Shown here: positions 1-64,000 of the stretch, in pieces | Layout of the letters: each line of letters begins with the position of its first letter | Position numbering within the stretch: position 1 is the stretch's first letter | Source of the DNA: Isosphaera pallida ATCC 43644 | GTDB taxonomy: Bacteria > Planctomycetota > Planctomycetia > Isosphaerales > Isosphaeraceae | NCBI RefSeq assembly: GCF_000186345.1 | Contig: NC_014962.1 | Coordinates: 4,554,450 to 4,618,449, forward strand | DNA: 64,000 nt | Direction of reading: 5' to 3' | Position numbers and translations under genes: made by a program | Notes under the pieces: generated by a model | Database searches by the model: none | Seen by the model: the letters and a program-made list of their open reading frames with translations, nothing else | What the model was told of the DNA's origin: nothing

Positions 1-176
1 AACCCGAACAAGTTCAGGGCAGCGTCGATCAGGTTGCGATGCTGTCCGGTCACGCCAAGAGCTGCTTTGGCCTCTGCAGAACGCTCGGCGAACGCCATTA
101 GCACTGGCGCGAGTTTGATCACCTCGGGCCGAGTTCCGGCAACCGCTAGAAACTGTGCCGGGTAGGACGTGGTCAT
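1..176 (-). CDS. wecB: UDP-N-acetylglucosamine 2-epimerase, N-terminal part (runs off left edge)
   Basis: Only about the first 58 codons are in the window. The translation begins MTTSYPAQFLAVAGTRPEV, continues IKLAPV and has GQHRNLID followed by ALNLFG. The GTRPExIKLAP and GQHxxLID blocks are the N-terminal signature of the non-hydrolysing UDP-GlcNAc 2-epimerase (WecB/MnaA), which supplies UDP-ManNAc for surface polysaccharides. The ATG overlaps the TGA of the upstream ABC ATPase gene as ATGA, so the two are probably translationally coupled. It is the most distal visible gene of the polysaccharide cluster. The rest of the protein, including most catalytic residues, lies outside, so activity cannot be judged. 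Confidence 0.85.
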   Translation of the reverse strand, partial: MTTSYPAQFLAVAGTRPEVIKLAPVLMAFAERSAEAKAALGVTGQHRNLIDAALNLFG

Positions 177-1549
177 GTCGCGGACTCCGACGGTCGGGGA
201 CGGGTTTCCTCCAAGTGATTGTCGGAATGAAAACTGTGACGATCAAACCGAGTGAAAGGATTGAGATTGGAGCCGACCTTAGGTTCAGTCGCGTCCAGAA
301 CTCCGCCGGTCCAGGGGAAGATCGGCACCAACGCACCTTCGCGTCCGTCGTCGCCACCCCTTCGAAACCGCACGCAACCCACCTGGGTCACCTCGAAACC
401 AAAAACGTCGATATGACGATCGAGATGTTCCTTGCAAAGGCGTTCAATCGACACGCTGACCGTGTAGGACCCTGGCGGGAAAAGATGGGCCGGGATGTGG
501 CACCGCGAGACTCCAACCCCGGTCGGGGAAGGTCGTGGAGGCGGATTGCCCGTATCGCTGTCGTAGCTGGAGAACAAGGCGACTCCGCTGGGGTTGCGGA
601 CACGCACCCCCACATCGAAGGAGACCGTAGGATGGAGAATTTCATAGCATATTTCAATTTTCAAAGATTCCTGGCAGTGGATGGTTCCGGTTGGAGACCC
701 CTCCGAGTCGAGAATCCGCGCGCCGAGGATTCGGACTTCCGAATGATGGTGCGGGTCAAGTTCGGCTTGCCAGGTTCCTTGCTGGGTGGCAGCGTCGGAG
801 AGATACTCCGCGATCACCGCCTCGGTAGGACCGATCATGCGTAAGCGTCCCTGATGGAGCAGGAGCGACTTAGGGCACATATCCCGCACCAGACTTAGGT
901 TGTGGGAGACAAACAGTACGGTCCGGCCGCTTCGGGCGACGTTGGCCATCACGTCGAGGCATTTTTTTTGGAAAGCGGTGTCGCCCACCGCCAGCACCTC
1001 GTCAACTAAGAGGATTTCCGGATCGAGATGCGCAGCGACCGCGAAAGCCAGACGGACGTACATGCCGCTTGAGTAGCGTTTGACCGGCATGTCCAGAAAC
1101 TTCTCCACCTCGGCGAAGGCGACGATTTTATCGAACCGCGCTGCGACTTCTCGGCGGGTCATTCCTAGAATGACTCCATTGAGAAAAATGTTCTCACGGC
1201 CAGTCAGTTCCGGATGGAACCCGGTGCCGACTTCGAGAAGACTGCCAACTCGTCCCCGGTATCGAATTCGCCCCGTAGTGGGCTGAGTGATTCGTGAAAG
1301 AATCTTGAGAAGAGTGCTTTTTCCCGCGCCGTTGCGGCCGATGATCCCGAAGACCTCGCCTGAATCGACCTGGAAACTAACCTCCCGCAGCGCCCAGAAC
1401 TCCTGAGACGGTGGCGATTTCAGCAGCGCGGCGGGGCGAGTGAAAGCGAGCCCGAGGGTTTCGCGAAGCGTGCGATAGTTGTAATAGGTTCGAGGTCCGC
1501 CTTCCAGAGGAACGCGGTATTTCTTCCCAACCTTCTCGACAACGATCAT
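173..1549 (-). CDS. wzt: ABC transporter ATP-binding protein for polysaccharide export (Wzt type)
   Basis: The 458-residue protein is the cytoplasmic ATPase that powers export of a lipid-linked polysaccharide with the neighbouring Wzm permease. Walker A is GRNGAGKST near residue 75, the signature is SSGMYVRLAFA, Walker B is ILLVDEVLAVGD and the switch histidine is in VLFVSHN. The short FHPELTGRENIFLNG segment is typical of the teichoic-acid/O-antigen exporter subfamily. About 170 residues after the ATPase form a Wzt-C-like beta domain, which in known systems reads the chain terminus. I start at the ATG giving MIVVEKVGKKYRV; an in-frame extension upstream to 1690 has no family resemblance. The stop overlaps the wecB start. 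Confidence 0.92.
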   Translation of the reverse strand: MIVVEKVGKKYRVPLEGGPRTYYNYRTLRETLGLAFTRPAALLKSPPSQEFWALREVSFQVDSGEVFGIIGRNGAGKSTLLKILSRITQPTTGRIRYRGRVGSLLEVGTGFHPELTGRENIFLNGVILGMTRREVAARFDKIVAFAEVEKFLDMPVKRYSSGMYVRLAFAVAAHLDPEILLVDEVLAVGDTAFQKKCLDVMANVARSGRTVLFVSHNLSLVRDMCPKSLLLHQGRLRMIGPTEAVIAEYLSDAATQQGTWQAELDPHHHSEVRILGARILDSEGSPTGTIHCQESLKIEICYEILHPTVSFDVGVRVRNPSGVALFSSYDSDTGNPPPRPSPTGVGVSRCHIPAHLFPPGSYTVSVSIERLCKEHLDRHIDVFGFEVTQVGCVRFRRGGDDGREGALVPIFPWTGGVLDATEPKVGSNLNPFTRFDRHSFHSDNHLEETRPRPSESAT

Positions 1550-1580
1550 TCTTCTAGACTCGGGGATGAAGTAAAAAGGA

Positions 1581-1620
1581 GTGAGGTGGCGAGATGGAAG
1601 GTGTGAGGTGGCGAGATGGA
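1581..1620. repeat. Two-copy 18-bp direct repeat between wzm and wzt
   Basis: GTGAGGTGGCGAGATGGA occurs at 1581-1598 and again at 1603-1620, separated by 4 bases. It sits in the 189-bp gap between the stop of wzm and the start of wzt, in the transcribed leader of wzt. It may be a local slippage duplication; no function is evident. Confidence 0.8.
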
Positions 1621-1738
1621 TTCGTAGGTGCGCGACGAACCATCTCAATTCAATGGAATTGGTTCCAGAGACCTCTCTTCCCAGGAACAACGGCGATTAA
1701 GGCGGGTTTGTGTCGCCCAAGTCGTCTTGGATTTGAAC

Positions 1739-2626
1739 TTAGATCACGTCAGCGAACTGTCGTTCAAAACGGCGAAAGAACCAGACACCCGAGGCGAAGA
1801 CCAAACCTGAGACGAGCGTGGCCAAGATCAATTCCTTCTTAGCGATCGGCAAACCGAAGAGGAGGCCGCGAAATCCTTGAAGCAGCGGCGTCATGGGGTT
1901 GGCCAGCCAGAAGAGGTAGGGCAGCCCAGAGTCGGGCGGTTTCTGCATGTAGAGGGTGGGCGTCGAGAACATCCAGATTTGAAGGAGGAACGGCACAACG
2001 TAGCGGGCGTCGCGGTACATCACGTTAAGCGTGGCCAACCATAGGCCAATTCCCATCGCCAGGGCAAGTTCGACCGCCAGTAGCCCAAGGCACAGGGGAG
2101 CGGTCCACGCGGGGAGAGCGGTGGCTCGACCAAAGACGAATCCGTGATACAAACCCATAACGAAAACAAGACTGATCCCTACGAGGAAATCCACAATCGC
2201 TGGTCCCGCGGAGGCTAGAGGGATCGCCAACCGGGGGAAGTAAACTTTGGTGATCAAACGCTCAGAACCCACGACGCTGTTGGAGGCGGCCGTCACTGTG
2301 GTGGCGAACATCATCCACGGCAAAAGACCCGTGAGGGTGAATAATGAGTAGGGCAACGGTCCCTCGCTCAATCCGGCCAAACGACCGAAAAAAATGGTGA
2401 ACACGACCATCATCAACAAAGGTTGCAGGATTGCCCAGGCGGCTCCCAGCACGGTTTGTTTATAGCGAACTTGAATGTCACGCCAGGCCAGCAAGATCAC
2501 CAATTCGCGCGCGTTCCACAATTCGCCAAGGTTGAGACCCTGTTTTCGATCACCGCCCTCAATTAGGGTTTCCGGGAGGTGATGCGGTGGAGCGTCCGAA
2601 GAGGTCGACAGGCTAAGCGCGTTCAT
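1739..2626 (-). CDS. wzm: ABC-2 type polysaccharide export permease (Wzm type)
   Basis: This is a 295-residue inner-membrane permease, the usual length for Wzm/TagG. After a cytoplasmic start come the conserved WNARELVILLAWRDIQVRYK segment and the helix starting TVLGAAWAILQPLLMMVVF, both diagnostic of the ABC-2 polysaccharide permeases; about five more hydrophobic segments follow. The ATG at 2626 (MNALSLSTSS) overlaps the TGA of the upstream O-antigen ligase gene as ATGA. A longer reading frame up to 2956 overlaps that gene and is not needed. With Wzt it should form the channel that moves the finished polysaccharide across the inner membrane. Confidence 0.92.
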   Translation of the reverse strand: MNALSLSTSSDAPPHHLPETLIEGGDRKQGLNLGELWNARELVILLAWRDIQVRYKQTVLGAAWAILQPLLMMVVFTIFFGRLAGLSEGPLPYSLFTLTGLLPWMMFATTVTAASNSVVGSERLITKVYFPRLAIPLASAGPAIVDFLVGISLVFVMGLYHGFVFGRATALPAWTAPLCLGLLAVELALAMGIGLWLATLNVMYRDARYVVPFLLQIWMFSTPTLYMQKPPDSGLPYLFWLANPMTPLLQGFRGLLFGLPIAKKELILATLVSGLVFASGVWFFRRFERQFADVI

Positions 2627-3933
2627 ATGTTGACTCCGTAGAAGTATCGCAGCATCACGTAGTGAAACACAATGACACCCAGACCGCAAGCCAGTGCAAA
2701 CCCAAGAGTGCGGAAGCTGAACCCCGGCAGCGGTTCGTTTGGTTCTCGTTCGGCCACTCTGATGAACGATGTGCCCAAGCCCAGCAGAAGATAGGTCTGG
2801 AGAACCTCGGCCCGCGAAAGCGAGAGAATCCCGAAGTTGAATCCCGCCAACGCTCCACCCAGGAAAAGGTAGAGGCGAGCCATTTCGGGCTGCGTGAACC
2901 GGTAAAGAGGCGGACGGACTTTGAGGAACTGGACTAAAGGGAACAGAACGAAGCAAGAGAACAACGAGCCGCCGAAAAACCCAAGTTCAGCCATCGACTG
3001 CATGTAGGTGTTGTGCGCCACCAGACCATGCAACCATTCCGAGATCTGACCATAACCTAGACCAAAAACTGGATAAGTCTTCACATAGTAGTAGCATTCC
3101 CCCACCATTTCAATCCGCTGCGTGGCGGTTGTGCTGCTTAGGGAAAGATTGGTTTGACGACCGCCGAGACCTACGAAGATAATAGGGAGAATCAATGCCA
3201 GTGGGAGCAGCGAACGACGAACCCCAAACCTCAAGAACAATGCCGAAGCGATCGACGCCAACAACCCGACGAATGCCCCACGCGACTCTGTAAGGGAAAA
3301 GGCCCAGGTGTTGATACCCAAGGGAATCAGCCAGAAGACCCGACCTATACCCAACCGACGATCGAGCAGTCGGTCGAAGTTAAACATCGAGACCATGACC
3401 AAAAAGACAGCGAAATCATTAGGGTCGGCCAGGGTTCCATGTCCGGCAAGCCGTAAGGTCGTACCTGTGGGAGATTCAGGATTCGTTTCCCGAGCGTGGG
3501 TAAAAACACCAAAATAGAAATCATTGAAATAATCGTATAGAGCCAATCCGGAAATGACCATCGCCAAGATTGGAATCCACTTGCAAACGATCAAGATTCG
3601 CTTAGGCGTGTCTACAATAGCCAACGTGAACAGGAAGAAACTGACTGGTTTGTAAAACGTGGTGACCGCGTCGTAGGCGAGTTGAAAGTTTACCCGCCCC
3701 GGAGCTAAAAGGGAAAACGGAATCGCTACCAACCAAACCAGGAAAAGGAGAGGAATCGTTGGAATCGCTTGAAAATTCCGAGTAGAAAACAATGCCGCGA
3801 CCTTGGAAAATGAAAAGAGCAGCGTGAGAATTGAGGAGATCCAAAAAAGTGGAATGCCGTCCAAAATTTGGAAAAAATCACTAGGCCGGAGGAATAATAA
3901 GATAACTAGCCACAGATAGCAAAGGAAATCCAC
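2623..3933 (-). CDS. O-antigen ligase/polymerase family membrane protein
   Basis: A 436-residue polytopic membrane protein with about ten or more hydrophobic segments. It contains the segment SLTESRGAFVGLLASIASAL, typical of the Wzy_C/WaaL (O-antigen ligase) family, and a large loop with a conserved-looking GLGYGQISEWL region. Such proteins either polymerise repeat units or ligate finished glycans to a carrier, and sequence alone does not separate the two. I start at GTG 3933 because GAGGT lies about 7 bases upstream; a TTG at 3951 is the alternative. It lies between the wzc gene (151-bp gap) and wzm (ATGA overlap). Confidence 0.82.
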   Translation of the reverse strand: MDFLCYLWLVILLFLRPSDFFQILDGIPLFWISSILTLLFSFSKVAALFSTRNFQAIPTIPLLFLVWLVAIPFSLLAPGRVNFQLAYDAVTTFYKPVSFFLFTLAIVDTPKRILIVCKWIPILAMVISGLALYDYFNDFYFGVFTHARETNPESPTGTTLRLAGHGTLADPNDFAVFLVMVSMFNFDRLLDRRLGIGRVFWLIPLGINTWAFSLTESRGAFVGLLASIASALFLRFGVRRSLLPLALILPIIFVGLGGRQTNLSLSSTTATQRIEMVGECYYYVKTYPVFGLGYGQISEWLHGLVAHNTYMQSMAELGFFGGSLFSCFVLFPLVQFLKVRPPLYRFTQPEMARLYLFLGGALAGFNFGILSLSRAEVLQTYLLLGLGTSFIRVAEREPNEPLPGFSFRTLGFALACGLGVIVFHYVMLRYFYGVNI

Positions 3934-4084
3934 GTGTTGACCTCGCAGCAAATGTATGGCGCGGCCTTACTCTTCTGAAACGAATTGCCGAATCGCCACG
4001 CTGCGAGTCTCAAACCAGGAAACCACGATGTGACAATCGGCAGTTCGCTCCATAGGCTGTCAAACATCCTCAACTCGCTTCGTT

Positions 4085-6529
4085 TCACGCCGCTCCGTCT
4101 TCGGAAGCACGCTGGTGTTGATAGTAATAGGTGTAGCCATAGGAATAATAACCGTAGGGGTCGTAGCCGTAACGCTTCGGAGAGGTAGCGGCGGTCACGA
4201 CTGTGCCCAGCACGGGAATTCCGAAGCGGTGCAGTCGTTCGTAGGCGTCGTACACCCGATCGCGGCGGCTCTGATTCCGCATCACCACAAATAACGCAGC
4301 GTCAACAGCGCGGCCTACCAAAAGGGTGTCGGAAACTGGCAGCACGGGAGCCGAGTCGATAATAATGAAGTCGAACACCCCGCGCGCCTGCTCAATTAGT
4401 CCGGCCAGCAGGTTGTGGTTGAGCAGTTCGATCGTCTGCGGATCCCCTTCCCCGGCCGCCAACGTGGAGAGCAGGTTGAAGGAGGTGGTTTGAATCGCCG
4501 ACCACAAGTCGATTTCGTTGCGGAAAATCTCAGCCAGGCCTGGCGATTTCTGGGTGCCAAACAGCTGGTGCGACATCGGCCGTCGGAAGTCGCAATCCAC
4601 CAGCAGGGTGCGGTGGCCGCAACTGGCCATGCTCACCGCCAGGTAGGAACTCAAGGTCGTTTTCCCCTCGCGCGGCATCGAACTGGTAACCAGCAGCACC
4701 CTGGGAGGGGTCGGCATGTTGGCGTGCAGCACATGCGAGCGGATTTCATTGATCGACTCGCGCAGCATCCCCTCCCAAACCACCTGACGATCGTTCGGTT
4801 TGGAAATGGAGCGGCTCGAATTGGTTTGGCGAGGTAGAGTTGGGATCGCGCCGATGACGTTCATGCCCATCGACGCCCCCAAAACATTCAGATTGTCCAC
4901 CCGGTTGGAATAAAACTCCAGAAGTGCGATCCCCACCAACGAGGCGAAAAACACCCCCGCCCCGATCATGCCCGAAAGTTTGAGACGCTTGGTGGGATCA
5001 CCCACTATTCGCACCGCGTCGGCCGGGTTGATGAGCGTGATCCGTGGGGGAGCGTCGAGTTCCACCCGCATTTCTTCGATCCGATTGCTGAGGAGCTCGG
5101 AGATTCGATCGGCGGTGTTCAGCTCCTCCTTGATCTGCTCGATTTTGAAACTGTTGCTGTTGTGCGTGACCAGTAACCGGGTTTGTTGCTGGAGATCCTG
5201 CTGGAGCAACTCTGCCCACTCATAGTCTTCACGCAGGGATCGTTCGATTTGCTCAAGGGTGGCGTTGGCGAATAGGTCGTTTGGCGTCGCCGATCTGGGG
5301 GAGGAGGACAATCGATTGCCCAAACGACTGGCTTCCAGGTCTCGACGGATGGCCTCGCGGGCTTCGTTCTGGAGCCGAAGGAAGTCGATTTCACGATATC
5401 GGAGTTCCGTTTCAAGCTTCTTATAGGAAGGGTCTTGAGTATTGCGGAACTTCTTCATCGAGTCTTTGATCGTTTGCAGACGGACCTGCGCCGTGAGGAG
5501 GTTACGGTCGCGCTGCAGGTACTCCTCCACGAGGTCGTCGATCTCGCGTGAATCTAGCCGACCCGGCGACGTCGCGGCGGGAGATCGAGAGGCCGCGTTG
5601 GAGTCGGACTTGCCCTCCGCATCGCGCCTTGGGGTCAAACCCGTCCCAGTACGGTTGGTCCGCTGTTCCTCAAGCAAAATTTGGCGACGAATCTCGGCGA
5701 GCCGGATGCGTTGATTCACCTCCTCCAAAAGTTGTTCCAATCGCGCCACCTTGTTCTGGTGGAATTGGTATCGCATTTCCAGAATGATGGGATCCCCCGA
5801 ACCATACTGTTCGGCCAGCTTTTGCAGCTCCTTGCGCTTGGTGTTGAGCGACTCGTTGAACTTAACGTAGGAATCGCGCAGCTGGCTAAACTCATCCATC
5901 TTGCGGTCCATCTCCAGCACGTTGGCGAACCGCAGATAGCTGTTGACTAGGGTGTTGGTCAGGGTCGAGGCTTCCTCCGGATATGGAGTCGGAATCGACA
6001 CCATCATCAAATCGCCAGCGAAAGAGGACTGGATGTTGGCGCTCAACCAATTAAACCGCTCGTTCTCGTTGAGGTCTTCAAGCGTCTTTAGACCTTTGTA
6101 CTTCTCGTCCTTGAGCGCGTCCTCCACGACGATCGGACTACGCAGTAATTGCGATTGGGTTCTCATATAGGCGTGGGCGTCCCCCATAGAGACGCCGTTG
6201 TTGAACACGATCGACCTGCCGAAGAGGGCCAGTTGCAGGGTGGCTTCCGAGCTGTAGCGTTCCTTGATGACCAACGGATAGGCCACCACCATCGCCAACA
6301 CCGCCGTGAGTGGGGCCACGATCGCCGCCATCAACCAACGCCTTCTGAGAGCGCGAAGCAGATCACCTAGTTCCAGGGTGGTGGCGAGGGCTTCCTCCCT
6401 GGGCGGCAAGGCCGGCTTCGCTGGGCGTGCGTCCACGGCCACACGGGTCATCGCCGTGCCGGGACGGGGTGACGAGGGGTGCGAGTCACGCGGCGGGGCG
6501 GAGACGGGATCGGTGGGGTTCATGGCCAT
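4085..6529 (-). CDS. Polysaccharide co-polymerase with bacterial tyrosine kinase domain (Wzc type)
   Basis: About 814 residues. An N-terminal proline-rich cytoplasmic stretch precedes a transmembrane segment near residues 63-88. A long periplasmic Wzz/GumC region rich in coiled coil follows, then a second membrane segment near 525. The cytoplasmic BY-kinase domain has Walker A MPREGKTTL (about 615-625), Walker A' LLVDCDFRRP (about 645) and Walker B FIIIDSAPVLP (about 720). The C-terminus carries ten tyrosines within about 20 residues, the autophosphorylation cluster of these kinases. In known systems its phosphorylation cycle controls chain length and export. MDVQ at 6568, ATG 6529 or ATG 6523 could each be the start, and none has a clear Shine-Dalgarno sequence. 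It is the first gene of the cluster. Confidence 0.92.
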   Translation of the reverse strand: MAMNPTDPVSAPPRDSHPSSPRPGTAMTRVAVDARPAKPALPPREEALATTLELGDLLRALRRRWLMAAIVAPLTAVLAMVVAYPLVIKERYSSEATLQLALFGRSIVFNNGVSMGDAHAYMRTQSQLLRSPIVVEDALKDEKYKGLKTLEDLNENERFNWLSANIQSSFAGDLMMVSIPTPYPEEASTLTNTLVNSYLRFANVLEMDRKMDEFSQLRDSYVKFNESLNTKRKELQKLAEQYGSGDPIILEMRYQFHQNKVARLEQLLEEVNQRIRLAEIRRQILLEEQRTNRTGTGLTPRRDAEGKSDSNAASRSPAATSPGRLDSREIDDLVEEYLQRDRNLLTAQVRLQTIKDSMKKFRNTQDPSYKKLETELRYREIDFLRLQNEAREAIRRDLEASRLGNRLSSSPRSATPNDLFANATLEQIERSLREDYEWAELLQQDLQQQTRLLVTHNSNSFKIEQIKEELNTADRISELLSNRIEEMRVELDAPPRITLINPADAVRIVGDPTKRLKLSGMIGAGVFFASLVGIALLEFYSNRVDNLNVLGASMGMNVIGAIPTLPRQTNSSRSISKPNDRQVVWEGMLRESINEIRSHVLHANMPTPPRVLLVTSSMPREGKTTLSSYLAVSMASCGHRTLLVDCDFRRPMSHQLFGTQKSPGLAEIFRNEIDLWSAIQTTSFNLLSTLAAGEGDPQTIELLNHNLLAGLIEQARGVFDFIIIDSAPVLPVSDTLLVGRAVDAALFVVMRNQSRRDRVYDAYERLHRFGIPVLGTVVTAATSPKRYGYDPYGYYSYGYTYYYQHQRASEDGAA

Positions 6530-7232
6530 CCATTGTGGGTGACAAGGACCAGGAACTTGGACGTCCAATCGACCTCATTCCAGAACGGTCACTGCCGGGC
6601 GTGGTGTCGCGCCATCCAGAAAACTCATGCGCGCGGCTCCACTCCCATCATACCTACGGTCGCTGCCGGGCGTGGTGTCGCGCCATCCAGAAAACTCATG
6701 CGCGCGGCTCTCTCCCTGAAATCATAGCGAACTCGCAAGGCGAATGGAAAGCCGATTTCGTCACGCCGGGTCACATCCTTCTGGAAAATCGACGATCTTG
6801 GCCCCTGCGATCGTTAAACAAACTCCACAACCCCCACTCACCTCACCCCCCAAAGTCACAGAATCGTAAGAATAGCAAGAATAGGAAGAAAAGCGGCTTT
6901 GGTATATCTGGAAAAAGTGAGCCGTCGGGGAGACTTGGCTACGATTGCGTGTATAGTTCAGGTGATCCCCGGTCGGAGTGTCGCCATAGTGCCGGGTGTC
7001 CCTCGACCTCGAAAGCCGATGATTTCCGATTCGTTGATCCATTGCGAATCGTTGCGAGGGCGGAGCGGCTTGTGGCCTACTGATACGGCACAGAGCCGCT
7101 GGATTGGGTGTCCTTTTGATCCTCGCTCCATGAATAAACATGAGGATCATTCTTCGACTTCGGTTTGTCTTCGGAGCTTCGTCTCGCCCTCCTGCACGCT
7201 GGGAGCGGTCGGTGTTTGGAGAACCCCTCACG
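6530..7232. other. Intergenic region between divergent wzc and the Calx-beta gene
   Basis: This 700-bp stretch separates two divergent genes and should hold both promoters. It contains a two-copy 54-bp direct repeat (listed separately) and a purine-rich run around 6861-6896 with AAGAATAG units. Reading frames across it show no family resemblance or clear ribosome-binding sites, so I see no protein gene. Confidence 0.6.
6586..6710. repeat. 54-bp direct repeat, two copies, 71-bp period
   Basis: The 54-bp copies at 6586-6639 and 6657-6710 differ at one position (CGGTCACTGCC versus CGGTCGCTGCC) and share the core GTGGTGTCGCGCCATCCAG. The 17-bp spacer differs from the sequence after the second copy, so the duplicated unit is well bounded. 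They lie 57-181 bp upstream of the wzc start, where an operator or transcript leader would be. Confidence 0.9.
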
Positions 7233-10200
7233 ATGAATCTGCTTCCTTTCTCGCAGGGTCCCGCGCGGGATCGGCGCGCCGCGGTCCGTCGTCGCGTCAA
7301 GATCAAAAGCCCGCTGGTGGGTCGTCTGGACGCCCTTGAAGCGCGTCAGTTGTTGGCCCAGCTGCCCGTCATCACTCCGGTCACTCCTCAGCAGATCGAC
7401 GCGGTGGTGGGAACCCCCACTAACCTCAGCACGCCGCCGGATACCGTGGTGGCACAGTTCCAGTTTCAGGGATTGTTCGACGCTTCCGGCTTGATCGCCG
7501 AGGTCGGTTTTGGCGACGGCACCACCACCACCTTTGGAGACCTCACCTCCCAGGTGCAGATTCTGCCCGCGCCCTTGCCGGTCCAAACTCCGTTCACCCT
7601 GTCCGCCTTCGATCCTCAGCCGGGTCCCAACGACGGATTCGGAATCCAACCTGGCAATCCCTTCCTGCCTCCCCCGCCGGGAGCCGATTTGGACTTCATT
7701 CAAGAGCAGGCTCCGCTCTCCGCGACTGTCTCCGGGGTATTTAGTTTTAGCTCGACCACTTCCCAGTTCCTGCCAATCGCCGGGTTTGACACCAGCTTGC
7801 TTACGGGACGATTGCTCGGCAGCACCGCGGCCAACCAACCGTTCGTCACTCTGGGTGCCAACGCGGTGAGCCGCACTCGTGGCATCGTGAACTTCGACCT
7901 GACCTCCAACCGGGTCGTGCAAAACCTGCCAGGCGAGGATTTCGTCATCTTCGAGCTGGCCAGCCCCGAGCCGATCGCCGTACGGGTCACCTTCCTGGAC
8001 GCCAACAATACGCTTCAAACCACCAACTTCTTCTACACCCCGTTCCGGCCTTACCAGTACAACAGCGCACCTGGCTTGTCTGCCACCCCGATCACTACGA
8101 ACCGCACCAATGCCGCCTCCTTCGACTTCAGCGATCTAGGCGTGCCAGCCAATGCATTCGTCACCAACGTCGAAGTCATCAATCTCTATGTAGAGGATCG
8201 ATCTAATGGCATCCTTGGCGACGCAGTTCCCAATACCTTCGATCCGCTCAACCCAACCGTGGTGCCTGTGACGCTGCTTGGTCCAGGCGATCCGTTGCCT
8301 CCCGGCACGATCCGCCTGCCTCAGCCGCCGGGCTTTTCGCCGACCCCCTCCGTAAGTGGTCCTGATATCCAGTTCGCTGCGCCTTTGGCCCGTCCAGGCG
8401 TGATTCCTCAGCAAGTGCGCACCCAAGTAACCGTCACCGCGCCCCACACCTTCAACACCTCCGGGACATTCGCTGGTTTGGTCAATGTGCGTGACTTCAA
8501 CGGCAACGAGGCACTCCTTCCCTTCACCTCGGTGGTGGACAACCTGCCGTTGACTCTTGGAGTCCCGGTCGTCAACCCGATCCAAACCGGTCAAGCAGTC
8601 GCCTTCCCCGGCAATGTGATTGCGACCGCCGCCAACCCGACCAATTCGCCTCTGCCAGTACCGGGCTTCTACCGCGCCGTGGTCGATTGGGGCGACGGCA
8701 CTCCGACCACCGAGGCGGCCGTTCTCGACATCGGCAACAACGGTGTTTTGGATATCGTCATCCCACCGCACGTTTACGATCGTCCGGGTCTCTTCGACAT
8801 CCGGGTGAGCCTCTTCACCGCCGATGGCGTACGGATCGACACCGGAACCACTCGGATCAATGTCGAGGGCGACCCGATTGTTCCTCCCGGTCAGCAGGTG
8901 GTCGCCGGTCCTCAGATCGCCATCAACGACGTGGTGGAGAACGAGGGCAACGGGACGATCACCTTCACGGTGACCCGCACCGGCACCGTCGATCAGCTCA
9001 ACCAATTCACCCGGGTTGACTTCACCACGGCCCAACTGCCCAACTTCATCCCGGCGGCCACCGCGGGCGTGGACTTCGTCTCCGACAGCGGCACCGGCCC
9101 GGGCGGCGTCATTGCGGGTCAGATTTTGTTTAGACCCGGTGAGACGCAGGCCACGATCCGCTTCACTCTGATCGACGACACCATCTACGAGTTCGACGAA
9201 TCGTTCGCGGTTCGTCTCTCGCAAGCAGTCAACGGCACGTTGAACATGAATGGGATGTTTGTGCCCGCCACCGAGGCGGTCATCACCCGTGGTGAGGGCA
9301 TCGGCACGATCGTGGACAACGACGATGCGCCGGTCATCAGCGTCGAAGGTGCTCGGGCGGTCGAGGGGTTGGATGCCGGGTTGGTCTTCCGCGTCTTCTT
9401 GCCTGAGAACTTCCAGGCCGAGCGTCCGGTCTCGGTCAACTACTTCACCACCAACGGCACCGCTCAAGCCGGTCTGGACTATGTTCCGGCCTTCGGAACC
9501 CTGGTGTTTGCCCCCGGTGAAACCGAGAAGTTCGTGTTCGTCGAAGTGATCGACGACGGCGTGCCCGCCGGCGCTGCTGGTGAACTTGCTCAGGAGAACC
9601 TCTTCCTCAATCTGGTCAGCCCTGGCGGCGGCGCGACCATTGGTGTGCCCCGAGCGGAAGGGGTGATCCTCGACCGGGTTGTCACCACGCCTCCGACCGT
9701 GAGCATCTCCGACGCCCAGGTGATCGAGGGCGGCGTGCTGGAGTTCACCATCCAATTGTCTCATCCGGCGCTCGTGCCAGTCGAAGTGAGCCTGGCCACT
9801 TTCGAGGGCTTCGGCCAACATCCAGCGACCGCCGGCACCGACTTCCTTTCCACTACCCAGACGATTCGTTTCGACCCGGGAACCACAACAGCGGTCTTCC
9901 GGGTGCAAACGCGGCAAGACACGATTTACGAGTTCGACGAAACCCTGGCGGTGCGGATCACCAACCTGATCGGTGCGGTTCCCGGCCGTGACCAAGCGCT
10001 GGGCACGATCGTGGACGACGACCCAGCTCCCGAGATCTCGGTGGCCGACGCCCAGGCCTTCGAGCGGGTAGACAGCGGGCTGGTCTTCCGCGTCTTCCTG
10101 CCCGAAAACTTCCAGGCCGAACGCCCGGTTTCAGTCAATTTCTTCACTGAGGACGGCACAGCGCTGGCCGGTCTGGACTATCAGGCGGTCGCCGGAACCC

Positions 10201-11648
10201 TGACTTTCCTGCCGGGTGAAACCGAAAAGACCATCTTCGTGCCGATCTTCGACGATCGGATTCCTGAGCCGATCGAAACCATGCGACTGGTTTTGACCGA
10301 CCCCCAAGGCGGCGCGATTCTAGGCAACGGGGTCGCTACTGGCACGATTCTGGAGAACGCCAACCCGCCTTTGATCACCATCTCCGACGCGCTGGCCGTC
10401 GAAGGACAGGATCTGGTCTTCACCGTTCGTCTGTCGCATAGCCCAGTCACCGATGTGGTGATCAACTTCTCCACCTTCGACGGCGTTGGAATGCGTCCGG
10501 CCACCTCGTCGGACGACTTCGTGCCGGTGGCCGGAACTCTGGTCTTCCCGGCCTTCACCACGCAGTTGACTCAGGAGATTCGGGTCGCCACGGTTCAGGA
10601 CAATACTCGCGAGTTCGACGAGACGATGGCCGTGCGCCTCACCGGCGTGGTCTTCGGCGCGATCGTGGACGGCGAGGGGATCGGCACGATCGTGGACAAC
10701 GAGGCGCCTCAACCCACCATCGTGATTTCCAACGCCAAAGTCCGCGAGGGAGCTTTCGCCACCTTGGACTTCGTGGTGACTCTGGTGGATGCCAACGGCA
10801 ACCCGGTGACCGCCGAGCGACCTGTGAGCGTCTCCTTCACCACCTTGTCCGATCCGTCTCAGGGCGACACTGCTCAACAGGGGGTGGACTTCCAGCGGAC
10901 CTCGGGCGTGTTGACCTTCTTGCCCGGCGAGTCGGCCAAGACGATCTCGGTGCCGGTGATCGACGATAACATCGACGAGTTCGACGAGTTCATGCGGGTT
11001 CAACTCTTCGCACCGGTCAACGGCGTGCTGGGTCAGACCGCCAACGGTCTGGGCATCGGTCGGGGCACGATCATCGACTCGGGCGATCCGGTCCTCGACC
11101 TGCAACGCCTGGGCTTCCACCTGCAACCCACCCAGATCGTGATCCAGTTCAAGACCCCGCTCGATCCGGCTTCGGCGGAGAATGTGGACAACTACCGCCT
11201 CTTCTTCGCCCCCCGCAACAACCGCCGGCCCGCGACCGCCTTCGACCGCGAAATCCAGATTGTGGATGCGATCTACGATCCGGACTCGCAGTCGGTGGTT
11301 CTAATTCCCGCCCAGCGGCTCAAGATTCATGGCCGCTATCGTCTGATCATCAATGGCAACGAGCCGCTTGGCTTGCGTAACCAGCACGGCTTCTTCCTCA
11401 ACAACACGATCGTCAAGGACTTCTTCGGTCGGACTCGCGACACCCGCCGGGGAGTGCCTGGCCAAGGCGTTCCTCCGGGACGCGGTGACGCCTTTGGACC
11501 ACCTCCGCCTTTCCGTCCGGGCGAAAACGCCAATATCGCCCAACGCCAGGCCGCTCAGCGTCAGTTGGCCCAACGTCAAGCTCAGGCTGACTCTCCGTCT
11601 CTAACGGTTCGTCGGAATGCCATTCGCAATATCCGACCGATCCGTTGA
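7233..11648 (+). CDS. Large extracellular protein with six Calx-beta domains
   Basis: About 1471 residues from the ATG giving MNLLPFSQGPARDRRAAVRR. There is no ordinary signal peptide; residues 35-42 read LEARQLLA, matching the LEPRxLLA-type motif found near the N-terminus of large planctomycete surface proteins. A beta-rich region follows, with a PKD-like segment (VDWGDGTPTTEA, about 495). Six Calx-beta units start near residues 562, 699, 822, 934, 1047 and 1162, recognisable from repeats such as ISDAQVIEG, GLDYVPAFGTLVF and IVDNDDAP. These domains bind calcium in other proteins. Units 2 and 4 share FRVFLPENFQAERPVSVN almost unchanged at DNA level, indicating recent internal duplication. The C-terminus is a beta domain plus a Gln/Arg-rich tail. 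Likely an adhesion or cell-surface protein. Confidence 0.88.
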   Translation: MNLLPFSQGPARDRRAAVRRRVKIKSPLVGRLDALEARQLLAQLPVITPVTPQQIDAVVGTPTNLSTPPDTVVAQFQFQGLFDASGLIAEVGFGDGTTTTFGDLTSQVQILPAPLPVQTPFTLSAFDPQPGPNDGFGIQPGNPFLPPPPGADLDFIQEQAPLSATVSGVFSFSSTTSQFLPIAGFDTSLLTGRLLGSTAANQPFVTLGANAVSRTRGIVNFDLTSNRVVQNLPGEDFVIFELASPEPIAVRVTFLDANNTLQTTNFFYTPFRPYQYNSAPGLSATPITTNRTNAASFDFSDLGVPANAFVTNVEVINLYVEDRSNGILGDAVPNTFDPLNPTVVPVTLLGPGDPLPPGTIRLPQPPGFSPTPSVSGPDIQFAAPLARPGVIPQQVRTQVTVTAPHTFNTSGTFAGLVNVRDFNGNEALLPFTSVVDNLPLTLGVPVVNPIQTGQAVAFPGNVIATAANPTNSPLPVPGFYRAVVDWGDGTPTTEAAVLDIGNNGVLDIVIPPHVYDRPGLFDIRVSLFTADGVRIDTGTTRINVEGDPIVPPGQQVVAGPQIAINDVVENEGNGTITFTVTRTGTVDQLNQFTRVDFTTAQLPNFIPAATAGVDFVSDSGTGPGGVIAGQILFRPGETQATIRFTLIDDTIYEFDESFAVRLSQAVNGTLNMNGMFVPATEAVITRGEGIGTIVDNDDAPVISVEGARAVEGLDAGLVFRVFLPENFQAERPVSVNYFTTNGTAQAGLDYVPAFGTLVFAPGETEKFVFVEVIDDGVPAGAAGELAQENLFLNLVSPGGGATIGVPRAEGVILDRVVTTPPTVSISDAQVIEGGVLEFTIQLSHPALVPVEVSLATFEGFGQHPATAGTDFLSTTQTIRFDPGTTTAVFRVQTRQDTIYEFDETLAVRITNLIGAVPGRDQALGTIVDDDPAPEISVADAQAFERVDSGLVFRVFLPENFQAERPVSVNFFTEDGTALAGLDYQAVAGTLTFLPGETEKTIFVPIFDDRIPEPIETMRLVLTDPQGGAILGNGVATGTILENANPPLITISDALAVEGQDLVFTVRLSHSPVTDVVINFSTFDGVGMRPATSSDDFVPVAGTLVFPAFTTQLTQEIRVATVQDNTREFDETMAVRLTGVVFGAIVDGEGIGTIVDNEAPQPTIVISNAKVREGAFATLDFVVTLVDANGNPVTAERPVSVSFTTLSDPSQGDTAQQGVDFQRTSGVLTFLPGESAKTISVPVIDDNIDEFDEFMRVQLFAPVNGVLGQTANGLGIGRGTIIDSGDPVLDLQRLGFHLQPTQIVIQFKTPLDPASAENVDNYRLFFAPRNNRRPATAFDREIQIVDAIYDPDSQSVVLIPAQRLKIHGRYRLIINGNEPLGLRNQHGFFLNNTIVKDFFGRTRDTRRGVPGQGVPPGRGDAFGPPPPFRPGENANIAQRQAAQRQLAQRQAQADSPSLTVRRNAIRNIRPIR

Positions 11649-11674
11649 GTCGAACCCGTCGCGGTGCCTGTCTT

Positions 11675-11716
11675 CGGTCATCCCTCCCGTTTGATCCAAA
11701 TAGGTTGGGATGACCG
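11675..11716 (+). terminator. Hairpin downstream of the Calx-beta gene
   Basis: CGGTCATCCC (11675-11684) and GGGATGACCG (11707-11716) form a perfect 10-bp stem around a 22-nt loop, 26 bp after the stop codon. There is no T-run, so this is a terminator-like structure between convergent genes rather than a textbook intrinsic terminator. Confidence 0.45.
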
Positions 11717-11900
11717 GAACCCGATTGCAGAGTCGAGTTTGAGTTTGATCCCTGTCGGGATGTTCGATGGTGTGAGCCAACGAGCTTCCGAACGAGACGT
11801 CAGAAACCTGGGACCACCGCTTCCGATCCGTTCTTCGGGTTGGGGAGCGGTGGTCCCTTTGTCGTCGCGCGGGATGGGATGAGATGACCGGGACGGACTC

Positions 11901-14009
11901 TCAACCCAACACAGGATTCAGTCCCATGTTCTTACGCATCTCGGCCCGTTGCTTTTCGTAGTGCATCAAGAGCTTACGGTCGCGATAGTGCTGCCATTCC
12001 TTGCGGCGCTGGGCGGCGAAGATCAATTTTCGCATCTTGGGGCTGGTCAGTTCACCCTTTCCTCGATAACGGTCGCGGATGGCTTTGGCCTTCTTTTCGC
12101 CGAAGGCTTCGAGGATTTCATCTTCGAGCGACACGAAGAACTGAGCGTGACCGGGGTCGCCCTGACGGGCGCAACGCCCGGCCAATTGACGGTCGATCCG
12201 TCGCGCCTCGTGGCGCTCGGTGCCGATGACGTGAAGACCACCATTGGCCGCCACGCCCTCACCCAACTTGATGTCGGTGCCGCGACCAGCCATGTTGGTC
12301 GCCACCGTGACCTTGCCCGGCTGACCGGCCTGGGCGACGATTTGAGCCTCAATAGCGTGGTTCTTGGCGTTGAGCACCTGATGCTCGATCCCCTTGGCCG
12401 TCAACAAGGCGCTAAGCTTCTCGGATTTTTCAATCGAGCGGGTTCCCACCAGGATCGCTACGCCGCGGGCGTGCAGCCGTTCGATTTCGTCGGCGACTGC
12501 CTGGAACTTCTCGGCCTCGGTCGAGAAGACCCGGTCGGGGATCCAGACCCGGCGACTGGGCTTGTTAGTCGGTACCTTGAAGACGCCGACTTTGTAAATC
12601 CGCCGCAACTCAGCCGCGTCGGTCGACGCGGTCCCGGTCATCCCGGCCAGTTTCTTGTAGCGTAGGAAGAAATCCTGCACCGTCACCCTTGCCGCGGTGA
12701 TGGTTTCCAAGGTGATTTCCAAGCCCTCCTTGGCCTGAATGGCTTGATGCAGGCCGTCTTGCCATTGACGACCCGGCATGAGACGTCCGGTGAACTCGTC
12801 CACGATGACGACTTCGCCTTCGTGGACAACATAATCCCGATCTTTAAGATAAGCCACATGGGCGCGCAAGGCACGTTCGACATATTCGTAAAGTTTGTCC
12901 ACCGTCAGCGAGGCGAAGACCCGTTGGCCAGCGACCGCTTGGACCTTGCGTCGGCCCACCGCGTTGAGTTCGGCTTTGCGTTCCTGGATGTCGTACTTGT
13001 AATCGACGCCCCTTTCCAGCGTGGTGGCCACTTGGTCGGCCCCGTAGTAGGCCGCGGCCTCCTCAGGAGTGGGCTGATTGTTGGCCCCGATAATGAGCGG
13101 AGTCCGCGCCTCGTCGATCAGGATGCTATCGGCCTCGTCCACGATGGCGAAGTGATGGCCGCGCTGCACCGGTTTGTCGTTTTCATGGATCAGGTTGCGT
13201 CCCAGAAAGCTCTGTTCGAAGGTTTTCCGCGAAGTGTCGCCCAAATTGAGCCGCTTGAGTTCGTCCCGCAGGAAATCGAAGCCGAACTCCTTGGAGGTGC
13301 CATAGGTGATGTCGCGGGCGTACTGCCGACGCCTCACCGCGTCCGGTTGGCCGGTTTGGATGCACCCCACCGTCATGCCCAGTAATTCGTAGATCGGTCG
13401 GTTCCAATCGGCGTCGCGTTGCGCCAGGTAGTCGTTGACCGTGACGACGTGGACCCCCTTGCCGGTCAGAGCATTCAGGAAGGTCGGCAGGGTGGCCACC
13501 AAGGTTTTGCCTTCGCCGGTTTCCATTTCGGCGATGTTGCGGAAGTGGATCGCCGCCCCGCCCACGAGTTGCACGTCGTAAAGACGTTGACCGATCGTCC
13601 GCTTGGCCGCCTCGCGCACGAGGGCAAACGCCTCGACGATCAGCTTGTCGATCTTGGTGCCGGATCGCACTCGGTCGCGCAGGGTTTTGGCTCGGGCGCG
13701 GAGTTCTTGGTCGCTGAGTCGCTCGAGTTGCGGCTCCATCGCGTTGACGGCGTGGGCGATCACACAGTAACGGGCAAATTTCCCCTGATGGGTGGGTCGG
13801 GTCCATTGTTGGAAACGGCTTAGCCAGAGCGGACTGAGGCGGTTGACCGACACGGATTGAGAGGGTCGCTCCCGAGAAACCGGGGTGCTGGTCGAAGCCG
13901 GGGCCGGACCCATATCGGGGACCGCCGTTGGCGACGACGCCGGCGTGGTCGCAGCGTCGAGGGAAGGCGCGGCGGCGGTGGAGTCTGGATCGGTCGTGGC
14001 GCTGGCCAT
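11901..14009 (-). CDS. secA: SecA-like preprotein translocase ATPase, short form
   Basis: A 702-residue SecA-family motor. Walker A is METGEGKTL (about 162-170); also present are VNDYLAQRDA, the DEAD box VDEADSILIDEART and the motor-2 motif TNMAGRGTDIKLGEGV. Then come GRCARQGDPGHAQFFVSLEDE and a C-terminus ending MRKNMGLNPVLG. Housekeeping SecA is usually 850-950 residues. This protein ends soon after the second nucleotide-binding fold, so most of the helical wing/scaffold, the long C-terminal linker and the zinc-binding tail are missing. The first 60 residues are a low-complexity Ala/Pro/Thr extension. AGGAGG lies 8 bases before the ATG, fixing the start. Probably a second, specialised SecA; whether it is the only SecA in the cell cannot be told here. 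Confidence 0.9.
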   Translation of the reverse strand: MASATTDPDSTAAAPSLDAATTPASSPTAVPDMGPAPASTSTPVSRERPSQSVSVNRLSPLWLSRFQQWTRPTHQGKFARYCVIAHAVNAMEPQLERLSDQELRARAKTLRDRVRSGTKIDKLIVEAFALVREAAKRTIGQRLYDVQLVGGAAIHFRNIAEMETGEGKTLVATLPTFLNALTGKGVHVVTVNDYLAQRDADWNRPIYELLGMTVGCIQTGQPDAVRRRQYARDITYGTSKEFGFDFLRDELKRLNLGDTSRKTFEQSFLGRNLIHENDKPVQRGHHFAIVDEADSILIDEARTPLIIGANNQPTPEEAAAYYGADQVATTLERGVDYKYDIQERKAELNAVGRRKVQAVAGQRVFASLTVDKLYEYVERALRAHVAYLKDRDYVVHEGEVVIVDEFTGRLMPGRQWQDGLHQAIQAKEGLEITLETITAARVTVQDFFLRYKKLAGMTGTASTDAAELRRIYKVGVFKVPTNKPSRRVWIPDRVFSTEAEKFQAVADEIERLHARGVAILVGTRSIEKSEKLSALLTAKGIEHQVLNAKNHAIEAQIVAQAGQPGKVTVATNMAGRGTDIKLGEGVAANGGLHVIGTERHEARRIDRQLAGRCARQGDPGHAQFFVSLEDEILEAFGEKKAKAIRDRYRGKGELTSPKMRKLIFAAQRRKEWQHYRDRKLLMHYEKQRAEMRKNMGLNPVLG

Positions 14010-14328
14010 CGCGCGAGCCTCCTAGTCCGGCGACTCGACCGACCGACGCGGGCGACCTAGCTGGGGCCACCCGACTCGTCGCGTCGTTCGTGTCGTAGGA
14101 ACGGACAAGCGGGGGGGGGAACGAGTCCTCGAAGGGGACGGAAACCGTCGGGGGAAGCGGCCAAGCCGCCTCGGAGCAGGGTTTGGGCATCGGAGACCCT
14201 TCCTCCGTCCCCACTTCAAGGGGACGCGATCCCGCAACGACTTCCCGAGACGATCCCAACTGATAAGAGTGGCGTTCCCCGCCAGCCCGAACCGCCGTTC
14301 CCCGGTGTCGGCAACAGCGCGCTTCCCT
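14010..14328. other. Gap upstream of secA
   Basis: The only clear elements are the secA Shine-Dalgarno sequence (CCTCCT on the plus strand at 14018-14023) and a run of nine G at 14111-14119. I see no supported gene. Confidence 0.5.
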
Positions 14329-15723
14329 TCACCAGGACAGAAGTTCCACCTCGGCAGCGGTCAGCCAGCTGGGATAGGGGCTGGTGGGATCGATCAGCAC
14401 GATCCACTCGGCTTCGGCCTCCTCAGCCGCTTCTCCTTCCTCCACTCCTTCGCCCGCCCGATGGGTCGGTGGTTGGTGACGGGACCGGTTCAACGCGGCG
14501 ATCGACCGATGCTCTTTGACGAGTTCCCAGAGATTCGGGACCGGCACCTCCATCAAGGTCTCCTCGGGTTCGAGGGCCAGGATGGGGTCGGTGTAGATGG
14601 CCAAAGCGGGTCGTCCCTGAAACGACCAGGACTCGGAGGCGACCGCCGCGAACACGGTGCGACGGCGCAGCTCCTCGTAACCGGCGTGACGCACCGTGGG
14701 ACGTTCGGACTGGGAAAGCAATCGCGTGGCCGCCATCAGGGCGGCGCGGTTGGCTGGAGGCGGACTGTGACGCGCTGAACGATTCAATCCCAGGCGGTAT
14801 TCCGTGGTGTCAGCCAGCGAGGGAAACCCGCCCAACCGACCATATTCCACCAAGGACCGCCACGCCAGAGCAAATGGATCCTCCTCCGCCTCGGTGCGGC
14901 AGGGAGGCAGAGGCGCGGGGGCGGTGATTCCAAAGATTAGGGTCTTGATGAGGTAGTCAACCTGGCGCAGTGTGAAGGCATCGCCTCCGTAATCATCGCC
15001 CCGATAGCTTTCGATGCGCGTGACGAACAGCCCACGCGGCTCCAAACGGGTCTGGACCTTGTAACGCAGATGACCCGACCAGCTTCGCGTCAGATACAGC
15101 GTGTCGTCCCGCAAGTGGAGGTTCCACAGATCGCTGGAGGTTTGCGCTAGGGCCAAGGGACCCCGCCGCCCGGTCGCTGGCCAAAGCTCGGGGTCGGGGC
15201 GGGGATAGGCCAGCGTTTCTTCGACGAGCCCGGTCAGCGCCGGGGTCGGAAACTCAAACGGCATCCGACCTTTACGCCAGGAACGCTCGAAACGGGCCCG
15301 GACCAGACGTGCGTGTTCCCCTAGGGGGGCCAGGACGCAATCGGCGCACTGGTTCCGCGCGTCCCACACCTCGATCCGAAATGGATTGACGTGGTCGTCG
15401 GCCCTGAGACGCTTGGGGGCCACTCCTGAACGCGGACCAACGAAGACCGCGGCCCTCATCCGGTCGCACACCACTTCGTAGGGACCACGATAGCCCAGTG
15501 TTGCCAGCTTGGAGCGCAACGCCCCGAATTCATTGCCAACCTCGTCGAATTCGGGTCCGACCGAAACCGCGTCAATCCCCTGGCCTACTACCCCACCCAA
15601 CTCGTGATCTTGAGAGGGTCGCCCCGAGGATCCTAGCGCGCCGGTCGGCCCAGCAAACGAGGTGGCGGATTGGAAACCTTGAGTGGTGCGTCTCGGCCGG
15701 GGTCCGAACAACCAGTTCCACAT
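14329..15723 (-). CDS. Conserved-looking hypothetical protein
   Basis: 464 residues starting MWNWLFGPRPRRTTQ; I do not recognise the family. The N-terminal 60 residues are low-complexity. The middle has a CADC pair within DARNQCADCVLAPLGEH and a beta-rich stretch around DLWNLHLRDDTLYLTRSW. The C-terminus is Glu-rich. No signal peptide or clear membrane helix is visible, so it is probably cytoplasmic. Codon use matches the neighbours (GC-rich third positions), supporting a real gene. It follows the next upstream minus-strand gene after a 332-bp gap and precedes secA by about 320 bp. Confidence 0.65.
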   Translation of the reverse strand: MWNWLFGPRPRRTTQGFQSATSFAGPTGALGSSGRPSQDHELGGVVGQGIDAVSVGPEFDEVGNEFGALRSKLATLGYRGPYEVVCDRMRAAVFVGPRSGVAPKRLRADDHVNPFRIEVWDARNQCADCVLAPLGEHARLVRARFERSWRKGRMPFEFPTPALTGLVEETLAYPRPDPELWPATGRRGPLALAQTSSDLWNLHLRDDTLYLTRSWSGHLRYKVQTRLEPRGLFVTRIESYRGDDYGGDAFTLRQVDYLIKTLIFGITAPAPLPPCRTEAEEDPFALAWRSLVEYGRLGGFPSLADTTEYRLGLNRSARHSPPPANRAALMAATRLLSQSERPTVRHAGYEELRRRTVFAAVASESWSFQGRPALAIYTDPILALEPEETLMEVPVPNLWELVKEHRSIAALNRSRHQPPTHRAGEGVEEGEAAEEAEAEWIVLIDPTSPYPSWLTAAEVELLSW

Positions 15724-16055
15724 CCGCGCGCCCCCTCAATCTCATCACGTTTGCTCTTCTCTTCGGCTCGGCCCGGTCGGGCGTTGCGAGATGCTCGTTG
15801 GGCGATTCGCTCGCGCCGCCCTAACTTGTTTCCGAATGCGTTCCGTCTCCGAGGCACCGAGAGTCCCCGCCGTTGCTCCGGATCACTACAAATTGGCACA
15901 ACGATGGAGCCGCCGCGGACCGGTCGGCGGCTTGCAACTCTTGACACGTCCGGGGTCATGCTAAGTTTAGGTCGGATTCAAGAAATCGTCCCGATTTTTT
16001 CCGATCCGCGTCTTGACTTCTACCTAATTCGCGAAATTCGAATTGGGGGTCCGGA
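15724..16055. other. Gap between two minus-strand genes
   Basis: Relatively AT-rich around 15955-16050, with the perfect palindrome AATTCGAATT next to AATTCGCGAAATT near 16028-16045. This probably holds the promoter of the downstream hypothetical gene. No coding frame is supported. Confidence 0.4.
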
Positions 16056-17204
16056 TTACGCAAGTTTCCGTAGGAAGTTGACCCGGCCTGTTGCAACCCA
16101 TTCGACCACGACCAGGTTGCCGTCGTGGTCGAAACAGGCGTCGTGAGGGTGAACGAATCGTCCTGGCCTCCAGGTTTCTGGCTGGCGACGCACCCGGAAG
16201 CCGTCCAGCACCGTCTTGGTCCATTCCGGGTCGTCGCCCAGGTGGGTCACCACCTGGTTAGAACGATCCATCAGAGTGACTCGGGCGTGAAGGTCGGGGA
16301 TCACCATGAGGTCGTTTAGGGGGTCGATGTCAAAGTGGGCGGGAAAGCTCACTAGGTTGTTCCCGACCGCCAACCACTTACCCTCCAGGGTAAACCACTG
16401 AAGACGGGCGTTGGCGCGATCGGCCACCACCAGCACCGGACCGTCTTCACCGCCGACCGCCACCCGTCCGGGGCGTTGATCGACCCAAAGTCCGTGGGGG
16501 GTCCGAAACCGGCCCGGTTCGGTTCCCGTGCCGCCGAACCAACCCCGATGGCATCCCTGCGCGTCGTAGCGGTGGATCAGGTTCGACCCGTAGCCGTCGG
16601 CCACCAGGAAGCCCCCGTCCGGGTCGAACGCCACGTTGGTCGGCACGAACTTGGCCTCGGGACGATCGTACATCGGACACTCGGGCGGAGCCGCCTTGCG
16701 CCAGACCACCTCCCCCTTCAGGTCGGACTTCACTACTTGACCCCGCGTCATGTCGCAGAGATACAAGAACGACTGGCCCGACTCAATCCGCAGGTCGATC
16801 CCATGCCCCCCGCCGTGAAATTCCCGACCGAACGAGCGGACGAACCGTCCCTGGGGATCGAAGACCACGATGGCGTCCATCGGCGCGGCTTCGGTGGAGC
16901 GATGCGTGATGTAGATGAACCCCTCGGGATCGATGGTCACGCCGTGGGTTTCGCCCCAACGGATCGAGTCGGGCAGGTGACCCCAGCCGTGAGTCACCTC
17001 AAACCGATGAGCTCCTTCGCCCAGGATCGGCGGCCGGGTTCCCGCTTTGTCGTCAGTGTGAACGAACGGACCGATCCCCCGCGCACTCGTCGGACCCGCC
17101 AGGCCCAACCCCGCCGTGGCCACAGCGGCGGCCGCCTTGAGGAAACCGCGACGATTCGGACGATCCTCGGGCGACGAGAAGGGGAACGGCGACGACGTGA
17201 CCAT
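16056..17204 (-). CDS. Tat-exported NHL-type beta-propeller protein
   Basis: 382 residues. The N-terminus carries a twin-arginine signal, RPNRRGFLKAAAAVATAG, followed by a hydrophobic core and an ARG-like cleavage region, so the folded protein is predicted to be exported by Tat. The rest is a series of NHL-like repeats (for example THGVTIDPEGFIYITHR, PTNVAFDPDGGFLVADG, PHGLWVDQRPGRVAV, PAHFDIDPLNDLMVIPD), as in six-bladed propellers related to peptidyl-alpha-hydroxyglycine alpha-amidating lyase. I see no basis for assigning that lyase activity; a binding or sensing role is equally likely. ATG 17204 is preceded by AGGGAG; a TTG at 17210 is also possible. Confidence 0.8.
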   Translation of the reverse strand: MVTSSPFPFSSPEDRPNRRGFLKAAAAVATAGLGLAGPTSARGIGPFVHTDDKAGTRPPILGEGAHRFEVTHGWGHLPDSIRWGETHGVTIDPEGFIYITHRSTEAAPMDAIVVFDPQGRFVRSFGREFHGGGHGIDLRIESGQSFLYLCDMTRGQVVKSDLKGEVVWRKAAPPECPMYDRPEAKFVPTNVAFDPDGGFLVADGYGSNLIHRYDAQGCHRGWFGGTGTEPGRFRTPHGLWVDQRPGRVAVGGEDGPVLVVADRANARLQWFTLEGKWLAVGNNLVSFPAHFDIDPLNDLMVIPDLHARVTLMDRSNQVVTHLGDDPEWTKTVLDGFRVRRQPETWRPGRFVHPHDACFDHDGNLVVVEWVATGRVNFLRKLA

Positions 17205-17529
17205 GACCAAACGTCTCCCTGGTTTGAGTGTAAGCCTTGGGAACGGGCGGCCGCAAACGCGGAGATTGCAACGAGGCGTGAAGGACCAAAGACGACCTCG
17301 ATGGTCGGAAGTCGGAACGGAAAACGGATCGACCCCACCCCCTTCAATCCGCTACGATCATACCGTGCGCAAAGGCGACCGCCGACTCTCTCCCACTCCC
17401 GAGGATTTTGGCGCTCCGCCACGCGGTCCACGTCGGGCCGCGATTTCCCGGACGCCCTCGCATGGGGTCGGGGTTGCCTTCGTCCCTGTTCCATCCCGCC
17501 GTCCAACCCAACCTCCACAGGGGGTCGCG

Positions 17530-18561
17530 GTGAGTCTTTTTGCCTCGGATCTTGAACCCGCGCCGGACGACTCCACGTCCAAACCGTCCGCCTCCAACCC
17601 ACCCGACGAATCGCCGTTGGACTCGGCTTGCGGGTCGATCTCCCCCGAATCGTCATCCTGCCTGGGACCGCGGTGCGCGGCTCTCATCCTGGACTGGTTG
17701 CGTCGTCACGCCGCCGGCGCGGCTGCGGCGGAACTGGAACTCCCGTCGGTTCCACGCTGGCCACGCGCCGCCGACCCCGCGGCCCTCCAAGGCGTCGCGG
17801 TCAAACCGCCCCACGATGCCGCAGTCAATGGCGGTCGCCAAGCCTGGCTGTTTTCGCCTCGGGGCTACCGTGAGGAAGCTGCCGTGCTGGCCGACGCCGA
17901 CGAACTCGACGCCGCCTTCGACCACCTCGATTACGCCGTCTTCCGACGCTTCACCAATACCCTCACCCGCGCTGAGCGGATTCGCCTTGATAATTCGATT
18001 GATAATGCGCTATTCAAAATTGAACGGTTTTTGACCAAACGCGCCCCGGACGATCCCTCCTCCGACCCGTCCTGGAAACGGTTCGAGGCGATCCGCGCCG
18101 AGGTGATCCATCGCCGCAACGAAGTGGAACAGCTGCGAATCCAGGCCCGACGCGCTGAGGAGAAGCTGGCCAGGCTCGCCAACCTGACCCCCGAGGCGTT
18201 CGAGGAGTTCGTCGCGGAAGTCTTCGAGTGCTTGGGCTTCCAGACCCGGGCCGTGGGCGGGGCGGACGATCAAGGGGTGGATTTGGTGTTGGAGCGTCAG
18301 GGCCTTAGAGCGATTGTTCAGTGCAAATATCGAGGCAAGGGGGTGGTCGGTTCGCCCGAGGTTCAGAAGCTTCTGGGCGCGGTCCATCGCACCGGCAGCC
18401 ACAAAGGCTACTTCGTGACCACCAGCACCTTCACCCTGGCCGCCGAACGTCTAGCCGCCGATCAACCCCTGGAACTGATCGACGGCCCACGCCTCACCGA
18501 ACTGATTCGCCAGGCGCTGGGACCAGGCGCGACCCGCGAACCCGAACCCCCCTGGTTCTGA
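17530..18561 (+). CDS. Mrr-type restriction endonuclease-like protein
   Basis: About 343 residues. The C-terminal third is a PD-(D/E)xK nuclease domain of the Mrr_cat type: LTPEAFEEFVAEVFECLGF, then DDQGVDLVLERQG, then the Q-x-K motif AIVQCKYRGKG and a trailing SPEVQKLLGAV. Acidic residue, Gln and Lys are all present, so it should be catalytically competent. The middle is a coiled coil (about 190-240) rich in Arg/Glu; the N-terminus is low-complexity. The start is uncertain: GTG 17530 (VSLFASDLEPAPDD) is the first position giving plausible sequence, while frames further upstream overlap the promoter of the divergent Tat gene. No methyltransferase or specificity gene adjoins it. Mrr proteins commonly cut modified DNA; substrate unknown here. 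Confidence 0.72.
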   Translation: MSLFASDLEPAPDDSTSKPSASNPPDESPLDSACGSISPESSSCLGPRCAALILDWLRRHAAGAAAAELELPSVPRWPRAADPAALQGVAVKPPHDAAVNGGRQAWLFSPRGYREEAAVLADADELDAAFDHLDYAVFRRFTNTLTRAERIRLDNSIDNALFKIERFLTKRAPDDPSSDPSWKRFEAIRAEVIHRRNEVEQLRIQARRAEEKLARLANLTPEAFEEFVAEVFECLGFQTRAVGGADDQGVDLVLERQGLRAIVQCKYRGKGVVGSPEVQKLLGAVHRTGSHKGYFVTTSTFTLAAERLAADQPLELIDGPRLTELIRQALGPGATREPEPPWF

Positions 18562-19014
18562 GAAACCATCGGTAAAGGAAAAGTTGAGATCCCCCCCTTC
18601 CAACGGGTCCACACCGATTGACTTGGGTTCCATGACGCCTCTTCGACCCCTTCCACGACTCACCCGCGGCTTTCCGTTTAAGGCTGGGATGCCAATCAAC
18701 CCGAGACCTTTCAATCGGGCCCGATGTGAGGACGTCACTCCAACGGCGTCTTATCAAACCCTTGAGAACAGAACCGGGGGATAGGAGAGATCGTGCGACC
18801 CCTCCTGGCACCATGCCGGTTCATCCGCCCTCATGCTTGCCCAACCTCGCCGGGGTCGGTCCCCAAGCCTAGGACGAAGCCCTGGAGAGGAGACCGACCA
18901 TTGGGCGACCTCTTTTCTTTTCCCACCATATCGGTTCCTCTGTCCATGCTTGCCCGACTTCAATGGGGTTGGGAAGTCATGGGGTCGAGCTAGGTCAGAT
19001 GGTTGATTAATTAA
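18562..19014. other. Convergent intergenic region with an imperfect repeat
   Basis: No gene is supported between the two convergent stops. Segments 18796-18860 and 18906-18973 are imperfect copies, both running GCGACC, then CACCAT, CGGTTC, ATGCTTGCCC and a GGGGT end. A TTAATTAATTAA tract lies just past the stop of the minus-strand gene at about 19006-19017. Confidence 0.5.
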
Positions 19015-19968
19015 TTAAGATGTAGTCGATGTCGCCTCTGCAAGATGGAATTGGTCTTTTGGTTGGAGCAACTTGGGTGATGGTCTGGGAGCCGATCCTC
19101 CTGGCATGATTATCGGGAGAGCCTCGTTGCGATTGCGGAAGGTCGCGGCGGTCGGATCGCCGGGTCCCGCGTCGGACGAATCCGACTCGAACCACGTCCA
19201 TTCTCTCCCCGACCACGCCCAGCGCAGGATTACAAAGGCTAGACCTGAGATGACGACGCCGTGAAACAACCAGTGGGGGATGGTCATCGTCCCCAGGGTC
19301 CAGGGTCGGGGTAGATCGGCGAGGGGGCTCAGGTCGATCGGCTGGTTGGCGATCAGGTGCAGATGGCCGTCCCATTCGGAGAGGAATTGATCCCACGGTC
19401 GGGTTTGCAACTCCATCGTCGCGGGGTCGATCACTTTCACCGCCTTGGCGGTTGCTTCGGCCAGCAACCAGGGTTGTTCCGTCTTCGCCGAGACGACCAG
19501 AAACACCGTGCCCTGCCACCGCGCGTCCTGGACCAGTTGGCGTAGCTCGGAGGCGTTCAGAGGACGATCGCCCCGATGGAAGTGAAGACCAGACCACCAC
19601 ACCGCCCGCTCGAAGCGGTCAAAATCATCGCGCGGGGTGACTTGCGATTCCCAGGCGTGACGATCAGCCGCCTGGATCGCCCGCGCCGCCTCGTCCCGCT
19701 CGGTTCCCCTGCCCAGGGCGAACAGACATCGTTCCAACAAACGGTGGCGGTTCCAAACCCCGTCGTCGTCTTCGTTCAATTTGGCCGCCTGTTGCCGCTC
19801 GGGCGTGACGGTTGCGATCGCGGCCTGGTTGGGTTGGTGGCCAAATCGGTCGAGATCGCTCCCCGCCGCGGAACTACCGCTCAATAGCAAGATCCCAACC
19901 AGCCCCAAACCCCACGCCAAATTTCCCCCACGCGACACCTCGCCGCTCGACCCGCGTCGTTCGATCAT
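19015..19968 (-). CDS. Membrane-anchored protein with a C39-peptidase-like region
   Basis: 317 residues. The start at ATG 19968 (MIERRGSSGEVSRGG) is fixed by AAGGAGT 8-9 bases upstream. A hydrophobic segment near residues 18-35 is a signal peptide or anchor, and a second near 240-262 (IPHWLFHGVVISGLAFVILRW) is a membrane helix with a short cytoplasmic tail. The region ending VKVIDPATMELQTRPWDQF and LSEWDGHLHLIAN resembles the second half of papain-like C39 domains (DP.. then F..W.G..L.L). The expected catalytic His before it is not obvious, so this may be an inactive relative. That relation is a pattern impression, not a firm call. It is divergent from the TPR gene. Confidence 0.6.
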   Translation of the reverse strand: MIERRGSSGEVSRGGNLAWGLGLVGILLLSGSSAAGSDLDRFGHQPNQAAIATVTPERQQAAKLNEDDDGVWNRHRLLERCLFALGRGTERDEAARAIQAADRHAWESQVTPRDDFDRFERAVWWSGLHFHRGDRPLNASELRQLVQDARWQGTVFLVVSAKTEQPWLLAEATAKAVKVIDPATMELQTRPWDQFLSEWDGHLHLIANQPIDLSPLADLPRPWTLGTMTIPHWLFHGVVISGLAFVILRWAWSGREWTWFESDSSDAGPGDPTAATFRNRNEALPIIMPGGSAPRPSPKLLQPKDQFHLAEATSTTS

Positions 19969-20332
19969 CGGATTCACTCCTTGGTGTTTGTTGTGCCAAC
20001 ACCACAAGGTGACGGTGACGGTGAATGATTCACCAGAACTCACCTTCACAAACCGAAATCCGATCGCGCTCCCGAACACTTTCCTACGTCGAATGGGCGA
20101 AAGTGTCAAGAAACAGTGAGCGATTTGTAAAGAAATGATGAAGAGGAACCAGGTTGCCTCGGGGTTCCTACTTGGGGTTCGCTGGCGGACTGGAATGATT
20201 TCCGTGGGGTTGGACCTGATGAACCGAAACGACGTTGCTAAACTGTCTGACACAGAGGGGACGTAAGGGGGGCGTTGGCCCGACCGCGTCATGGGAGTTG
20301 AGTCGGGGGAACCGCAACGGACGGACCCGCGC
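19969..20332. promoter_or_regulatory. Divergent promoter region rich in inverted repeats
   Basis: Three inverted repeats lie between the divergent genes. TGGTGTT/AACACCA (19982-19988 and 19998-20004) would form a hairpin in the minus-strand leader immediately before the AGGAGT ribosome site. GGTGAATGATTCACC (20020-20034) is a 15-bp palindrome preceded by GGTGAC direct repeats and is operator-like. ACACTTTC/GAAAGTGT (20076-20083 and 20099-20106) is a perfect 8-bp repeat around 15 nt. I cannot assign a regulator. Confidence 0.5.
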
Positions 20333-23047
20333 ATGGCTGGTCAGCATCGAAAGCGATCTAAAGCGGTGGCTCCTTGGGAGGGCGTAGCGTCTTGGAACGA
20401 GGCGCGGGCGGGGGTCGTTCGCCTGTTAGAGAAGGGCAACGCCAAGGAGGCGGTCAAGCAGGCCAAGGCGTTGCATCGAGCGCGTCCCGAGCCGGAATCG
20501 CACGCGCTTTTGGGGCGGGCCTACCTGGAGCGGGCCGAGCAACTACGCGACGCCGGTTTGATCGAGGAAGCCCGCGAGGTGGCCGGTCATCTCCAGGCGC
20601 ACGGGGTGGGCTCGACCGAGTGGACCGCGCGGGCTGCTCGGTTGTTCGCCGAGGTGGGGATGGTCGAGGCGGCCCGCGCTCTGGGAGAGCGTTTGAAATG
20701 CGAGGAGGACCGCCGAGGGCTGGAGCTTGACCTGGTCGATCGCGCGGTCGTCGATCCGGCTCGAGCTCCCGAGTCGCTGCGTGAGCCGATCGCTCGGGTC
20801 CGCGAGGCGCTGGACGCCCTAGCACAGGGCGAGGACGAGGCGGCAATTGAACGGGTCGCGGGGATTCCCCGTTCCTCGCCGCTGGCCGATTGGCGATGGT
20901 TGATTCATGTGTTGATCCCCTTTCACCGCGGCCAGGAGGAGGTGTTCGCCGAGCGTCGGGCTCGTTTAGATCCCCGCCGCGTCCCAGCGCGGATAGTGGC
21001 GGCGTTGGCCGAAGGCGGAGTGGCCCGCCGCGTGCGGGATCAGGACGGTCGCGACACGTTGCTCCGAAGCCGCGCCTCATTGGCCGCGCTTCCGAGCGTC
21101 TCGCCCGACTACGCTTTGCTTAGCGTGTTGGATCAACTCAGCCAGGCGGTCCAGGATCAACACTGGCGCACCGCTTTCCGCCTCATCCGTGAGGCGCGAC
21201 CCGCTCTGGCCCGGCTCCATCCTGAATGGCCCGCCCGCTTGACCCGCATCCTGCTTTGGCCTCTCCTGCGAGCGATCGCCGACCAGGCCTCCCCGTCCCA
21301 AGGCAAGCAGCTGGCTCAGGGATTCCGCGCCGCAGCGGAACCGTTGCCGATCGACCCCCACTGGAATCGCTTCCTGGCCTGCGCAGCGATCGACGGCCGT
21401 TGGCCGATGGGAGACGCTCAACGGTTCCTCCGCGCCTACATCGACGACTTGGCGACGCTCCCCAGCCTTGCGCCGGAGGTTCGCCCCCTGGCTCAGGCCC
21501 TTTGCCTCCGCAAGCTCGCCGAAGTCGAGGCCGAGGACGGCCTGCAAATCAAGCGAGAGATTCTCCGGGGCGAGTCCCTGCCGTCCGAGGAATGGCGACC
21601 CGACCGTTGCGAAGCCCGCGCCCTGGAGGCGATCCGCCAGGCGGTTCGCCTAGCTCCTGACGCCAAGGACATCCTGATCGACGCCCTCCAACTCCATCTC
21701 GAGGCCGGCCTGCCCCGACAGGCGATTGCCCTGGCCCGCGACTGGCTGCAACGCCACCCCCGCCACGACCAAATCTTGGCGTTGATCGTCTCCCAGGGTG
21801 GACGGTTGGGCGAGTTCCGCGGAATTCTCCCCGAAATGGATCAACTCCTCATCCTCAAACCTTTGGACCCAATCATCCGTCTTCAAGGGGTGAAGCTGCG
21901 TCTTTTGGCGGTCGCCGAAGCGGTGACCCAGGCGTTGGCCGGGAGGGGGCCGGGGGTGGCCGCCGCTCAGACCGAACCACTACCACTGGCAGTCGTGCGC
22001 CACGAGGTGGTCGCCCATTTGACCATCGCTGACCAACTGGCCCAACAGATCCCCGGTGGTTTTTGGCAGGTCGAGGTGGAACTGCACCGCGCCTGCGCGG
22101 CGTTTCGTCTGGGCCAACCCGCCGAGGCGTCCCAAGCGTTCCAACGGGCACGCGATCTGTACCGCGCCGCCTCCCCGCCTCCCCCCAACGATCTGGAATT
22201 GGCCTTCCGAGCGATTCTGGTCGCCGCGTTGCACGGATTCGAAGCCGTAGCCCCCCTCCATCCCTTTCAAACCGAGCGTGATCAGTTCCTCAACGCCTCA
22301 CCGGCCTCATCTCCCCTGCCTTCAGACGCGATGTCAGGGCCGTTCGACCTGGTCATCCTAGATCGGATGATCCGCGCCTTCGAGGAGGGGCTGCCGCCAG
22401 ATCGTCCCCGAGATTACTTGGAACGGATCGCTCCGGCTCTGAGGGTGGTAGCGTGTCACCTCGCCGTGGTCTGGGCGGCTGGCAAGGAGAAGGAGACGAC
22501 AGATCCGCCGATCCCAGTCGAGATTTACCGGCGGATGGTCACCTTCTTGAAAATCATCCAGGGTGGACAATACAGCCACTTGACCTCGCTCATCATCATC
22601 AAAGGGTTAAGCGTGCATCGAGACGATCCCGTCTTGTTGTCCCATCGCCTCCAAATCCCCCCTGAGATCGGCAAGTCCTCCCTTGATTTCACACCCACCG
22701 CGCGGGTCTTCGATTGGGTGATCGCCCGCGAGAGTTTGCTAAAACACCTCCCCAAAGGCGAGCCCGAACTCAAGGACCACCTCGACACCCTTCAGAACAT
22801 GCTGGAGCAATGGCTGAGCGATCCGGCCTTCGTGGCCGCACTCAGCCCCAAAGCGGTGAACTTCTTGGAGGATCACGGAGTCGATCTGGAGGAATACGGC
22901 CTGGAGTGGAGCGACGAGTTGGGCCGCCTCATCCGTCTGGAACCGTCGCTGGACGACACGCCTGAGCCAGCCCCTCCCCCGCACAAAGCCGCCCAGACTC
23001 CATCCAAGGCTGATCGCCGGGGCAAATCCAAGGCGAAACGATCGTGA
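20333..23047 (+). CDS. TPR-rich protein at the head of an Hsp70 gene cluster
   Basis: About 904 residues, all-helical by composition, with repeated A/L-rich helix pairs of TPR type (for example EAVKQAKALHRARPEPESHALLGRAYL broken over two helices near the N-terminus, and QAIALARDWLQRHPRHDQILA near 470). The C-terminus is a Pro/Lys-rich tail (PHKAAQTPSKADRRGKSKAK). I start at ATG 20333 (MAGQHRKRSKAV); ATG 20291 is an alternative and neither has a strong ribosome site. It has no signal peptide. The J-like, GrpE-like and DnaK-like genes follow on the same strand, so a role in recruiting clients or chaperones is plausible by context only. Confidence 0.75.
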   Translation: MAGQHRKRSKAVAPWEGVASWNEARAGVVRLLEKGNAKEAVKQAKALHRARPEPESHALLGRAYLERAEQLRDAGLIEEAREVAGHLQAHGVGSTEWTARAARLFAEVGMVEAARALGERLKCEEDRRGLELDLVDRAVVDPARAPESLREPIARVREALDALAQGEDEAAIERVAGIPRSSPLADWRWLIHVLIPFHRGQEEVFAERRARLDPRRVPARIVAALAEGGVARRVRDQDGRDTLLRSRASLAALPSVSPDYALLSVLDQLSQAVQDQHWRTAFRLIREARPALARLHPEWPARLTRILLWPLLRAIADQASPSQGKQLAQGFRAAAEPLPIDPHWNRFLACAAIDGRWPMGDAQRFLRAYIDDLATLPSLAPEVRPLAQALCLRKLAEVEAEDGLQIKREILRGESLPSEEWRPDRCEARALEAIRQAVRLAPDAKDILIDALQLHLEAGLPRQAIALARDWLQRHPRHDQILALIVSQGGRLGEFRGILPEMDQLLILKPLDPIIRLQGVKLRLLAVAEAVTQALAGRGPGVAAAQTEPLPLAVVRHEVVAHLTIADQLAQQIPGGFWQVEVELHRACAAFRLGQPAEASQAFQRARDLYRAASPPPPNDLELAFRAILVAALHGFEAVAPLHPFQTERDQFLNASPASSPLPSDAMSGPFDLVILDRMIRAFEEGLPPDRPRDYLERIAPALRVVACHLAVVWAAGKEKETTDPPIPVEIYRRMVTFLKIIQGGQYSHLTSLIIIKGLSVHRDDPVLLSHRLQIPPEIGKSSLDFTPTARVFDWVIARESLLKHLPKGEPELKDHLDTLQNMLEQWLSDPAFVAALSPKAVNFLEDHGVDLEEYGLEWSDELGRLIRLEPSLDDTPEPAPPPHKAAQTPSKADRRGKSKAKRS

Positions 23048-23164
23048 GTTCCCTGCTCCCGCCGCTCGACGCAGACTTGGAAACACTCGCCCCCTGAAAC
23101 GCTCCGGCGGTCTTCCCTTCCCTTCACTTCAACTTGACAAATGAGATTAGGGAGATTTCGTTGG

Positions 23165-23473
23165 ATGAGCATGAGCGACTTTGACCCCTACGCCCTCTTG
23201 GGCTTGCCGCCCGACGCCGATGAACCAACCATCCGGGCCCGCTACCTAGCGTTGACCCGCGCCCATCCGCCCGACCGCGACCCTGAGCGTTTCGCCCAAA
23301 TCAAACAGGCCTATGACCTGGTCCGCGACCCGGAACGACGGTTGCGCGCCCTGCTATTGGAATTTGAAACCAGTGACTCACTGGCGGCGCTGCGGCGGGA
23401 TGTCCAAATCCAACTGAGCCGCCGACGGTTGGCGACGGCCGAACTCTTGTCCCTGGCGGATTTGTCATCGTGA
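23165..23473 (+). CDS. Small J-domain-like protein with altered HPD motif
   Basis: 102 residues. SDFDPYALLGLPPDADEPTI is a normal J-domain opening, followed by a charged helix, then HPPDRDPERF where the invariant HPD should be (H34-P35-P36-D37), and a third helix FAQIKQAYDLVRDPERR. It therefore has a J fold with one Pro inserted in the loop that normally stimulates Hsp70 ATPase. Nothing else of DnaJ (Gly/Phe, zinc finger, C-terminal domains) is present. AGGGAGA lies about 9 bases before the chosen ATG. Its TGA overlaps the GTG of the next gene (GTGA), so it is coupled to the GrpE-like protein. Confidence 0.82.
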   Translation: MSMSDFDPYALLGLPPDADEPTIRARYLALTRAHPPDRDPERFAQIKQAYDLVRDPERRLRALLLEFETSDSLAALRRDVQIQLSRRRLATAELLSLADLSS

Positions 23474-24324
23474 ACCCTTCGCCCGCCGATCTTCCCGACC
23501 CCCGCGTATCCCAACCCCCCCCCGCGCCCATCGCTGGGTCAGTTGACGCCGACCCGCGTGTGATGCTGTCCCGATTCGCCCAGTGGATCGAGCAAACCGT
23601 TCGGGAGGCCCAAACCCTAACCACCAGCCTCACCGCCGACGTTGCCGATCCGGACTACAAGCCGGTCGGTCTGGCGTGTTTGGTGGAGGAGTTCACGGCG
23701 CTTCGCCATGAAATCAAGCTCCAGGCTCGTCAGGTCCAAACCGCCCGCGAGCGTTTCGAGGAGATGGAGGCCACCCTGAGCCGGGCGATCGACCAGTTTC
23801 AAAGCGTCAAGCCCCGCGAGGACCAAGCCGCCTGGATCGCCGGCAAACCTCTGGCCGAGGCGCTGGCCGATCTCGACGAGGCGCTCAGACGCACCCGCGC
23901 GGTACTGGAACGAGTCCGCCGGGCGGTAGTCGAGGACGCAGCCCGCGCGTTTTCCCAGGCGCTGGACGAAGCGCTGGCCAATCCTCCCTGGTATGCCCGG
24001 GGCTTCGCCCGCGCGCGGCGTCGTCGGCTCGACGAAGTGGCTCAAGTTCATCTGTTCAAAGTCCGAGAGGAATTGCTGGGCACCTTGGGCCAGGGATTCG
24101 GCATGATGCTCAACCGTCTGGAACGCTCGATGGCCGAGGTGGGTCTGGAGCGGATCACCTGCGTGGGACGACCCGCCGATCCCGAGACGATGACCGTGGT
24201 GGAGGTGGTGGACGCCTCTGATTGCCTGCCTGGAACCGTCGTTGAGGAAGTGCGTCCGGGCTACCGCTGGAACGGACGAGTTCTCCGCTTCGCCGAAGTC
24301 AAAGCCACCCGGACCCTTTCCTGA
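23470..24324 (+). CDS. GrpE-like nucleotide exchange factor
   Basis: 284 residues, longer than typical GrpE (about 180-200). An N-terminal Pro-rich segment is followed by a long coiled coil (about 60-150) and a helical region with a basic patch RGFARARRRRLDEVAQ. The C-terminal 65 residues match the GrpE beta-wing pattern: GLERITCVGRPADPETM, GTVVEEVRPGYRWNGRVLRFAEV. The FDP-type acidic motif is changed to ADP. GrpE proteins dimerise and release ADP from DnaK; this one presumably serves the adjacent DnaK-like protein. GTG start overlapping the upstream stop. Confidence 0.8.
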   Translation: MNPSPADLPDPRVSQPPPAPIAGSVDADPRVMLSRFAQWIEQTVREAQTLTTSLTADVADPDYKPVGLACLVEEFTALRHEIKLQARQVQTARERFEEMEATLSRAIDQFQSVKPREDQAAWIAGKPLAEALADLDEALRRTRAVLERVRRAVVEDAARAFSQALDEALANPPWYARGFARARRRRLDEVAQVHLFKVREELLGTLGQGFGMMLNRLERSMAEVGLERITCVGRPADPETMTVVEVVDASDCLPGTVVEEVRPGYRWNGRVLRFAEVKATRTLS

Positions 24325-24528
24325 AGCCGCGCGGTCCGCTCGCTCTCCCAACCCAGCATCCTTGGTCCTTTCCCCGTTATTTCCTTGTCTTTCCTCGTTC
24401 TTCTTCGCTTTTCCTTCCGCAAGGGGCTTGTTCACGCGAGGCGATTGAGATGAGATCGGCTTGACGGCGACGGATCGAACCGCCTCGCGGCCCCGCCGGA
24501 ACCGGATTCCACGAAGGATCTTGTCAGC

Positions 24529-26367
24529 ATGAGCGCGGATGTCATTATCGGGATCGACTTGGGAACCACCAATAGCGAAGTGGCGGTCTGGCGGGGCGAC
24601 TCGGTCGAAGTCCTCAAATCGGAAGAGGGCGACCCGATTCTGCCCTCGGTGGTCGGCTTCGATCTTCAGGGCAACCTGCTCGTGGGACACCCCGCCCGCA
24701 ACCAGTTGCTGATCGCGCCGGAACGCACCGTTAAGTCGATCAAGCGACTCATGGGCGAGGAAACCCTGGTTAAGCTGGGGGACAAGGAATTCAGCCCCCA
24801 GGAAATCTCGGCGATGATCCTCCGCGCCCTGAAACAACGGGCCGAGGCGGCGCTGGGGCATCCGGTCTCCAAGGCGGTGATCACGGTCCCGGCCTTCTTC
24901 AACGACGCCCAGCGCCGGGCCACCCGCGAGGCGGGCGAACTCGCCGGCCTGGAGGTGGTGCGGATCATCAACGAACCGACCGCCGCGGTGCTGACCTACG
25001 ACCCCCACCCGCCCGACCGGGAACGCATCCTGGTTTACGACCTGGGCGGGGGAACCTTCGACGTGTCCATCGCCCAGGTCGAGGGCGGCGTCGTCGAAAT
25101 CCTCTCCAGCCACGGTGACACCCACCTCGGCGGCGACGACTTCGACCAACTTCTGCTCGACTATGTTTGCAACCGCTTCCAAACCGAACATCAGGTCGAT
25201 CTCCGCGCCCATCCAGTCGCCAAGTCGCGGGTGCTGCGAGCCGTCGAGGAGGCCAAGAAGCGACTCTCCACTGAAGTGACCGTCCGCATCGAGGAGGAGT
25301 TCATCACCGAGGTGGAAGGCAAACCGGTCAACCTGGTCGTCGAAATCGAACGAGAAACCTTCGAGAATCTGATCGACCCGTTACTTGAAAAAACGCTGAT
25401 GTGCTTGGACAAGGCGCTTGAGGACGCCAAACTCCTGGCCAGCGACATCCATAAAGTGCTGCTGGTGGGCGGAGCGACCCGAACCCCTCTGGTGCGAAGT
25501 TTATTATCCGAACGCATGGGCCGACCGGTCCACACCGAAATCGAGCCCGATCTGGCCGTGGCGATGGGGGCAGCAGTCCAGGGAGGTCTCATCGCCGGGG
25601 CCGAGGTCGGGCCGGTGCTGGTGGACATCACGCCGCATACCTTGGGGATTGAGACCGTTGGGCCATTGCTGGGCATGTCCTCCCCCTACTGCTTCTCGCC
25701 GATTATCCCCCGCAACTCGTCGCTGCCGGCGGTGCAAACCGAGGTGTACACCACCACCCACGACAATCAAAGCGAAGCGATGATCCGGGTCTTCCAGGGC
25801 GAGAACGACGACACCCGTTACAATGACTTCGTCGGCGAGTTCCTCATCACCGACCTCAGCCCAGTGCCCGCGGGCAACGAAATCGCGGTCAAGCTCGAAC
25901 TCGACCTCAACGGCATCCTCAAGGTCACCGCCACCGAACGGGCCACCGGCCTCTCCAAGCAAATCGTCATCGACAACGCCGCCGAGCGGTTCAAAACTCG
26001 CGGACGCGCCGACGCGCTGAGCCGTCTGGAGACCGCCTTCGCCACCTTGAGCGGACCAGCCGCGTCGGCGATGGGCGACGATCCATTGGCCCCAGTCACT
26101 GTCACAGTGGGCCAAGGAGCCGACCCCACCGCCTTGGAGGCCAACCTGCCCGCCGACCTGCGCGACCACCTCGCTAAGGTCGAACTGCTCTCCGCTAAAG
26201 CCCAACGGGTTCTAGAACGCGGCCGGGTCGCCCCAGAGGACGCGGAGGAACTGCGCGACAAGCTCACACGCTTGTCCGAGGCAGCCCGTGAACGCCGCGG
26301 CGACGTTCTCAAGACCCTGCTCGACGAAGTGAGCGAGTTGATCTACTACATCGAAGGCGGAGCCTGA
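24529..26367 (+). CDS. dnaK: DnaK-like Hsp70 chaperone
   Basis: 612 residues. The nucleotide-binding domain is complete: [13 protein letters not shown] (phosphate 1), [13 protein letters not shown] (phosphate 2), [11 protein letters not shown], and [17 protein letters not shown] (adenosine motif). The interdomain linker reads [17 protein letters not shown], and a substrate-binding beta domain follows ([25 protein letters not shown]). The C-terminal lid is shorter than in canonical DnaK, ends [10 protein letters not shown] and lacks the EEVD-like or Gly-rich acidic tail. It is separated from the GrpE-like gene by 204 bp and followed 5 bp later by a small zinc-ribbon gene. Because its J and GrpE partners are atypical, I read it as a second Hsp70, not the housekeeping dnaK. 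Confidence 0.92.
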
Positions 26368-26372
26368 AGTTG

Positions 26373-26729
26373 ATGAGTTCATCCGTCGTCGTCGAGACGG
26401 GGTCCGGGCCCGGCGGGTCGCCGCGGTTGCGGGGCAAGACGCGCTGTCCGGCATGCAAGGCGGTGCAGGAGTGGTCCGACGAATGCCGTCGTTGCAAGTG
26501 CGACCTGACCCTCTGGCATCGCCTGGCCCGCGATCAAGCCCGTCGTCGGGTCGCGGCGCTGACGGCGCTGGCTCGCCAACGCCCCCAAGAAGCCTTCGAC
26601 CACGCGCGGGCGGCGTTCCGTCTTGGAGCCGACGCCGAAACTGCCCGCCTCGCAGCCGTAACCGCGTTGTTGAGCGGTCAGTTCGTCGAGGCGCTCTGGT
26701 ACGCCCGTCTGGCGGAATCCTACGGTTGA
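26373..26729 (+). CDS. Small zinc-ribbon plus TPR-like protein in the Hsp70 cluster
   Basis: 118 residues. After a Gly/Pro-rich start comes CPACKAVQEWSDECRRCKC, two CxxC knuckles that should bind zinc. Two or three helical pairs of TPR character follow (ARQRPQEAFDHARAAFRLG and so on) to the end. The start codon is 5 bases after the DnaK stop, so it is in the same transcript. I do not recognise the family; by position it may be a client or substrate adaptor of this Hsp70. Confidence 0.7.
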   Translation: MSSSVVVETGSGPGGSPRLRGKTRCPACKAVQEWSDECRRCKCDLTLWHRLARDQARRRVAALTALARQRPQEAFDHARAAFRLGADAETARLAAVTALLSGQFVEALWYARLAESYG

Positions 26730-26866
26730 TTGGATTGCTGGACACCAGCCGAAACGCCGCGTCCCCTTCCAACCCAATCCGGCGTCGCGGAAAGCGGGTC
26801 GAGGGGACGCGCGAAGTGATCTTGACGAACGAACCTGTACTGAATCTCAGCAGGGAGCCTCGGTCA

Positions 26867-28018
26867 TCAGAAGGCGTCGGCGGAAATGACTTCGCCGCCG
26901 TTGCGGGTGCCTAGCGCCCGCCAGGCGAACAAGTTGACCGTGTCCTTGACGAACCTCACGGAGCCGTCGCCCAGCAGCACGTTGACGCCGCCAGGGTGAC
27001 GGCTGCGGGCGGTGACCATGGCCGCCTCGCCGGGAGTGTCGGCGATCGAGGAAAACGACGCGCAGTCAACACCGCGGAAATTGGGCTCGGCCACGTGGTT
27101 GTACATGGTGGCGATGTACCACGCAAATGGCCAGCCGTCCGAGAACGCGCTGCCGTCGGCGTTGATCTGAAGCCGGCCATGCCACATGAAGTTGAAGTTG
27201 CTGATGACTCGGGAGTTTTGGCAGTCAATGCGGATCTGATCGGCCGGCGGAATCAGATTGGCCCGGTTGATGCTGGTGACCATGTCCTCGAAATCAGGCA
27301 GGACCGTGTTGGGCTTGCCTGAGCCACGGGTCCGCTCCGAGAACATCGCGGTGTTGCTGGTGCCGTCGATGATTTGGGCGATCCCAATCGCCTGGCCGTA
27401 GGTGAATGTCCCGTTGTCCACCCCGGCGACGATGTGTTGCTGGGTGGTGCTGGGCGCGCCAGCCGAAGCGGTCGCGCCGCCGAAGTTGTAGCGATAATTG
27501 TTTTCCGAGACGCCGCCGGGCCCGGAATTGGGGTCTGACGGACACAGGAAAATCGCCTGCGCCAGTACGAATGCGGTGAAGTTGGGCGAAATGATCACCC
27601 CGCCGGCCCCCTGAATCCGCGACGCGTTGACTCCCTGGAAGTTGATCGCGTTGAAAACCGGGGTTTGCTCCATGAAGCCCAGAATATGGCAGTGGACCGA
27701 GAAATCCCCCTTCCACGAGCCCAGGTGGTTGGCCGGGTTGTCCAGCACGTTGTAGTTGGTATAGCTAGTCTGCACCACCCCGTTGCGAACGAAGTCCGGT
27801 TGCATCCGACCAGGTGGGAAAACGTTGTGAGTGCTGTGGTAGTTGTGCAAACCAAGGCCAATCTGCTTGAGGTTGTTGACGCACTGAGCGCGTCGCGCTG
27901 CTTCCCGCGCGGATTGAACCGCCGGCAGCAGCAAGGCGATCAACACCGCGATAATCGCGATGACCACCAGTAACTCGATGAGCGTGAACCCGCCTCGGCG
28001 GGAGTCGTTTCGTCGCAT
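26867..28018 (-). CDS. DUF1559 pseudopilin-like secreted protein
   Basis: 383 residues. The N-terminus [20 protein letters not shown] is a type IV prepilin-type signal with a Glu at position 5 of the mature helix. The DUF1559 region follows ([35 protein letters not shown]). The C-terminus has the planctomycete motif [20 protein letters not shown] (H-x9-DG). This family is hugely expanded in planctomycetes and is thought to be processed by a prepilin peptidase and displayed in the periplasm or on the surface. I start at ATG 28018, with GAGAGA about 9 bases upstream; ATG 28033 is also in frame. Confidence 0.93.
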
Positions 28019-28192
28019 GATAGTTTCTCTCATCTCAGATCAGAACGTGCATTCGGCATGCACCCGAGTCGGTGCGACCAAAGTTGTCCCCGATGGAACC
28101 GCAACTCAATTTCATTCGATTCGCACAGAAACTCATCTGACCATTCTAAGCATGGAGTCTCGCTCGATTTACGAAGGTTATGCAAAGAAAAG

Positions 28193-28387
28193 ATGAAGGA
28201 TTCGAGAGAAGCAGTGGAGCGTGACATCGAGCATTGGTTTAGCCGATTGAATGAGATTGCGGGGATCGGCGAGTCTGAAGTGGTTCGTCTGGTCGAATCC
28301 AGAAGAAGCGACTATGTTGGGTTTGATCTTGGAGTGGGGAAACGAAGCCGGACGGAACCACACGAGTTGGCGGAGAGGGGTTGGTGA
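28193..28387 (+). CDS. Possible small ORF coupled to the next gene
   Basis: A 64-codon frame beginning MKDSREAVERDIEHWFSRL and ending ELAERGW. Its TGA overlaps the ATG of the following gene as TGATG, a common coupling arrangement, and the first half would be an amphipathic helix. Against it, codon use is not clearly GC-biased at third positions, I see no good ribosome site, and I recognise no homologue. It may simply be leader sequence. Confidence 0.25.
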   Translation: MKDSREAVERDIEHWFSRLNEIAGIGESEVVRLVESRRSDYVGFDLGVGKRSRTEPHELAERGW

Positions 28388-29475
28388 TGCGGAACCGGTT
28401 GGTGAGGTTGGGAATAAGTCTCAGTTGGGGTCTCGCGGCCGGGTTGAGTTGGGGGGCTTCCGAAGGAGGGGTTGTCCCGCAATCCAAGGTGTCCGAGCTG
28501 GTTGGGGAGCCGAACCCAGCCCAGCCGGTTGGGGAGGTCGATCCGGCTCAGGAGGTTAACCGACTTTATCGCGAGTTGCGCCAGGTGGGTTTGGTGCTAG
28601 GCGGACGGCATCGGTTACCCCTACCACCACCCACCATGCCCGATGGTTTGGACGCCGCGTCGCAGCGGGCGATCCTGGAGGCGCTGCCTAACCGCAACCA
28701 GACGGTCGAACAGTTTGCCCGCAAGTCGGTGGTTTCGCCGTTTGCCATGAGGTTCCGCGACTATCCGGCGGTCGAGGGTTTGGATCCGATCCACGGCATC
28801 GACGTGTGGTTCGTAGCCCACGGCTCGCTGGAGGCATTGACCGATCCGGCGTTCTTCGCCCCTCCCCCTCATCGACAAGGAGGAGAAGAGGAGTTGGGCA
28901 GTGCTAAAGCGCGGGTCCTGTCGCCCAGCCAACTCAAGGCACGGGGAGTTGCCTCCAGCGATCTGGACACAGGGCGTGAACGGGTGGCGCTGGTGAACCT
29001 GCGGCTGTTTGACAAGGTCGAACTCAATGTGGCCGGTCAGTCGATCTGGACTCAAACGCCGGCGGGGGATCCAGCGGCCGCGCGTCCGACGACCCCTTCC
29101 TCGCTGACGGTCGCGGCTCGGATTGACCGCCGCTTCGATCACGATCCCCAATCCCCTAACCACTGGCGACCCATCCTCCGTCAAGGTGGGCGTGAGATCG
29201 TGGGTGATCCCAGGACCTACACCGACGCCGCCTGGTATTACAAAGTCACTCCTCTGGTCGAGCCCCCCGGCGCCCTGTTCATCGAAGCGCATCTGGTGTA
29301 CGTCGAGCCGAAGGACTGGTTCCAGGGGGCCAACCTGCTGCGTTCCAAGCTACCGATCGTGATTCAGTCGGAGATTCGGGCCTTCCGCAAGCGGCTGGAT
29401 CTGCACGACCAGGCCCGTCGCAACCCGACGACCGTTCCATCCGACACGACCGCTCGGGTTCGGGCCAACCGCTAA
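28387..29475 (+). CDS. Exported hypothetical protein
   Basis: 362 residues beginning MRNRLVRLGISLSWGLAAGL and continuing into SWGASE, a classical signal peptide, so it is periplasmic or surface-located. GGAGAGG lies about 8 bases upstream of the ATG. The mature protein has no membrane helix. I notice motifs such as FRDYPAVEGLDPIHGIDVWFV, VALVNLRLFDKVELNVAG and DAAWYYKVTPLVEPPGALF, but cannot place the family. It is divergent from the DUF1559 gene and followed by a strong hairpin. Confidence 0.7.
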   Translation: MRNRLVRLGISLSWGLAAGLSWGASEGGVVPQSKVSELVGEPNPAQPVGEVDPAQEVNRLYRELRQVGLVLGGRHRLPLPPPTMPDGLDAASQRAILEALPNRNQTVEQFARKSVVSPFAMRFRDYPAVEGLDPIHGIDVWFVAHGSLEALTDPAFFAPPPHRQGGEEELGSAKARVLSPSQLKARGVASSDLDTGRERVALVNLRLFDKVELNVAGQSIWTQTPAGDPAAARPTTPSSLTVAARIDRRFDHDPQSPNHWRPILRQGGREIVGDPRTYTDAAWYYKVTPLVEPPGALFIEAHLVYVEPKDWFQGANLLRSKLPIVIQSEIRAFRKRLDLHDQARRNPTTVPSDTTARVRANR

Positions 29476-29549
29476 ACCAATCGAGGCGATCGGATCGGGC
29501 AAGGCAGAGGTCATGCTGAATGTTAATGTTGATGTTAGCGAACCACCCA

Positions 29550-29594
29550 CCGCCCAAGCCAAGCCGCGCTCAGCATTCCGCGGCTTGCGGGCGG
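29550..29594. terminator. Two-part hairpin between convergent genes
   Basis: AAGCCGCG (29561-29568) pairs perfectly with CGCGGCTT (29579-29586) around a 10-nt loop. An outer CCGCCC/GGGCGG pair (29550-29555 and 29589-29594) extends the stem past a small internal loop. It lies between the stops of the plus-strand hypothetical gene and the minus-strand ExbD gene and could terminate both; no T-run follows. Confidence 0.45.
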
Positions 29595-29647
29595 CTCGGT
29601 TGGCGTGGTTGGACTTCAAGGCCCGCCCGCGAAGGAAAATCTGGTCG

Positions 29648-30613
29648 TCAATCCTCGTCGGAGAGGATCGGACGCGCCAGACTGATTCCCAGGCCGATCG
29701 CCTGGGCGGCGTCGAGCGCGAGAACGGCGTTTTTGTGGCGGGTGGCGGCATCGGCTGAGAGTAACATCGAGGTCATACCGGTGTCGTCCCGCGCAGCGCG
29801 GAGGGCCGCGACGAGAGCGTCGAAGCTGGCCTCAACGGGTTCCTGATTGACTCTGAGGCGGCCTTCGGTATCGATTTCGACCATGATGAAGCTGTTTTCG
29901 ATGTCGGTCAGCGCGACGATTTCCTGAGCGACGGCGTCTTCGGGGGGTTCGGGGGTGGGCGTGGGGATCGCCATCGCTTTGAAGACGATGGTGCTGGCGG
30001 TGACCAGGAAGAACAGCACGAGTTGGAGGGCCACGTCCACCATCGCCGCCAGGTCGAGTTCCTCGACGGTGGTGGGGCGGGGGCGGGCGAGGGACAGGTC
30101 GGTGTCGGCGGCGTCTTCGTCGCCCCACTCCTCCTCCTCGGGTTCGGGGATTATGTTGGAGTCGGCCTTGGTCCGATCCGCGGTGATTGAAGCGGCGGGG
30201 GTTTGCCGGCTTGGGGCGGGGTTGGCGTTGGCGGCAGTGGCCGCGACGGCGGCTCCAGCCTGAGCGACGGCGGCTCCAGCCTGAGCGATCGCCTCGGCGG
30301 GACGGGAAGTGGGGGGCGTGGGTGGGGTGGGGGAGCTGACGGCCTGAGGAGCCGCAGTATTGGGGTTGGATGGCTTGATGGAACCCTGGAATCGCGGGTG
30401 ATCGGCCAACCGCGTGAAGATGGCGTCGGGAGGCGAACCGGCGGGACGAACTCCATCGGCTCCAGTCAGCTTGCCCAGCCCAAGGGCGAGGTGGATCGCT
30501 TTGGCCGGGACATTGGTTCGGATCTCCTTGCGGCGAATTAGGAACACGTCCCAAAGCGACTCATCGGTTGGGGGAACCGACGGGGACGGCGTTGAGGAGG
30601 CGGGAGGGGACAT
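29648..30613 (-). CDS. ExbD/TolR-family protein with long N-terminal extension
   Basis: About 321 residues. The C-terminal 140 residues are ExbD-like: LDLAAMVDVALQLVLFFLV is the single membrane helix with the conserved Asp, followed by a periplasmic domain ending ARPILSDED. ExbD proteins are usually about 140 residues, so the first 170 residues are extra. They include a small folded-looking segment (WDVFLIRRKEIRTNVPAK) and an Ala/Pro-rich linker with a tandem AQAGAAV repeat. AGGAGG lies 12 bases upstream of ATG 30613. Third gene of an ExbB-ExbD-ExbD operon (28-bp gap). Confidence 0.82.
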   Translation of the reverse strand: MSPPASSTPSPSVPPTDESLWDVFLIRRKEIRTNVPAKAIHLALGLGKLTGADGVRPAGSPPDAIFTRLADHPRFQGSIKPSNPNTAAPQAVSSPTPPTPPTSRPAEAIAQAGAAVAQAGAAVAATAANANPAPSRQTPAASITADRTKADSNIIPEPEEEEWGDEDAADTDLSLARPRPTTVEELDLAAMVDVALQLVLFFLVTASTIVFKAMAIPTPTPEPPEDAVAQEIVALTDIENSFIMVEIDTEGRLRVNQEPVEASFDALVAALRAARDDTGMTSMLLSADAATRHKNAVLALDAAQAIGLGISLARPILSDED

Positions 30614-30641
30614 TGTGACGGACGACCTCCTAATCGGGTTC

Positions 30642-31103
30642 TCAGCGGGACGAACCTTTGGGTTCTTGAACTCCGATATGAACCGAGACCCCTTCGACCT
30701 CGGCAACCTGACTGGCCACCCGCATGACTTCGCCGTAGGACGCTTCGCCGTCCCCTTGGATGACGACGCGGGAGCGTTGCTCGCGTTTGGCTTGCTCGAC
30801 GGCCTTCTTGATGCCCTCGGCCGAGACTTCGGGACGGGGCTGGCCATTCTCGTCGAAGAGGCCGTCGCCCAGAACCACTCGGGCTTCCGCACCGGGGCGG
30901 GGTGGGGCAACGGTGATGACTACGACCTGGTTTTGGTCCAGCACTCCCCCGTGACGCGCGGGGGGAACATTGACCTTTTCGCCGCCGGTGGCCTGCATGG
31001 AAAAGAGCATGAAGGTCATCAGTTGAAAGACCACATCCACCATCGGAGTCATGTCGATATGGGTGTCGTCAGCGGTGAGGGCTTCGCCGCGTTTCAACAT
31101 CAT
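30642..31103 (-). CDS. ExbD/TolR-family biopolymer transport protein
   Basis: 153 residues, the normal ExbD length. The N-terminal helix region IDMTPMVDVVFQLMTFMLF contains the conserved Asp that carries protons in ExbD/TolR/MotB. The periplasmic domain includes VVIQGDGEASYGEVMRVASQVAEV. It works with the ExbB-type protein upstream (163-bp gap) to convert proton flow into force on a periplasmic or outer-membrane partner. Two adjacent ATGs are possible starts (31103 and 31100). Confidence 0.9.
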   Translation of the reverse strand: MMLKRGEALTADDTHIDMTPMVDVVFQLMTFMLFSMQATGGEKVNVPPARHGGVLDQNQVVVITVAPPRPGAEARVVLGDGLFDENGQPRPEVSAEGIKKAVEQAKREQRSRVVIQGDGEASYGEVMRVASQVAEVEGVSVHIGVQEPKGSSR

Positions 31104-31266
31104 GGCGGGAGGTCTCCCAAACGGGTCGAGTCGAAGACGATGAGGATAGGAGCGGGGAACCGGGCTGGGGGCTGGGCCGGGTTTGGAAAGGAAGGGGCCT
31201 GTTGCGGGGACGAACCGCGAGAGGGGGCCAAAGTCGGACGGGACCGGACCCCCTGCGCCTCTTTAT

Positions 31267-31962
31267 TTAGTCGAGCAGATGGCCGCCGGTGGCGGCGGCC
31301 TTGCCCCTAAAGAGCCGGGGATCGAGACGTTCGAGGCGTTCCACGAACTCCTGAAGCTGACGCTCGGTGCGGTCGCGTAGGTGCCTGAGCTTGGCGTGGT
31401 AGTGGTTGGCCACCACCATCATCGGCGTGGCGATCAGCAACCCCGAGCCGGTGGCCCAAAGCGCCAGCGAGATGTCGCCGGAGAGGGTCTTGGGATCGAC
31501 CTCCGCGCCGCTAATTCGGGCGAAGGCGGCGATCATCGAGGCGACCGTTCCCAGAAGGCCCAGCAGCGGACCCATCCGCACGATGGTGCCGATCGAGGCC
31601 AGCCGCATTTCCAGAACGCTGATGATTTCGGTATGGAACTCCATCACCATCAGCGACTTGATTTTGGCCAGCCCTTTGGCGCGGTTGGCCAAGGCTACGG
31701 CGATAAGTTGGCCCAACGCGGTGTTCCAGTACTTGGGGGTCTGACAAACTTTGATGGCCTGATCGATCGTCTTGCCACCGCCGGCGGCGGCTTCAACCTG
31801 GTTGAGCAGCTCGAAGGCGGCTCGATCCGACAGCAACCGCTTGTTGATCCCGCGATGGATCAACACCCAGTTGTAGATCCCCCATGCCCCAAGCATGGCC
31901 AGAGCGCCGTAGATGCCGTAACCAAACCAGTCGATGATTTTCGAGAGGGTATCGATATCCAT
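31267..31962 (-). CDS. ExbB/TolQ/MotA-family proton channel protein
   Basis: 231 residues from MDIDTLSKIIDWFGYGIYGA. There are three membrane segments: one near the N-terminus and two later ones in the conserved block IGTIVRMGPLLGLLGTVASM and SGDISLALWATGSGLLIATP. The second block has the Thr-rich pore helix typical of MotA/TolQ/ExbB. With the two ExbD proteins it should form a proton-driven motor unit. An in-frame extension to 32304 is low-complexity and rejected. Confidence 0.9.
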   Translation of the reverse strand: MDIDTLSKIIDWFGYGIYGALAMLGAWGIYNWVLIHRGINKRLLSDRAAFELLNQVEAAAGGGKTIDQAIKVCQTPKYWNTALGQLIAVALANRAKGLAKIKSLMVMEFHTEIISVLEMRLASIGTIVRMGPLLGLLGTVASMIAAFARISGAEVDPKTLSGDISLALWATGSGLLIATPMMVVANHYHAKLRHLRDRTERQLQEFVERLERLDPRLFRGKAAATGGHLLD

Positions 31963-32615
31963 GACGAAGGCGATCCCGAAGAAAACAGGGGGCGATTTGG
32001 GAAGGGACGAGGCGACCCGGCCACTGGGATCAACTCGGCTCGTCACGCCAGCTTTTTGGTTGACGATGAATCTCGGCTTGGACACAAGACGGGCGGGTCC
32101 CCTCTGTTCCGCGGTCGGATCGAGAGGGGAAGGCAAGGGCGTGGCGACCCGGCGGCGCGATCCGGGATGGAGAGAAGCGAGTAACCTACCGCTTCCCATC
32201 AAGCCGTTCCCAAGCCGGTTGGGGCGACGCGATTCGGCGCAGAAGGGGACGCGGGTGGGAACGGAGTCAGGCCGAACGGTTCCAAACCAGTCGAGCCGAG
32301 CCAAGACATAACGAATGGGATCATGCTACCACAACGACCCAAGGTGGGGAATGGTCCGCCGGTCCCACCACCATGTTCAACCCGCGGCGTGGCGATCGGT
32401 TGGAGCGGGAACGACCGGGACCCCCAAAGGTTTGGACGGCGATGACTTGCCGAAACGCTGAGGAGAAGCGACAATCGCGTTGGTAAGGCCGTCTCGGTGA
32501 AACAGGCGGCAAGCGCTGGGACGCGCGCGACGTTGGGAAGACGACCTTGACCTGACGCGAACGGGCGACCCAAGCCGGTCAGCCTGGTTGAGCTACTCAG
32601 CGGGGACCGGATGTG
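31963..32615. other. Divergent intergenic region
   Basis: About 650 bp between the ExbB gene and the receiver/ATPase gene. It should contain both promoters, but I find no convincing -35/-10 pair. Short reading frames here are low-complexity with no family resemblance. Confidence 0.5.
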
Positions 32616-33464
32616 ATGGCGATGGTGCGACGGGCGGTCCTGGTCGTCGGAAACGCTGCAATGGCGGAGTCCCTCGCCAGGATGTTGAGCGAGGCCGGTT
32701 TCGAGCCATTTGTAGCGCAACCGCAAACCGATCCCGTAGACTTGGTCCACGCTCACCACCCTCACGTGGTTTTGTTGGATCGGGAGTGGAAAGCGGGCGA
32801 CCGGGACGCGCTAGAGTTGTGCCGCACCCTCAAATATCAACGCGAGACCAATCTGGTGCCGGTGATCTTGATCACCAACGGCGACTCCTCCGACGATCGC
32901 CTAGATGGAGTGCGGGTGGGGGCCGACGCTTATTTGGCTCGTCCGGTTCGTCCCGAGGATCTGACCCGCGCCCTCGATCAGGCCACGGCCTGGCGTCGGG
33001 AACACGAGCGTCATGGTCTGGCCGGGGAGATTCGGTTTCGCATTCGCAGCGAGTTTGAATATCTTCGCCAACTCAACGACATGTTGGCGGATCTGTTTGC
33101 CCACACCCGTTTGACCGACAAGCAGATCAAAGAGTTGCGTCAGGCAGTTCACGAGATGGGCGGCAACGCGATCGAGTGGGGGCATCGTCGCAATGCCGAC
33201 TTGCCGTTGGCGGTCACTTATCGAATCTATCCCGACAAGGTGACCTTGATCGTCCGTGACCAGGGTCCCGGGTTCGACCGCAACAACCTACCGCACGCCG
33301 CTAGCGAGGACGATCCGGTAGCCCACATGGAATATCGCATGGCCCACAACATGCGCGACGGTGGCTTCGGCATTATGATGGCCCGCGGCTTGGTGGACGA
33401 GTTCGCCTACAACGAGGAAGGCAATGAGGTCACCCTGGTCAAGCGGTTTCCCCCCGCCGAGTGA
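32616..33464 (+). CDS. Receiver-like domain fused to anti-sigma-type HATPase
   Basis: 282 residues. Residues about 1-125 fold like a response-regulator receiver: VVLLDREW keeps the phospho-acceptor Asp, but the N-terminal acidic pair is absent (AVLVVGNAAM) and the conserved Lys is Arg (AYLARPVRP). Residues about 150-280 are an RsbW/SpoIIAB-type ATPase: N box VHEMGGNAIEWGH, G1 RDQGPGFD, G2 GGFGIMMARGLVDE. Such kinases control anti-sigma/anti-anti-sigma switches or partner with PP2C phosphatases. GGGGA lies 9 bases before ATG 32616. No sigma factor or STAS gene adjoins it. Confidence 0.85.
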   Translation: MAMVRRAVLVVGNAAMAESLARMLSEAGFEPFVAQPQTDPVDLVHAHHPHVVLLDREWKAGDRDALELCRTLKYQRETNLVPVILITNGDSSDDRLDGVRVGADAYLARPVRPEDLTRALDQATAWRREHERHGLAGEIRFRIRSEFEYLRQLNDMLADLFAHTRLTDKQIKELRQAVHEMGGNAIEWGHRRNADLPLAVTYRIYPDKVTLIVRDQGPGFDRNNLPHAASEDDPVAHMEYRMAHNMRDGGFGIMMARGLVDEFAYNEEGNEVTLVKRFPPAE

Positions 33465-33490
33465 CCCGATCCGGTTTGATTCGGTTCGGG
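33465..33490 (+). terminator. Hairpin immediately after the receiver/ATPase gene
   Basis: CCCGATCCG (33465-33473) pairs with CGGTTCGGG (33482-33490) at 8 of 9 positions around an 8-nt loop, starting one base after the TGA. There is no T-run. The rest of the 298-bp gap up to purE is GC-rich with short inverted repeats around 33655-33730 and no supported gene. Confidence 0.4.
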
Positions 33491-33762
33491 CGGGCGAGGG
33501 ACACGCTAGGTTGAGCATGTCGCGCCATTGAGCGCTAGGGGAGCAGGAGCGAAAGGCCGCCGGTCGCTTGGCGTCCCCTTGATCCTTGAAGGACCATGTT
33601 CGATCATCGCCATGCCAGGTCCGCGCGGCCAAGACCAAGTGGTTGAACCTGAGAACCGCGCTGCGCGGCGTTTCGTCGTCAGGTCGCGTCGGCCGCAGGC
33701 CGTCTGGTTCGCGGAGCCGGCGGAGTCGCGCCGGGGAGGAGTTAGGATAGGAGTTCGCCACA

Positions 33763-34272
33763 ATGTCCAAGCCCAGCCCCAGCCCGATTCGAGTGGGCGT
33801 GGTGATGGGAAGCCGTTCCGACTGGGAGATCTTGCGGCACGCCGCCGAGACGCTCAGCGAACTGGCGATCCCCCACGAAACCAAGGTCGTCTCCGCCCAT
33901 CGCACTCCCCATCGCCTCTACGAATACGCCCAGAATGCGGAATCCCGCGGCTTGGAGGTACTCATCGCCGGCGCGGGGGGAGCGGCCCATCTGCCGGGGA
34001 TGCTCGCCTCGCTGACCTTGCTGCCGGTGTTAGGCGTGCCGGTGCCTAGCCGGGCGTTGCACGGGGTCGATTCGCTGCTGTCGATCGTCCAAATGCCGCG
34101 GGGCGTGCCGGTAGGCACCCTCGCCATCGGCGAGGCTGGGGCGGTCAACGCTGCGTTATTGGCCGCCTCCATCCTGGCGCGTCACGACCCGGCCCTACGG
34201 CACCGCCTCTTTGAGTATCGACGCGCTCAAACCGAAGCGGTCCCCGACTCCCCCTTCGAGGCTCCCCTGTGA
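33763..34272 (+). CDS. purE: N5-carboxyaminoimidazole ribonucleotide mutase
   Basis: 169 residues, normal class I PurE length. It converts N5-CAIR to CAIR in purine synthesis. Motifs are [24 protein letters not shown] (substrate and catalytic His), [13 protein letters not shown], and [20 protein letters not shown] ending with NAALLAA. TAGGAG lies about 9 bases upstream of the ATG. Its TGA overlaps the GTG of purK (GTGA), the usual coupled purEK arrangement. Confidence 0.96.
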
Positions 34273-35717
34273 CCACGCCCAACCGATCCTCCTTCGACCC
34301 GCGCTCCGATCCGTCGGACCCGTCGCCCGAACCCTCGTTCGAGACCCTCTCGTATGACGATTCGGTAACGATTCCCGCCGTTCGTCTTGGCGAAGAGGAA
34401 AGCCCCGCCGCCCTCCCATCGATCGAACCAGAGGCGGGTGGCTCGTCGATGGTATTGAGAGCGATCCGGGCCAATCGACTCGGGTCGCCCGGTCAGATGC
34501 CGATTCGCCCGACGATCCCGCCGCTGGGCCAGGACGCCTCCGGCAAGACACTCGATACCCCAGCGTTCCGTCTGGCCCCTCCCGGCCCGATCGGAGTCAT
34601 CGGCGGCGGTCAACTTGGACGCATGTTCATCCAGGCAGCCCGACGTTTGGGTTACGATGTGGCAGTGCTGGCCGACCATCCCGACGACCCGGCCGCCCGG
34701 ATCAGCCGCCAGGTGGTCCTAGGGCCCAGTGGAGACCTCAACACCCTCAAGGTCTTTCAAGCTCACGCCGCGGCTGTCACCGTCGAGTTCGAGAATGTCT
34801 CGGCCCCTGGTCTGCGCTGGCTGGAAGGTCAAAAGCGGGTGGTTCGACCTAGCTCCCATTCCGTGTGGATCTGTCAAGATCGCTTACGCGAGAAAGGGTT
34901 CCTCGAGAGTCAGGGAGTTCCCACGGCCCCCTGGCGTCCCATTGTGGACGCCGAGGACCTCGATCGGGCGATTCGGCCGTTCGAGCAAGGCGGCGCGCCG
35001 TTTCCAGCAATCCTCAAGACCGCCACCTCCGGCTACGACGGCAAGGGCCAGCGACGGGTCGAGACACCTGACCAGCTGGAGGAGGCTTGGCGGAGCCTGC
35101 GGCGGTCCCCCTGCGTGTTGGAGGGGTTCGTTCCCTTCGCCGCCGAGGTCTCAGTGGTCGCCGCGCGGGGACGCGACGGCCAGGCGGTGACCTTTCCGCC
35201 GTTCCTCAATCATCACGTCCGTCACATCCTCGACACCACCACCGCCCCCGCCCCGCTCGGACCGATCCTCACCGCCGAGGCCCGCGACCTGGCGCTCAAA
35301 ACCATCCACGCCCTTGAGCATGTCGGGGTGCTGTGCGTCGAGTTCTTCCTGACCACCGACGGCCAGTTGTTGGTCAACGAATTGGCTCCTCGGCCCCACA
35401 ACTCCGGCCACCTGACCATCGAGGCGGCGGTCTGCGACCAGTTTGAACAACAAGTCCGTGCCCTAGTGGGTCTGCCCCTGGGCTGCGCCGATTTGGTCAG
35501 CCCGGCGGCGATGGTCAACCTCATGGGAGAACTCTGGAGCCAGGGCGAACCCAACTGGACCGCCGCCCTCCAAGCCGAACCCGCCGCCCGTCTTCACCTT
35601 TACGGCAAGTTCCGGCCCGCCCCCGGCCGCAAGATGGGCCATCTCACCGTGCTGGATCCCGACCCCCAACGCGCCCTGGACCGCGCCCTGGCCGCCCGTC
35701 GCGCCTTGGCCTCGTGA
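34269..35717 (+). CDS. purK: N5-carboxyaminoimidazole ribonucleotide synthase with N-terminal extension
   Basis: 482 residues. The PurK core starts near residue 107 with [19 protein letters not shown] and continues through the ATP-grasp domain: [43 protein letters not shown]. It carboxylates AIR with ATP and bicarbonate, feeding PurE. PurK is usually about 360-390 residues; the first 105 here are Ser/Pro/Asp-rich and not part of the family. The GTG overlapping the purE stop sets the long form. An internal start near residue 61 or 77 (ATG) is possible but would lose the coupling. Confidence 0.93.
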
Positions 35718-35771
35718 CTCCTCATTGAATCCTCAGCCCCGCTCTTGCGAAACCAAAGCCCACAGCCTACC

Positions 35772-36362
35772 ATGACTCGCCGTCGCCACGCCGAATTCCG
35801 TCGAACGGGATTGGGCGGGCCACCAAAGCGCGAGGAGGTCGGTGCGTTGCGCAAGCCCCAAGCGGTGACCGATCGGGAGTTGGAAATCCTCAAGATCCTC
35901 TGGGCCAAGGGACGGGCCAACGTCCGCGAGGTCCAGGAAGAACTGGGTCGCAACGTCGGACCGGTGGCCTATTCCACCGTGCAGACCTTGCTCAACATCA
36001 TGGAGGAGAAAAAGGGGCTGGTGCGTCATGTGGTGGAAGGACGCACGTTTGTTTATATTCCGAAAAAAACTCCCGAAGGCACCTTGCGGGAGATGACCAA
36101 GCGGTTCATCGACCGGGTGTTCGATGGAGCATTGGACCGAGTGATGGTGGCGCTGCTTGACGCCCGCGCGCCTAGCCCCGAGGAATTGGCGCGGTTGCGT
36201 GCGGTGCTGGACCGCGCCGCGACCTCGACGCAAACGCCGTCGGGAGCCCACGGGGAGGCGGCAGGAGAAACAGGCGGGTTGGCCTCCCGTCCGTCCAGAG
36301 AGGTCACGCGGTCGGGGTCGGACCCCTCGTCCTCCTCCAATCCGCGGGCATGTGGCGACTGA
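35772..36362 (+). CDS. BlaI/MecI/CopY-family transcriptional repressor
   Basis: 196 residues from MTRRRHAEFRRTGLGG. The winged helix-turn-helix core is VTDRELEILKILWAKGRANV, then VREVQEEL and YSTVQTLLNIMEEKKGLVRH, followed by the wing GRTFVYIPKKTPEG and a dimerisation helix. Typical BlaI is about 125 residues; here there is a 30-residue basic N-terminal extension and a 60-residue low-complexity tail. In known systems the partner M56 protease triggers cleavage of the repressor. The M56 gene follows after 189 bp on the same strand. No BlaI-type operator is recognisable upstream. Confidence 0.9.
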   Translation: MTRRRHAEFRRTGLGGPPKREEVGALRKPQAVTDRELEILKILWAKGRANVREVQEELGRNVGPVAYSTVQTLLNIMEEKKGLVRHVVEGRTFVYIPKKTPEGTLREMTKRFIDRVFDGALDRVMVALLDARAPSPEELARLRAVLDRAATSTQTPSGAHGEAAGETGGLASRPSREVTRSGSDPSSSSNPRACGD

Positions 36363-36551
36363 ACGAACACAGCGAGCGCGGAGTCCCTGGGTGGAACGAG
36401 GTTGTCCCTCGCGTGGTTGGTTTTTGGCGGGATTGCGTGTCGCGTCGCCTCAACACACCCTCTAACAAGCCAAGTCAGGATACAGGGGCCGCCCTCCCCA
36501 ACATCGACGTGACGTTGAATGGGTTCGACATGCGAAGGGGACCACCCGGCC

Positions 36552-38264
36552 ATGACCGAGACCTCCTGCCCCGCCGTCGTGCCGCCGGCTCGCCTCGCAA
36601 GTGAGCGGGTCGCCGCTGTCGCAACGTCATGGGACCGGCAGGGTTCAAGCGGGTTGAAGTGGGAACGGCTTGACGGTGGCGACCACGGTTGGAGTTGGGA
36701 GAGTCTCGAGCCGTTCCTGGCCGACTCGACAGCGGCCACCGCGCTGGTTTTGGGGCTGGGTGTTCTGGCGGTGGTGCCCTGTCGTCAACCGTCGCGGAGG
36801 GCGGTGCTCGCGCGGTCGGCGCTCCTGGCGGCACTGACCGTCCCGTTCTTGGCGTTCTTGGCCGGGCTGCTGATTCCCGCTGGCACCGCCTGGTCGGCCT
36901 CGGCTCGTTGGGAACGGTTGTTGGAGGCACCGCCCTCGATTCTCACCCGTCCTCCCTGGCCCTCAGTCCCGTGCGGCCTAGTCTGGGTCTGGGCAATGGT
37001 CGTGGCGGGCAAACTGGCGTGGCTGGGTCTGGGCTGGTGGGCCACGGCACGTCTGACCCGGCGCGGGCTTCAACCGTCGGCACATCTGGCCGCGTTGTTT
37101 GAGCGGATGTTGGAACGTCAAGGGTGGCCGCGGAAGGGTCATCACCGTCCCCGTTTGCGGGTCGCCGCCTGTTTGAACCGTCCCATGGCGGTCGGCGGCC
37201 TTTGGGGACCAGCCACCATCCTCCTGCCCCTTGCCTGGGACCGGCCCGAAGAGGACCCCTCGTCCCCTCCCACCAATGTCTCGGACTCCCCCCCTCCCCA
37301 CCATCCCGCTTGGGAGCGTCAGGTGGCGTCCTTGGGGCATGAGTTGGCCCACATTCGTGGGGGCGACCCGTTTTTCCTACAACTGGGACGCTTGGTCGAG
37401 GCGGTCTGGTTCTGGATTCCCTGGGCGGGTTGGTTGGCCCGCCGCGAACGTCTGGACCGCGAACTCCTGGCCGACCACGCCGCCGCCGACCTGATGGGCA
37501 GTCCCCTGATTTACGCGGGAACCCTCGTCGAGGTAGCCGATCCCCGTGGCCAAACTCATGCCGATTCCCCTCCCGAACCCACCCGCGCCGCTCAACGCAG
37601 GCGGGTTGAAACCGACCTGACCACGCGGGTCCGCGTGCTGGTCCAATGCCCCTACCCCATCGAACGTCAGGCTCCCCTCGCCTGGCGACGCGGCTGCGCG
37701 GTCGTGTCGGCCCTGGTGGCGCTGGCGTCGATCGTTCTGGTCCCACCGCCGCTTGATCCGGTCGATCGGCTCGAACGCGAACTGGAACACCCGCACGATT
37801 CCGCCGCCCAGGCCAAAGACGACCTCAATGAACAACAACAGGTCTTCATCCTCAACTCCTACGAATGGTTCCAGAGGTCCGAACACCAGCCGATCCCGCT
37901 GCCCATTCTATTGCCACGGCAATTTCTTTTGACTCTGGATATCTGGATTGACCGGCCGGATGATCTGGAGCGGCTGAGGGTGGCGGGCTGCCATTTTCCC
38001 AACGCCGGCGGGGTCGATCGGGAACGCTCCCAGGCCGCCCGTCAAGTTGCCGTTTCCCCCCTGCCCGGCTGGCGACGGTTGCTGATCGCCCGCGGACGCG
38101 AGGGCCAGGTCGTCGTCCTCCTGGATGGACGACGGATCGCCTCGGCGCCCGACCCGTTGACCGCCGCTCAACCCTGGCTGTCACTGGTTCCTCCCCACCT
38201 AGGGGCTGGACGCATCCGCGATCTGACCCTTATCTGGAAAGAATGCCGAAAGACAAAGGATTAA
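36552..38264 (+). CDS. M56-family (BlaR1-like) membrane metallopeptidase
   Basis: About 570 residues from MTETSCPAVVPPARL. Several N-terminal membrane helices (about 65-165) precede the zinc protease site HELAHIRGGD (HExxH near residue 263), with RELLADHAAADLMG probably giving the third ligand, and a further helix near 390. BlaR1 sensors carry a penicillin-binding domain after this point. Here the last 170 residues instead look beta-rich (FLLTLDIWIDRPDDLERL, GWRRLLIARGREGQVVVLLDG), perhaps concanavalin-like, so the signal is probably not a beta-lactam. It pairs with the BlaI gene. ATG 36519 is an alternative start. Confidence 0.85.
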   Translation: MTETSCPAVVPPARLASERVAAVATSWDRQGSSGLKWERLDGGDHGWSWESLEPFLADSTAATALVLGLGVLAVVPCRQPSRRAVLARSALLAALTVPFLAFLAGLLIPAGTAWSASARWERLLEAPPSILTRPPWPSVPCGLVWVWAMVVAGKLAWLGLGWWATARLTRRGLQPSAHLAALFERMLERQGWPRKGHHRPRLRVAACLNRPMAVGGLWGPATILLPLAWDRPEEDPSSPPTNVSDSPPPHHPAWERQVASLGHELAHIRGGDPFFLQLGRLVEAVWFWIPWAGWLARRERLDRELLADHAAADLMGSPLIYAGTLVEVADPRGQTHADSPPEPTRAAQRRRVETDLTTRVRVLVQCPYPIERQAPLAWRRGCAVVSALVALASIVLVPPPLDPVDRLERELEHPHDSAAQAKDDLNEQQQVFILNSYEWFQRSEHQPIPLPILLPRQFLLTLDIWIDRPDDLERLRVAGCHFPNAGGVDRERSQAARQVAVSPLPGWRRLLIARGREGQVVVLLDGRRIASAPDPLTAAQPWLSLVPPHLGAGRIRDLTLIWKECRKTKD

Positions 38265-38669
38265 TTCGTCCTGGTTCCACCGTTGCCCCATTCCCTTCTC
38301 CCAGCCGATTGGAGCTTGGCTGATACCGAGCTTGAACCTGGTGTTCGGGGCAAAGTTCAATCGGGTTGAGGGGATTTGGTCGGGGAGGTTGACCGCACGG
38401 CGCTTGTTCCGGCGGCTTGGGTCGGATAGCCTGTCGGGGCGCAATGACGCGGAGACGAGTCGGGGGAACCCGACGGAGGGACGTTCGATGCGGTCCCCTC
38501 CCCCCGAGCAGGTTTGTTCCCGCGCGGAATGAATCGGGTTTGACCGCGTTGAATCGCGCGGAGTGGTCTGTGTTTGATTCCTGGGTGGGGTTGTTGGGTT
38601 CATATTGTCCCGCCCCACACGCCTCGTGCATGTGTGCGTTGCGTCCGCTTCACCAACCCGAGTGGTGGC
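38265..38669. other. Intergenic region upstream of glgB
   Basis: About 405 bp without a supported gene. An in-frame extension of glgB to 38574 is possible but adds sequence unrelated to the family. No clear promoter or structured RNA was found. Confidence 0.5.
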
Positions 38670-41015
38670 ATGTCCGATTTCGTCGCTTCATCGTCCACGT
38701 CGTCTGTCTCGCCGTCCCCGCCATCCGGCCCGAGTTTGCGGGTGGATTCTTCACAAGCGGCTTCGGGTTCGGGTTCATCGCGGCCTTCCTGGTCGATCGC
38801 CGAGGCCGACGTTCAACGCCTGATCCACGCCGACCATGACGACCCCTTCGCGGTCCTTGGTCCTCACGAAGCCCATCTGGATGGAGTGCCTGGCTGGGTA
38901 GTGCGGGCCTTCCTGCCCACGGCCCGCGAGGCCACCGTCGTGCTGACCACCAGCCCCGCCCCGTATCAGGGACCGTTCGAGTTCCCGATGACCCGGGTCC
39001 ATCCTGACGGCGTTTACGAAGTGGCCTTCGCTGGCCTGGAGGGACGGCCCCGCTACCGCATCCGGGCCACCGACGCCGAAGGCCGAAGCTGGAGCCAAGT
39101 CGATCCCTACCAGTTCGGCCGGGTGCTGACTGACTACGACCTTTATCTTCTGGGCGAAGGCACCCACTACAAAAACTATGAAAAAATGGGCGCTCACATC
39201 ATGGAACATGAGGGCGTTCATGGAGTTCATTTCGCGGTCTGGGCCCCCAACGCGCGGCGGGTCAGCGTGGTGGGGGATTTCAACCAGTGGGATGGTCGGC
39301 GGTTGCCAATGCGGCGGTGCGGACCGACCGGAATCTGGGAAATCTTTGTTCCTGGCCTGGTTCAGGGCGATCTATACAAATTTGAGATTCAGAGCCAGTT
39401 TCACGGCTACCTGGTCGAGAAGTCGGATCCCTACGGGTTTTACGCCGAGGTTCGGCCCAAGACCGCCTCGGTGGTTTGGGACATCACCCGTTTCCAGTGG
39501 AATGACCAGGATTGGATGGCCCAGCGCAGCGAGATTCAAGGGTTGGATCGGCCCATCTCGATCTACGAGCTTCATCTGGGGTCTTGGAAGCGTAAGGTTG
39601 AGGAGGGCGGCGGATTCCTGACCTATCGGGAACTCGCCGACCAATTGGCGGAATATCTCAAGGAGATGGGCTTCACCCACATCGAGTTGATGCCCATCAC
39701 TGAACACCCCTTCGACGGTAGTTGGGGCTACCAGACGGTGGGTTACTTCGCTCCCACTTCGCGTCACGGCACGCCCGACGACTTTGCCTACTTCGTGGAC
39801 AAGATGCACCAGGCTGGCATCGGGGTGATTTTGGACTGGGTCCCCGCCCACTTCCCCCGCGACCTTCACGGTCTGGGCTACTTCGACGGCACCCACCTTT
39901 ACGAACACGCCGACCCCCGGCTGGGCGAACACCGCGACTGGAACACCAAGATTTTCAACTTCGGCCGTAACGAAGTCCGCAACTTCCTGCTGGGTAGCGC
40001 GCTATTCTGGCTGGAGCGGTACCACATCGACGGTCTACGGGTTGATGCGGTCGCCTCGATGCTTTACTTGGACTACTCACGGCAGCCCGGTGAATGGCTA
40101 CCCAACCGATTCGGCGGCAACGAGAACCTGGAAGCGATCGACTTCCTCAAGCGTCTCAACGAGTTGTGCCACGGCCACCACCCCGGCATCCTCACCTTCG
40201 CCGAGGAATCGACCAGCTGGCCCGGGGTCTCACGTCCCACCTACCTGGGGGGACTGGGCTTCAGTCTCAAGTGGAATATGGGATGGATGAATGACACCCT
40301 CAGCTACTTCGCTAAGGATCCCATCCATCGCAAATACCATCACGGGATGCTCACCTTCAGCCTGATTTACGCCTTCCACGAAAACTTCGTCCTCCCGCTC
40401 TCGCACGACGAGGTGGTGCACGGTAAGGGGTCGATCCTCGACAAGATGCCTGGCGACCTCTGGCAAAAATTCGCAAACGTCCGGTTGCTTTACGCCTACA
40501 TGTTCGCCCACCCCGGCAAGAAACTGCTCTTCATGGGCAACGAAATCGCCCAGTGGCGGGAGTGGAGTCACGCCGAAAGCCTGGATTGGCACCTTCTGGA
40601 GTGGGCGTCGCATCGTGGCGTTCAAACCTTGGTCCGCGACCTCAACCGGCTCTATCGCAGTCTCCCCGCGCTCCACGAGGTCGATTTCGACTGGCGTGGC
40701 TTCGAATGGCTCGAACTACACGACGCCGATAACTCCGTCCTCGCGTTCCTCCGCCGAGGCCGTGACCCCGACGACATCGTGGTCTGCGTGTGCAATTTCA
40801 CGCCGGTCCCCCGCCACCACTACCGGGTGGGCGTACCCTCGGGAGGCTTCTATGAAGAGATCCTCAACACCGACGCGGCGCTCTATGGTGGCGGCAACGT
40901 GGGCAACGCCGGCGGGGTTGAGGCCGAATTCGGCGAACACGCCGGACGCCCCTTCCACCTGACCATCACCGTGCCTCCCCTGGCGACGGTCTATTTCCGT
41001 ATCCGACGCGGCTAG
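38670..41015 (+). CDS. glgB: 1,4-alpha-glucan branching enzyme
   Basis: 781 residues from [13 protein letters not shown] Ser-rich start precedes the N1 domain ([16 protein letters not shown]) and the CBM48 domain ([20 protein letters not shown]). The GH13 catalytic barrel has [27 protein letters not shown] (nucleophile Asp), FAEESTSWP (general acid Glu) and [13 protein letters not shown] (third Asp). The C-terminal beta domain ends [11 protein letters not shown]. It introduces alpha-1,6 branches into glycogen. No other glycogen gene is adjacent, so it stands alone here. Confidence 0.96.
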
Positions 41016-41288
41016 AGGTGAGCCTCCAGGCGAAAACGATCCTGGACCACCCGACGCTTCCGAACTTCGTCCCGCCCCGCTTCGCGTCGTATGCGACTCG
41101 TTTGATTTCGTTCCATTTCAGGCAGGGCGGGTCGCCGAGGGGAGGTTGAGCGTCTAGAATCAATGCGTGGCCTCAACCGATCGAACCACGCGCAGGTATC
41201 CCTCCAGTCGAACACGACGGACGCCTAGCGCGGTGATCGCGCGAGCCTTGGCTGCGTCCAACGCTCCGTTGATGGACCTCGCGCATTG

Positions 41289-42086
41289 ATGTTCAGGTTG
41301 CCCACCTCGCGTTTGTTCGCTCTCCCTGAGCCGGTTCGAGACCGTCAGGCCGAATGGATGGATCAAGCCGGCTTGGATCCGTTGGAACATCGTCGCGCTC
41401 TGCGTGGCCTGGCGCGGATCAACGCCGTGAGCGGCTCTGGGCGGGCCATTCTGTCCGAACTAACCAAGCTAGCGCGCCGTTTGGGGCCACCTCGCCCGTT
41501 GCGGATATTGGATCTGGCCTGCGGCGGCGGTGATGTGGCTTTGGACCTGGCGCGTCGAGCCCCGCGTCGGGGGCTTTCAGTGGTGGTCACCGGCATCGAC
41601 CGCGCTGCCGAGGCGATCGCCCTGGCCCGCGAACAGGCGGCCCGCGCTGGTCTGAGTAACTGCCTCCACTTTGAGACCGCCGACGTTCTGAGCGACCCCT
41701 GGCCCCGGGCTCCTCGCACCTTCGGCGACACTTGTTCCATCAAGGATGATGGGCGGTTTGATGTCGTTACGTGTTCGCTCTTTCTCCACCATCTCGACGA
41801 GTCGGACGCGACCCGATTGCTGACCCGCATGGCGGCCGAAGCGGCCCATCTGGTTTTGGCTGACGATCTGGAACGCTCTCGTCTTGGCTGGGCTGTAGCC
41901 TGGGTCGGCACCCGCCTGCTGTCCCGCTCGCCCATCGTCCACCTCGATGGTCCCCTGTCGGTGCGGGGTGCCTTCACCCTAGCCGAAGCCGCGGAGCTCG
42001 CCAACCGCGCGGGTTGGCGACGGATCGTGGTTCGCCGCCGCTTTCCGTTTCGCTACATTCTCAGCGGCGAGGTGTCCTCAACATGA
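41289..42086 (+). CDS. Class I SAM-dependent methyltransferase of a type III PKS cassette
   Basis: 265 residues. Motif I is ILDLACGGGDVALDLARRA, followed by VTGIDRAAEAIALAREQA and a motif with VTCSLFLHHLDESDATRLL, typical of UbiE-like methyltransferases. The C-terminal part (GAFTLAEAAELANRAGWRR) also fits. Its TGA overlaps the ATG of the flavoprotein gene (ATGA), so the three genes to 44644 are a tight operon. It probably methylates the polyketide product; the target atom is unknown. Confidence 0.85.
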   Translation: MFRLPTSRLFALPEPVRDRQAEWMDQAGLDPLEHRRALRGLARINAVSGSGRAILSELTKLARRLGPPRPLRILDLACGGGDVALDLARRAPRRGLSVVVTGIDRAAEAIALAREQAARAGLSNCLHFETADVLSDPWPRAPRTFGDTCSIKDDGRFDVVTCSLFLHHLDESDATRLLTRMAAEAAHLVLADDLERSRLGWAVAWVGTRLLSRSPIVHLDGPLSVRGAFTLAEAAELANRAGWRRIVVRRRFPFRYILSGEVSST

Positions 42087-43429
42087 CGAATGCGAACACG
42101 AAGAGGAGTTGGGAAACCGAGGCGTCAACAGCGTCAACCTTCACGTCAACGTCGCCTTCGGCGCTGCCAGGAGCGGCCTACGACGCCGTCGTGGTGGGGG
42201 CGGGTCCCGCCGGCTCGGTCACGGCAATGGGGTTGGCTGAGCGGGGTTGGTCGGTGGCTCTGATCGATCGCGCGACGTTCCCACGGTCCAAGGTCTGTGG
42301 CTGCTGCCTCAATCAACACGCCCTCTCGACCCTCCAGACCCTGGGACTGGCCGACGTAACCGCCGACGCTCCCGTGCTGGATCGGTTCCGCCTGGTGGTA
42401 GGCGGAGGGGGACGCCTCGACTTGCCGTTACCTCCCGGCCGCTCCTTGTCGCGGATGGTGTTCGACCAACGTCTGATCGATCACGCGCGACGACGCGGGG
42501 TCCACTTCCTGGAGCGAACCACCGCTCGCCTTGAGCCGTTGGAGCCCGTCGCGGCTCCTGGTTCAGTCGCTTCGCCGTGGCGGCGGTTGCGATTGCGTCA
42601 AGATGGGGAGGTCGCCGACGCAGAACCACGGGAATTCCTGGTGATGGCTCGGGTCGTGGTTGCCGCCGACGGTTTGGCGGGCCGCCTCGCGGCCGATGAG
42701 CCGGGGATGGCTGTCGTCACGCGGGCCGACTCTCGAATCGGGGCCGGCCTAGTGGTTGACGCCGCAACCTTGGGTGGAGCTGGTCCCGAACCTGGCCAGA
42801 TTCTCATGGTTCTGGGTCGAGCCGGTTACGTCGGCCTGACTTTGTTGGAGGATGGTCGGGTTGATCTGGCCGCCGCGCTGGATCCTCAGGCCGTCAAGCG
42901 CGCGGGGGGAGTGGGCCGGGCGGTCCTCACCGTGTTGCGGGCCGCCGGGCTTGCCGCGCCCGAAGAGTTGGCGCTGGCTCCTTGGCGGGGCACCCCCGCG
43001 TTGACCCGTCGTCGTCGTCCCTGGGGCCGGCGGATTGTCGCGGTGGGGGACGCGGCGGGCTATGTCGAACCCTTCACCGGCGAGGGCATGGCTTGGGCGG
43101 TCGCCTCGGCCGCGCTGGTGGTTCCCTTGCTGGATGAGGCGTTGCGCCTCTCTGGTTACGCGGGGGCCGCGGGCGGGGAGTCGGACTGTTGGCCCGCTGA
43201 GGTCGGACCGCGTTGGGAAGCGCTTCATCATCGCCTGATCGGGCGTCGTCAACGAGTCTGCCGAGTGCTAAGCCGCGTGTTGCGTCATCCGCCCGCCGTG
43301 GCCGGGGTGCGACGGTTGGCGGTTCGTTGGCCTGGGACGTTGCGTCCTCTGACCCAGAGTCTGAACCATCCCACCGCGCCGCTTGCGAGCGTCGCGCCCC
43401 CCTCAGGAGCGGCCGCCGCGTCGTCTTGA
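42083..43429 (+). CDS. FAD-dependent oxidoreductase (geranylgeranyl reductase-like/monooxygenase)
   Basis: 448 residues. The FAD-binding motif YDAVVVGAGPAGSVTAMGLA lies near residues 33-52, followed by SKVCGCCLNQHAL, a Cys-containing motif of the geranylgeranyl-reductase-related flavoproteins. The second FAD motif is RRIVAVGDAAGYVEPFTGEG. Low-complexity residues 1-30 precede the domain. Between a methyltransferase and a type III polyketide synthase it is likely to hydroxylate or oxidise the aromatic product, comparable in logic to the flavoprotein SrsC in Streptomyces srsABC. Start by ATGA overlap with the preceding gene. Confidence 0.85.
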   Translation: MTNANTKRSWETEASTASTFTSTSPSALPGAAYDAVVVGAGPAGSVTAMGLAERGWSVALIDRATFPRSKVCGCCLNQHALSTLQTLGLADVTADAPVLDRFRLVVGGGGRLDLPLPPGRSLSRMVFDQRLIDHARRRGVHFLERTTARLEPLEPVAAPGSVASPWRRLRLRQDGEVADAEPREFLVMARVVVAADGLAGRLAADEPGMAVVTRADSRIGAGLVVDAATLGGAGPEPGQILMVLGRAGYVGLTLLEDGRVDLAAALDPQAVKRAGGVGRAVLTVLRAAGLAAPEELALAPWRGTPALTRRRRPWGRRIVAVGDAAGYVEPFTGEGMAWAVASAALVVPLLDEALRLSGYAGAAGGESDCWPAEVGPRWEALHHRLIGRRQRVCRVLSRVLRHPPAVAGVRRLAVRWPGTLRPLTQSLNHPTAPLASVAPPSGAAAASS

Positions 43430-43432
43430 TCC

Positions 43433-44644
43433 ATGAACGCGCCTTCCTGCCACGTCTCCCGCCAGGGGACTGAGCCGTTGGAGTCCGCCAGCGACGCCCC
43501 CACTGCGCCCCCCCCCGGTGGGATGGGGTTTGTGATCGAGGGATTGGGGACCGCTCTGCCCCAAGGGCGGCTTGAACAGGCTCAAACCGCCCGCGCCCTG
43601 GCGCGGATCAGCGGAAGCGATCCCGCTAAATACGCCGCGCTCTTTCGTCGCGCCAACATCCAAGCCCGTCACTTCGCCCTGCCGCCCGACGTCCTAAGCG
43701 ACCTGGTGGAGGGAACGACCCACACCGACTCCCCCTTCGTTCCCCGGCCTGGTTCAGATCAGGATGGGCCCTCAACCGGTCAACGGATGAAAGCCTATAG
43801 CCAATTCGCGCCTGAGCTGGCTTTGCGGGCGGCTCGAATCGCCCTGGAGGAAGCCGGGGTCGCTCCCGAGACAGTCGCTCACCTGATCACGGTCTCCTGC
43901 ACAGGATTCGCCGCGCCGGGGGTCGATCTGGCGTTGATTGAAGGGTTGAACCTGCCGCGCCAGGTCCAGAGGCTGCACGTGGGATTCATGGGGTGCCACG
44001 GAGCCGTCAACGCTCTGAGAACCGCCCGGGGGCTGGCGGCGGTGGAGGAAGATCCCCAAGCGCGTCTGCTGACGGTGGCCGTCGAGTTGTGTTCCATCCA
44101 CTTTCGCAGCCGTCCCGACCCGCGCTCGGTGGTGGCCAACGCCTTATTCGCCGATGGAGCCGCCGCGGTGGTGGGTCGCGGCGAACGCCACGCGACCGCG
44201 GCATCGTTGCCCACGGGATCGGGCTATCGGGTGGTCGATGGAGGAGCCATGTTGTTTCCAGGCACCGCTGAGGCCATGACCTGGACCATCGGCGACCACG
44301 GCTACGAGATGACGCTGGACCCGCGTGTGCCGGAGTGGATCGGCGCTCATCTGCGGCCCTGGCTGGAACCGTGGCTGGCGCGGCGGGGTCTGGGTCTAGA
44401 GTCGATCGGCTCCTGGGCGGTTCATCCCGGCGGTCCCCGAGTGCTGGACGCCACCGCTGAAGCACTGGGATTGCCGAGCGAGGCGTTAGCGGTCTCGCGG
44501 CAAACCCTCGCTGAACTCGGCAATCTCTCTTCACCCACCATTTTGTTTTTGCTGGAGCGTCTGCGTCGCAGGTCCGCGCCCCGTCCCGTGCTGGCCCTGG
44601 GATTCGGTCCCGGCTTGGCCGCCGAGGTGTTGCTGTTGGAATGA
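43433..44644 (+). CDS. Type III polyketide synthase (chalcone/stilbene synthase family)
   Basis: 403 residues, normal family length. The Cys-His-Asn triad is visible: C188 in VGFMGCHGAVN, H331 in SWAVHPGGPRVLD, and N364 in ELGNLSSPTILF. The C-terminal FGPGLAAEVLLLE matches the GFGPG motif of the family. It condenses malonyl-CoA units onto a starter acyl-CoA to make an aromatic ring (resorcinol, pyrone or phloroglucinol type); starter and product cannot be read from sequence. The ATG is 3 bases after the flavoprotein stop. Confidence 0.95.
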   Translation: MNAPSCHVSRQGTEPLESASDAPTAPPPGGMGFVIEGLGTALPQGRLEQAQTARALARISGSDPAKYAALFRRANIQARHFALPPDVLSDLVEGTTHTDSPFVPRPGSDQDGPSTGQRMKAYSQFAPELALRAARIALEEAGVAPETVAHLITVSCTGFAAPGVDLALIEGLNLPRQVQRLHVGFMGCHGAVNALRTARGLAAVEEDPQARLLTVAVELCSIHFRSRPDPRSVVANALFADGAAAVVGRGERHATAASLPTGSGYRVVDGGAMLFPGTAEAMTWTIGDHGYEMTLDPRVPEWIGAHLRPWLEPWLARRGLGLESIGSWAVHPGGPRVLDATAEALGLPSEALAVSRQTLAELGNLSSPTILFLLERLRRRSAPRPVLALGFGPGLAAEVLLLE

Positions 44645-44715
44645 GCGTCGATTGGTCCACAACACCAACCCCGCGGCACCGAGAACCGCGCCTGGTTGAC
44701 GTGATGACGAGCGGT

Positions 44716-46173
44716 TCAGTTCGGACCCGCAGGCGCGTCCGCCCGCGGAGGTAGGGGCGACACGCGGGGGCTGTCATAACCCTGGGGAAACGCTAGGAAT
44801 TCGACCAGACGATCAAGGAGCGACTCTAGGTCGGCGGCGTCTTCAACGGCGATGACACGCGAGGTAGCGCGGGCGTCGTCGCCCAGGGTGGCGAGATTGA
44901 GATACAGGCGAGCCAGGCGATCCCAATCGCGCGCGCGAATCCGGTCACCTTGGGCTTGCCCCGGATCCAAAAGGCGTCGCGCTTGGTTGAGGTGATCCCG
45001 AATCAGAGCAACCGAATCGAACGAGGTCCCAAAGGGGTCGGCGTCCATCGTCTTGAGGAGGTTGGCGATCGCGCTCCGCGCTTCGCGGACATGTCCGCGA
45101 ATGGCGTCGGGGTTGGGGTCGTCCGATTCCATTTGCTCGCGCAATGCCTTCAACGTCTCTTCAACGTCCAGGAAGGTGGTTTCGGCGTCCCAAAGCAAGG
45201 AGGAGGCGTACCAGCTTCCCCAGTCAAGTTGGCCGGGCCGGCGCCGCGACTTGGTTCGGTCAGACAAGGAAAGAGTGAACGCAGGCAACCCGGCGAGGTT
45301 GGTGTGGCAGGAAAAGCAATTGTACTCGGAGAGCTCGGGCCAACGGGGATTGGTCGAGTCGGCGCGGGCCATGAGCAAGTTGAGGGCGGCGTCGAGCGCG
45401 ACAAGCCGGCCCACCACAGCATCGCGGAGCGGGCGGCGGTCCTGGTCAAGCGTAGGACGCCAGTGAGTGGGCCAGTCGTGGCGATCACCAGCGAAGTCGA
45501 AGTGGAGACGCGGATGACCCGCGGCGATCAGGTCGTGATCGACCTGGCGGGTGGCGTCGCCCACATGGCAGCCTAAGCAGGATTCGGCCTGGAGCCGGGC
45601 GGGGTGGAGAGGGCGGGGTTTGAAACGCTCGTGGTCTTTGTGCTGGGGACGAGCGTGGGGCACCAGCCAGTTGCGAGCTGGGCCGTGGCAGCTCTCACAG
45701 CCGATCCCGCCGCCGAACCAGGACCGATGCGCTTCCGGCGAAAGGTCAACCGGAGCCTCGGGCAACGCATGGCAACCCAGGCAATCCCCGCGCTGGTAGG
45801 GACGGTTGGCGGTGTGATTCCAAGCGTGGAAAATGCGCTGCGAACGAGATGAGTCCAAGGTGTCGTAGGCATGGGCGTGCGGATCGTTCCGAGCGTAACG
45901 GGTCCACTCGCCACCGTTGATTTCGAGAGCGACTACGTCGCCGTGGCAACCCCGCCGCCCACAGGAGAAGTCGCCGACGTATCCGGCCCGGGTCAAGATC
46001 GCCTCGGGGTCGTCGAGCGCAGGGTCAGTTCCAGTCGTGTGGGAAACCCGCGTGGTGGTCCAACGCGGAGTCGAACCGATTTCCTGCGGTTCCCACCCTC
46101 CGCCAAGCAACCAGACCGCGGTTCCCAGAAACGCGACTCGCGGGATTCGACTCCAACGCTTCGGCAGGATCAT
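44716..46173 (-). CDS. Periplasmic multihaem cytochrome c, c554-like
   Basis: 485 residues. An N-terminal signal or anchor (IPRVAFLGTAVWLLGGG) precedes YVGDFSCGRRGCHGDVV, where the first haem motif is CX4CH (C71-C76-H77). Four normal CxxCH motifs follow (CLGCH, CESCH, CLGCH, CFSCH) with many His as possible distal ligands. The spacing resembles the cytochrome c554 family of electron-transfer proteins. The C-terminal 200 residues are helical without haem motifs. GAGGTGATC, a full anti-16S match, lies just upstream of ATG 46173. It is divergent from the NADH-oxidising gene cluster and may act in the same chain. Confidence 0.87.
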   Translation of the reverse strand: MILPKRWSRIPRVAFLGTAVWLLGGGWEPQEIGSTPRWTTTRVSHTTGTDPALDDPEAILTRAGYVGDFSCGRRGCHGDVVALEINGGEWTRYARNDPHAHAYDTLDSSRSQRIFHAWNHTANRPYQRGDCLGCHALPEAPVDLSPEAHRSWFGGGIGCESCHGPARNWLVPHARPQHKDHERFKPRPLHPARLQAESCLGCHVGDATRQVDHDLIAAGHPRLHFDFAGDRHDWPTHWRPTLDQDRRPLRDAVVGRLVALDAALNLLMARADSTNPRWPELSEYNCFSCHTNLAGLPAFTLSLSDRTKSRRRPGQLDWGSWYASSLLWDAETTFLDVEETLKALREQMESDDPNPDAIRGHVREARSAIANLLKTMDADPFGTSFDSVALIRDHLNQARRLLDPGQAQGDRIRARDWDRLARLYLNLATLGDDARATSRVIAVEDAADLESLLDRLVEFLAFPQGYDSPRVSPLPPRADAPAGPN

Positions 46174-46738
46174 AAGATCACCTCTCCCAGACTCGCTCAC
46201 GCTGGGGCGACGGCTCGCCGACCCGCCCCAGGCGTCACGCTTGAAATCGGGTCCGACTTCCCGAGCCGCGCTTCTTGTTGCTCCATCCAGGTCCAAGGTA
46301 ACCCGAACCGAAGAGGCGAGCAATCGAGAGCCAGACGGCTTCCGATTCGTCGGGACTTCTTCCTGTCAAATCGCTTCCAACTTGATTGATTTTTTCCTAA
46401 TCGCGTTTTCTCCCGTCTTTTTGGTCCTGGTGTACGGTTTGGGGTTGAATGACGTCGCGTGGCGAGCTGATAATCGGCGGAGAGGCAAATGGTCGCAGTG
46501 GATTGGTCAAGGCAAGGCAAGTGGAGTGTCCAACCGCCGCAATAGGCGGGATCGGGTCCGCGGGCGCGGTGATCGTCAACCGTCAACCTGCTCCGATGCC
46601 ACGGTTCGCATGGGAGATTGACCTTTCCACCTTCGCCTTGCTTCGTTTCACCGCGCGGGTTCACCCGCTCCTTCGCCGTGGTTCGGCTCTACCACCAGGC
46701 CGTTCCTTTTGGCCGATGATCACTCAGGAAATCGTTCT
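46174..46738. promoter_or_regulatory. Divergent promoter region of the electron-transfer genes
   Basis: About 565 bp between the c554-like gene and the NuoEF-like gene. It includes a T-rich stretch at about 46382-46425. A TTGACA on the minus strand (about 46356-46361) has no good -10 at the right distance. I see no coding frame with support. Confidence 0.4.
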
Positions 46739-48454
46739 ATGATCGTTCAGGAACTCAACGCAATCCAACAGAAGTTCGGTTATTTGCCCGAGGAGGAGTT
46801 GCGGGCGTTCTCGAAACGGTCGCAGATTCCGATGTATCGTCTGCATGAGGTGGCCAGCTTCTTTCCTCATTATCGGTTGAAACCCCCGGCCACTGGCACA
46901 GTACTGATCTGCCGCGACCTCGCCTGCCACCTGGCCGGAGCGTCGCGCCTGCTGCAAACCCTCAAAGCCACTGCGCGGGAGACCGACGAGCGAATCGAGG
47001 TCGGCGGCGTCAGCTGCCTGGGCCAGTGCGACCGCGCTCCAGCCCTCCTGATCAACGACCAAGTGATTTGGGGCCAAACCGAGTCGCAACTGCGAGCCTT
47101 GACCCGAGACTCGGTCCACCAGCGCACCCGTGGGGTCCATGACGAGCTGGACAAGGGACCAACCGGCTGGCAGATCGACCCCTACGAAGGCCAACCACGC
47201 TACGAGGCGGTCGGTCTGATGCTTGATGGCGAATTATCCCCCGAGAAGATGATTCAGGAGTTGGAACTCTCCGGCCTCTTCGGTCTGGGCGGAGCTGGCG
47301 GTGCCACCCACGGCAAATGGAGCGAGGTCCGCAAGGAACCCGGTGCCACCAAGTACATTGTTTGCAACGCCGACGAATCCGAACCCGCCGCTTTCAAGGA
47401 CCGCGAACTTCTGCTCCGCGTCCCTCACTTGGTCATCGAGGGGATGACGCTGGCAGCCCTCACGGTAGGGGCTGAAAAAGGGTATCTTTACATTCGTCAC
47501 GAATATCACGATCAAATCGCGGCGGTCGAGGCGGCGCTGGCGGAGGCCCGCGAGCGGGGGATTCTCGGTCAGAGGATTCTGGGAAGCGATCGCACATTCG
47601 AGTTAGAAGTATTCATCAGTCCGGGCGGTTACATTTGCGGCGAGCAAACAGCGTTGTTGGAGGCGATGGAGGATCGTCGGGCCGAGCCGCGCAACCGGCC
47701 ACCCCAACCGATGAAGGCCGGTCTGTGGGGCTGCCCGACGGTGCTGAACAACGTCGAGACCTTGGCGTGGACCCCGGCGATCGCGTTGAAGGGGGGTAAG
47801 TGGTACGCGGGGCTGGGGGTCAACGGGGCGACTGGAATGCGGTTCGTCTCGATCAGCGGCGACGTGAAACGTCCGGGGGTGTACGAGTTGCCCTTCGGCG
47901 GCACGGTGGGGGAACTCATCAAGCACGCCGGGGGTCTCAAGGGAACTCAGAGTGTCCAGGCAATCGCGCCCTCGGGACCCTCGGGCGGCTTTCTGCCGGC
48001 GAGGCTGCGGGTCGACCAGGTGTCCCGCAAGTTTGCCGAACGGTTCTTCACTGGGGGACGGACCGAAATGTCGATCCTCGACCTGCCGCTGGACAAACCA
48101 ACGATGCGGATGCTCGATGTGCCGCTGTTGTCGGCGGTGGTGGTGATCGGTTCGGAGGCCAACCTGCTGGACCTGGCCAAAAACTGCCTGGAGTTTTACC
48201 GCAACGAGTCGTGCGGCAAGTGCGTCCCCTGTCGGATCGGCAGCCAAAAGCTGGTCGAGATCGCCGAGGATCTAATCCAACACCACGGGGCGATGTCGCC
48301 TCAGCGCGCCGAGGCGATCGACGACCTGGCCACGGCGATGATTCAAACCTCTATCTGCGGCCTGGGTCAGGTCGCGCCCCTGCCGCTGACAACCCTGATG
48401 ACGTATTTCCCCAATTTGTTCCGGAAAACCGACTTGCCGAAGACACGATCCTGA
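46739..48454 (+). CDS. NuoE-NuoF fusion NADH dehydrogenase (diaphorase) subunit
   Basis: 571 residues. Residues 1-125 are a thioredoxin-like NuoE domain with [2Fe-2S] ligands C58, C63, C93 and C97 in the normal C-x4-C/C-x3-C pattern. Residues 150-571 are NuoF: VCNADESEPAAFKDREL (NADH/FMN site), GGYICGEQTALLEAMED, an SLBB segment, and the [4Fe-4S] ligands C492, C495, C498 (ESCGKCVPCRIGS) and C540. The FMN loop reads GLGGAGGATHGKW instead of the usual GRGGAGFPTGLKW. AGGAAA lies 7 bases upstream of ATG 46739. This is the HoxF/FdsB architecture, but no hydrogenase or formate dehydrogenase gene is nearby; the next gene supplies the downstream iron-sulfur chain. Confidence 0.9.
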   Translation: MIVQELNAIQQKFGYLPEEELRAFSKRSQIPMYRLHEVASFFPHYRLKPPATGTVLICRDLACHLAGASRLLQTLKATARETDERIEVGGVSCLGQCDRAPALLINDQVIWGQTESQLRALTRDSVHQRTRGVHDELDKGPTGWQIDPYEGQPRYEAVGLMLDGELSPEKMIQELELSGLFGLGGAGGATHGKWSEVRKEPGATKYIVCNADESEPAAFKDRELLLRVPHLVIEGMTLAALTVGAEKGYLYIRHEYHDQIAAVEAALAEARERGILGQRILGSDRTFELEVFISPGGYICGEQTALLEAMEDRRAEPRNRPPQPMKAGLWGCPTVLNNVETLAWTPAIALKGGKWYAGLGVNGATGMRFVSISGDVKRPGVYELPFGGTVGELIKHAGGLKGTQSVQAIAPSGPSGGFLPARLRVDQVSRKFAERFFTGGRTEMSILDLPLDKPTMRMLDVPLLSAVVVIGSEANLLDLAKNCLEFYRNESCGKCVPCRIGSQKLVEIAEDLIQHHGAMSPQRAEAIDDLATAMIQTSICGLGQVAPLPLTTLMTYFPNLFRKTDLPKTRS

Positions 48455-48565
48455 CTTGAGTTGAGGTCAAGGACTTCGCGCGAATTGATTCAACCTGATT
48501 TTCGTTGCGCTTGAATTGAGTGCCACCCCTTCCAAGACCCTTTCCCATCCAGTGGATTCCGTTCT

Positions 48566-50938
48566 ATGAACGCACCCGTTTCCAACGTCAACGGAACCCA
48601 GCTGTCCACGCTCCGTGTCACCATCGACGGTCAGCCGATCGAGGTCGCCGCGGGGACCACGATCTTGGAAGCGGCCCGTCGTCTAGGAATCGATATTCCC
48701 ATTTTGTGCCACCGCGACGACCTACGCGGGGTGGGGGTCTGCCGAGTGTGCGCTGTGGAGGTCAAAGGGGCGCGGACGATGGCTGCCGCCTGCGTCCGCC
48801 CCGTCGAGAACAACATGGAGGTCTCGACTCACCACACCAGCGCCAAGGTGAACCGCTCGGTGGCGACGCTGTTGGAATTGCTGATCACCGACAACCTGGT
48901 GGCGCGTCGTCCCGACCATAAGTTCGGCGAAAACGAACTGGAGACGCTGGCGCGTCGGTTCGGGGTGACCGGGCGGCTCAACGCCAAGGTCGCCGGAGCG
49001 GCGACCCGATTCCCGGCCCCAACAACCAACCGGGGCCAGGATTTCTCCTCACCGATCATCGCGGTGGACCACAACGCCTGCATTCTTTGCGATCGTTGCA
49101 TTCGAGCGTGCAACGATCTCAAGGCGAATCATGTGATGGGACGGATGGGCAAGGGGTATCAATCCCGGATCGCCTTCGACCTGGACCAGCTGATGGGCGA
49201 ATCCTCCTGCGTGGCGTGCGGCGAGTGCATGGTGGTTTGCCCCACCGGAGCACTGGCGCACAAAGGGTTCGTCAAGCCAGAGGTGCTGGAGGGCCAGGTC
49301 GATCCCAAGAAGCGGGTTCGCCCGGCGACCGCCGAGGAACTGGCGGCCCATCCCCTGTTCCAGGGGGTCTCGGCCCAGTTCCTCAAATGGAACGAGGGGG
49401 CGGTGGTGCGGCGGTCCTACAAGGCCGGCGAGGTGATCTGCCGCGAAGGAGAGTACGGACGAACCGCCTTCTACATCGAGGAAGGCGAGGTCGAAATCTT
49501 TCTCGCCACCCAAATGGGACGAGTCGCCAACCGGCCCCGCAAGGGCAAGCTGCTGGGGCTGTTCCCCACCCTCTCCTTCGGCGGACGGCTCGAGACGGCT
49601 CCCCGTCTCGGTTCGGGCGATCACGACCCCGACCGCTTCATCCACATCGACGCCCCAGTGTCTCTGGAAACCTGCCACCCGGTCGCCACCCTGGAAAAAG
49701 GCGAGCTGTTCGGCGAACAGGCGGTCCTCACCAACCAGCCCCGCAGCGCCACTGCCCGTGCCCGAACCGACGTGGTGGTCTTGGAGATGCTCCGCAACGT
49801 GGTCTACATGCTGCGACGCAACAAAGCCTACCGCGAATTGATCGACTCCAAGTTCGTCAAGCGAACCCTGGCCAACTTCGTCCAGTCGCTGCCGATGTTC
49901 ATGGACCTCACCCGCAACAACGAACAAACCGCCTTTCTCGTAGGCTATCTGCTGCCACGGGTCGAACTGGTCCGGCTCGACCCCGGCGCGGTGATTTTCC
50001 GCCAGGGCGACCAGGCCGAAGATTTTTACATGGTGGCGCGGGGATTCGTGAAAGTCGCGCAACGCACCGCCGCCGGCGAACGGATCCTCAACTATTTGGG
50101 CAAAGGATCGTTCTTCGGCGAAATCGGCCTGCTGGCCGGCTTCGAGGAGGTGCGCGAGCTGGCCCCCAACGGCGTCCGCACCGCCACTTGCTCAGCGCTC
50201 GATCATGTGGATCTCATCAAAATCTCGCACAACCACTTCCGAACGATCATGCGGGAGTTTCCCAACGTGCGGCGCTTCCTGCTGAACACCGCGGTGGAAC
50301 GGCTCAAAGAGCAGGCCGAACACCTCAGCCGTCTGGAGAGTCGGCCTCTAGCCGCGTTCCTGGAACAAGGTTTGATGGAGGCGCAAAGCCTTCTGGTGCT
50401 AGACCTTGAAAAATGCACCCGGTGTGACGAATGTACTAAGGCCTGTTCTGACTCGCACGAGGGCGTCACGCGGCTGATCCGCGAGGGGTTGCGGTTCGAC
50501 CGCTTCCTAGTGGCGAGCTCCTGCCGCAGTTGCCTGGACCCGACCTGCCTGCCCGCCTGCCCAGTGGACGCGATCAACCGTAACGGCAAAAGTCTGGAAA
50601 TTCGTATCAAGGATCACTGCATCGGCTGCGGCAAGTGCGCGGAAAACTGTCCCTACGGCAACATCAACATGGTTGAACTCGAACCGCCGCGCCGCAAGCG
50701 CGACGCCGAACTGACCACCGCCGAGGAGGTGGTCCTGCCCCGTCGTTCCTTTGAGACGGAGGAGGCCGACCCCACCGGACGACGGGTCGCGCGGGGACCG
50801 CTCAAGGCGACCACCTGCGACCTTTGCTCCAGCTACGACGGCATCCCCAGTTGCGTTTACGCCTGCCCCCACGACGCGGCCCACCGCATGAAAGGTCAGG
50901 AGCTCTTGGACCTCGTGGCCGCGGCCCGACGGGTTTGA
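48566..50938 (+). CDS. Iron-sulfur/cyclic-nucleotide-binding fusion protein (NuoG-like N-terminus, two cNMP domains, four-cluster ferredoxin)
   Basis: 790 residues. The order is: [2Fe-2S] ferredoxin with C48, C59, C62 and C76 (GVGVCRVCAVEVKG); two [4Fe-4S] motifs C172/175/178/182 and C215/218/221/225; a first cNMP-binding domain (about 265-425) with an intact-looking phosphate cassette FGEQAVLTNQPRSATA; a second (about 440-575) with FGEIGLLAG and RTATCS; then a DmsB/NrfC-type ferredoxin with sixteen Cys in four groups (C617-627, C653-665, C685-695, C751-767). The NuoG N5 (His-Cys3) ligands between the first two regions are missing. Total capacity is seven clusters. The protein has no signal peptide, so it is cytoplasmic. 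It should take electrons from the NuoEF-like subunit, possibly gated by a nucleotide, and pass them to the membrane. Confidence 0.92.
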   Translation: MNAPVSNVNGTQLSTLRVTIDGQPIEVAAGTTILEAARRLGIDIPILCHRDDLRGVGVCRVCAVEVKGARTMAAACVRPVENNMEVSTHHTSAKVNRSVATLLELLITDNLVARRPDHKFGENELETLARRFGVTGRLNAKVAGAATRFPAPTTNRGQDFSSPIIAVDHNACILCDRCIRACNDLKANHVMGRMGKGYQSRIAFDLDQLMGESSCVACGECMVVCPTGALAHKGFVKPEVLEGQVDPKKRVRPATAEELAAHPLFQGVSAQFLKWNEGAVVRRSYKAGEVICREGEYGRTAFYIEEGEVEIFLATQMGRVANRPRKGKLLGLFPTLSFGGRLETAPRLGSGDHDPDRFIHIDAPVSLETCHPVATLEKGELFGEQAVLTNQPRSATARARTDVVVLEMLRNVVYMLRRNKAYRELIDSKFVKRTLANFVQSLPMFMDLTRNNEQTAFLVGYLLPRVELVRLDPGAVIFRQGDQAEDFYMVARGFVKVAQRTAAGERILNYLGKGSFFGEIGLLAGFEEVRELAPNGVRTATCSALDHVDLIKISHNHFRTIMREFPNVRRFLLNTAVERLKEQAEHLSRLESRPLAAFLEQGLMEAQSLLVLDLEKCTRCDECTKACSDSHEGVTRLIREGLRFDRFLVASSCRSCLDPTCLPACPVDAINRNGKSLEIRIKDHCIGCGKCAENCPYGNINMVELEPPRRKRDAELTTAEEVVLPRRSFETEEADPTGRRVARGPLKATTCDLCSSYDGIPSCVYACPHDAAHRMKGQELLDLVAAARRV

Positions 50939-51095
50939 TCCCCCAACCCCAACCAAGCGACTTGACCCCGAAGCCGGTCTTCGTTCCTCCGCTCCGCGAT
51001 TCCCCGAGGATTGGCTCGATGTCCCCCGGTGACAACCTCAAACAGGGCCAAGAAGCGGTTCGGACCGCCCGCCCGCGACGCGACCGCTCCGAGTG

Positions 51096-51510
51096 ATGAT
51101 CGCAACCCAGACGATCCCCAGCGGGGCCGTCACCCACGCCAACACCGCCCAACCCGGTCTGGGCAGCGTCAACGTCAACATCCATCTCGATGCCATGAAC
51201 CACGAGGTGCTCATTGAAAAGATCCAACGTCGGCACCGTTCCCCATCAGCACGCCCTCAAGGTGGTTGACGGCGTCCCGATCTCGTTGCGAACCCAGGCC
51301 CGGTTCTTAGAGCCGCACGCCGCGGCGCTGCCCCGTCACGTCGGCTTCAACGACCCTACCCCGTCCGAAACCCATGAGGACGCGCTGTACAATCCGATGG
51401 GCAACCGCGTGGCCCAACACCGCGCGGCCGACGCCGCGTCCGCGCCCCACCTAGGCACGAGCCGCGACCGCTTCGGCTGGAAGCGGTCGAACCGGATGGG
51501 ACGGAAGTGA
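51096..51510 (+). pseudogene. Frameshifted small gene of unknown function
   Basis: Two frames with GC-rich third positions abut. From ATG 51096 one reads MIATQTIPSGAVTHANTAQP to HEVLIE. Then, one base later after the AAAA run at 51216-51219, the coding bias moves to the next frame (RSNVGTVPHQHALKVVDG) through to the stop at 51510, ending KRSNRMGRK. Removing one A would give a single 137-codon gene. It could be a decayed gene, a sequencing error or two overlapping small genes. I do not recognise the product. It lies between the iron-sulfur/cNMP gene and rpiA; the rest of the gap (50939-51095) shows nothing. Confidence 0.45.
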
Positions 51511-51532
51511 TCCTAAATGGACGGGAGACTCA

Positions 51533-52339
51533 GTGGTGGCCTCGACCACGCAATTTGAATTGGCACTGGAGTTGATCCGACCAGGCGACGTGATTGGTCT
51601 GGGAACCGGCCGCGCCGCCCAGGCGTTCCTCGTCGAACTGGCTCGAAAAGTTCAAGAGGGTCTGGAGATCCGGGGCGTCGCCACCTCTCAGCGCACCGAG
51701 GCGTTGGCTCGAACTCTGGGGATTCCCCTGATCGAACTCGACGAGGTGGAAACCGTCGATTTGACGGTGGACGGAGCCGACGAAATCGCCCCCAACCTCG
51801 ATCTCATTAAGGGTCTGGGCGGGGCGCTGATTCGGGAGAAGATGGTGGCCGCCGCCTCGCGGCGGTTCGTGGTGGTGGCCGGTCCCGGCAAGGAGTTCGA
51901 CCGTCTGGGAGGACGAGGTGTCCTGCCGGTAGAGGTGGTGCCCTTCGCGGTGGAGCATCTCCGGCGTCGCCTGCTCAAAATGGGCTTCGACTCCCGGCCC
52001 CGCATGGCCAAGGTCGGCGCTGAGTGGTTCCGCCGCGGCCTGGAGGGGCTGTTCCTCACCGACAACGGCAACCCCCTCCTGGAAGTCGCGGTCACCCCCG
52101 ACCAACTGGCCAATCCTCACGAGGTTCAGCGCCAATTGCACGACCTGCCGGGCGTGGTGGGCACCGGCCTGTTCCTGGGTATGGCCCAGGTCGCTTTGAT
52201 CGGCCCCAACCCGGTCGATTCTCAGGAATCCAGCGCGGAAATCGCCCGCGTCCCATCGCCCGACTTTGCCAACAACTACCCCCTCCGCATCTTGACCGCG
52301 CCCGGCGTGGATTGGGATCAATTCCGCGCCCGTCCCTGA
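51533..52339 (+). CDS. rpiA: Ribose-5-phosphate isomerase A
   Basis: 268 residues. It interconverts ribose-5-phosphate and ribulose-5-phosphate in the pentose phosphate pathway. Motifs are VIGLGTGRAAQAF (phosphate loop), TVDGADEIAPNLDLIKGLGG with the catalytic Asp, and ALIREKMVAAAS with catalytic Lys/Glu; the C-terminal DLPGVVGTGLFLGMA also fits. RpiA is usually about 220-230 residues; the extra length is mainly at the C-terminus. Two adjacent GTG codons (51533, 51536) are possible starts, with GGGAG about 8 bases upstream. It interrupts the electron-transfer gene set without an obvious functional link. Confidence 0.93.
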   Translation: MVASTTQFELALELIRPGDVIGLGTGRAAQAFLVELARKVQEGLEIRGVATSQRTEALARTLGIPLIELDEVETVDLTVDGADEIAPNLDLIKGLGGALIREKMVAAASRRFVVVAGPGKEFDRLGGRGVLPVEVVPFAVEHLRRRLLKMGFDSRPRMAKVGAEWFRRGLEGLFLTDNGNPLLEVAVTPDQLANPHEVQRQLHDLPGVVGTGLFLGMAQVALIGPNPVDSQESSAEIARVPSPDFANNYPLRILTAPGVDWDQFRARP

Positions 52340-52487
52340 CGGTTCGTTGGTCTTGGTTCAAGGGGCCTCGGTTCGGTTTCGGTTCACTTGATGGCGTGAC
52401 GTTTCTTCCCTTCCGTTCCCTTGCGCTCGCTCCCCAGTTGCTTCCGTCGCTTCCGGGCTCGATTTCCCGTGTTGAGGTGATCGTTTC

Positions 52488-53672
52488 GTGTTGCTCGATC
52501 GCGCCAATCTGCTCCATCGCGCCGACCGCCCGCAACGGACCGGTATCCAAACCATCCACGCGGTTTGGATCGCGGTGGCTCTCACCCTGTTCGTTCTCTC
52601 GACGCTCTGGTACGCCACCGCCTCGCTAGCCGCCGGGCGTCTGCTGGGCGGCTCCAGTCTCCCAGGGTTGACCCTAGGCATTCTGGGTGGAGCAATCATC
52701 CTGTTCGAGTTCCTGTTGGGTTGGCGCAAGTCGAATCGAGTTCGACGGTTCGGCCGGGTCAAAACCTGGATGGCCGGTCACATCTGGCTTGGCCTCGTCA
52801 GCCTGCCTTTGATTCTGCTCCACTGTGGAATTGTCCACTGGGGCGGGGAATTGACCACGATCTTGATGGTTCTGATGATCGTCGCGGTGGCCAGCGGGGT
52901 CTATGGTCTGATCTTGCAAAACCGCATCCCCCGAATGATGCTCCGCGAACTCAGCGCCGAGACGATCTACTCCCAGATTCCCCGCCAAGCCGCCCTCAAC
53001 ATGGTCGAGGCTGACCATCTGGTGCTGGCGGTGTGCGGCCCTCCCGAACCAGTTCCCAACGACGACTCCGCGGCGAACTCAAGCGGTCAATCGGCCGCTC
53101 ACCCCCTTGTCGATCGGTTGCCCCGCTTCGCTCCCGACGCTGAGAACTCTGAGGAGGAACGCGACCGCGACCTGCTGGTCAGCCCCGAGACCGCCGCCTT
53201 CCTGACCGTCAGCTCGTCGCAGTCGTTCGGCAACATCAAGGGACGAGTCGTCCGCACCCGCGCCCAGACCGCCCTGCTTCCCGAAGCCGAACCGCTGCGC
53301 GGCTTTTACGAAACGATAGTCCGTCCCTACTTGCGGTTGGGCAACGGTTCCATGCCCGCCGAGAACTGGGAGCCGGTCCAAGCGTCCCGTGGTTCTCGTC
53401 GCTCTCGCCGTCCCCGCCGCGCTACGATCTCCCCGCTGGCTGATCCCCAACGCGCCTCGGAACTCCTCGCCCAACTCAAAACCAAGCTCCCCACTGCTGC
53501 CCACGAGGTGGTTGACCGGCTGGCCGATCTGGTCGACCAACGCCGCCAGTTCGACCGCCAGGCCGTTTTACATCGTCGGCTCCACTCCTGGTTGGGACTT
53601 CATCTGCCGGTCTCGACGGCGTTAGTTGTACTGATGTTCGTTCATATCTATTACGCAGTTTTTTCCTGGTGA
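52488..53672 (+). CDS. Predicted di-haem b membrane protein
   Basis: 394 residues, five membrane helices. TM1-TM2 lie near 22-48 and 59-78, TM3 near 97-117 and TM4 near 121-144. A roughly 210-residue soluble, charged loop follows, then TM5 at the C-terminus (about 370-393). TM3 has H98 and H112, and TM5 has H372 and H386, each pair 14 residues apart. This H-x13-H geometry on two helices matches bis-His ligation of two stacked b haems across a membrane (as in ferric reductases and NADPH oxidases). GAGGTGAT lies 7 bases before the GTG start. Its stop region holds the ribosome site of the ten-haem cytochrome gene, so both are in one operon. I do not know a named family for it. Confidence 0.78.
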   Translation: MLLDRANLLHRADRPQRTGIQTIHAVWIAVALTLFVLSTLWYATASLAAGRLLGGSSLPGLTLGILGGAIILFEFLLGWRKSNRVRRFGRVKTWMAGHIWLGLVSLPLILLHCGIVHWGGELTTILMVLMIVAVASGVYGLILQNRIPRMMLRELSAETIYSQIPRQAALNMVEADHLVLAVCGPPEPVPNDDSAANSSGQSAAHPLVDRLPRFAPDAENSEEERDRDLLVSPETAAFLTVSSSQSFGNIKGRVVRTRAQTALLPEAEPLRGFYETIVRPYLRLGNGSMPAENWEPVQASRGSRRSRRPRRATISPLADPQRASELLAQLKTKLPTAAHEVVDRLADLVDQRRQFDRQAVLHRRLHSWLGLHLPVSTALVVLMFVHIYYAVFSW

Positions 53673-53680
53673 GGCACGCG

Positions 53681-55453
53681 ATGGCTCAACATTCGGCCCG
53701 CCCAGTTCCCGACGCCAACCTAGCCGCTCCGGCGACGACCGGCAAGAAACGGACCGCGCGGATTCCGTTGGATTACTACAAACGCGGCGACGACCTGAGC
53801 CGTTCCCGCAAGCGGCTGCTGTTGCTGGCGTTGCTCGCGGCCGTCGGCTACATCGCGGTGGGCGAAGCGGCCCGACGCGGGCCGCGTGGCGGCTCGGCCG
53901 GCGGGTTTGGCCTACCGGTCGCTTGGTCGGCCACTGCGCGGATCAATCATGGACCCGTCCACGCCGTCCACGCCTCGTTCGAGCATCGTTGCGACGCCTG
54001 CCACGGACCTTCTCCCAACTCCGGCGGCGGGGATCCTGACCGAATCCTTCCCAACGACCCTTGGCGGGTGGCCAACGAAAAATGCCTCGATTGCCACGCG
54101 GGGCCGGTCCATCATGCCAACATGACGAAAACCGACAAGCAAGCGGGACAGCGTTGCGGCGAGTGTCACCGCGATCACCAGGGACGCGACGCCAACCTGA
54201 CTGCTATGGCCGATGCGGCCTGTCTGACGTGTCACGCCAATCTCAAGCCTCACCTTGGGTCGGGCCACCCCAAGGCAATCCAACCCAACTCGGTGGTCGT
54301 GACCGGATTCATGGCCGGTGGTCATCCCGACTTCAATTTGCCCAAGACCGACGACTCGGGACTCAAGTTCAACCACGCCCTACACATGGCCCCCGGCCTG
54401 GGTCAGGGCTATCGACTCAAGCCGCCCTACGAAGGACGCTACGCCGTCAACGACTCCGGCCAGGTTCAACTCGAATGCGCGTCGTGTCACGTCATTGAAC
54501 GTGACGATCTCAACGTCAAGGGTCTTCCCGCCGCCGTGGCCGACTCGGTGGCCCCCACCATCGAGGCAGCCCGTGAGTTCGTCCGCATCGACTACCAACG
54601 GCATTGCGTCGCTTGCCATGAAACCACGGTCGATGTCGTCACCGGAGATGACGACGGCAACCAACCCCGCCCGTTGAGGGTTCCCCACGGTTGGAACATG
54701 AGTGAGATCCGTTCGTTCCTCAAAGGAGCGATCGCCGCCGATCTGCTCCGAACCCACCCCGACCTCGACAAGCCCCGACCCCGCCGGATGCCTGGCGCAA
54801 GGTCCGACGCCGCTGCCGCGACCACCACGCTCCGAGCCGAACGCGATCGTCGGGTCCGCGAGGCCGAAGCCCGTTTGCACGGCACCAACGGGGCCTGCGT
54901 CACGTGTCACCGCTACACCCGCGAGGATGGCAAGACCAAGTTGGTCCTAACCGCCGCCGATCTCGACACGTCCGGCCTCCCCTCATGGGACGTGGAACGC
55001 CCCAAAGTGCCCGACGTCTGGCTTCCTCACGGCCGGTTCAACCACACCGCCCACCGCGCCTTCGACTGTCGCGGTTGCCACGCTCAAGCCTATGGGCCGT
55101 CCGAGCAGGACCTCGCGGCGGGATTCCACCTCTTCCAATCCGACGACGCCAACAAGATTGGCGACGGCGCGGTCATGATCCCGCCGATCAAAACCTGCTA
55201 CCAATGTCACTTCAATCACGACGGTTCCAACGCGGTAGCCCTCTCGCTCCTACCCAGCTCCTGGATGCAGGGTTTGCTCGGCACGACGATCTCTTCGGCC
55301 CCCCGCGGCGTCCGCAACAATTGCACCGAGTGCCACGGCTACCACAACCGCACTCATCCCCTTCAGGGACCGGGTGCCGAAGTCCACGCGCCTGAAACGC
55401 GCCAGGCAATCGAGAGCTGGATCGGCCTGCACGGGGTTTCCGCGTCTCCCTGA
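53681..55453 (+). CDS. Membrane-anchored ten-haem cytochrome c
   Basis: 590 residues from MAQHSARPVPDANLAAP; GGTGAGG lies 6-7 bases upstream. A GTG at 53669 overlapping the previous stop is the alternative. A basic cytoplasmic segment and one N-terminal helix (KRLLLLALLAAVGYIAVGEA, about 50-65) anchor it, with the rest in the periplasm. Ten CxxCH motifs are present in order: CDACH, CLDCH, CGECH, CLTCH, CASCH, CVACH, CVTCH, CRGCH, CYQCH, CTECH. Many extra His (for example FNHTAHRAFDCRGCH) could be distal ligands, as in cytochrome c3/c7-type modules. It probably receives electrons from the di-haem b protein encoded just upstream. Confidence 0.9.
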   Translation: MAQHSARPVPDANLAAPATTGKKRTARIPLDYYKRGDDLSRSRKRLLLLALLAAVGYIAVGEAARRGPRGGSAGGFGLPVAWSATARINHGPVHAVHASFEHRCDACHGPSPNSGGGDPDRILPNDPWRVANEKCLDCHAGPVHHANMTKTDKQAGQRCGECHRDHQGRDANLTAMADAACLTCHANLKPHLGSGHPKAIQPNSVVVTGFMAGGHPDFNLPKTDDSGLKFNHALHMAPGLGQGYRLKPPYEGRYAVNDSGQVQLECASCHVIERDDLNVKGLPAAVADSVAPTIEAAREFVRIDYQRHCVACHETTVDVVTGDDDGNQPRPLRVPHGWNMSEIRSFLKGAIAADLLRTHPDLDKPRPRRMPGARSDAAAATTTLRAERDRRVREAEARLHGTNGACVTCHRYTREDGKTKLVLTAADLDTSGLPSWDVERPKVPDVWLPHGRFNHTAHRAFDCRGCHAQAYGPSEQDLAAGFHLFQSDDANKIGDGAVMIPPIKTCYQCHFNHDGSNAVALSLLPSSWMQGLLGTTISSAPRGVRNNCTECHGYHNRTHPLQGPGAEVHAPETRQAIESWIGLHGVSASP

Positions 55454-55507
55454 CCAAGACGAGCAAGAGAATCTTGTACGGGGATATTTTCACGTTGGAT
55501 TGCCTCT

Positions 55508-55529
55508 CCCAACCGGCTTACCGGTTGGG
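55508..55529 (+). terminator. Hairpin after the ten-haem cytochrome gene
   Basis: CCCAACCGG (55508-55516) and CCGGTTGGG (55521-55529) form a perfect 9-bp stem with a CTTA loop, 55 bp after the stop. AAATT follows rather than a T-run, so termination strength is uncertain; convergent genes on both sides could use it. Confidence 0.55.
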
Positions 55530-55611
55530 AAATTCGGCACTCCCACGTGTGAAACGCCGCACCGACCCAGATTCGGTTGGGTTGGGTCGTGAGTCGATGC
55601 CACTTAGTTGG

Positions 55612-56049
55612 TCAGGAGGATGACGGCGAGGTGTGGGACGACCTTGGGTCGGGTGGGGCCGGGCGTCCTAGGACGAGCCGAATCACAGCGCCGCCGTGAA
55701 GTTCCAGCGGGGCCACACCCAGGAGGTTGGCCAGCCAACCACCCCGGCTGGCGGCATCGAGACGGGCGACGGAGTGACCACCAACGACGATCCGCAAGCA
55801 AAGACCGGTCCGGGTCAGCACGGCTTGGAGGGACCGCAGGCGGGAAACCCGGGTGGAGCGGGTCATGCTCCGCCTCAGGCTCAGGGCGGCGGAGAGATTG
55901 GGCAGGCTCACCACAATCTCCCCGTCACCACAGTCCACCTGAAGCGGGGTGGCGTCGATGAATCCCGAAAGCTGCCCAACCACCTCCAGCGGAGGAATGG
56001 ACGCCGGCGGGTTGACGACGGATTTGGACAAGGGGTCAGGTGGCGGCAT
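55612..56049 (-). CDS. Small conserved-looking hypothetical protein
   Basis: 145 residues. The N-terminal 20 residues are Pro/Ser-rich. The core has CGDGEIVVSLPNLSAALSLRR, then VLTRTGLCLRIVVGGHSVARL and a segment GGWLANLLGVAPLELHGG, a beta-rich pattern with regular hydrophobic spacing. No signal peptide is visible. Its ATG lies 14 bases inside the upstream gene, so the pair is coupled. I do not recognise the family. Confidence 0.6.
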   Translation of the reverse strand: MPPPDPLSKSVVNPPASIPPLEVVGQLSGFIDATPLQVDCGDGEIVVSLPNLSAALSLRRSMTRSTRVSRLRSLQAVLTRTGLCLRIVVGGHSVARLDAASRGGWLANLLGVAPLELHGGAVIRLVLGRPAPPDPRSSHTSPSSS

Positions 56050-56251
56050 GGTCGCGGGTGCGAATCTTGAGTGTGCCGTTGAGCTTCCATTTGGCGTGAG
56101 TGGCGTCGGGCGAAGCGCTGCTTGGTACCATCACCTCGAAGTTTTCAAACTCATAAATAATCTCAGCATTACGTCCGGTCAGGCGCTCATAGAGTGCGAT
56201 GGCCAGATCGGGCCAGGTTTTGGTGTCTTGAAGCGTTTGTTCGCCAGTCAT
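56036..56251 (-). CDS. Small hypothetical protein, partner of the downstream gene
   Basis: 71 residues from MTGEQTLQDTKTWPDLAIAL, with GGAG about 9 bases upstream. The middle, TGRNAEIIYEFENFEVMVPS, and the C-terminus WKLNGTLKIRTRDHAAT suggest a small beta-sheet protein. It overlaps the start of the next minus-strand gene, forming a two-gene unit divergent from ilvD. Function unknown. Confidence 0.6.
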   Translation of the reverse strand: MTGEQTLQDTKTWPDLAIALYERLTGRNAEIIYEFENFEVMVPSSASPDATHAKWKLNGTLKIRTRDHAAT

Positions 56252-56481
56252 CGAAGGGACTCCGGGAAACAAGTGAGAACCGAAGGGGCGACTCCGGACG
56301 CCGCTGCGGTGGTTTGAGTGGAACCGTCACCAATGTAGGCACGAGCAAAGGGGAACCACAAGGAGGAAGTCCACCAGTCGTGCGATCCCGCGCGTTATAC
56401 CATGCCGCGCTGCGTGGGCAGCGCCCCGGCGACGTTGCGGAGGGGATCCGTTAGGATAGGGGGTCTTGGTCTCCTCAGTTG

Positions 56482-56537
56482 GAAACCCCAGCGTGTCAGC
56501 CTGGACGCGCGGGGTTTCTCCCAATTCTGTCCAGGCT
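56482..56537 (+). promoter_or_regulatory. ilvD leader with interleaved stems (possible H-type pseudoknot)
   Basis: GAAACCCC (56482-56489) is complementary to GGGGTTTC (56511-56518), and AGCCTGGAC (56498-56506) is complementary to GTCCAGGCT (56529-56537). The stems interleave, so they form either an H-type pseudoknot (stems 8 and 9 bp; loops 8, 4 and 10 nt) or two mutually exclusive hairpins. The last arm ends 16 nt before the ilvD ATG at 56554, where it could mask the ribosome site. The rest of the 300-bp divergent region to 56252 shows nothing else clear. Confidence 0.55.
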
Positions 56538-56553
56538 CGCGTTTGCCACCGCC

Positions 56554-58239
56554 ATGACCTTTGACCCCAAACACCGTAGTCGGACCCTGCTGGAGGGTCC
56601 GACCCGCGCTCCGGCCCGTTCGTACTACAAGGCGATCGGCTTTACTGACGAGGATCTCTCCAAGCCGATCGTGGGCGTTGCCAACACCTGGATCGAGGCG
56701 ATGTCGTGCAACTACCATTTGCGCGACCTGGCCGCGCGGGTCAAGGAGGGGGTGCGGGCCGCCGGCGGCACGCCGATGGAGTTCAATACCATCGCGATTT
56801 CGGACGGCATCTCGATGGGCACCGAGGCGATGAAGGCCAGTCTGGTCTCGCGTGAAGTGATCGCCGACTCGATCGAGTTGGTTGGACGGGGCTACTTGTT
56901 TGACGCGTTGATTGTCTTGGTGGCCTGCGACAAGACAATCCCCGGCGGCGCGATGGGGCTGATTCGTTTGGATGTGCCCGGCTTGGTCCTCTATGGCGGC
57001 TCGATCGCGCCGGGGCGGTTCAGGGATCGGGACGTGACCATCCAGGATGTCTTCGAGGCCGTTGGCGCGCACGCCCGTGGTCAGATGAGCGACACGGACC
57101 TCAAGGAGTTGGAGGATCACGCCTGCCCCGGTCCGGGGGCTTGCGGTGGCCAGTTCACCGCCAACACAATGGCCCTGGCTTTGGAGTTCCTGGGCCTCTC
57201 TCCCCTAGGTTCAGCGAGTCCGCCGGCAATGGACGCCCGCAAGAGGGACGTTGCCTTCGAGGCCGGTCGCCTTGCGATGGAGATGCTGCGACAGGGGCGT
57301 CTGCCCCGCAAGACCCTCACCCGCCTAGCCTTCGAGAACGCAATCGCCGGGGTCGCCGCCACCGGCGGTTCAACCAACGCCGTGCTGCACCTGCTGGCCC
57401 TGGCCCGCGAGGCCGGCGTGCCGCTGACCATCGACGACTTTGACATCATCAGCGCCCGCACTCCGCTGATCGCTGACCTCAAACCAGGCGGACGATTCAC
57501 CGCCTTCGACCTCGATCGCGCGGGAGGAACCCGGATCGTGGCCCGTCGCCTCGTCGCCGCCGGTAAGCTCGACGGCACCCAACTCACCCCCACGGGACGG
57601 TCCCTCGCCGACGAGTCGCTCGACGCGCCCGACACCCCCGGTCAGGAAGTGGTCCGCGACCCCGAAACTCCGCTCAAGCCCACCGGAGGACTCGTCATCC
57701 TGCGGGGCAACCTCGCCCCCGAGGGCTGCGTCGTTAAGGTCGCCGGCACTGAAAAGCCGTTTCACCGCGGCCCAGCCCGGGTCTTCGACCGCGAGGAACT
57801 CGCCATGAACGCGGCCACCACCGGCGCGATCCAACCCGGCGACGTGGTGGTGATCCGCTATGAAGGTCCCAAAGGCGGGCCGGGGATGCGCGAGATGCTG
57901 GGGGTCACCAGCGCCCTGGTGGGTCAAGGACTGGGCGACTCGGTGGCACTCTTGACCGACGGCCGATTCAGCGGAGCCACCCGCGGCCTGATGGCCGGTC
58001 ACGTCGCTCCCGAAGCGGCGGTGGGTGGACCAATTGCTGCGCTTAAAGATGGCGACATGGTGGTGTTCGATATCGCCAACCGTCAGCTTCGGGTGGAACT
58101 CAGCGACGCGGAAATTCAGGCGCGTCTGGCCTCCTGGACCCCCCCGCCGCCCAACTATCCCACCGGAGTCTTCGCCAAATACGCCGCGCTGGTTTCCTCG
58201 GCCTCCGAAGGAGCCGTCACCCGGCCGTTGGGCTTGTGA
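56554..58239 (+). CDS. ilvD: Dihydroxy-acid dehydratase
   Basis: 561 residues, the usual length of the IlvD/plant DHAD group. It dehydrates 2,3-dihydroxy-isovalerate and -methylvalerate in valine and isoleucine synthesis using an iron-sulfur cluster. The three cluster Cys are in TWIEAMSCNYHL, VLVACDKTIPGGAM and CPGPGACGGQFTANTM. Other signatures are ISDGISMGTEAMKASLVSRE and LLTDGRFSGATRGLMAGHVAPE. I start at ATG 56554 (MTFDPKHRSRTLLEG) because family members begin there; an in-frame ATG at 56479 would place the leader hairpins inside the coding region. Confidence 0.96.
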   Translation: MTFDPKHRSRTLLEGPTRAPARSYYKAIGFTDEDLSKPIVGVANTWIEAMSCNYHLRDLAARVKEGVRAAGGTPMEFNTIAISDGISMGTEAMKASLVSREVIADSIELVGRGYLFDALIVLVACDKTIPGGAMGLIRLDVPGLVLYGGSIAPGRFRDRDVTIQDVFEAVGAHARGQMSDTDLKELEDHACPGPGACGGQFTANTMALALEFLGLSPLGSASPPAMDARKRDVAFEAGRLAMEMLRQGRLPRKTLTRLAFENAIAGVAATGGSTNAVLHLLALAREAGVPLTIDDFDIISARTPLIADLKPGGRFTAFDLDRAGGTRIVARRLVAAGKLDGTQLTPTGRSLADESLDAPDTPGQEVVRDPETPLKPTGGLVILRGNLAPEGCVVKVAGTEKPFHRGPARVFDREELAMNAATTGAIQPGDVVVIRYEGPKGGPGMREMLGVTSALVGQGLGDSVALLTDGRFSGATRGLMAGHVAPEAAVGGPIAALKDGDMVVFDIANRQLRVELSDAEIQARLASWTPPPPNYPTGVFAKYAALVSSASEGAVTRPLGL

Positions 58240-58406
58240 GATCATCCCACCAAGTGAATGATGCATAGTCGTTGGCGGTGGGAGCGAGACGGATGAGGAC
58301 CGGTTCGCTCCGACCCCGCTCCGATCCGATTCGATCCCCGGATGACAGGGGACTCCCTGCCGATTGGGCCGGGAAGGCCGAAGGCCAGCGTGACGCCCAG
58401 TCAGCC

Positions 58407-58434
58407 TTGACAATCAAGAAAACCGTGGTATTCT
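58407..58434 (+). promoter_or_regulatory. Sigma-70-type promoter of rplM-rpsI
   Basis: A perfect -35 TTGACA (58407-58412) and a -10 TATTCT (58429-58434) are separated by 16 bp, placing the start of transcription near 58441 and giving an 88-nt leader to rplM. This is the cleanest promoter I could find in the window. Confidence 0.65.
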
Positions 58435-58481
58435 GGCGTTTTCGTTTCCGCGTTGGCTGAATCTCCGTCGCGGGAATCGCC
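58435..58481 (+). promoter_or_regulatory. Hairpin in the rplM leader (possible L13 autoregulatory element)
   Basis: TTTCCGCG (58445-58452) pairs with CGCGGGAA (58469-58476) over 8 pairs with one G-U, around a 16-nt loop. A GGCG/CGCC pair outside it (58435-58438 and 58478-58481) may extend it if transcription starts early enough. L13 leaders that bind the ribosomal protein are known in other bacteria; the resemblance here is positional only. Confidence 0.35.
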
Positions 58482-58528
58482 TCCCCTCCCGAGTTGGCAT
58501 TGGGTTACGAAGGCAAGGCATTCCGGTC

Positions 58529-59032
58529 ATGAAGTGTTATCAGGCGAAAACCGGGGAATTGGCCCGCCATTGGTACGTCATTGACGCCACCGACGCGGTT
58601 GTGGGTCGTCTGGCGACTCAGATCGCCATGATCCTCATGGGTAAGCATCGTCCTACCTACACCCCACACATCGACACCGGCGACCACGTGATCGTGCTAA
58701 ACGCCGACAAAGTCCAGTTCACCGGCCAGAAGTGGCGGCAAAAGGTGTATCGACACTATACCGGCTACCCCGGCGGTCTCCGCGAAGAGGCGGCCTGGAA
58801 GCTCAACCAGCGGCGGCCCGGCCGGGTTCTGGAACTGGCCGTCAAACGGATGATGCCCAAGAATAAGATCGGCCGACATATGATGTCCAAGCTCAAGATC
58901 TACGCGGGCAACAACCACCCCCACCAGGCCCAGCAGCCGATCCCGCTCAAGGCGATCACCGGCAAGGTACAACCCTCCGGCGCGGTCATAGCCGCCGCCC
59001 CCGCCGCCGCGTCGTCTTCAACCAACCAGTGA
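58529..59032 (+). CDS. rplM: 50S ribosomal protein L13
   Basis: 167 residues. The family core includes RHWYVIDATDAVVGRLATQI, ILMGKHRPTYTPHIDTGDHV, YRHYTGYPGGLRE, AVKRMMPKNKIGR and LKIYAGNNHPHQAQQP. Typical L13 is about 142 residues; the extra 20 or so at the C-terminus are Ala/Ser-rich. It precedes rpsI, the near-universal bacterial order, with a 191-bp gap. Confidence 0.97.
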   Translation: MKCYQAKTGELARHWYVIDATDAVVGRLATQIAMILMGKHRPTYTPHIDTGDHVIVLNADKVQFTGQKWRQKVYRHYTGYPGGLREEAAWKLNQRRPGRVLELAVKRMMPKNKIGRHMMSKLKIYAGNNHPHQAQQPIPLKAITGKVQPSGAVIAAAPAAASSSTNQ

Positions 59033-59223
59033 CCGCCGCCGTTGTTTGGCTCCGAGTCGAATCAATCAATCAAGCAAGCAATCCGCCGTTCCTGTCAGGT
59101 CGAACTCGGGGGAATCCCTTGGCGTCGCGGTTGCCGTTGCCACGGGGTTTCCCATATGTTTCACCACAAACTCTGTTGCGTCCCGTTCCCTGTTCCTCCG
59201 CCTTCATCGGAACGCTCTGAACC

Positions 59224-59625
59224 ATGTCCACGGTTGCGAATCCCTACACCTGGGGCACCGGCCGTCGCAAAACCGCCGTCGCCCGGGTCCGCATCAAGGA
59301 AGGCACCGGCCAGTTCCTGGTCAACGATTTGCCGGTTGATTCCTACTTCCTCGAAGATGTGCAACGGCACGATGTCCGCGCTCCTCTCCATGCCACCGAA
59401 CTGGCTGGGCGGATCGACGTATTTGTCAACGTCTGCGGCAGCGGTAAGAGTTCCCAGTCCGGCGCGGTCGCTCTAGGCATCGCCCGGGCGATCAAAGAGT
59501 ATCGCCCCGACCTCGAACCTATTCTCCGCGAAGGCGGGTTCCTGACTCGCGACCCCCGGATGGTCGAACGCAAGAAATATGGCCACAAGAAGGCCCGGAA
59601 GAGCTTCCAGTTCTCCAAGCGTTGA
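59224..59625 (+). CDS. rpsI: 30S ribosomal protein S9
   Basis: 133 residues, normal length. Motifs are TWGTGRRKTAVARVRIKEGTG near the N-terminus (GRRKTAVARV), GSGKSSQSGAVALGIARAI, and the C-terminal tail EGGFLTRDPRMVERKKYGHK with KARKSFQFSKR, whose Lys/Arg end reaches the P site in the ribosome. Downstream of rplM; a strong hairpin follows at about 59728. Confidence 0.97.
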   Translation: MSTVANPYTWGTGRRKTAVARVRIKEGTGQFLVNDLPVDSYFLEDVQRHDVRAPLHATELAGRIDVFVNVCGSGKSSQSGAVALGIARAIKEYRPDLEPILREGGFLTRDPRMVERKKYGHKKARKSFQFSKR

Positions 59626-59727
59626 CCCAAGTGTTGGAACCAGATTCTTCGTTCGCAATGTCGTTCACGTGAATCCTTTGTCTTGTCTCAAGGGCGAGTC
59701 ATCCGATTTTCAACCAAACCTGCCCAG

Positions 59728-59757
59728 GAGCGGGCGACCAAGTCGGGTCGTCCGCTC
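59728..59757 (+). terminator. Hairpin downstream of rpsI
   Basis: GAGCGGGCGACC (59728-59739) pairs with GGTCGTCCGCTC (59746-59757) over 12 pairs with one G-U, with a 6-nt loop, then TCAGTTT. It lies 103 bp past the rpsI stop in the 344-bp convergent gap before nadB; no gene is seen in that gap. Confidence 0.55.
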
Positions 59758-59969
59758 TCAGTTTCGGTTAGGGGCTAGGGCGATGACGCGACGGGGCTGG
59801 CTGATCGTCGGCTGATGGGTGACGATCAAGGCGGTGTCATCCCAGTTGGCTCCCGCCTGGTTGGTTCAGCGAGTCATCGAGTCCAGTTTCCCACTGGAGC
59901 GACGGCACGTTCCAACAGATGGTTGTCATGCGCTGGAACTTCGGGGTGGACCGGCCTTAACACTCAACG

Positions 59970-61763
59970 TCAAAGGGTTGAAGGTGTTCCAGCCTCCGTT
60001 GGGTCGGCGACCGTAGGCGTGAACGACGAAATCTCGGAACCAATATTGCCGGTGACCCAGATCGCCGGAGGAGGCTCGTTCTCTAGGAGAGGCCGACGAA
60101 GCGTCACCCGCTTGAGCCAGGTGTCGGAGGGTTTGGGGAAGTCCGTGCGATAGTGAACTCCGCGCGACTCTTCGCGCGCCGACGCGCTGGCGATCATGAG
60201 TTGGGCGACGATGAGCATGTTCTGTAATGTCCATCCTTCGGGTTGATCGAAGACGATGGGTAGGACGTAGCGGGACCAGAATTCGACCTGGCGACGGGCT
60301 TCCTGGAGTCCCTCGGCGTCGCGGGCGATGCCGACCTCGCGTCCCATGAGGGCGCGGAGGGATTCGCGGATGTCGGTCAGGTCGAGACCCAGCCCATTGG
60401 GATCGGCGGGCGCGGGGTCAGCGGGACTAAAGCCGGGGGAGGCGGGTTGGACTTCACGGACGTGAAGCGGGTCGAGGCCATCGACCGAGGGGACGACGAG
60501 AGGGCCGCGGGGGCTTCGAGCGAGCTCGGCGGCGATGTCCCGGGCGGCCCGCGCGCCGAAGACCAGCCCTTCGAGCAAGCTGTTGGAGGCCAGACGGTTG
60601 GCTCCGTGGAGTCCCGAGGAGGTCACTTCGCCCGCGGCCCAAAGTCCCGGCAGGGTGGTGCGACCATTGAGATCGACCGTGACCCCGCCCAACATGTAAT
60701 GCGCTCCGGGTCGCACAGGGATCGGGTCTTTGGTGAAATCCAGGTCGAATCGGCGGCAAATTGCGTCGATGCCGGGGAAGCGGTTGCGCAGATAAGCGGC
60801 GTCGAGGTGGGACAGATCGAGATAAACGCAAGGGTGGCGGGTTTCCGCCATGCGCCGGGTGATCGCCCGCGACACGTCGTCGCGGGGCGCGAGTTCGGCG
60901 TCGGGGTGCGCCTCGGGCATGAAGCGGACTCCTTTGCGGTCGCGCAGGTACGCCCCTTCGCCCCGGAGCGCCTCGGTGAGGAGGAACCGGGCCGAACCGG
61001 CGATATACAACACGGTGGGATGGAACTGCATAAACTCCATGTCGCGCAGTTCGGCCCCAGCGCGGTAGGCCATCGCGTAGCCGTCGCCGGTGGCCAGCGG
61101 CGGGTTAGTCGATTCGCGGTAGAGTTGGCCCGCGCCGCCGGTGGCCAGTAACATCGCGCGGCACCAGACCAGCGACGGCCCGCGCTTGGCGTCCCAAACC
61201 AGCGCGCCGCAGCATCGTCCCTCCTGGGTCAAGAGATCGATGGTCAGGCTGTTCTGCCAGATTCGCACATGACGCAATCGCCGGACGTTGGCGATTAAGG
61301 CGCGGGTGAGTTCGCGTCCCGTGGCGTCCCCCAGCGCGTGGGCGATTCGGGCGTGCGAGTGGCCGCCTTCGCGGGTCAGGTCGATTCGACCGTTTTTGTA
61401 GTCGAAATGGGTTCCCCAGTCGATCAACTCCCGAATCCGATCCGGCCCTTCGCGGACGACGACCTCCACCGCCTGGGGGTCGCACAATCCTTTGCCCGCG
61501 GCTAGGGTGTCGGCGATGTGGTCCTCAAATGCGTCCTCGGGGTCAAGAACTCCAGCGATGCCGCCTTGAGCATAAGCCGTGTTGCTTTCCTCGATCGCCT
61601 GTTTGGTGATGATCAAGACCCGCAACTCGGGCGGAATCCCCAAAGCGGCCCTCATGCCGGCGATGCCGCCGCCTAGCACCAGAACGTCGGTAAAGTGATG
61701 CGGCAAGGCCATCGGGTCGAAACCCACCAAGTAACGACGCGGCAAGGGTGGACCAAACGCCAT
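59970..61763 (-). CDS. nadB: L-aspartate oxidase
   Basis: 597 residues. It oxidises L-aspartate to iminoaspartate, the first step of NAD synthesis. The FAD motif is VLVLGGGIAGMRAALG near residues 27-42; then ESNTAYAQGGIAG, TREGGHSHARIAHALGDATG (substrate-site Arg/His), EFMQFHPTVLY, and the signature HYMLGGVTVDLNGRT followed by LHGANRLASNSLLEG. The C-terminal helical domain is typical of NadB and succinate dehydrogenase flavoproteins. AGGA lies 9 bases before ATG 61763; ATG 61712 is possible. No nadA or nadC is adjacent. Confidence 0.95.
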   Translation of the reverse strand: MAFGPPLPRRYLVGFDPMALPHHFTDVLVLGGGIAGMRAALGIPPELRVLIITKQAIEESNTAYAQGGIAGVLDPEDAFEDHIADTLAAGKGLCDPQAVEVVVREGPDRIRELIDWGTHFDYKNGRIDLTREGGHSHARIAHALGDATGRELTRALIANVRRLRHVRIWQNSLTIDLLTQEGRCCGALVWDAKRGPSLVWCRAMLLATGGAGQLYRESTNPPLATGDGYAMAYRAGAELRDMEFMQFHPTVLYIAGSARFLLTEALRGEGAYLRDRKGVRFMPEAHPDAELAPRDDVSRAITRRMAETRHPCVYLDLSHLDAAYLRNRFPGIDAICRRFDLDFTKDPIPVRPGAHYMLGGVTVDLNGRTTLPGLWAAGEVTSSGLHGANRLASNSLLEGLVFGARAARDIAAELARSPRGPLVVPSVDGLDPLHVREVQPASPGFSPADPAPADPNGLGLDLTDIRESLRALMGREVGIARDAEGLQEARRQVEFWSRYVLPIVFDQPEGWTLQNMLIVAQLMIASASAREESRGVHYRTDFPKPSDTWLKRVTLRRPLLENEPPPAIWVTGNIGSEISSFTPTVADPTEAGTPSTL

Positions 61764-62031
61764 GAGCTTTCATCCTGCTGAAGAGGTTACGGCGAAACAC
61801 AATCATACAAATTGATGATGGCACGACGCGCCGTTCGACTCACTCGGTTTCCCCACCGAGCGAGCCGCGGTGACTTCGTCGTCGGCGCGACAATTCAAAA
61901 CACCGTGTCGAGAACAGGACCGGGCGAACCGAGGCGCGCTGCCGCTTGGGCTTGGCCCCGCCCCGTTCTCGAAAGCGGGATGGAGTCGTTCGTCAATGAT
62001 CGCGTCAAGCGATCTGAATCGATCCCTCGTC

Positions 62032-64000
62032 TCAGCGTCGAGGCGCGGCCTCCGCAGGCAGCGTGGAGGGGGTAGGCGAGCCACCCTCCAGAGCCGACTT
62101 GGACAGACTGCTTCGATAAGCCCGCACTCGGTCGCGGAGTGCCGCGGGGATGTTGCCCCGTAACCCTTCGGAGAGGCCCCTCACGTTATCCTGCGGCAGA
62201 GTTCCGCCGGCGCGGTTGGTGCGGGTACTGATCGTCGAGCCAGGACCGGTTCCCGGCACCGTGCGGTTGGGGTCGAAGGTCGGTTCCGGTCCCGTTGCCT
62301 GTGCGTCGATTTCACCGCCGGGCAAGGCTTGGCGCTGAGGAGCCCCCTCATAACGCTTGACGAACTGCTCCAAAGCCTGACGAGACAATCCAGTGTCACG
62401 TTCGAGTTGGCGGAGTTCGTCGGGGTTGGAAAGAGCTTCTTTCAAGCGTCTTAGGTTGACCGGGTTCTTGGTGGTGTCGGGAGCCACCGGGGAAGGGCCG
62501 GTGTTGGGAGGCTCACCAGGATTGACCCGCGCCGCGTCGGGATCAAGTTGCCGCTCCTTAGGCTGGAACGGGTTATCGCCCGGCTCGCGGTTCGGCATCC
62601 CTCCCGACTTGGAGTCAGCCCCCCGCCCCGGTTGGTCGGACGGTTCTCCATCTGGAGCCTGGCCTTGGTCTGGTTGCCCACCCTGACGACCCGGCTGGTT
62701 GGCCTGTCCCTCTCCCGGCTGGTTGGGTTGACCCTGCCCTGGTTGATTGACCCGCTGTTGCCGACCTCCTGACTCGCCGGACGGATTGGGTTGTCCCTCC
62801 GACTGACCTTTCGGATCGCCCTGGCCACCACGCTCCTGCTGAGCTTTGGGATCAGCTTGGCGATCGTTCATCTGCTCAGTTCGCTCGCCCTGACCCTGAC
62901 CACCACGCTCCTGCTGAGCCTTGGGATCAGCTTGGCGATCGTTCATCTGCTCAGCACGCTCGCCCTGGCCCTGACCGCCACGCTCCTGCTGAGCTTTGGG
63001 ATCAGCTTGTTGAGCTTGACCACCACGCTCCTGCTGAGCTTTGGGATCAGCTTGGCCCTGACCGCCACGCTCCTGCTGAGCTTTGGGATCAGCTTGGCGA
63101 TCGTTCATCTGCTCAGTTCGCTCGCCTTGACCCTGACCACCACGCTCTTGCTGAGCTTTGGGATCAGCTTGTTGAGCTTGACCGCCACGCTCTTGCTGAG
63201 CTTTGGGATCAGCTTGACCCTGACCACCACGCTCCTGCTGAGCTTTGGGATCAGCTTGGCGATCGTTCATCTGCTCAGTACGCTCGCCCTGGCCCTGACC
63301 ACCACGCTCCTGCTGAGCCTTGGGATCAGCTTGACCCTGACCGCCACGCTCCTGCTGAGCTTTGGGATCAGCTTGGCGATCGTTCATCTGCTCAGTACGC
63401 TCGCCCTGGCCCTGACCACCACGCTCCTGCTGAGCCTTGGGGTCAGCTTGTTGAGCTTGGCCGCCCCGCTCCTGTTGAGCTTTGGGATCGGCTTGGCGAT
63501 CGTTCATCTGCTCAGCACGCTCGCCCTGGCCCTGACCACCACGCTCCTGCTGGGCTTTGGGATCAGCTTGTTGAGCTTGGCCACCACGCTCCTGCTGAGC
63601 TTTGGGATCGGCTTGGCGATCGTTCATCTGCTCAGTTCGCTCGCCCTGACCCTGACCACCACGCTCCTGCTGAGCCTTGGGATCAGCTTGGCGATCGTTC
63701 ATCTGCTCAGTACGCTCGCCCTGGCCCTGACCACCACGCTCCTGCTGAGCCTTGGGATCGGCTTGGCGATCGTTCATCTGCTCAGCACGCTCGCCTTGAC
63801 CCTGACCACCACGCTCCTGCTGAGCTTTGGGATCGGCTTGGCCCTGGCCACCACGCTCCTGTTGAGCTTTGGGATCAGCTTGTTGAGCTTGACCGCCACG
63901 CTCTTGCTGAGCTTTGGGATCAGCTTGACCCTGACCACCACGCTCCTGCTGAGCTTTGGGATCAGCTTGGCGATCGTTCATCTGCTCAGTTCGCTCGCCT
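62032..64000 (-). CDS. Gln/Gly-rich tandem-repeat protein, C-terminal part (runs off right edge)
   Basis: At least 655 residues are visible with no start in view; the frame continues past the edge. The visible N-terminal 390 residues are 20 copies of ADPKAQQERGGQ, separated by GQ or AQQ, or by GQGERTEQMNDRQ/GQGERAEQMNDRQ. A second low-complexity zone follows (Pro/Gln/Gly, about 80 residues). Then comes a folded-looking segment, LRRLKEALSNPDELRQLERD with TGLSRQALEQFVKRYEG, and a basic tail ending LPAEAAPRR. The repeat is highly hydrophilic, charged and likely unstructured. The folded segment resembles C-terminal domains of large planctomycete coiled-coil/envelope proteins, but I cannot name a family. 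Confidence 0.8.
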   Translation of the reverse strand, partial: GERTEQMNDRQADPKAQQERGGQGQADPKAQQERGGQAQQADPKAQQERGGQGQADPKAQQERGGQGQGERAEQMNDRQADPKAQQERGGQGQGERTEQMNDRQADPKAQQERGGQGQGERTEQMNDRQADPKAQQERGGQAQQADPKAQQERGGQGQGERAEQMNDRQADPKAQQERGGQAQQADPKAQQERGGQGQGERTEQMNDRQADPKAQQERGGQGQADPKAQQERGGQGQGERTEQMNDRQADPKAQQERGGQGQADPKAQQERGGQAQQADPKAQQERGGQGQGERTEQMNDRQADPKAQQERGGQGQADPKAQQERGGQAQQADPKAQQERGGQGQGERAEQMNDRQADPKAQQERGGQGQGERTEQMNDRQADPKAQQERGGQGDPKGQSEGQPNPSGESGGRQQRVNQPGQGQPNQPGEGQANQPGRQGGQPDQGQAPDGEPSDQPGRGADSKSGGMPNREPGDNPFQPKERQLDPDAARVNPGEPPNTGPSPVAPDTTKNPVNLRRLKEALSNPDELRQLERDTGLSRQALEQFVKRYEGAPQRQALPGGEIDAQATGPEPTFDPNRTVPGTGPGSTISTRTNRAGGTLPQDNVRGLSEGLRGNIPAALRDRVRAYRSSLSKSALEGGSPTPSTLPAEAAPRR
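62816..64000. repeat. Coding tandem repeats of 42, 45 and 75 bp
   Basis: On the plus strand the unit reads CCACGCTCCTGCTGAGCTTT then GGGATCAGCTTG, followed by a variable linker. All unit lengths are multiples of 3, so the minus-strand frame stays open. Twenty core units are in the window, with only synonymous or near-synonymous differences, indicating recent expansion or gene conversion. Confidence 0.92.

Follow-up and report, generated by a model that had tools for sequence, protein, structure and literature searches.

In NOX, FRE and STEAP proteins, electrons from cytoplasmic NAD(P)H pass over a flavin and cross the membrane by way of two bis-His haems, and an H-x13-H pattern is known in these families. 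Passages of PMC6295460 describe the best-studied bacterial routes of electron export as beginning at the membrane quinol, CymA, CbcL and ImcH as exchanging electrons with quinone, and CbcL as joining a multihaem cytochrome c with b-type haems. Porin-cytochrome conduits combine an outer-membrane barrel with a multihaem cytochrome, according to a passage of PMC5615132. We analyzed a stretch of 64,000 nt from Isosphaera pallida ATCC 43644 (GCF_000186345.1, NC_014962.1; hereafter the window), in which an earlier sequence-only reading had proposed an NADH-to-periplasm electron conduit at 46739-55453. The gene set is conserved and apparently undescribed. No paper describing the system was found by title or abstract start in a literature search that lay outside subscription papers and preprints, and a term search returned no matching passage in PMC11475568.

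Domains and motifs confirmed the four genes that had been listed on one strand. All lie on the + strand and encode a NuoE-NuoF fusion (P0001, 46739..48454), a 790-aa Fe-S protein (48566..50938), a membrane protein with five transmembrane helices (P0003, 52488..53672) and a membrane-anchored, presumably periplasmic decahaem cytochrome c (53669..55453), with a 4 bp overlap between the last two genes. The claimed set nevertheless required correction. The gene for ribose-5-phosphate isomerase A (rpiA, 51533..52339, + strand) stands between the Fe-S and membrane genes; among the other loci surveyed it occurs in L043 only, at the far end of that locus, and it was rejected as a part of the system and treated as an interposed bystander. 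A pentahaem cytochrome gene (44716..46323, - strand), divergent and just beyond the span noted before, had been overlooked. Scans for promoters (2 found, 1.3 expected) and terminators (12 found, 9.4 expected) gave numbers near chance.

Co-occurrence of the genes in other planctomycetes, on which the proposal had been made to depend, was observed. Thirty-six loci are flanked by 9 kb or more at each end. Of these, 30, the window included and loci from near-identical organisms not merged, contain all four genes; in the other six, part of the set is missing at the thresholds used. By record title, the set also occurs in Planctomycetota, Acidobacteriota, Methylomirabilota and others, and 12 gene arrangements were found among 54 complete loci, some of which differ in pentahaem copies only. 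For strong matches in 59 related genomes, taken as they stand with kinship ignored, the Fe-S gene was associated with the membrane gene in 18/19 vs 2/40 (membrane-gene cut-off E < 1e-90, set after the data were seen). Counting any membrane-gene match to 1e-3 resulted in 18/19 vs 16/40 (P = 5e-5), a weaker contrast because variants lacking NuoEF carry the gene too. Since the same genes stand together in dozens of other genomes, the grouping is not due to chance, and sequence comparison indicates that the four-gene set is a real, inherited unit.

The assignment of the first gene as a NuoE-NuoF diaphorase is well founded. The Pfam domains 2Fe-2S_thioredx, Complex1_51K (FMN/nucleotide domain), SLBB and NADH_4Fe-4S (N3-type 4Fe-4S) are all present, and the NuoE and N3 cysteines are invariant among those of 86 rows that have a residue at these positions. 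The naming of NADH as donor did not stand equally well. The window NuoF carries Gln303 (codon 47645..47647, + strand), Gly188 and Gln323 at positions that we take to be those of NADH-pocket residues, from which it differs; its donor may therefore be other than NADH, and we prefer to write NAD(P)H. Position 303 is Glu in about half of the family (48 Glu, 38 Gln and one Gly among 87 rows, counting duplicate contigs and the copy in the window itself, L001) and varies jointly with positions 188 and 323. Among the 48 Glu303 rows, Phe188 is kept in 46 and Phe/Tyr323 in 47, whereas none of the 38 Gln303 rows has Phe188 (10 are gapped there) or Phe/Tyr323; in the single Gly303 row these residues are Phe188 and Asn323. 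Two origins are suggested by the tree, but the hypothesis of one origin is not rejected (P = 0.38). Complex I mutagenesis suggests that this position may bear on NADPH use; a literature search for this link found nothing. Some relatives possess the membrane/decahaem/CNB core but show no NuoEF within the sequence examined, so inputs other than NAD(P)H are possible.

The 790-aa protein consists of a NuoG/HoxU-like N-terminus, cNMP_binding domains and a four-cluster ferredoxin C-terminus of 4Fe-4S domains. Its conserved cysteines (4 + 8 + 16) would accommodate one 2Fe-2S cluster and six 4Fe-4S clusters, so that the earlier description as a seven-cluster protein with cyclic-nucleotide domains is correct by motif. 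There is no cysteine between residues 76 and 172, a region that presumably corresponds to the site of the His-Cys3 cluster in NuoG/HoxU. Three stretches scored as cNMP_binding and two phosphate-binding cassettes are seen; the cassette Glu and Arg that mark cyclic-nucleotide-binding proteins are present in both domains, with conservation of 100/100% in one and 100/97% in the other (94 rows). In 21 of 31 genomes, vs 0.83 expected, a class III cyclase and a system gene are no more than 15 kb apart; this limit was set after the data were seen, the 31 are the 27 genomes with the system plus G042, G046, G055 and G058, and repeated matches, which nearly always fell in a single ORF, were assigned a type only once. 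In the window genome, by contrast, 2.26 Mb separate the only cyclase found from the closest system gene. At locus L066 a protein matches a class-II cAMP phosphodiesterase, its best match being Lactamase_B_2. Judged from these sequence features, the system is probably under cyclic-nucleotide control.

For P0003, the AF2 model (pLDDT 83, pTM 0.78) shows five long hydrophobic helices. Two histidine pairs, H98/H112 on TM3 (52779..52823, + strand) and H372/H386 on TM5 (53601..53645, + strand), have 13 residues between their members, and the four putative haem ligands are invariant in 56/56 aligned proteins (L096, over 450 aa, left out) and in 51/51 in another set. The proposed five-helix protein with two H-x13-H helices is thereby borne out, as a putative dihaem cytochrome b. 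The TM2-TM3 loop has a mean net charge of +5.5, a topology signal, and the large domain between TM4 and TM5 is probably cytoplasmic. P0003 yielded no Pfam family above cut-off, no match in a PDB sequence search, and no Foldseek match at E 0.001 or better for its model (15 rows with the limit at E 10). In a VIA structural comparison, 25 of 29 chains reached Z 2 or above, the best being TorS (8.2, rmsd 10.4), and STEAP1 reached Z 7.0 (rmsd 4.5 over 147), below the stated helical-bundle noise level; no clear fold match was obtained, the structural matches being taken as noise or a common bundle. P0003 contains no CxxCH and does not match Ferric_reduct (PF01794), a family with 0 matches in the window genome. 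Weak Pfam matches among 51 relatives were to DUF4405 (19), Ni_hydr_CYTB (9) and Ferric_reduct (4 at E 0.1 or better, best 2.5e-5).

Ten CxxCH motifs and one N-terminal TM-like segment agree with the membrane-anchored ten-haem cytochrome c described before. Exactly ten CxxCH occur in 53 of 57 rows of this family, and a PDB sequence search with the decahaem protein gave only three matches, all at E 0.86 or worse. The pentahaem cytochrome c matches Cytochrome_C554, with four CxxCH and one Cx4CH, and its likelier start is an ATG near 46173, ahead of a weakly hydrophobic export/anchor segment. Its family was found in 46 of 81 loci, the window included, and in two different genomes (L093, L137) it is fused with the decahaem cytochrome in one chain.

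Further genes are co-inherited with the set at a distance. Counting strong matches only, by limits set after the data were seen, an outer-membrane beta-barrel gene and a nonahaem LVIVD cytochrome gene were each found in 26/27 system genomes vs 0/32 others (weak nonahaem/barrel matches dropped: G003, G040, G042, G046 and G006, G014, G050, G052, G058). An HbpS-like gene was found in 25/27 vs 0/32 (E < 1e-40, likewise set after the data were seen; weak G014, G033 and G045 dropped). G042, G046, G055 and G058, which have a distant short-Fe-S version of the core, were counted among the 32 without the system. A neighboring glycoside hydrolase served as a control and was not specific (22/27 vs 20/32, P = 0.15). 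The barrel and nonahaem genes adjoin in the window genome (G000:C2:4,081,292-4,087,491) about 0.5 Mb from the system genes, and are thus tied to the set by co-inheritance only. A barrel model of the L059 homologue, on which the beta-barrel prediction was made in place of the window genome's own, matches AlgE/OprD (Z about 25; 18-strand type); the window genome's own homologue has no Pfam match. The cytochrome-holding MtrB barrel is wider than an 18-strand AlgE/OprD-type barrel, and a barrel of the latter type could export something else. The LVIVD label is based on three members, those of L059 and L101 and the nonahaem protein of the window genome itself, and several other labels on single members (CarboxypepD_reg L087, HbpS-like L065, cyclase cluster L078, transhydrogenase-like L043, phosphodiesterase L066).

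With moderate confidence we propose that the set encodes a cyclic-nucleotide-controlled conduit from NAD(P)H to the cell envelope that bypasses quinone. The earlier conduit proposal is thus supported by a conserved unit, to which the pentahaem cytochrome and the unlinked outer-membrane partners have to be added, with the complex and the flow being what we infer. Loaded with their cofactors and joined in a complex, the window genes' products would form the part of an electron conduit through the envelope that belongs to the inner membrane, half of the whole. The flavin of NuoEF would accept a hydride from NAD(P)H. Electrons would then move over the Fe-S clusters of NuoEF and the seven of the 790-aa protein, arriving at the five-TM protein on its cytoplasmic face. 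Two b haems, ligated by the four invariant histidines, would take them across the membrane to the anchored decahaem cytochrome, from which they would go on to the pentahaem cytochrome. The barrel, the nonahaem LVIVD cytochrome and the HbpS-like protein would probably relay the electrons to an acceptor that is either located at the outer membrane or lies outside it. The two cyclic-nucleotide domains, which sit midway along the wire, would probably act as a gate, binding a nucleotide made by a cyclase whose gene is often close by. Redox potential would drive the outward flow, which would build no membrane potential, so that the system would work as a valve for reducing power.

Quinone could nevertheless take part. 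A quinone site in the dihaem protein would make the set either an NAD(P)H:quinone oxidoreductase or a quinol:cytochrome c oxidoreductase, in which the decahaem cytochrome would serve as second donor or acceptor. The weak family matches, to haem b or unknown-function membrane families, would suit this, as would CymA, CbcL and ImcH being quinol oxidases and/or quinone reductases (in a passage of PMC6295460). However, NuoEF and the cytoplasmic Fe-S chain are kept in each of the 54 complete loci and would be needless for a plain quinol oxidase, and we consider this version unlikely.

We think it decidedly unlikely that electrons run inward, from an external or periplasmic donor through the chain to NAD(P)+. 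Diaphorases are reversible and the same parts fit both directions, but with a donor above the NAD(P)+ potential the electrons would move uphill in redox terms and against the inside-negative membrane potential, and the conserved genes appear to include no recognizable energy-coupling subunit. The set might also supply reducing power to a periplasmic or outer-membrane process (export, haem handling, surface-polymer redox) and not to respiration of an external acceptor: The co-inherited barrel is like the alginate exporter AlgE, another co-inherited protein matches HbpS, and many hosts of the system are ordinary aerobic heterotrophs. Three multihaem cytochromes with 24 haem motifs seem excess wiring for such a task, though, and the AlgE-like fold is common to many unrelated porins, which leaves this explanation with a small probability.

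The absence of a hydrogenase, formate dehydrogenase (FDH) or complex I arm, as claimed before, holds beside the set, where none of these families was found in six window and ten related-locus neighbor proteins scanned, but not for the genome, which encodes complex I and FDH elsewhere, each with NuoF genes of its own. The FDH-like alpha chain, a molybdopterin oxidoreductase, has 2Fe-2S and 4Fe-4S domains of its own, its NuoEF counterpart (P0007) is encoded elsewhere, and a third NuoF lies at another genome position. Use of NuoEF and the Fe-S protein by a distant hydrogenase or FDH, with the cytochromes as unrelated neighbors, had been raised as a counter-case; despite the matches of the 790-aa N-terminal part to HoxU and FDH alpha chains, we reject it as largely refuted and of almost no probability, because P0007 is far nearer the solved FDH beta chain 7e5z_B (E 7e-215, vs 2.3e-82 for P0001) and because the membrane and cytochrome genes are co-inherited with the set in nearly every case.

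The proposed NAD(P)H-to-envelope conduit is open to direct test. If it is real, it would be a widespread export route started by NAD(P)H, with a signaling-nucleotide domain inside the wire, and an unrecognized, second-messenger-switchable outlet for reducing power in Planctomycetota and Acidobacteriota of soils, peat, groundwater and lakes; it would also assign a function to a family of membrane proteins of which Pfam has no description. More tentatively, and with the chances somewhat against it, it may represent a new quinone-independent respiratory line, nucleotide-gated, leading from NAD(P)H via haem b and as many as 24 c haems to the surface, and common to Planctomycetota, Acidobacteriota and others with exchangeable cytoplasmic inputs.

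HoxFU, HydBC, FdsBA and the complex I N-module share two features with the window set, NuoE-NuoF and an N-terminal Fe-S domain of the NuoG type; the cysteines for 2Fe-2S and N3 are intact in the set. Unlike them, the set has no hydrogenase, FDH or proton-pumping arm beside it, and the 790-aa protein lacks the His-Cys3 cluster and carries cyclic-nucleotide domains and a ferredoxin C-terminus in place of the catalytic part. An inner-membrane exit towards periplasmic multihaem cytochromes c is shared with CymA, CbcL/MtoC/MtrH and ImcH; CymA, CbcL and ImcH are described as trading electrons with quinone, whereas the input here would be a cytoplasmic NAD(P)H diaphorase, and in CbcL and ImcH one chain holds c haems together with haem-b-bearing or several TM helices, whereas the window assigns haem b and haem c to different chains. 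As in MtrAB, Omb-Oma and the Verrucomicrobia porin-MHC systems, an outer-membrane barrel adjoins a multihaem cytochrome in the window genome, but the barrel model is 18-strand and AlgE/OprD-like, the nonahaem cytochrome has LVIVD repeats, and both are co-inherited with an NAD(P)H module. P0003, which differs from the NOX/FRE superfamily in its lack of a Ferric_reduct match, shares with NOX, FRE and STEAP two putative haem-ligand His pairs on two helices, whereas the flavin part in the window is NuoEF with an Fe-S wire and the acceptor is a decahaem cytochrome.

Re-reading of domains and motifs located the four proteins which the sequence-only reading had proposed as an undescribed NADH-to-periplasm electron conduit (46739-55453), at the places and of the kinds described there. 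The window is part of a 5,472,964-base contig in a genome of 5,529,304 bases on two contigs. The NuoE-NuoF fusion (NuoEF, 46739-48454) contains NuoE thioredoxin-like 2Fe-2S, NuoF flavin/nucleotide, SLBB and N3 4Fe-4S domains. The 790-aa Fe-S protein (48566-50938, forward strand) combines a HoxU/NuoG-like N-terminus, a pair of cyclic-nucleotide domains and a ferredoxin end with four clusters; its best NCBIfam matches, FeFe hydrogenase A6 and HoxU, were both below their cut-offs. The cysteines kept across its relatives fit one 2Fe-2S and six 4Fe-4S clusters. NuoG and HoxU carry a His-Cys3 cluster, which is absent here, as there is no Cys between residues 76 and 172. In the cyclic-nucleotide region of the family, Cys292 never varies and Cys387 is kept in 98% (window numbering), the window protein having Val387 instead; judging from these residues, a redox switch that was lost in the window is possible. 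The membrane protein was modeled well, with five long hydrophobic helices (pLDDT 83, pTM 0.78), and the decahaem cytochrome has ten CxxCH motifs and a TM-like segment at its N-terminus. The gene rpiA, interposed between the Fe-S and membrane protein genes, and a divergent pentahaem cytochrome (44716-46323; four CxxCH, one Cx4CH) had been overlooked. Elsewhere in the window (41286-44644, forward strand), FAD-binding oxidoreductase and methyltransferase genes are followed by one for a polyketide synthase of type III, with chalcone/stilbene synthase domains; the group looks like a small biosynthetic operon.

Relatives of the 790-aa protein were found in 166 places (one genome per species), and the best 80 of these plus the window gave 81 loci, many on contigs that end early. 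Of these loci, 69 contained NuoEF, 57 the membrane protein, 56 the decahaem and 46 the pentahaem. Where at least 9 kb was available on both sides, all four genes were found in 30 of 36 loci, the window included. Among the six exceptions, L033 has its decahaem split over two broken frames, and L044 and L059 apparently correspond to G031:C4 and G012:C1 (genome:contig), where the membrane protein gene is at a distance of some 46 and 13 kb; the other three (L069, L076 and L100) lack part of the set at the thresholds used. The 54 four-gene loci showed 12 arrangements, some distinguished solely by pentahaem copies, and the gene order of the window was the commonest (16 loci). Exactly ten motifs occur in 53 of 57 decahaem rows and the 4+1 pattern in 55 of 64 pentahaem rows; in two different genomes (L093, L137) both cytochromes are fused into one chain. 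We conclude that the set is a unit.

Five loci (L123, L124, L126, L127, L128) kept genes for the CNB/Fe-S, membrane, decahaem and pentahaem-like proteins, with no NuoEF within the 18 kb read. The L127 decahaem spans two frames, and the pentahaem matches of L123 and L124 are weak. Since these variants keep the rest of the set, the membrane wire may be a core with an exchangeable input. The CNB/Fe-S protein is extended to 1127-1129 aa in L127 (7171-10551) and L128 (6905-10291); the extra N-terminal part had no Pfam match in L127, the one scanned.

The set is also inherited together with genes beyond the operon. Among 59 relatives, with relatedness uncorrected, 19 had a full-length Fe-S protein (>500 bits), and a strong membrane-protein match was found in 18 of these versus 2 of the 40 others (P = 5e-12). 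Three more families came up among the neighbours of the 81 loci: nonahaem cytochromes carrying LVIVD repeats (18 loci), proteins ending in Phe/Tyr (15 loci; the one member scanned has a CarboxypepD_reg domain) and HbpS-like proteins (15 loci). The system was then scored in 27 genomes, made up of those 19, three that carry an N-terminal variant and five that lack NuoEF. Strong nonahaem and strong outer-membrane barrel matches each occurred in 26 of 27 versus 0 of 32 others, and the HbpS-like protein in 25 versus 0; the genomes with missing cases (G035, G027, G007, G010) are in 490-880 contigs. A control glycoside hydrolase from the same neighbourhoods gave 22/27 versus 20/32 (P = 0.15). Both states occur inside each of two genera (g6, g9), the families changing together. 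The window genome carries adjoining barrel and nonahaem genes at C2:4,081,292-4,087,491 and an HbpS-like gene at C2:840,934, none of them in the window itself; the nonahaem has the LVIVD repeat, and the barrel homologue had no Pfam match. The barrel model, built from the L059 protein rather than this homologue (pLDDT 55, pTM 0.53 overall; 18 long strands at 219-695, mostly 60-88), matched AlgE and barrels of the OprD type (Foldseek E 1e-15; for the ten best, Z about 25 and rmsd 3.0-3.6).

Four histidines of the membrane protein (H98, H112, H372, H386), the putative haem b ligands, are invariant in 56 of 56 aligned proteins (one of 57 was omitted because of its length) and likewise in all 51 rows of an alignment including relatives of 21-22% identity. 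The loop preceding TM3 has a mean net charge of +5.5 and is therefore probably cytoplasmic, which would place one His of each pair near each membrane face and the large TM4-TM5 loop inside. Against Pfam, the window protein had nothing above cut-off, the 51 relatives gave weak matches (DUF4405, 19; Ni_hydr_CYTB, 9; Ferric_reduct, 4), and fold comparison gave no clear match.

The window genome has two NuoF matches besides the fusion. One resembles FDH beta chains (E = 7e-215 against 7e5z_B), and a molybdopterin, FDH-alpha-like protein is encoded apart from it; the two (L120:7194-8936 and L116:5277-8519, outside the window) lie about 0.7 Mb apart and not in one operon. The other has NuoF domains and probably belongs to complex I; matches to the NuoB and NuoD families of that complex are at a third location. 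Given these copies, the fusion need not be taken by default for a shared diaphorase. Elsewhere, L118:10136-12031 (about G000:C2:525372) encodes a protein with 30-kDa and 49-kDa complex-I/hydrogenase-type domains beside genes read as membrane subunits, possibly part of a complex like the group 4 hydrogenases or of a related one. Across the NuoF family, position 303 is Glu in 48 sequences, Gln in 38 and Gly in 1, and positions 188 and 323 covary with it; the window has Gln303, Gly188 and Gln323. We take the matching complex I Glu to exclude NADPH, and the Phe counterparts of 188 and 323 presumably hold the NADH adenine. We therefore state the donor as NAD(P)H, and it may have changed. A pyridine nucleotide-disulphide oxidoreductase (Pfam Pyr_redox) near the Fe-S gene in 15 loci (including L043:12380-13804) resembles, in our reading, a soluble transhydrogenase.

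Across 94 rows, the cyclic-nucleotide cassette Glu and Arg are both conserved at 100% in the first domain, and at 100% and 97%, respectively, in the second. Of 31 genomes, 21 encode a class III cyclase (PF00211) no more than 15 kb from a system gene, versus 0.83 expected from cyclase counts and genome sizes, the genomes being non-independent and the distance chosen after the data were seen. A 16-member cluster near the loci is labeled cyclase from L078, the sole member scanned. NuoEF-less L124 and L126 have cyclases of other architectures (FHA, GAF), and L066 encodes a protein matching class-II cAMP phosphodiesterase (Lactamase_B_2 slightly better). The single cyclase of the window genome is far from the system genes.

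The simplest reading of parts and topology is outward flow, in which electrons would pass from NAD(P)H through FMN, Fe-S clusters, haem b, decahaem and pentahaem to the outer-membrane parts. Outward transfer over two haems uses up membrane potential instead of generating it, as would suit a regulated valve. That the complex is quinone-linked instead seems unlikely to us, and we give little credence either to inward flow or to reducing power serving a periplasmic process.

A literature search found no description of this assembly, and we know of none; its parts are of known kinds and their combination is apparently undescribed. Verrucomicrobia porin-cytochrome clusters differ in having octahaem partners, and the portion of that source drawn on here names no NADH module (PMC5615132). 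For the known entry proteins of extracellular electron transfer, the described activity is quinol oxidation and/or quinone reduction (PMC6295460).

Follow-up and report, generated by a model that had tools for sequence, protein, structure and literature searches.

A single reading frame in the genome of the hot-spring planctomycete Isosphaera pallida ATCC 43644 joins seven Fe-S sites and two cyclic-nucleotide-binding (cNMP) domains in one polypeptide, and it raises the question of whether a cyclic nucleotide might govern the passage of electrons through a protein and, if so, between which partners those electrons would pass. The frame opens with an ATG at position 48566, on the + strand of the window (the whole stretch of 64,000 nucleotides of DNA that was analysed, chromosome positions 4554450-4618449). 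A Pfam domain search agreed with the preliminary description of this DNA in placing both cNMP domains between an Fe-S head and a four-cluster Fe-S tail, and the parts of the protein are arranged as follows:

48566..50938, + strand: fusion protein, 790 aa, with Fe-S head, two cNMP domains and four-cluster Fe-S tail (open reading frame, Pfam and 82 full-length relatives)
48608..49270, + strand: head, residues 15-235, with a 2Fe-2S site and two 4Fe-4S sites, HoxU/HydA/FdhA-like
48893..48943, + strand: region from which the N5 His-Cys3 ligands have been lost, about residues 110-126
49331..49840, + strand: cNMP domain 1, interrupted by an insertion, about residues 256-425
49709..49756, + strand: phosphate-binding cassette 1, FGEQAVLTNQPRSATA, residues 382-397 (E384 and R393 each in 82 of 82 relatives)
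49901..50341, + strand: cNMP domain 2, about residues 446-592
50114..50188, + strand: phosphate-binding cassette 2, FGEIGLL...RTAT, residues 517-541 (E519 in 82 and R538 in 81 of 82 relatives)
50390..50890, + strand: tail, about residues 609-775, with four 4Fe-4S motifs, DmsB/ArrB-like

This domain content is a direct observation. In particular, Pfam places Fer2_4 at residues 15-89, two Fer4 sites at residues 166-230 and dicluster ferredoxins in the tail, and cNMP_binding (PF00027) scores 133.8 bits, the cut-off being 27.5 (E = 2.1e-39), its match falling into three stretches because an insertion splits cNMP domain 1. The seven Fe-S sites, which the preliminary description had counted correctly, correspond to 28 Cys residues, also seen directly: C48/59/62/76, C172/175/178/182 and C215/218/221/225 in the head, and C617/620/623/627, C653/656/661/665, C685/688/691/695 and C751/754/763/767 in the tail. 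In 82 full-length relatives, which are about half identical to the I. pallida protein, all 28 are essentially invariant, with C754 as the exception (79 of 82) and with gaps in two rows of the alignment at the first four. The near invariance of these residues indicates that the fusion is real and old. Homologues that existed only as separate proteins, with the fusion as an assembly artefact, would have told against it; the genome is closed and the 82 full-length relatives carry the same fusion, which rules out an artefact. That the conserved fusion, and the operon described below, are real is in our judgement virtually certain.

The head, which had been called NuoG-like, does contain a 2Fe-2S site and two 4Fe-4S sites, but its two 4Fe-4S ferredoxin motifs bring it closer to HoxU, HydA and FdhA than to NuoG. 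The fusion falls below the cut-offs of the equivalog profiles for NuoG (TIGR01973, 104 bits against 470), HoxU (NF005745, 157 against 333) and DmsB (TIGR02951, 43 against 214). The loss of the N5 His-Cys3 ligands, noticed previously in I. pallida, extends throughout the family: none of 83 proteins (the I. pallida fusion and its relatives) has the full H-x3-C-x2-C-x5-C motif. The region holds no Cys at all in 22 of them, the I. pallida fusion included, and at least two Cys in an incomplete motif in 46, mostly as a His and two Cys, the middle position being Gln or Glu; in 12 of the 83 the middle Cys has become His. Loss of N5 is a trait of the family that is seen at several stages and is complete in the I. 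pallida fusion.

In CRP, PKA and PKG, the Gly-Glu and the Arg of the phosphate-binding cassette hold the cyclic phosphate and the ribose. The preliminary description was right that the first cNMP domain of the fusion keeps such a cassette, but overlooked a second intact one, which a short insertion interrupts. Together with the Glu and Arg residues given above, G383 is kept in 81 and G518 in all 82 of the full-length relatives, and we regard the presence of intact cassettes, itself directly observed, as well supported. Among proteins of solved structure, those closest in sequence to the cNMP pair are cGMP-dependent kinases and the regulatory subunits of PKA. An AlphaFold2 model of the fusion, built from a 65-row alignment, had a mean pLDDT of 79.5, and in its cNMP parts the mean per 10-residue block was mostly 85-97, except in the domain 1 insertion. 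Consistent with the sequence matches, a Foldseek search with the modelled pair returned structures of PKG I beta with cGMP and of PKA-R; structure prediction, which had been proposed as a check, thus gave a confidently folded pair resembling the ligand-bound tandem domains of PKG and PKA-R. (Note that the insertion, at about residues 323-372, precedes cassette 1 and contains an IPIDAPVDL-like motif that is conserved in the family; its model confidence is low, and it is possibly a docking site.)

A remote clade of headless relatives (about 30% identity), which consist of the cNMP pair and the tail, keeps the cassette of domain 1 and has lost the Glu of domain 2, its second cassette being degenerate, so that domain 1 looks, on sequence grounds, to be the core sensor. 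One class III cyclase, matching the catalytic domain well, was detected in I. pallida, and a cyclic-nucleotide ligand is therefore plausibly made there. Taking the cassettes and the matches to PKG and PKA-R into account, we consider it likely that the cNMP domains bind a cyclic nucleotide; the candidates would be cAMP and cGMP, between which the sequence does not discriminate. A CRP-family domain with a kept cassette may also serve another purpose. If the cNMP folds were ligand-free structural spacers or dimerisation modules, the degenerate cassette 2 of the remote clade and the large insertion in domain 1 would be readily accommodated, but a spacer needs neither Gly-Glu nor Arg, and their near-perfect retention in both cassettes across several phyla makes this reading highly improbable.

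The preliminary description had also raised an evolved nucleotide site of the kind discussed for HoxI; the cNMP domains would then bind NAD(P)H or another nucleotide and reactivate the diaphorase. The analogy holds for the layout, given that HoxF is a fusion of E and F and that HoxU matches the head; HoxF, HoxU and HoxI make up the same set of parts, and HoxI has been described as an NADPH activation site (PMC3702609). However, HoxI reads GELGFIDQTPHS, with P-H-S, and hence a His, at the position of the cassette Arg, whereas the fusion family retains R393 and R538 as would be expected for a cyclic phosphate. An evolved HoxI-like site is for this reason the less likely half of the earlier analogy, and we think it improbable.

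We scanned genome contigs with a profile made from a 16-row alignment of the cNMP-plus-tail part, which yielded 80 loci picked by likeness to the fusion and not by their neighbouring genes. These loci belong mostly to Planctomycetota and Acidobacteriota and also to Rokubacteria, with single records labelled Actinobacteria and Wallbacteria. The genes recurring in them, all four of whose kinds of product are encoded within the I. pallida window, are listed here together with rpiA:

44716..46323, − strand: tetrahaem c554-like cytochrome, divergent (linked in 55 of 80 loci)
46709..48454, + strand: NuoE-NuoF fusion, 581 aa, the NAD(P)H-oxidising partner as judged by its motifs (adjoins the fusion in 70 of 80 loci)
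51533-52339: rpiA (ribose-5-phosphate isomerase), between the fusion and cytochrome b
52488..53672, + strand: five-helix membrane protein with four invariant His, a putative diheme cytochrome b (linked in 63 of 80 loci)
53669..55453, + strand: decahaem c-type cytochrome with an N-terminal membrane anchor (linked in 58 of 80 loci)

The NuoE-NuoF gene (NuoEF) lies upstream of the fusion; downstream come rpiA and small open reading frames, followed by the genes for cytochrome b and the decahaem cytochrome, the latter overlapping the former by four bases. NuoEF is on the strand of the fusion in all 70 linked loci, and the tetrahaem gene, which is upstream in I. pallida, is on the opposite strand in 50 of 55. 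Among the 41 loci that span 20 kb or more, NuoEF was found in 39, cytochrome b in 38, a decahaem-type c cytochrome in 36 and a tetrahaem c cytochrome in 34. These linkages are observed directly, and they widen the scope of the preliminary description, which had identified a real fusion but overlooked the electron-transfer system around it. (Elsewhere in the window, positions 41286-44644 encode a methyltransferase, an FAD-dependent oxidoreductase with weak similarity to tryptophan halogenase and a chalcone-synthase-like type III polyketide synthase, possibly a phenolic lipid or alkylpyrone pathway, and a 649-aa open reading frame at 62032-63981 on the − strand has no Pfam or NCBIfam match.)

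The FMN and NADH motifs and the N3 and N1a Cys residues are essentially invariant in 69 NuoEF relatives. In the membrane protein, H98 and H112 lie on one predicted transmembrane helix and H372 and H386 on another, all four invariant, as would be expected of a putative diheme b cytochrome that spans the membrane. It matches no Pfam family above cut-off, giving only weak hints of DUF4405 and of ferric-reductase-like proteins, and neither profile nor fold searches returned a solved relative. Reaction with quinones is known for many b-type diheme membrane anchors, and with no solved relative by which to judge this one, the tail might reduce quinone at cytochrome b, making the whole an unusual NADH:quinone or quinol-linked enzyme to which the multihaem cytochromes would contribute a separate step. 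We think this unlikely, since the genes for cytochrome b and the decahaem cytochrome form a close pair in almost every locus, those of headless relatives included, a pairing that suggests direct transfer between the two proteins. The conduit as such is well supported, and the system very probably carries out NAD(P)H-linked transmembrane electron transfer.

Our favoured interpretation, which we consider somewhat more likely than not, is that the fusion is the cytoplasmic wire of a cNMP-regulated NAD(P)H:periplasmic-cytochrome oxidoreductase. In this mechanism, NuoE-NuoF would take hydride from NAD(P)H onto FMN, and electrons would pass singly by way of N3 to the head clusters and on to the four-cluster tail of the fusion; the tail would hand them to the transmembrane diheme cytochrome b, and this in turn to the membrane-anchored decahaem and the tetrahaem c cytochromes, with no evident quinone step. 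The cNMP pair, which in the sequence stands between the entry and the exit clusters, would bind cAMP or cGMP through its canonical cassettes. In PKA and CRP, ligand moves the helices of the cNMP domains; in the fusion, the cyclic nucleotide could realign head and tail, bringing them close enough for electron transfer or moving them apart, and thereby turn the wire on or off. The near invariance of both cassettes across phyla strengthens the case for nucleotide gating, and we regard it as evenly balanced whether a ligand gates electron flow through the fusion.

The wire might also run inward, with periplasmic or extracellular donors reducing the cytochromes, NAD(P)H being made and the cNMP domains controlling the reverse flow. 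All parts are reversible in principle, and HoxFU-type diaphorases work in both directions (PMC3189943). The same gene linkage fits either direction. However, by established thermodynamics c-type cytochromes of the usual potential cannot reduce NAD+ without an input of energy, and a Pfam scan detected no ion-translocating arm in the operon. Moreover, I. pallida, by its published description a thermophilic chemoheterotroph and obligate aerobe (PMC3072084), has no evident lithotrophic donor. Inward flow therefore seems to us distinctly unlikely, and an outward direction reasonably likely.

Where outward-moving electrons would leave the system is suggested by two further genes. A protein of about 1250 aa with LVIVD repeats and 9-10 CxxCH motifs is encoded near the operon in 29 of the 80 loci, and a putative outer-membrane barrel, mostly of 600-900 aa, is encoded beside the LVIVD protein and near the operon in 22. 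Outer-membrane barrels end in an aromatic residue, as do nearly all of these candidates, from whose sequences we infer the barrel assignment. Of 294 Planctomycetota genomes, 26 have both the LVIVD multihaem protein and the cNMP-FeS core, where about 5 would be expected (Fisher p about 3e-19, a value that ignores the relatedness of the genomes). In many bacteria the chain would probably run on through the putative barrel and the LVIVD protein and end at an acceptor on the cell surface or beyond it. I. pallida itself has a putative barrel gene followed by one for a 9-haem LVIVD protein that is 58% identical to an acidobacterial one (locus L160, 5228-12549; G000:C2, about 4080227-4087548), but the pair lies about 0.5 Mb from the operon, in an organism described as an obligate aerobe, and both points count against a surface conduit there. 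A cell-surface acceptor is thus, for the family in general, a tentative proposal that falls somewhat short of an even chance, and for I. pallida it is less probable still.

Variants of the system bear on how electrons and signals might enter it. Headless members accompanied by cytochrome b and the decahaem cytochrome are common and lack an adjacent NuoEF gene, so that entry through NuoEF is not universal; on a tree, the distribution of the head fusion calls for roughly six changes, a number to which relatives truncated at contig ends contribute. In Sphingobium herbicidovorans, the conjugative plasmid pMSHV carries a distant cNMP-FeS homologue (L159, 7053-17497) in which a fused pyridine-nucleotide disulphide oxidoreductase domain replaces both the head and NuoEF, and the gene is followed by those for cytochrome b, a c3-type decahaem cytochrome and, further on, an LVIVD multihaem protein. 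(A plasmid search with the I. pallida cytochrome b gave no match, although this plasmid holds a divergent copy.) Of the comparative observations, the one that argues most strongly for electron exchange with NAD(P)H is that the same wire is found joined to either of two distinct NAD(P)H-type modules. Two other loci (L036, 8550-10562; L069, 8553-10745) encode an N-terminal FHA domain, which binds phosphothreonine, ahead of the two cNMP domains and the Fe-S tail, which gives this electron carrier a further type of signal input. Relatives occur in the cultured hosts Tautonia sociabilis, Neorhodopirellula pilleata, Rhodopirellula sallentina and Roseiconus nitratireducens, which makes the system testable.

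Regulation of respiratory and diaphorase complexes usually works through expression, redox state or substrate, and not through a second messenger within the path of the electrons. Were the cNMP domains to gate the wire, redox flux would come under the direct control of cyclic-nucleotide signalling, and the protein would be a ligand-gated redox wire with a logic like that of a ligand-gated ion channel; proof of gating would shift the system towards a new class. Its hosts, Acidobacteriota, Planctomycetota, Rokubacteria and, for the variant, Sphingobium, are common soil and water bacteria, many of whose multihaem cytochromes have no known role, and electrons from NAD(P)H would reach haems in the periplasm or at the surface by a path that seems to bypass quinones. 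The most far-reaching version of this proposal, a widespread quinone-independent conduit from NAD(P)H to the cell surface in which cAMP or cGMP gates an Fe-S wire through tandem cNMP domains, is possible, and we put it forward as speculation.

Each part of the system has counterparts elsewhere. Modules of the NuoE, NuoF and NuoG-like head type are shared with complex I (NuoEFG) and with BfuABC and HydABC, and among solved structures the head is matched best by HydA1 and FdhA; unlike these enzymes, the I. pallida operon has no Nuo membrane arm, H-cluster or molybdopterin domain, and the paper on BfuABC makes no mention of cNMP domains or cytochromes (PMC9304861). Separate NuoF and NuoG-like complex I genes occur elsewhere in the I. 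pallida genome, as do another NuoE-NuoF fusion (L161, 7191-8936) and a large protein whose head is HoxU/FdhA-like (L049, 8274-11519); the last two may be components of an NAD-linked formate dehydrogenase encoded at separate places. The tail, as the preliminary description recognized, agrees with the DmsB, ArrB and NrfC subunits in the order and spacing of its four [4Fe-4S] motifs. It differs from them in being C-terminal to cNMP domains, in lacking a catalytic molybdenum partner (none was found among the neighbouring genes scanned with Pfam and equivalog profiles) and in having as membrane partner an unclassified cytochrome b in place of DmsC or NrfD. With MtrCAB and the porin-multihaem systems of Verrucomicrobia (PMC5615132) the system as a whole shares an inner-membrane cytochrome and a periplasmic multihaem cytochrome and, where they take part, a putative barrel and a large surface-type multihaem protein; unlike those conduits, it is fed by NAD(P)H Fe-S modules and not evidently by quinol, its large multihaem protein has LVIVD repeats with 9-10 haems, and its putative barrel is unmatched to known porin families.

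Our search of the literature, which covered open-access papers and few of those behind a subscription, found no description of the fusion or the operon. The modules are all of known kinds; it is their arrangement, the invariant tandem cassettes within a wire and the conserved association of a NAD(P)H module with an unclassified cytochrome b and multihaem proteins that are undescribed in the literature found. The nearest known analogue is HoxF-HoxU-HoxI of Cupriavidus necator, in which HoxF is 30% identical to NuoEF, HoxU is 27% identical to the head of the fusion, and HoxI is a cNMP-fold protein encoded in the same operon. There, HoxU keeps H-x3-C-x2-C-x5-C, which is degraded in the fusion family, and HoxI is without the phosphate Arg, whereas in I. 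pallida the cNMP domains are two, are fused to the wire and have that Arg. (A hydrogenase-linked diaphorase in I. pallida was ruled out, its genome having no match to the NiFe hydrogenase large subunit, PF00374, in a search that covered hydrogenases of the NiFe type only.) The fusion moreover adds four tail clusters, from which electrons would go on to a cytochrome b in the membrane and to multihaem c cytochromes, and by analogy the system may work like a HoxFU-like diaphorase coupled to a new outlet.
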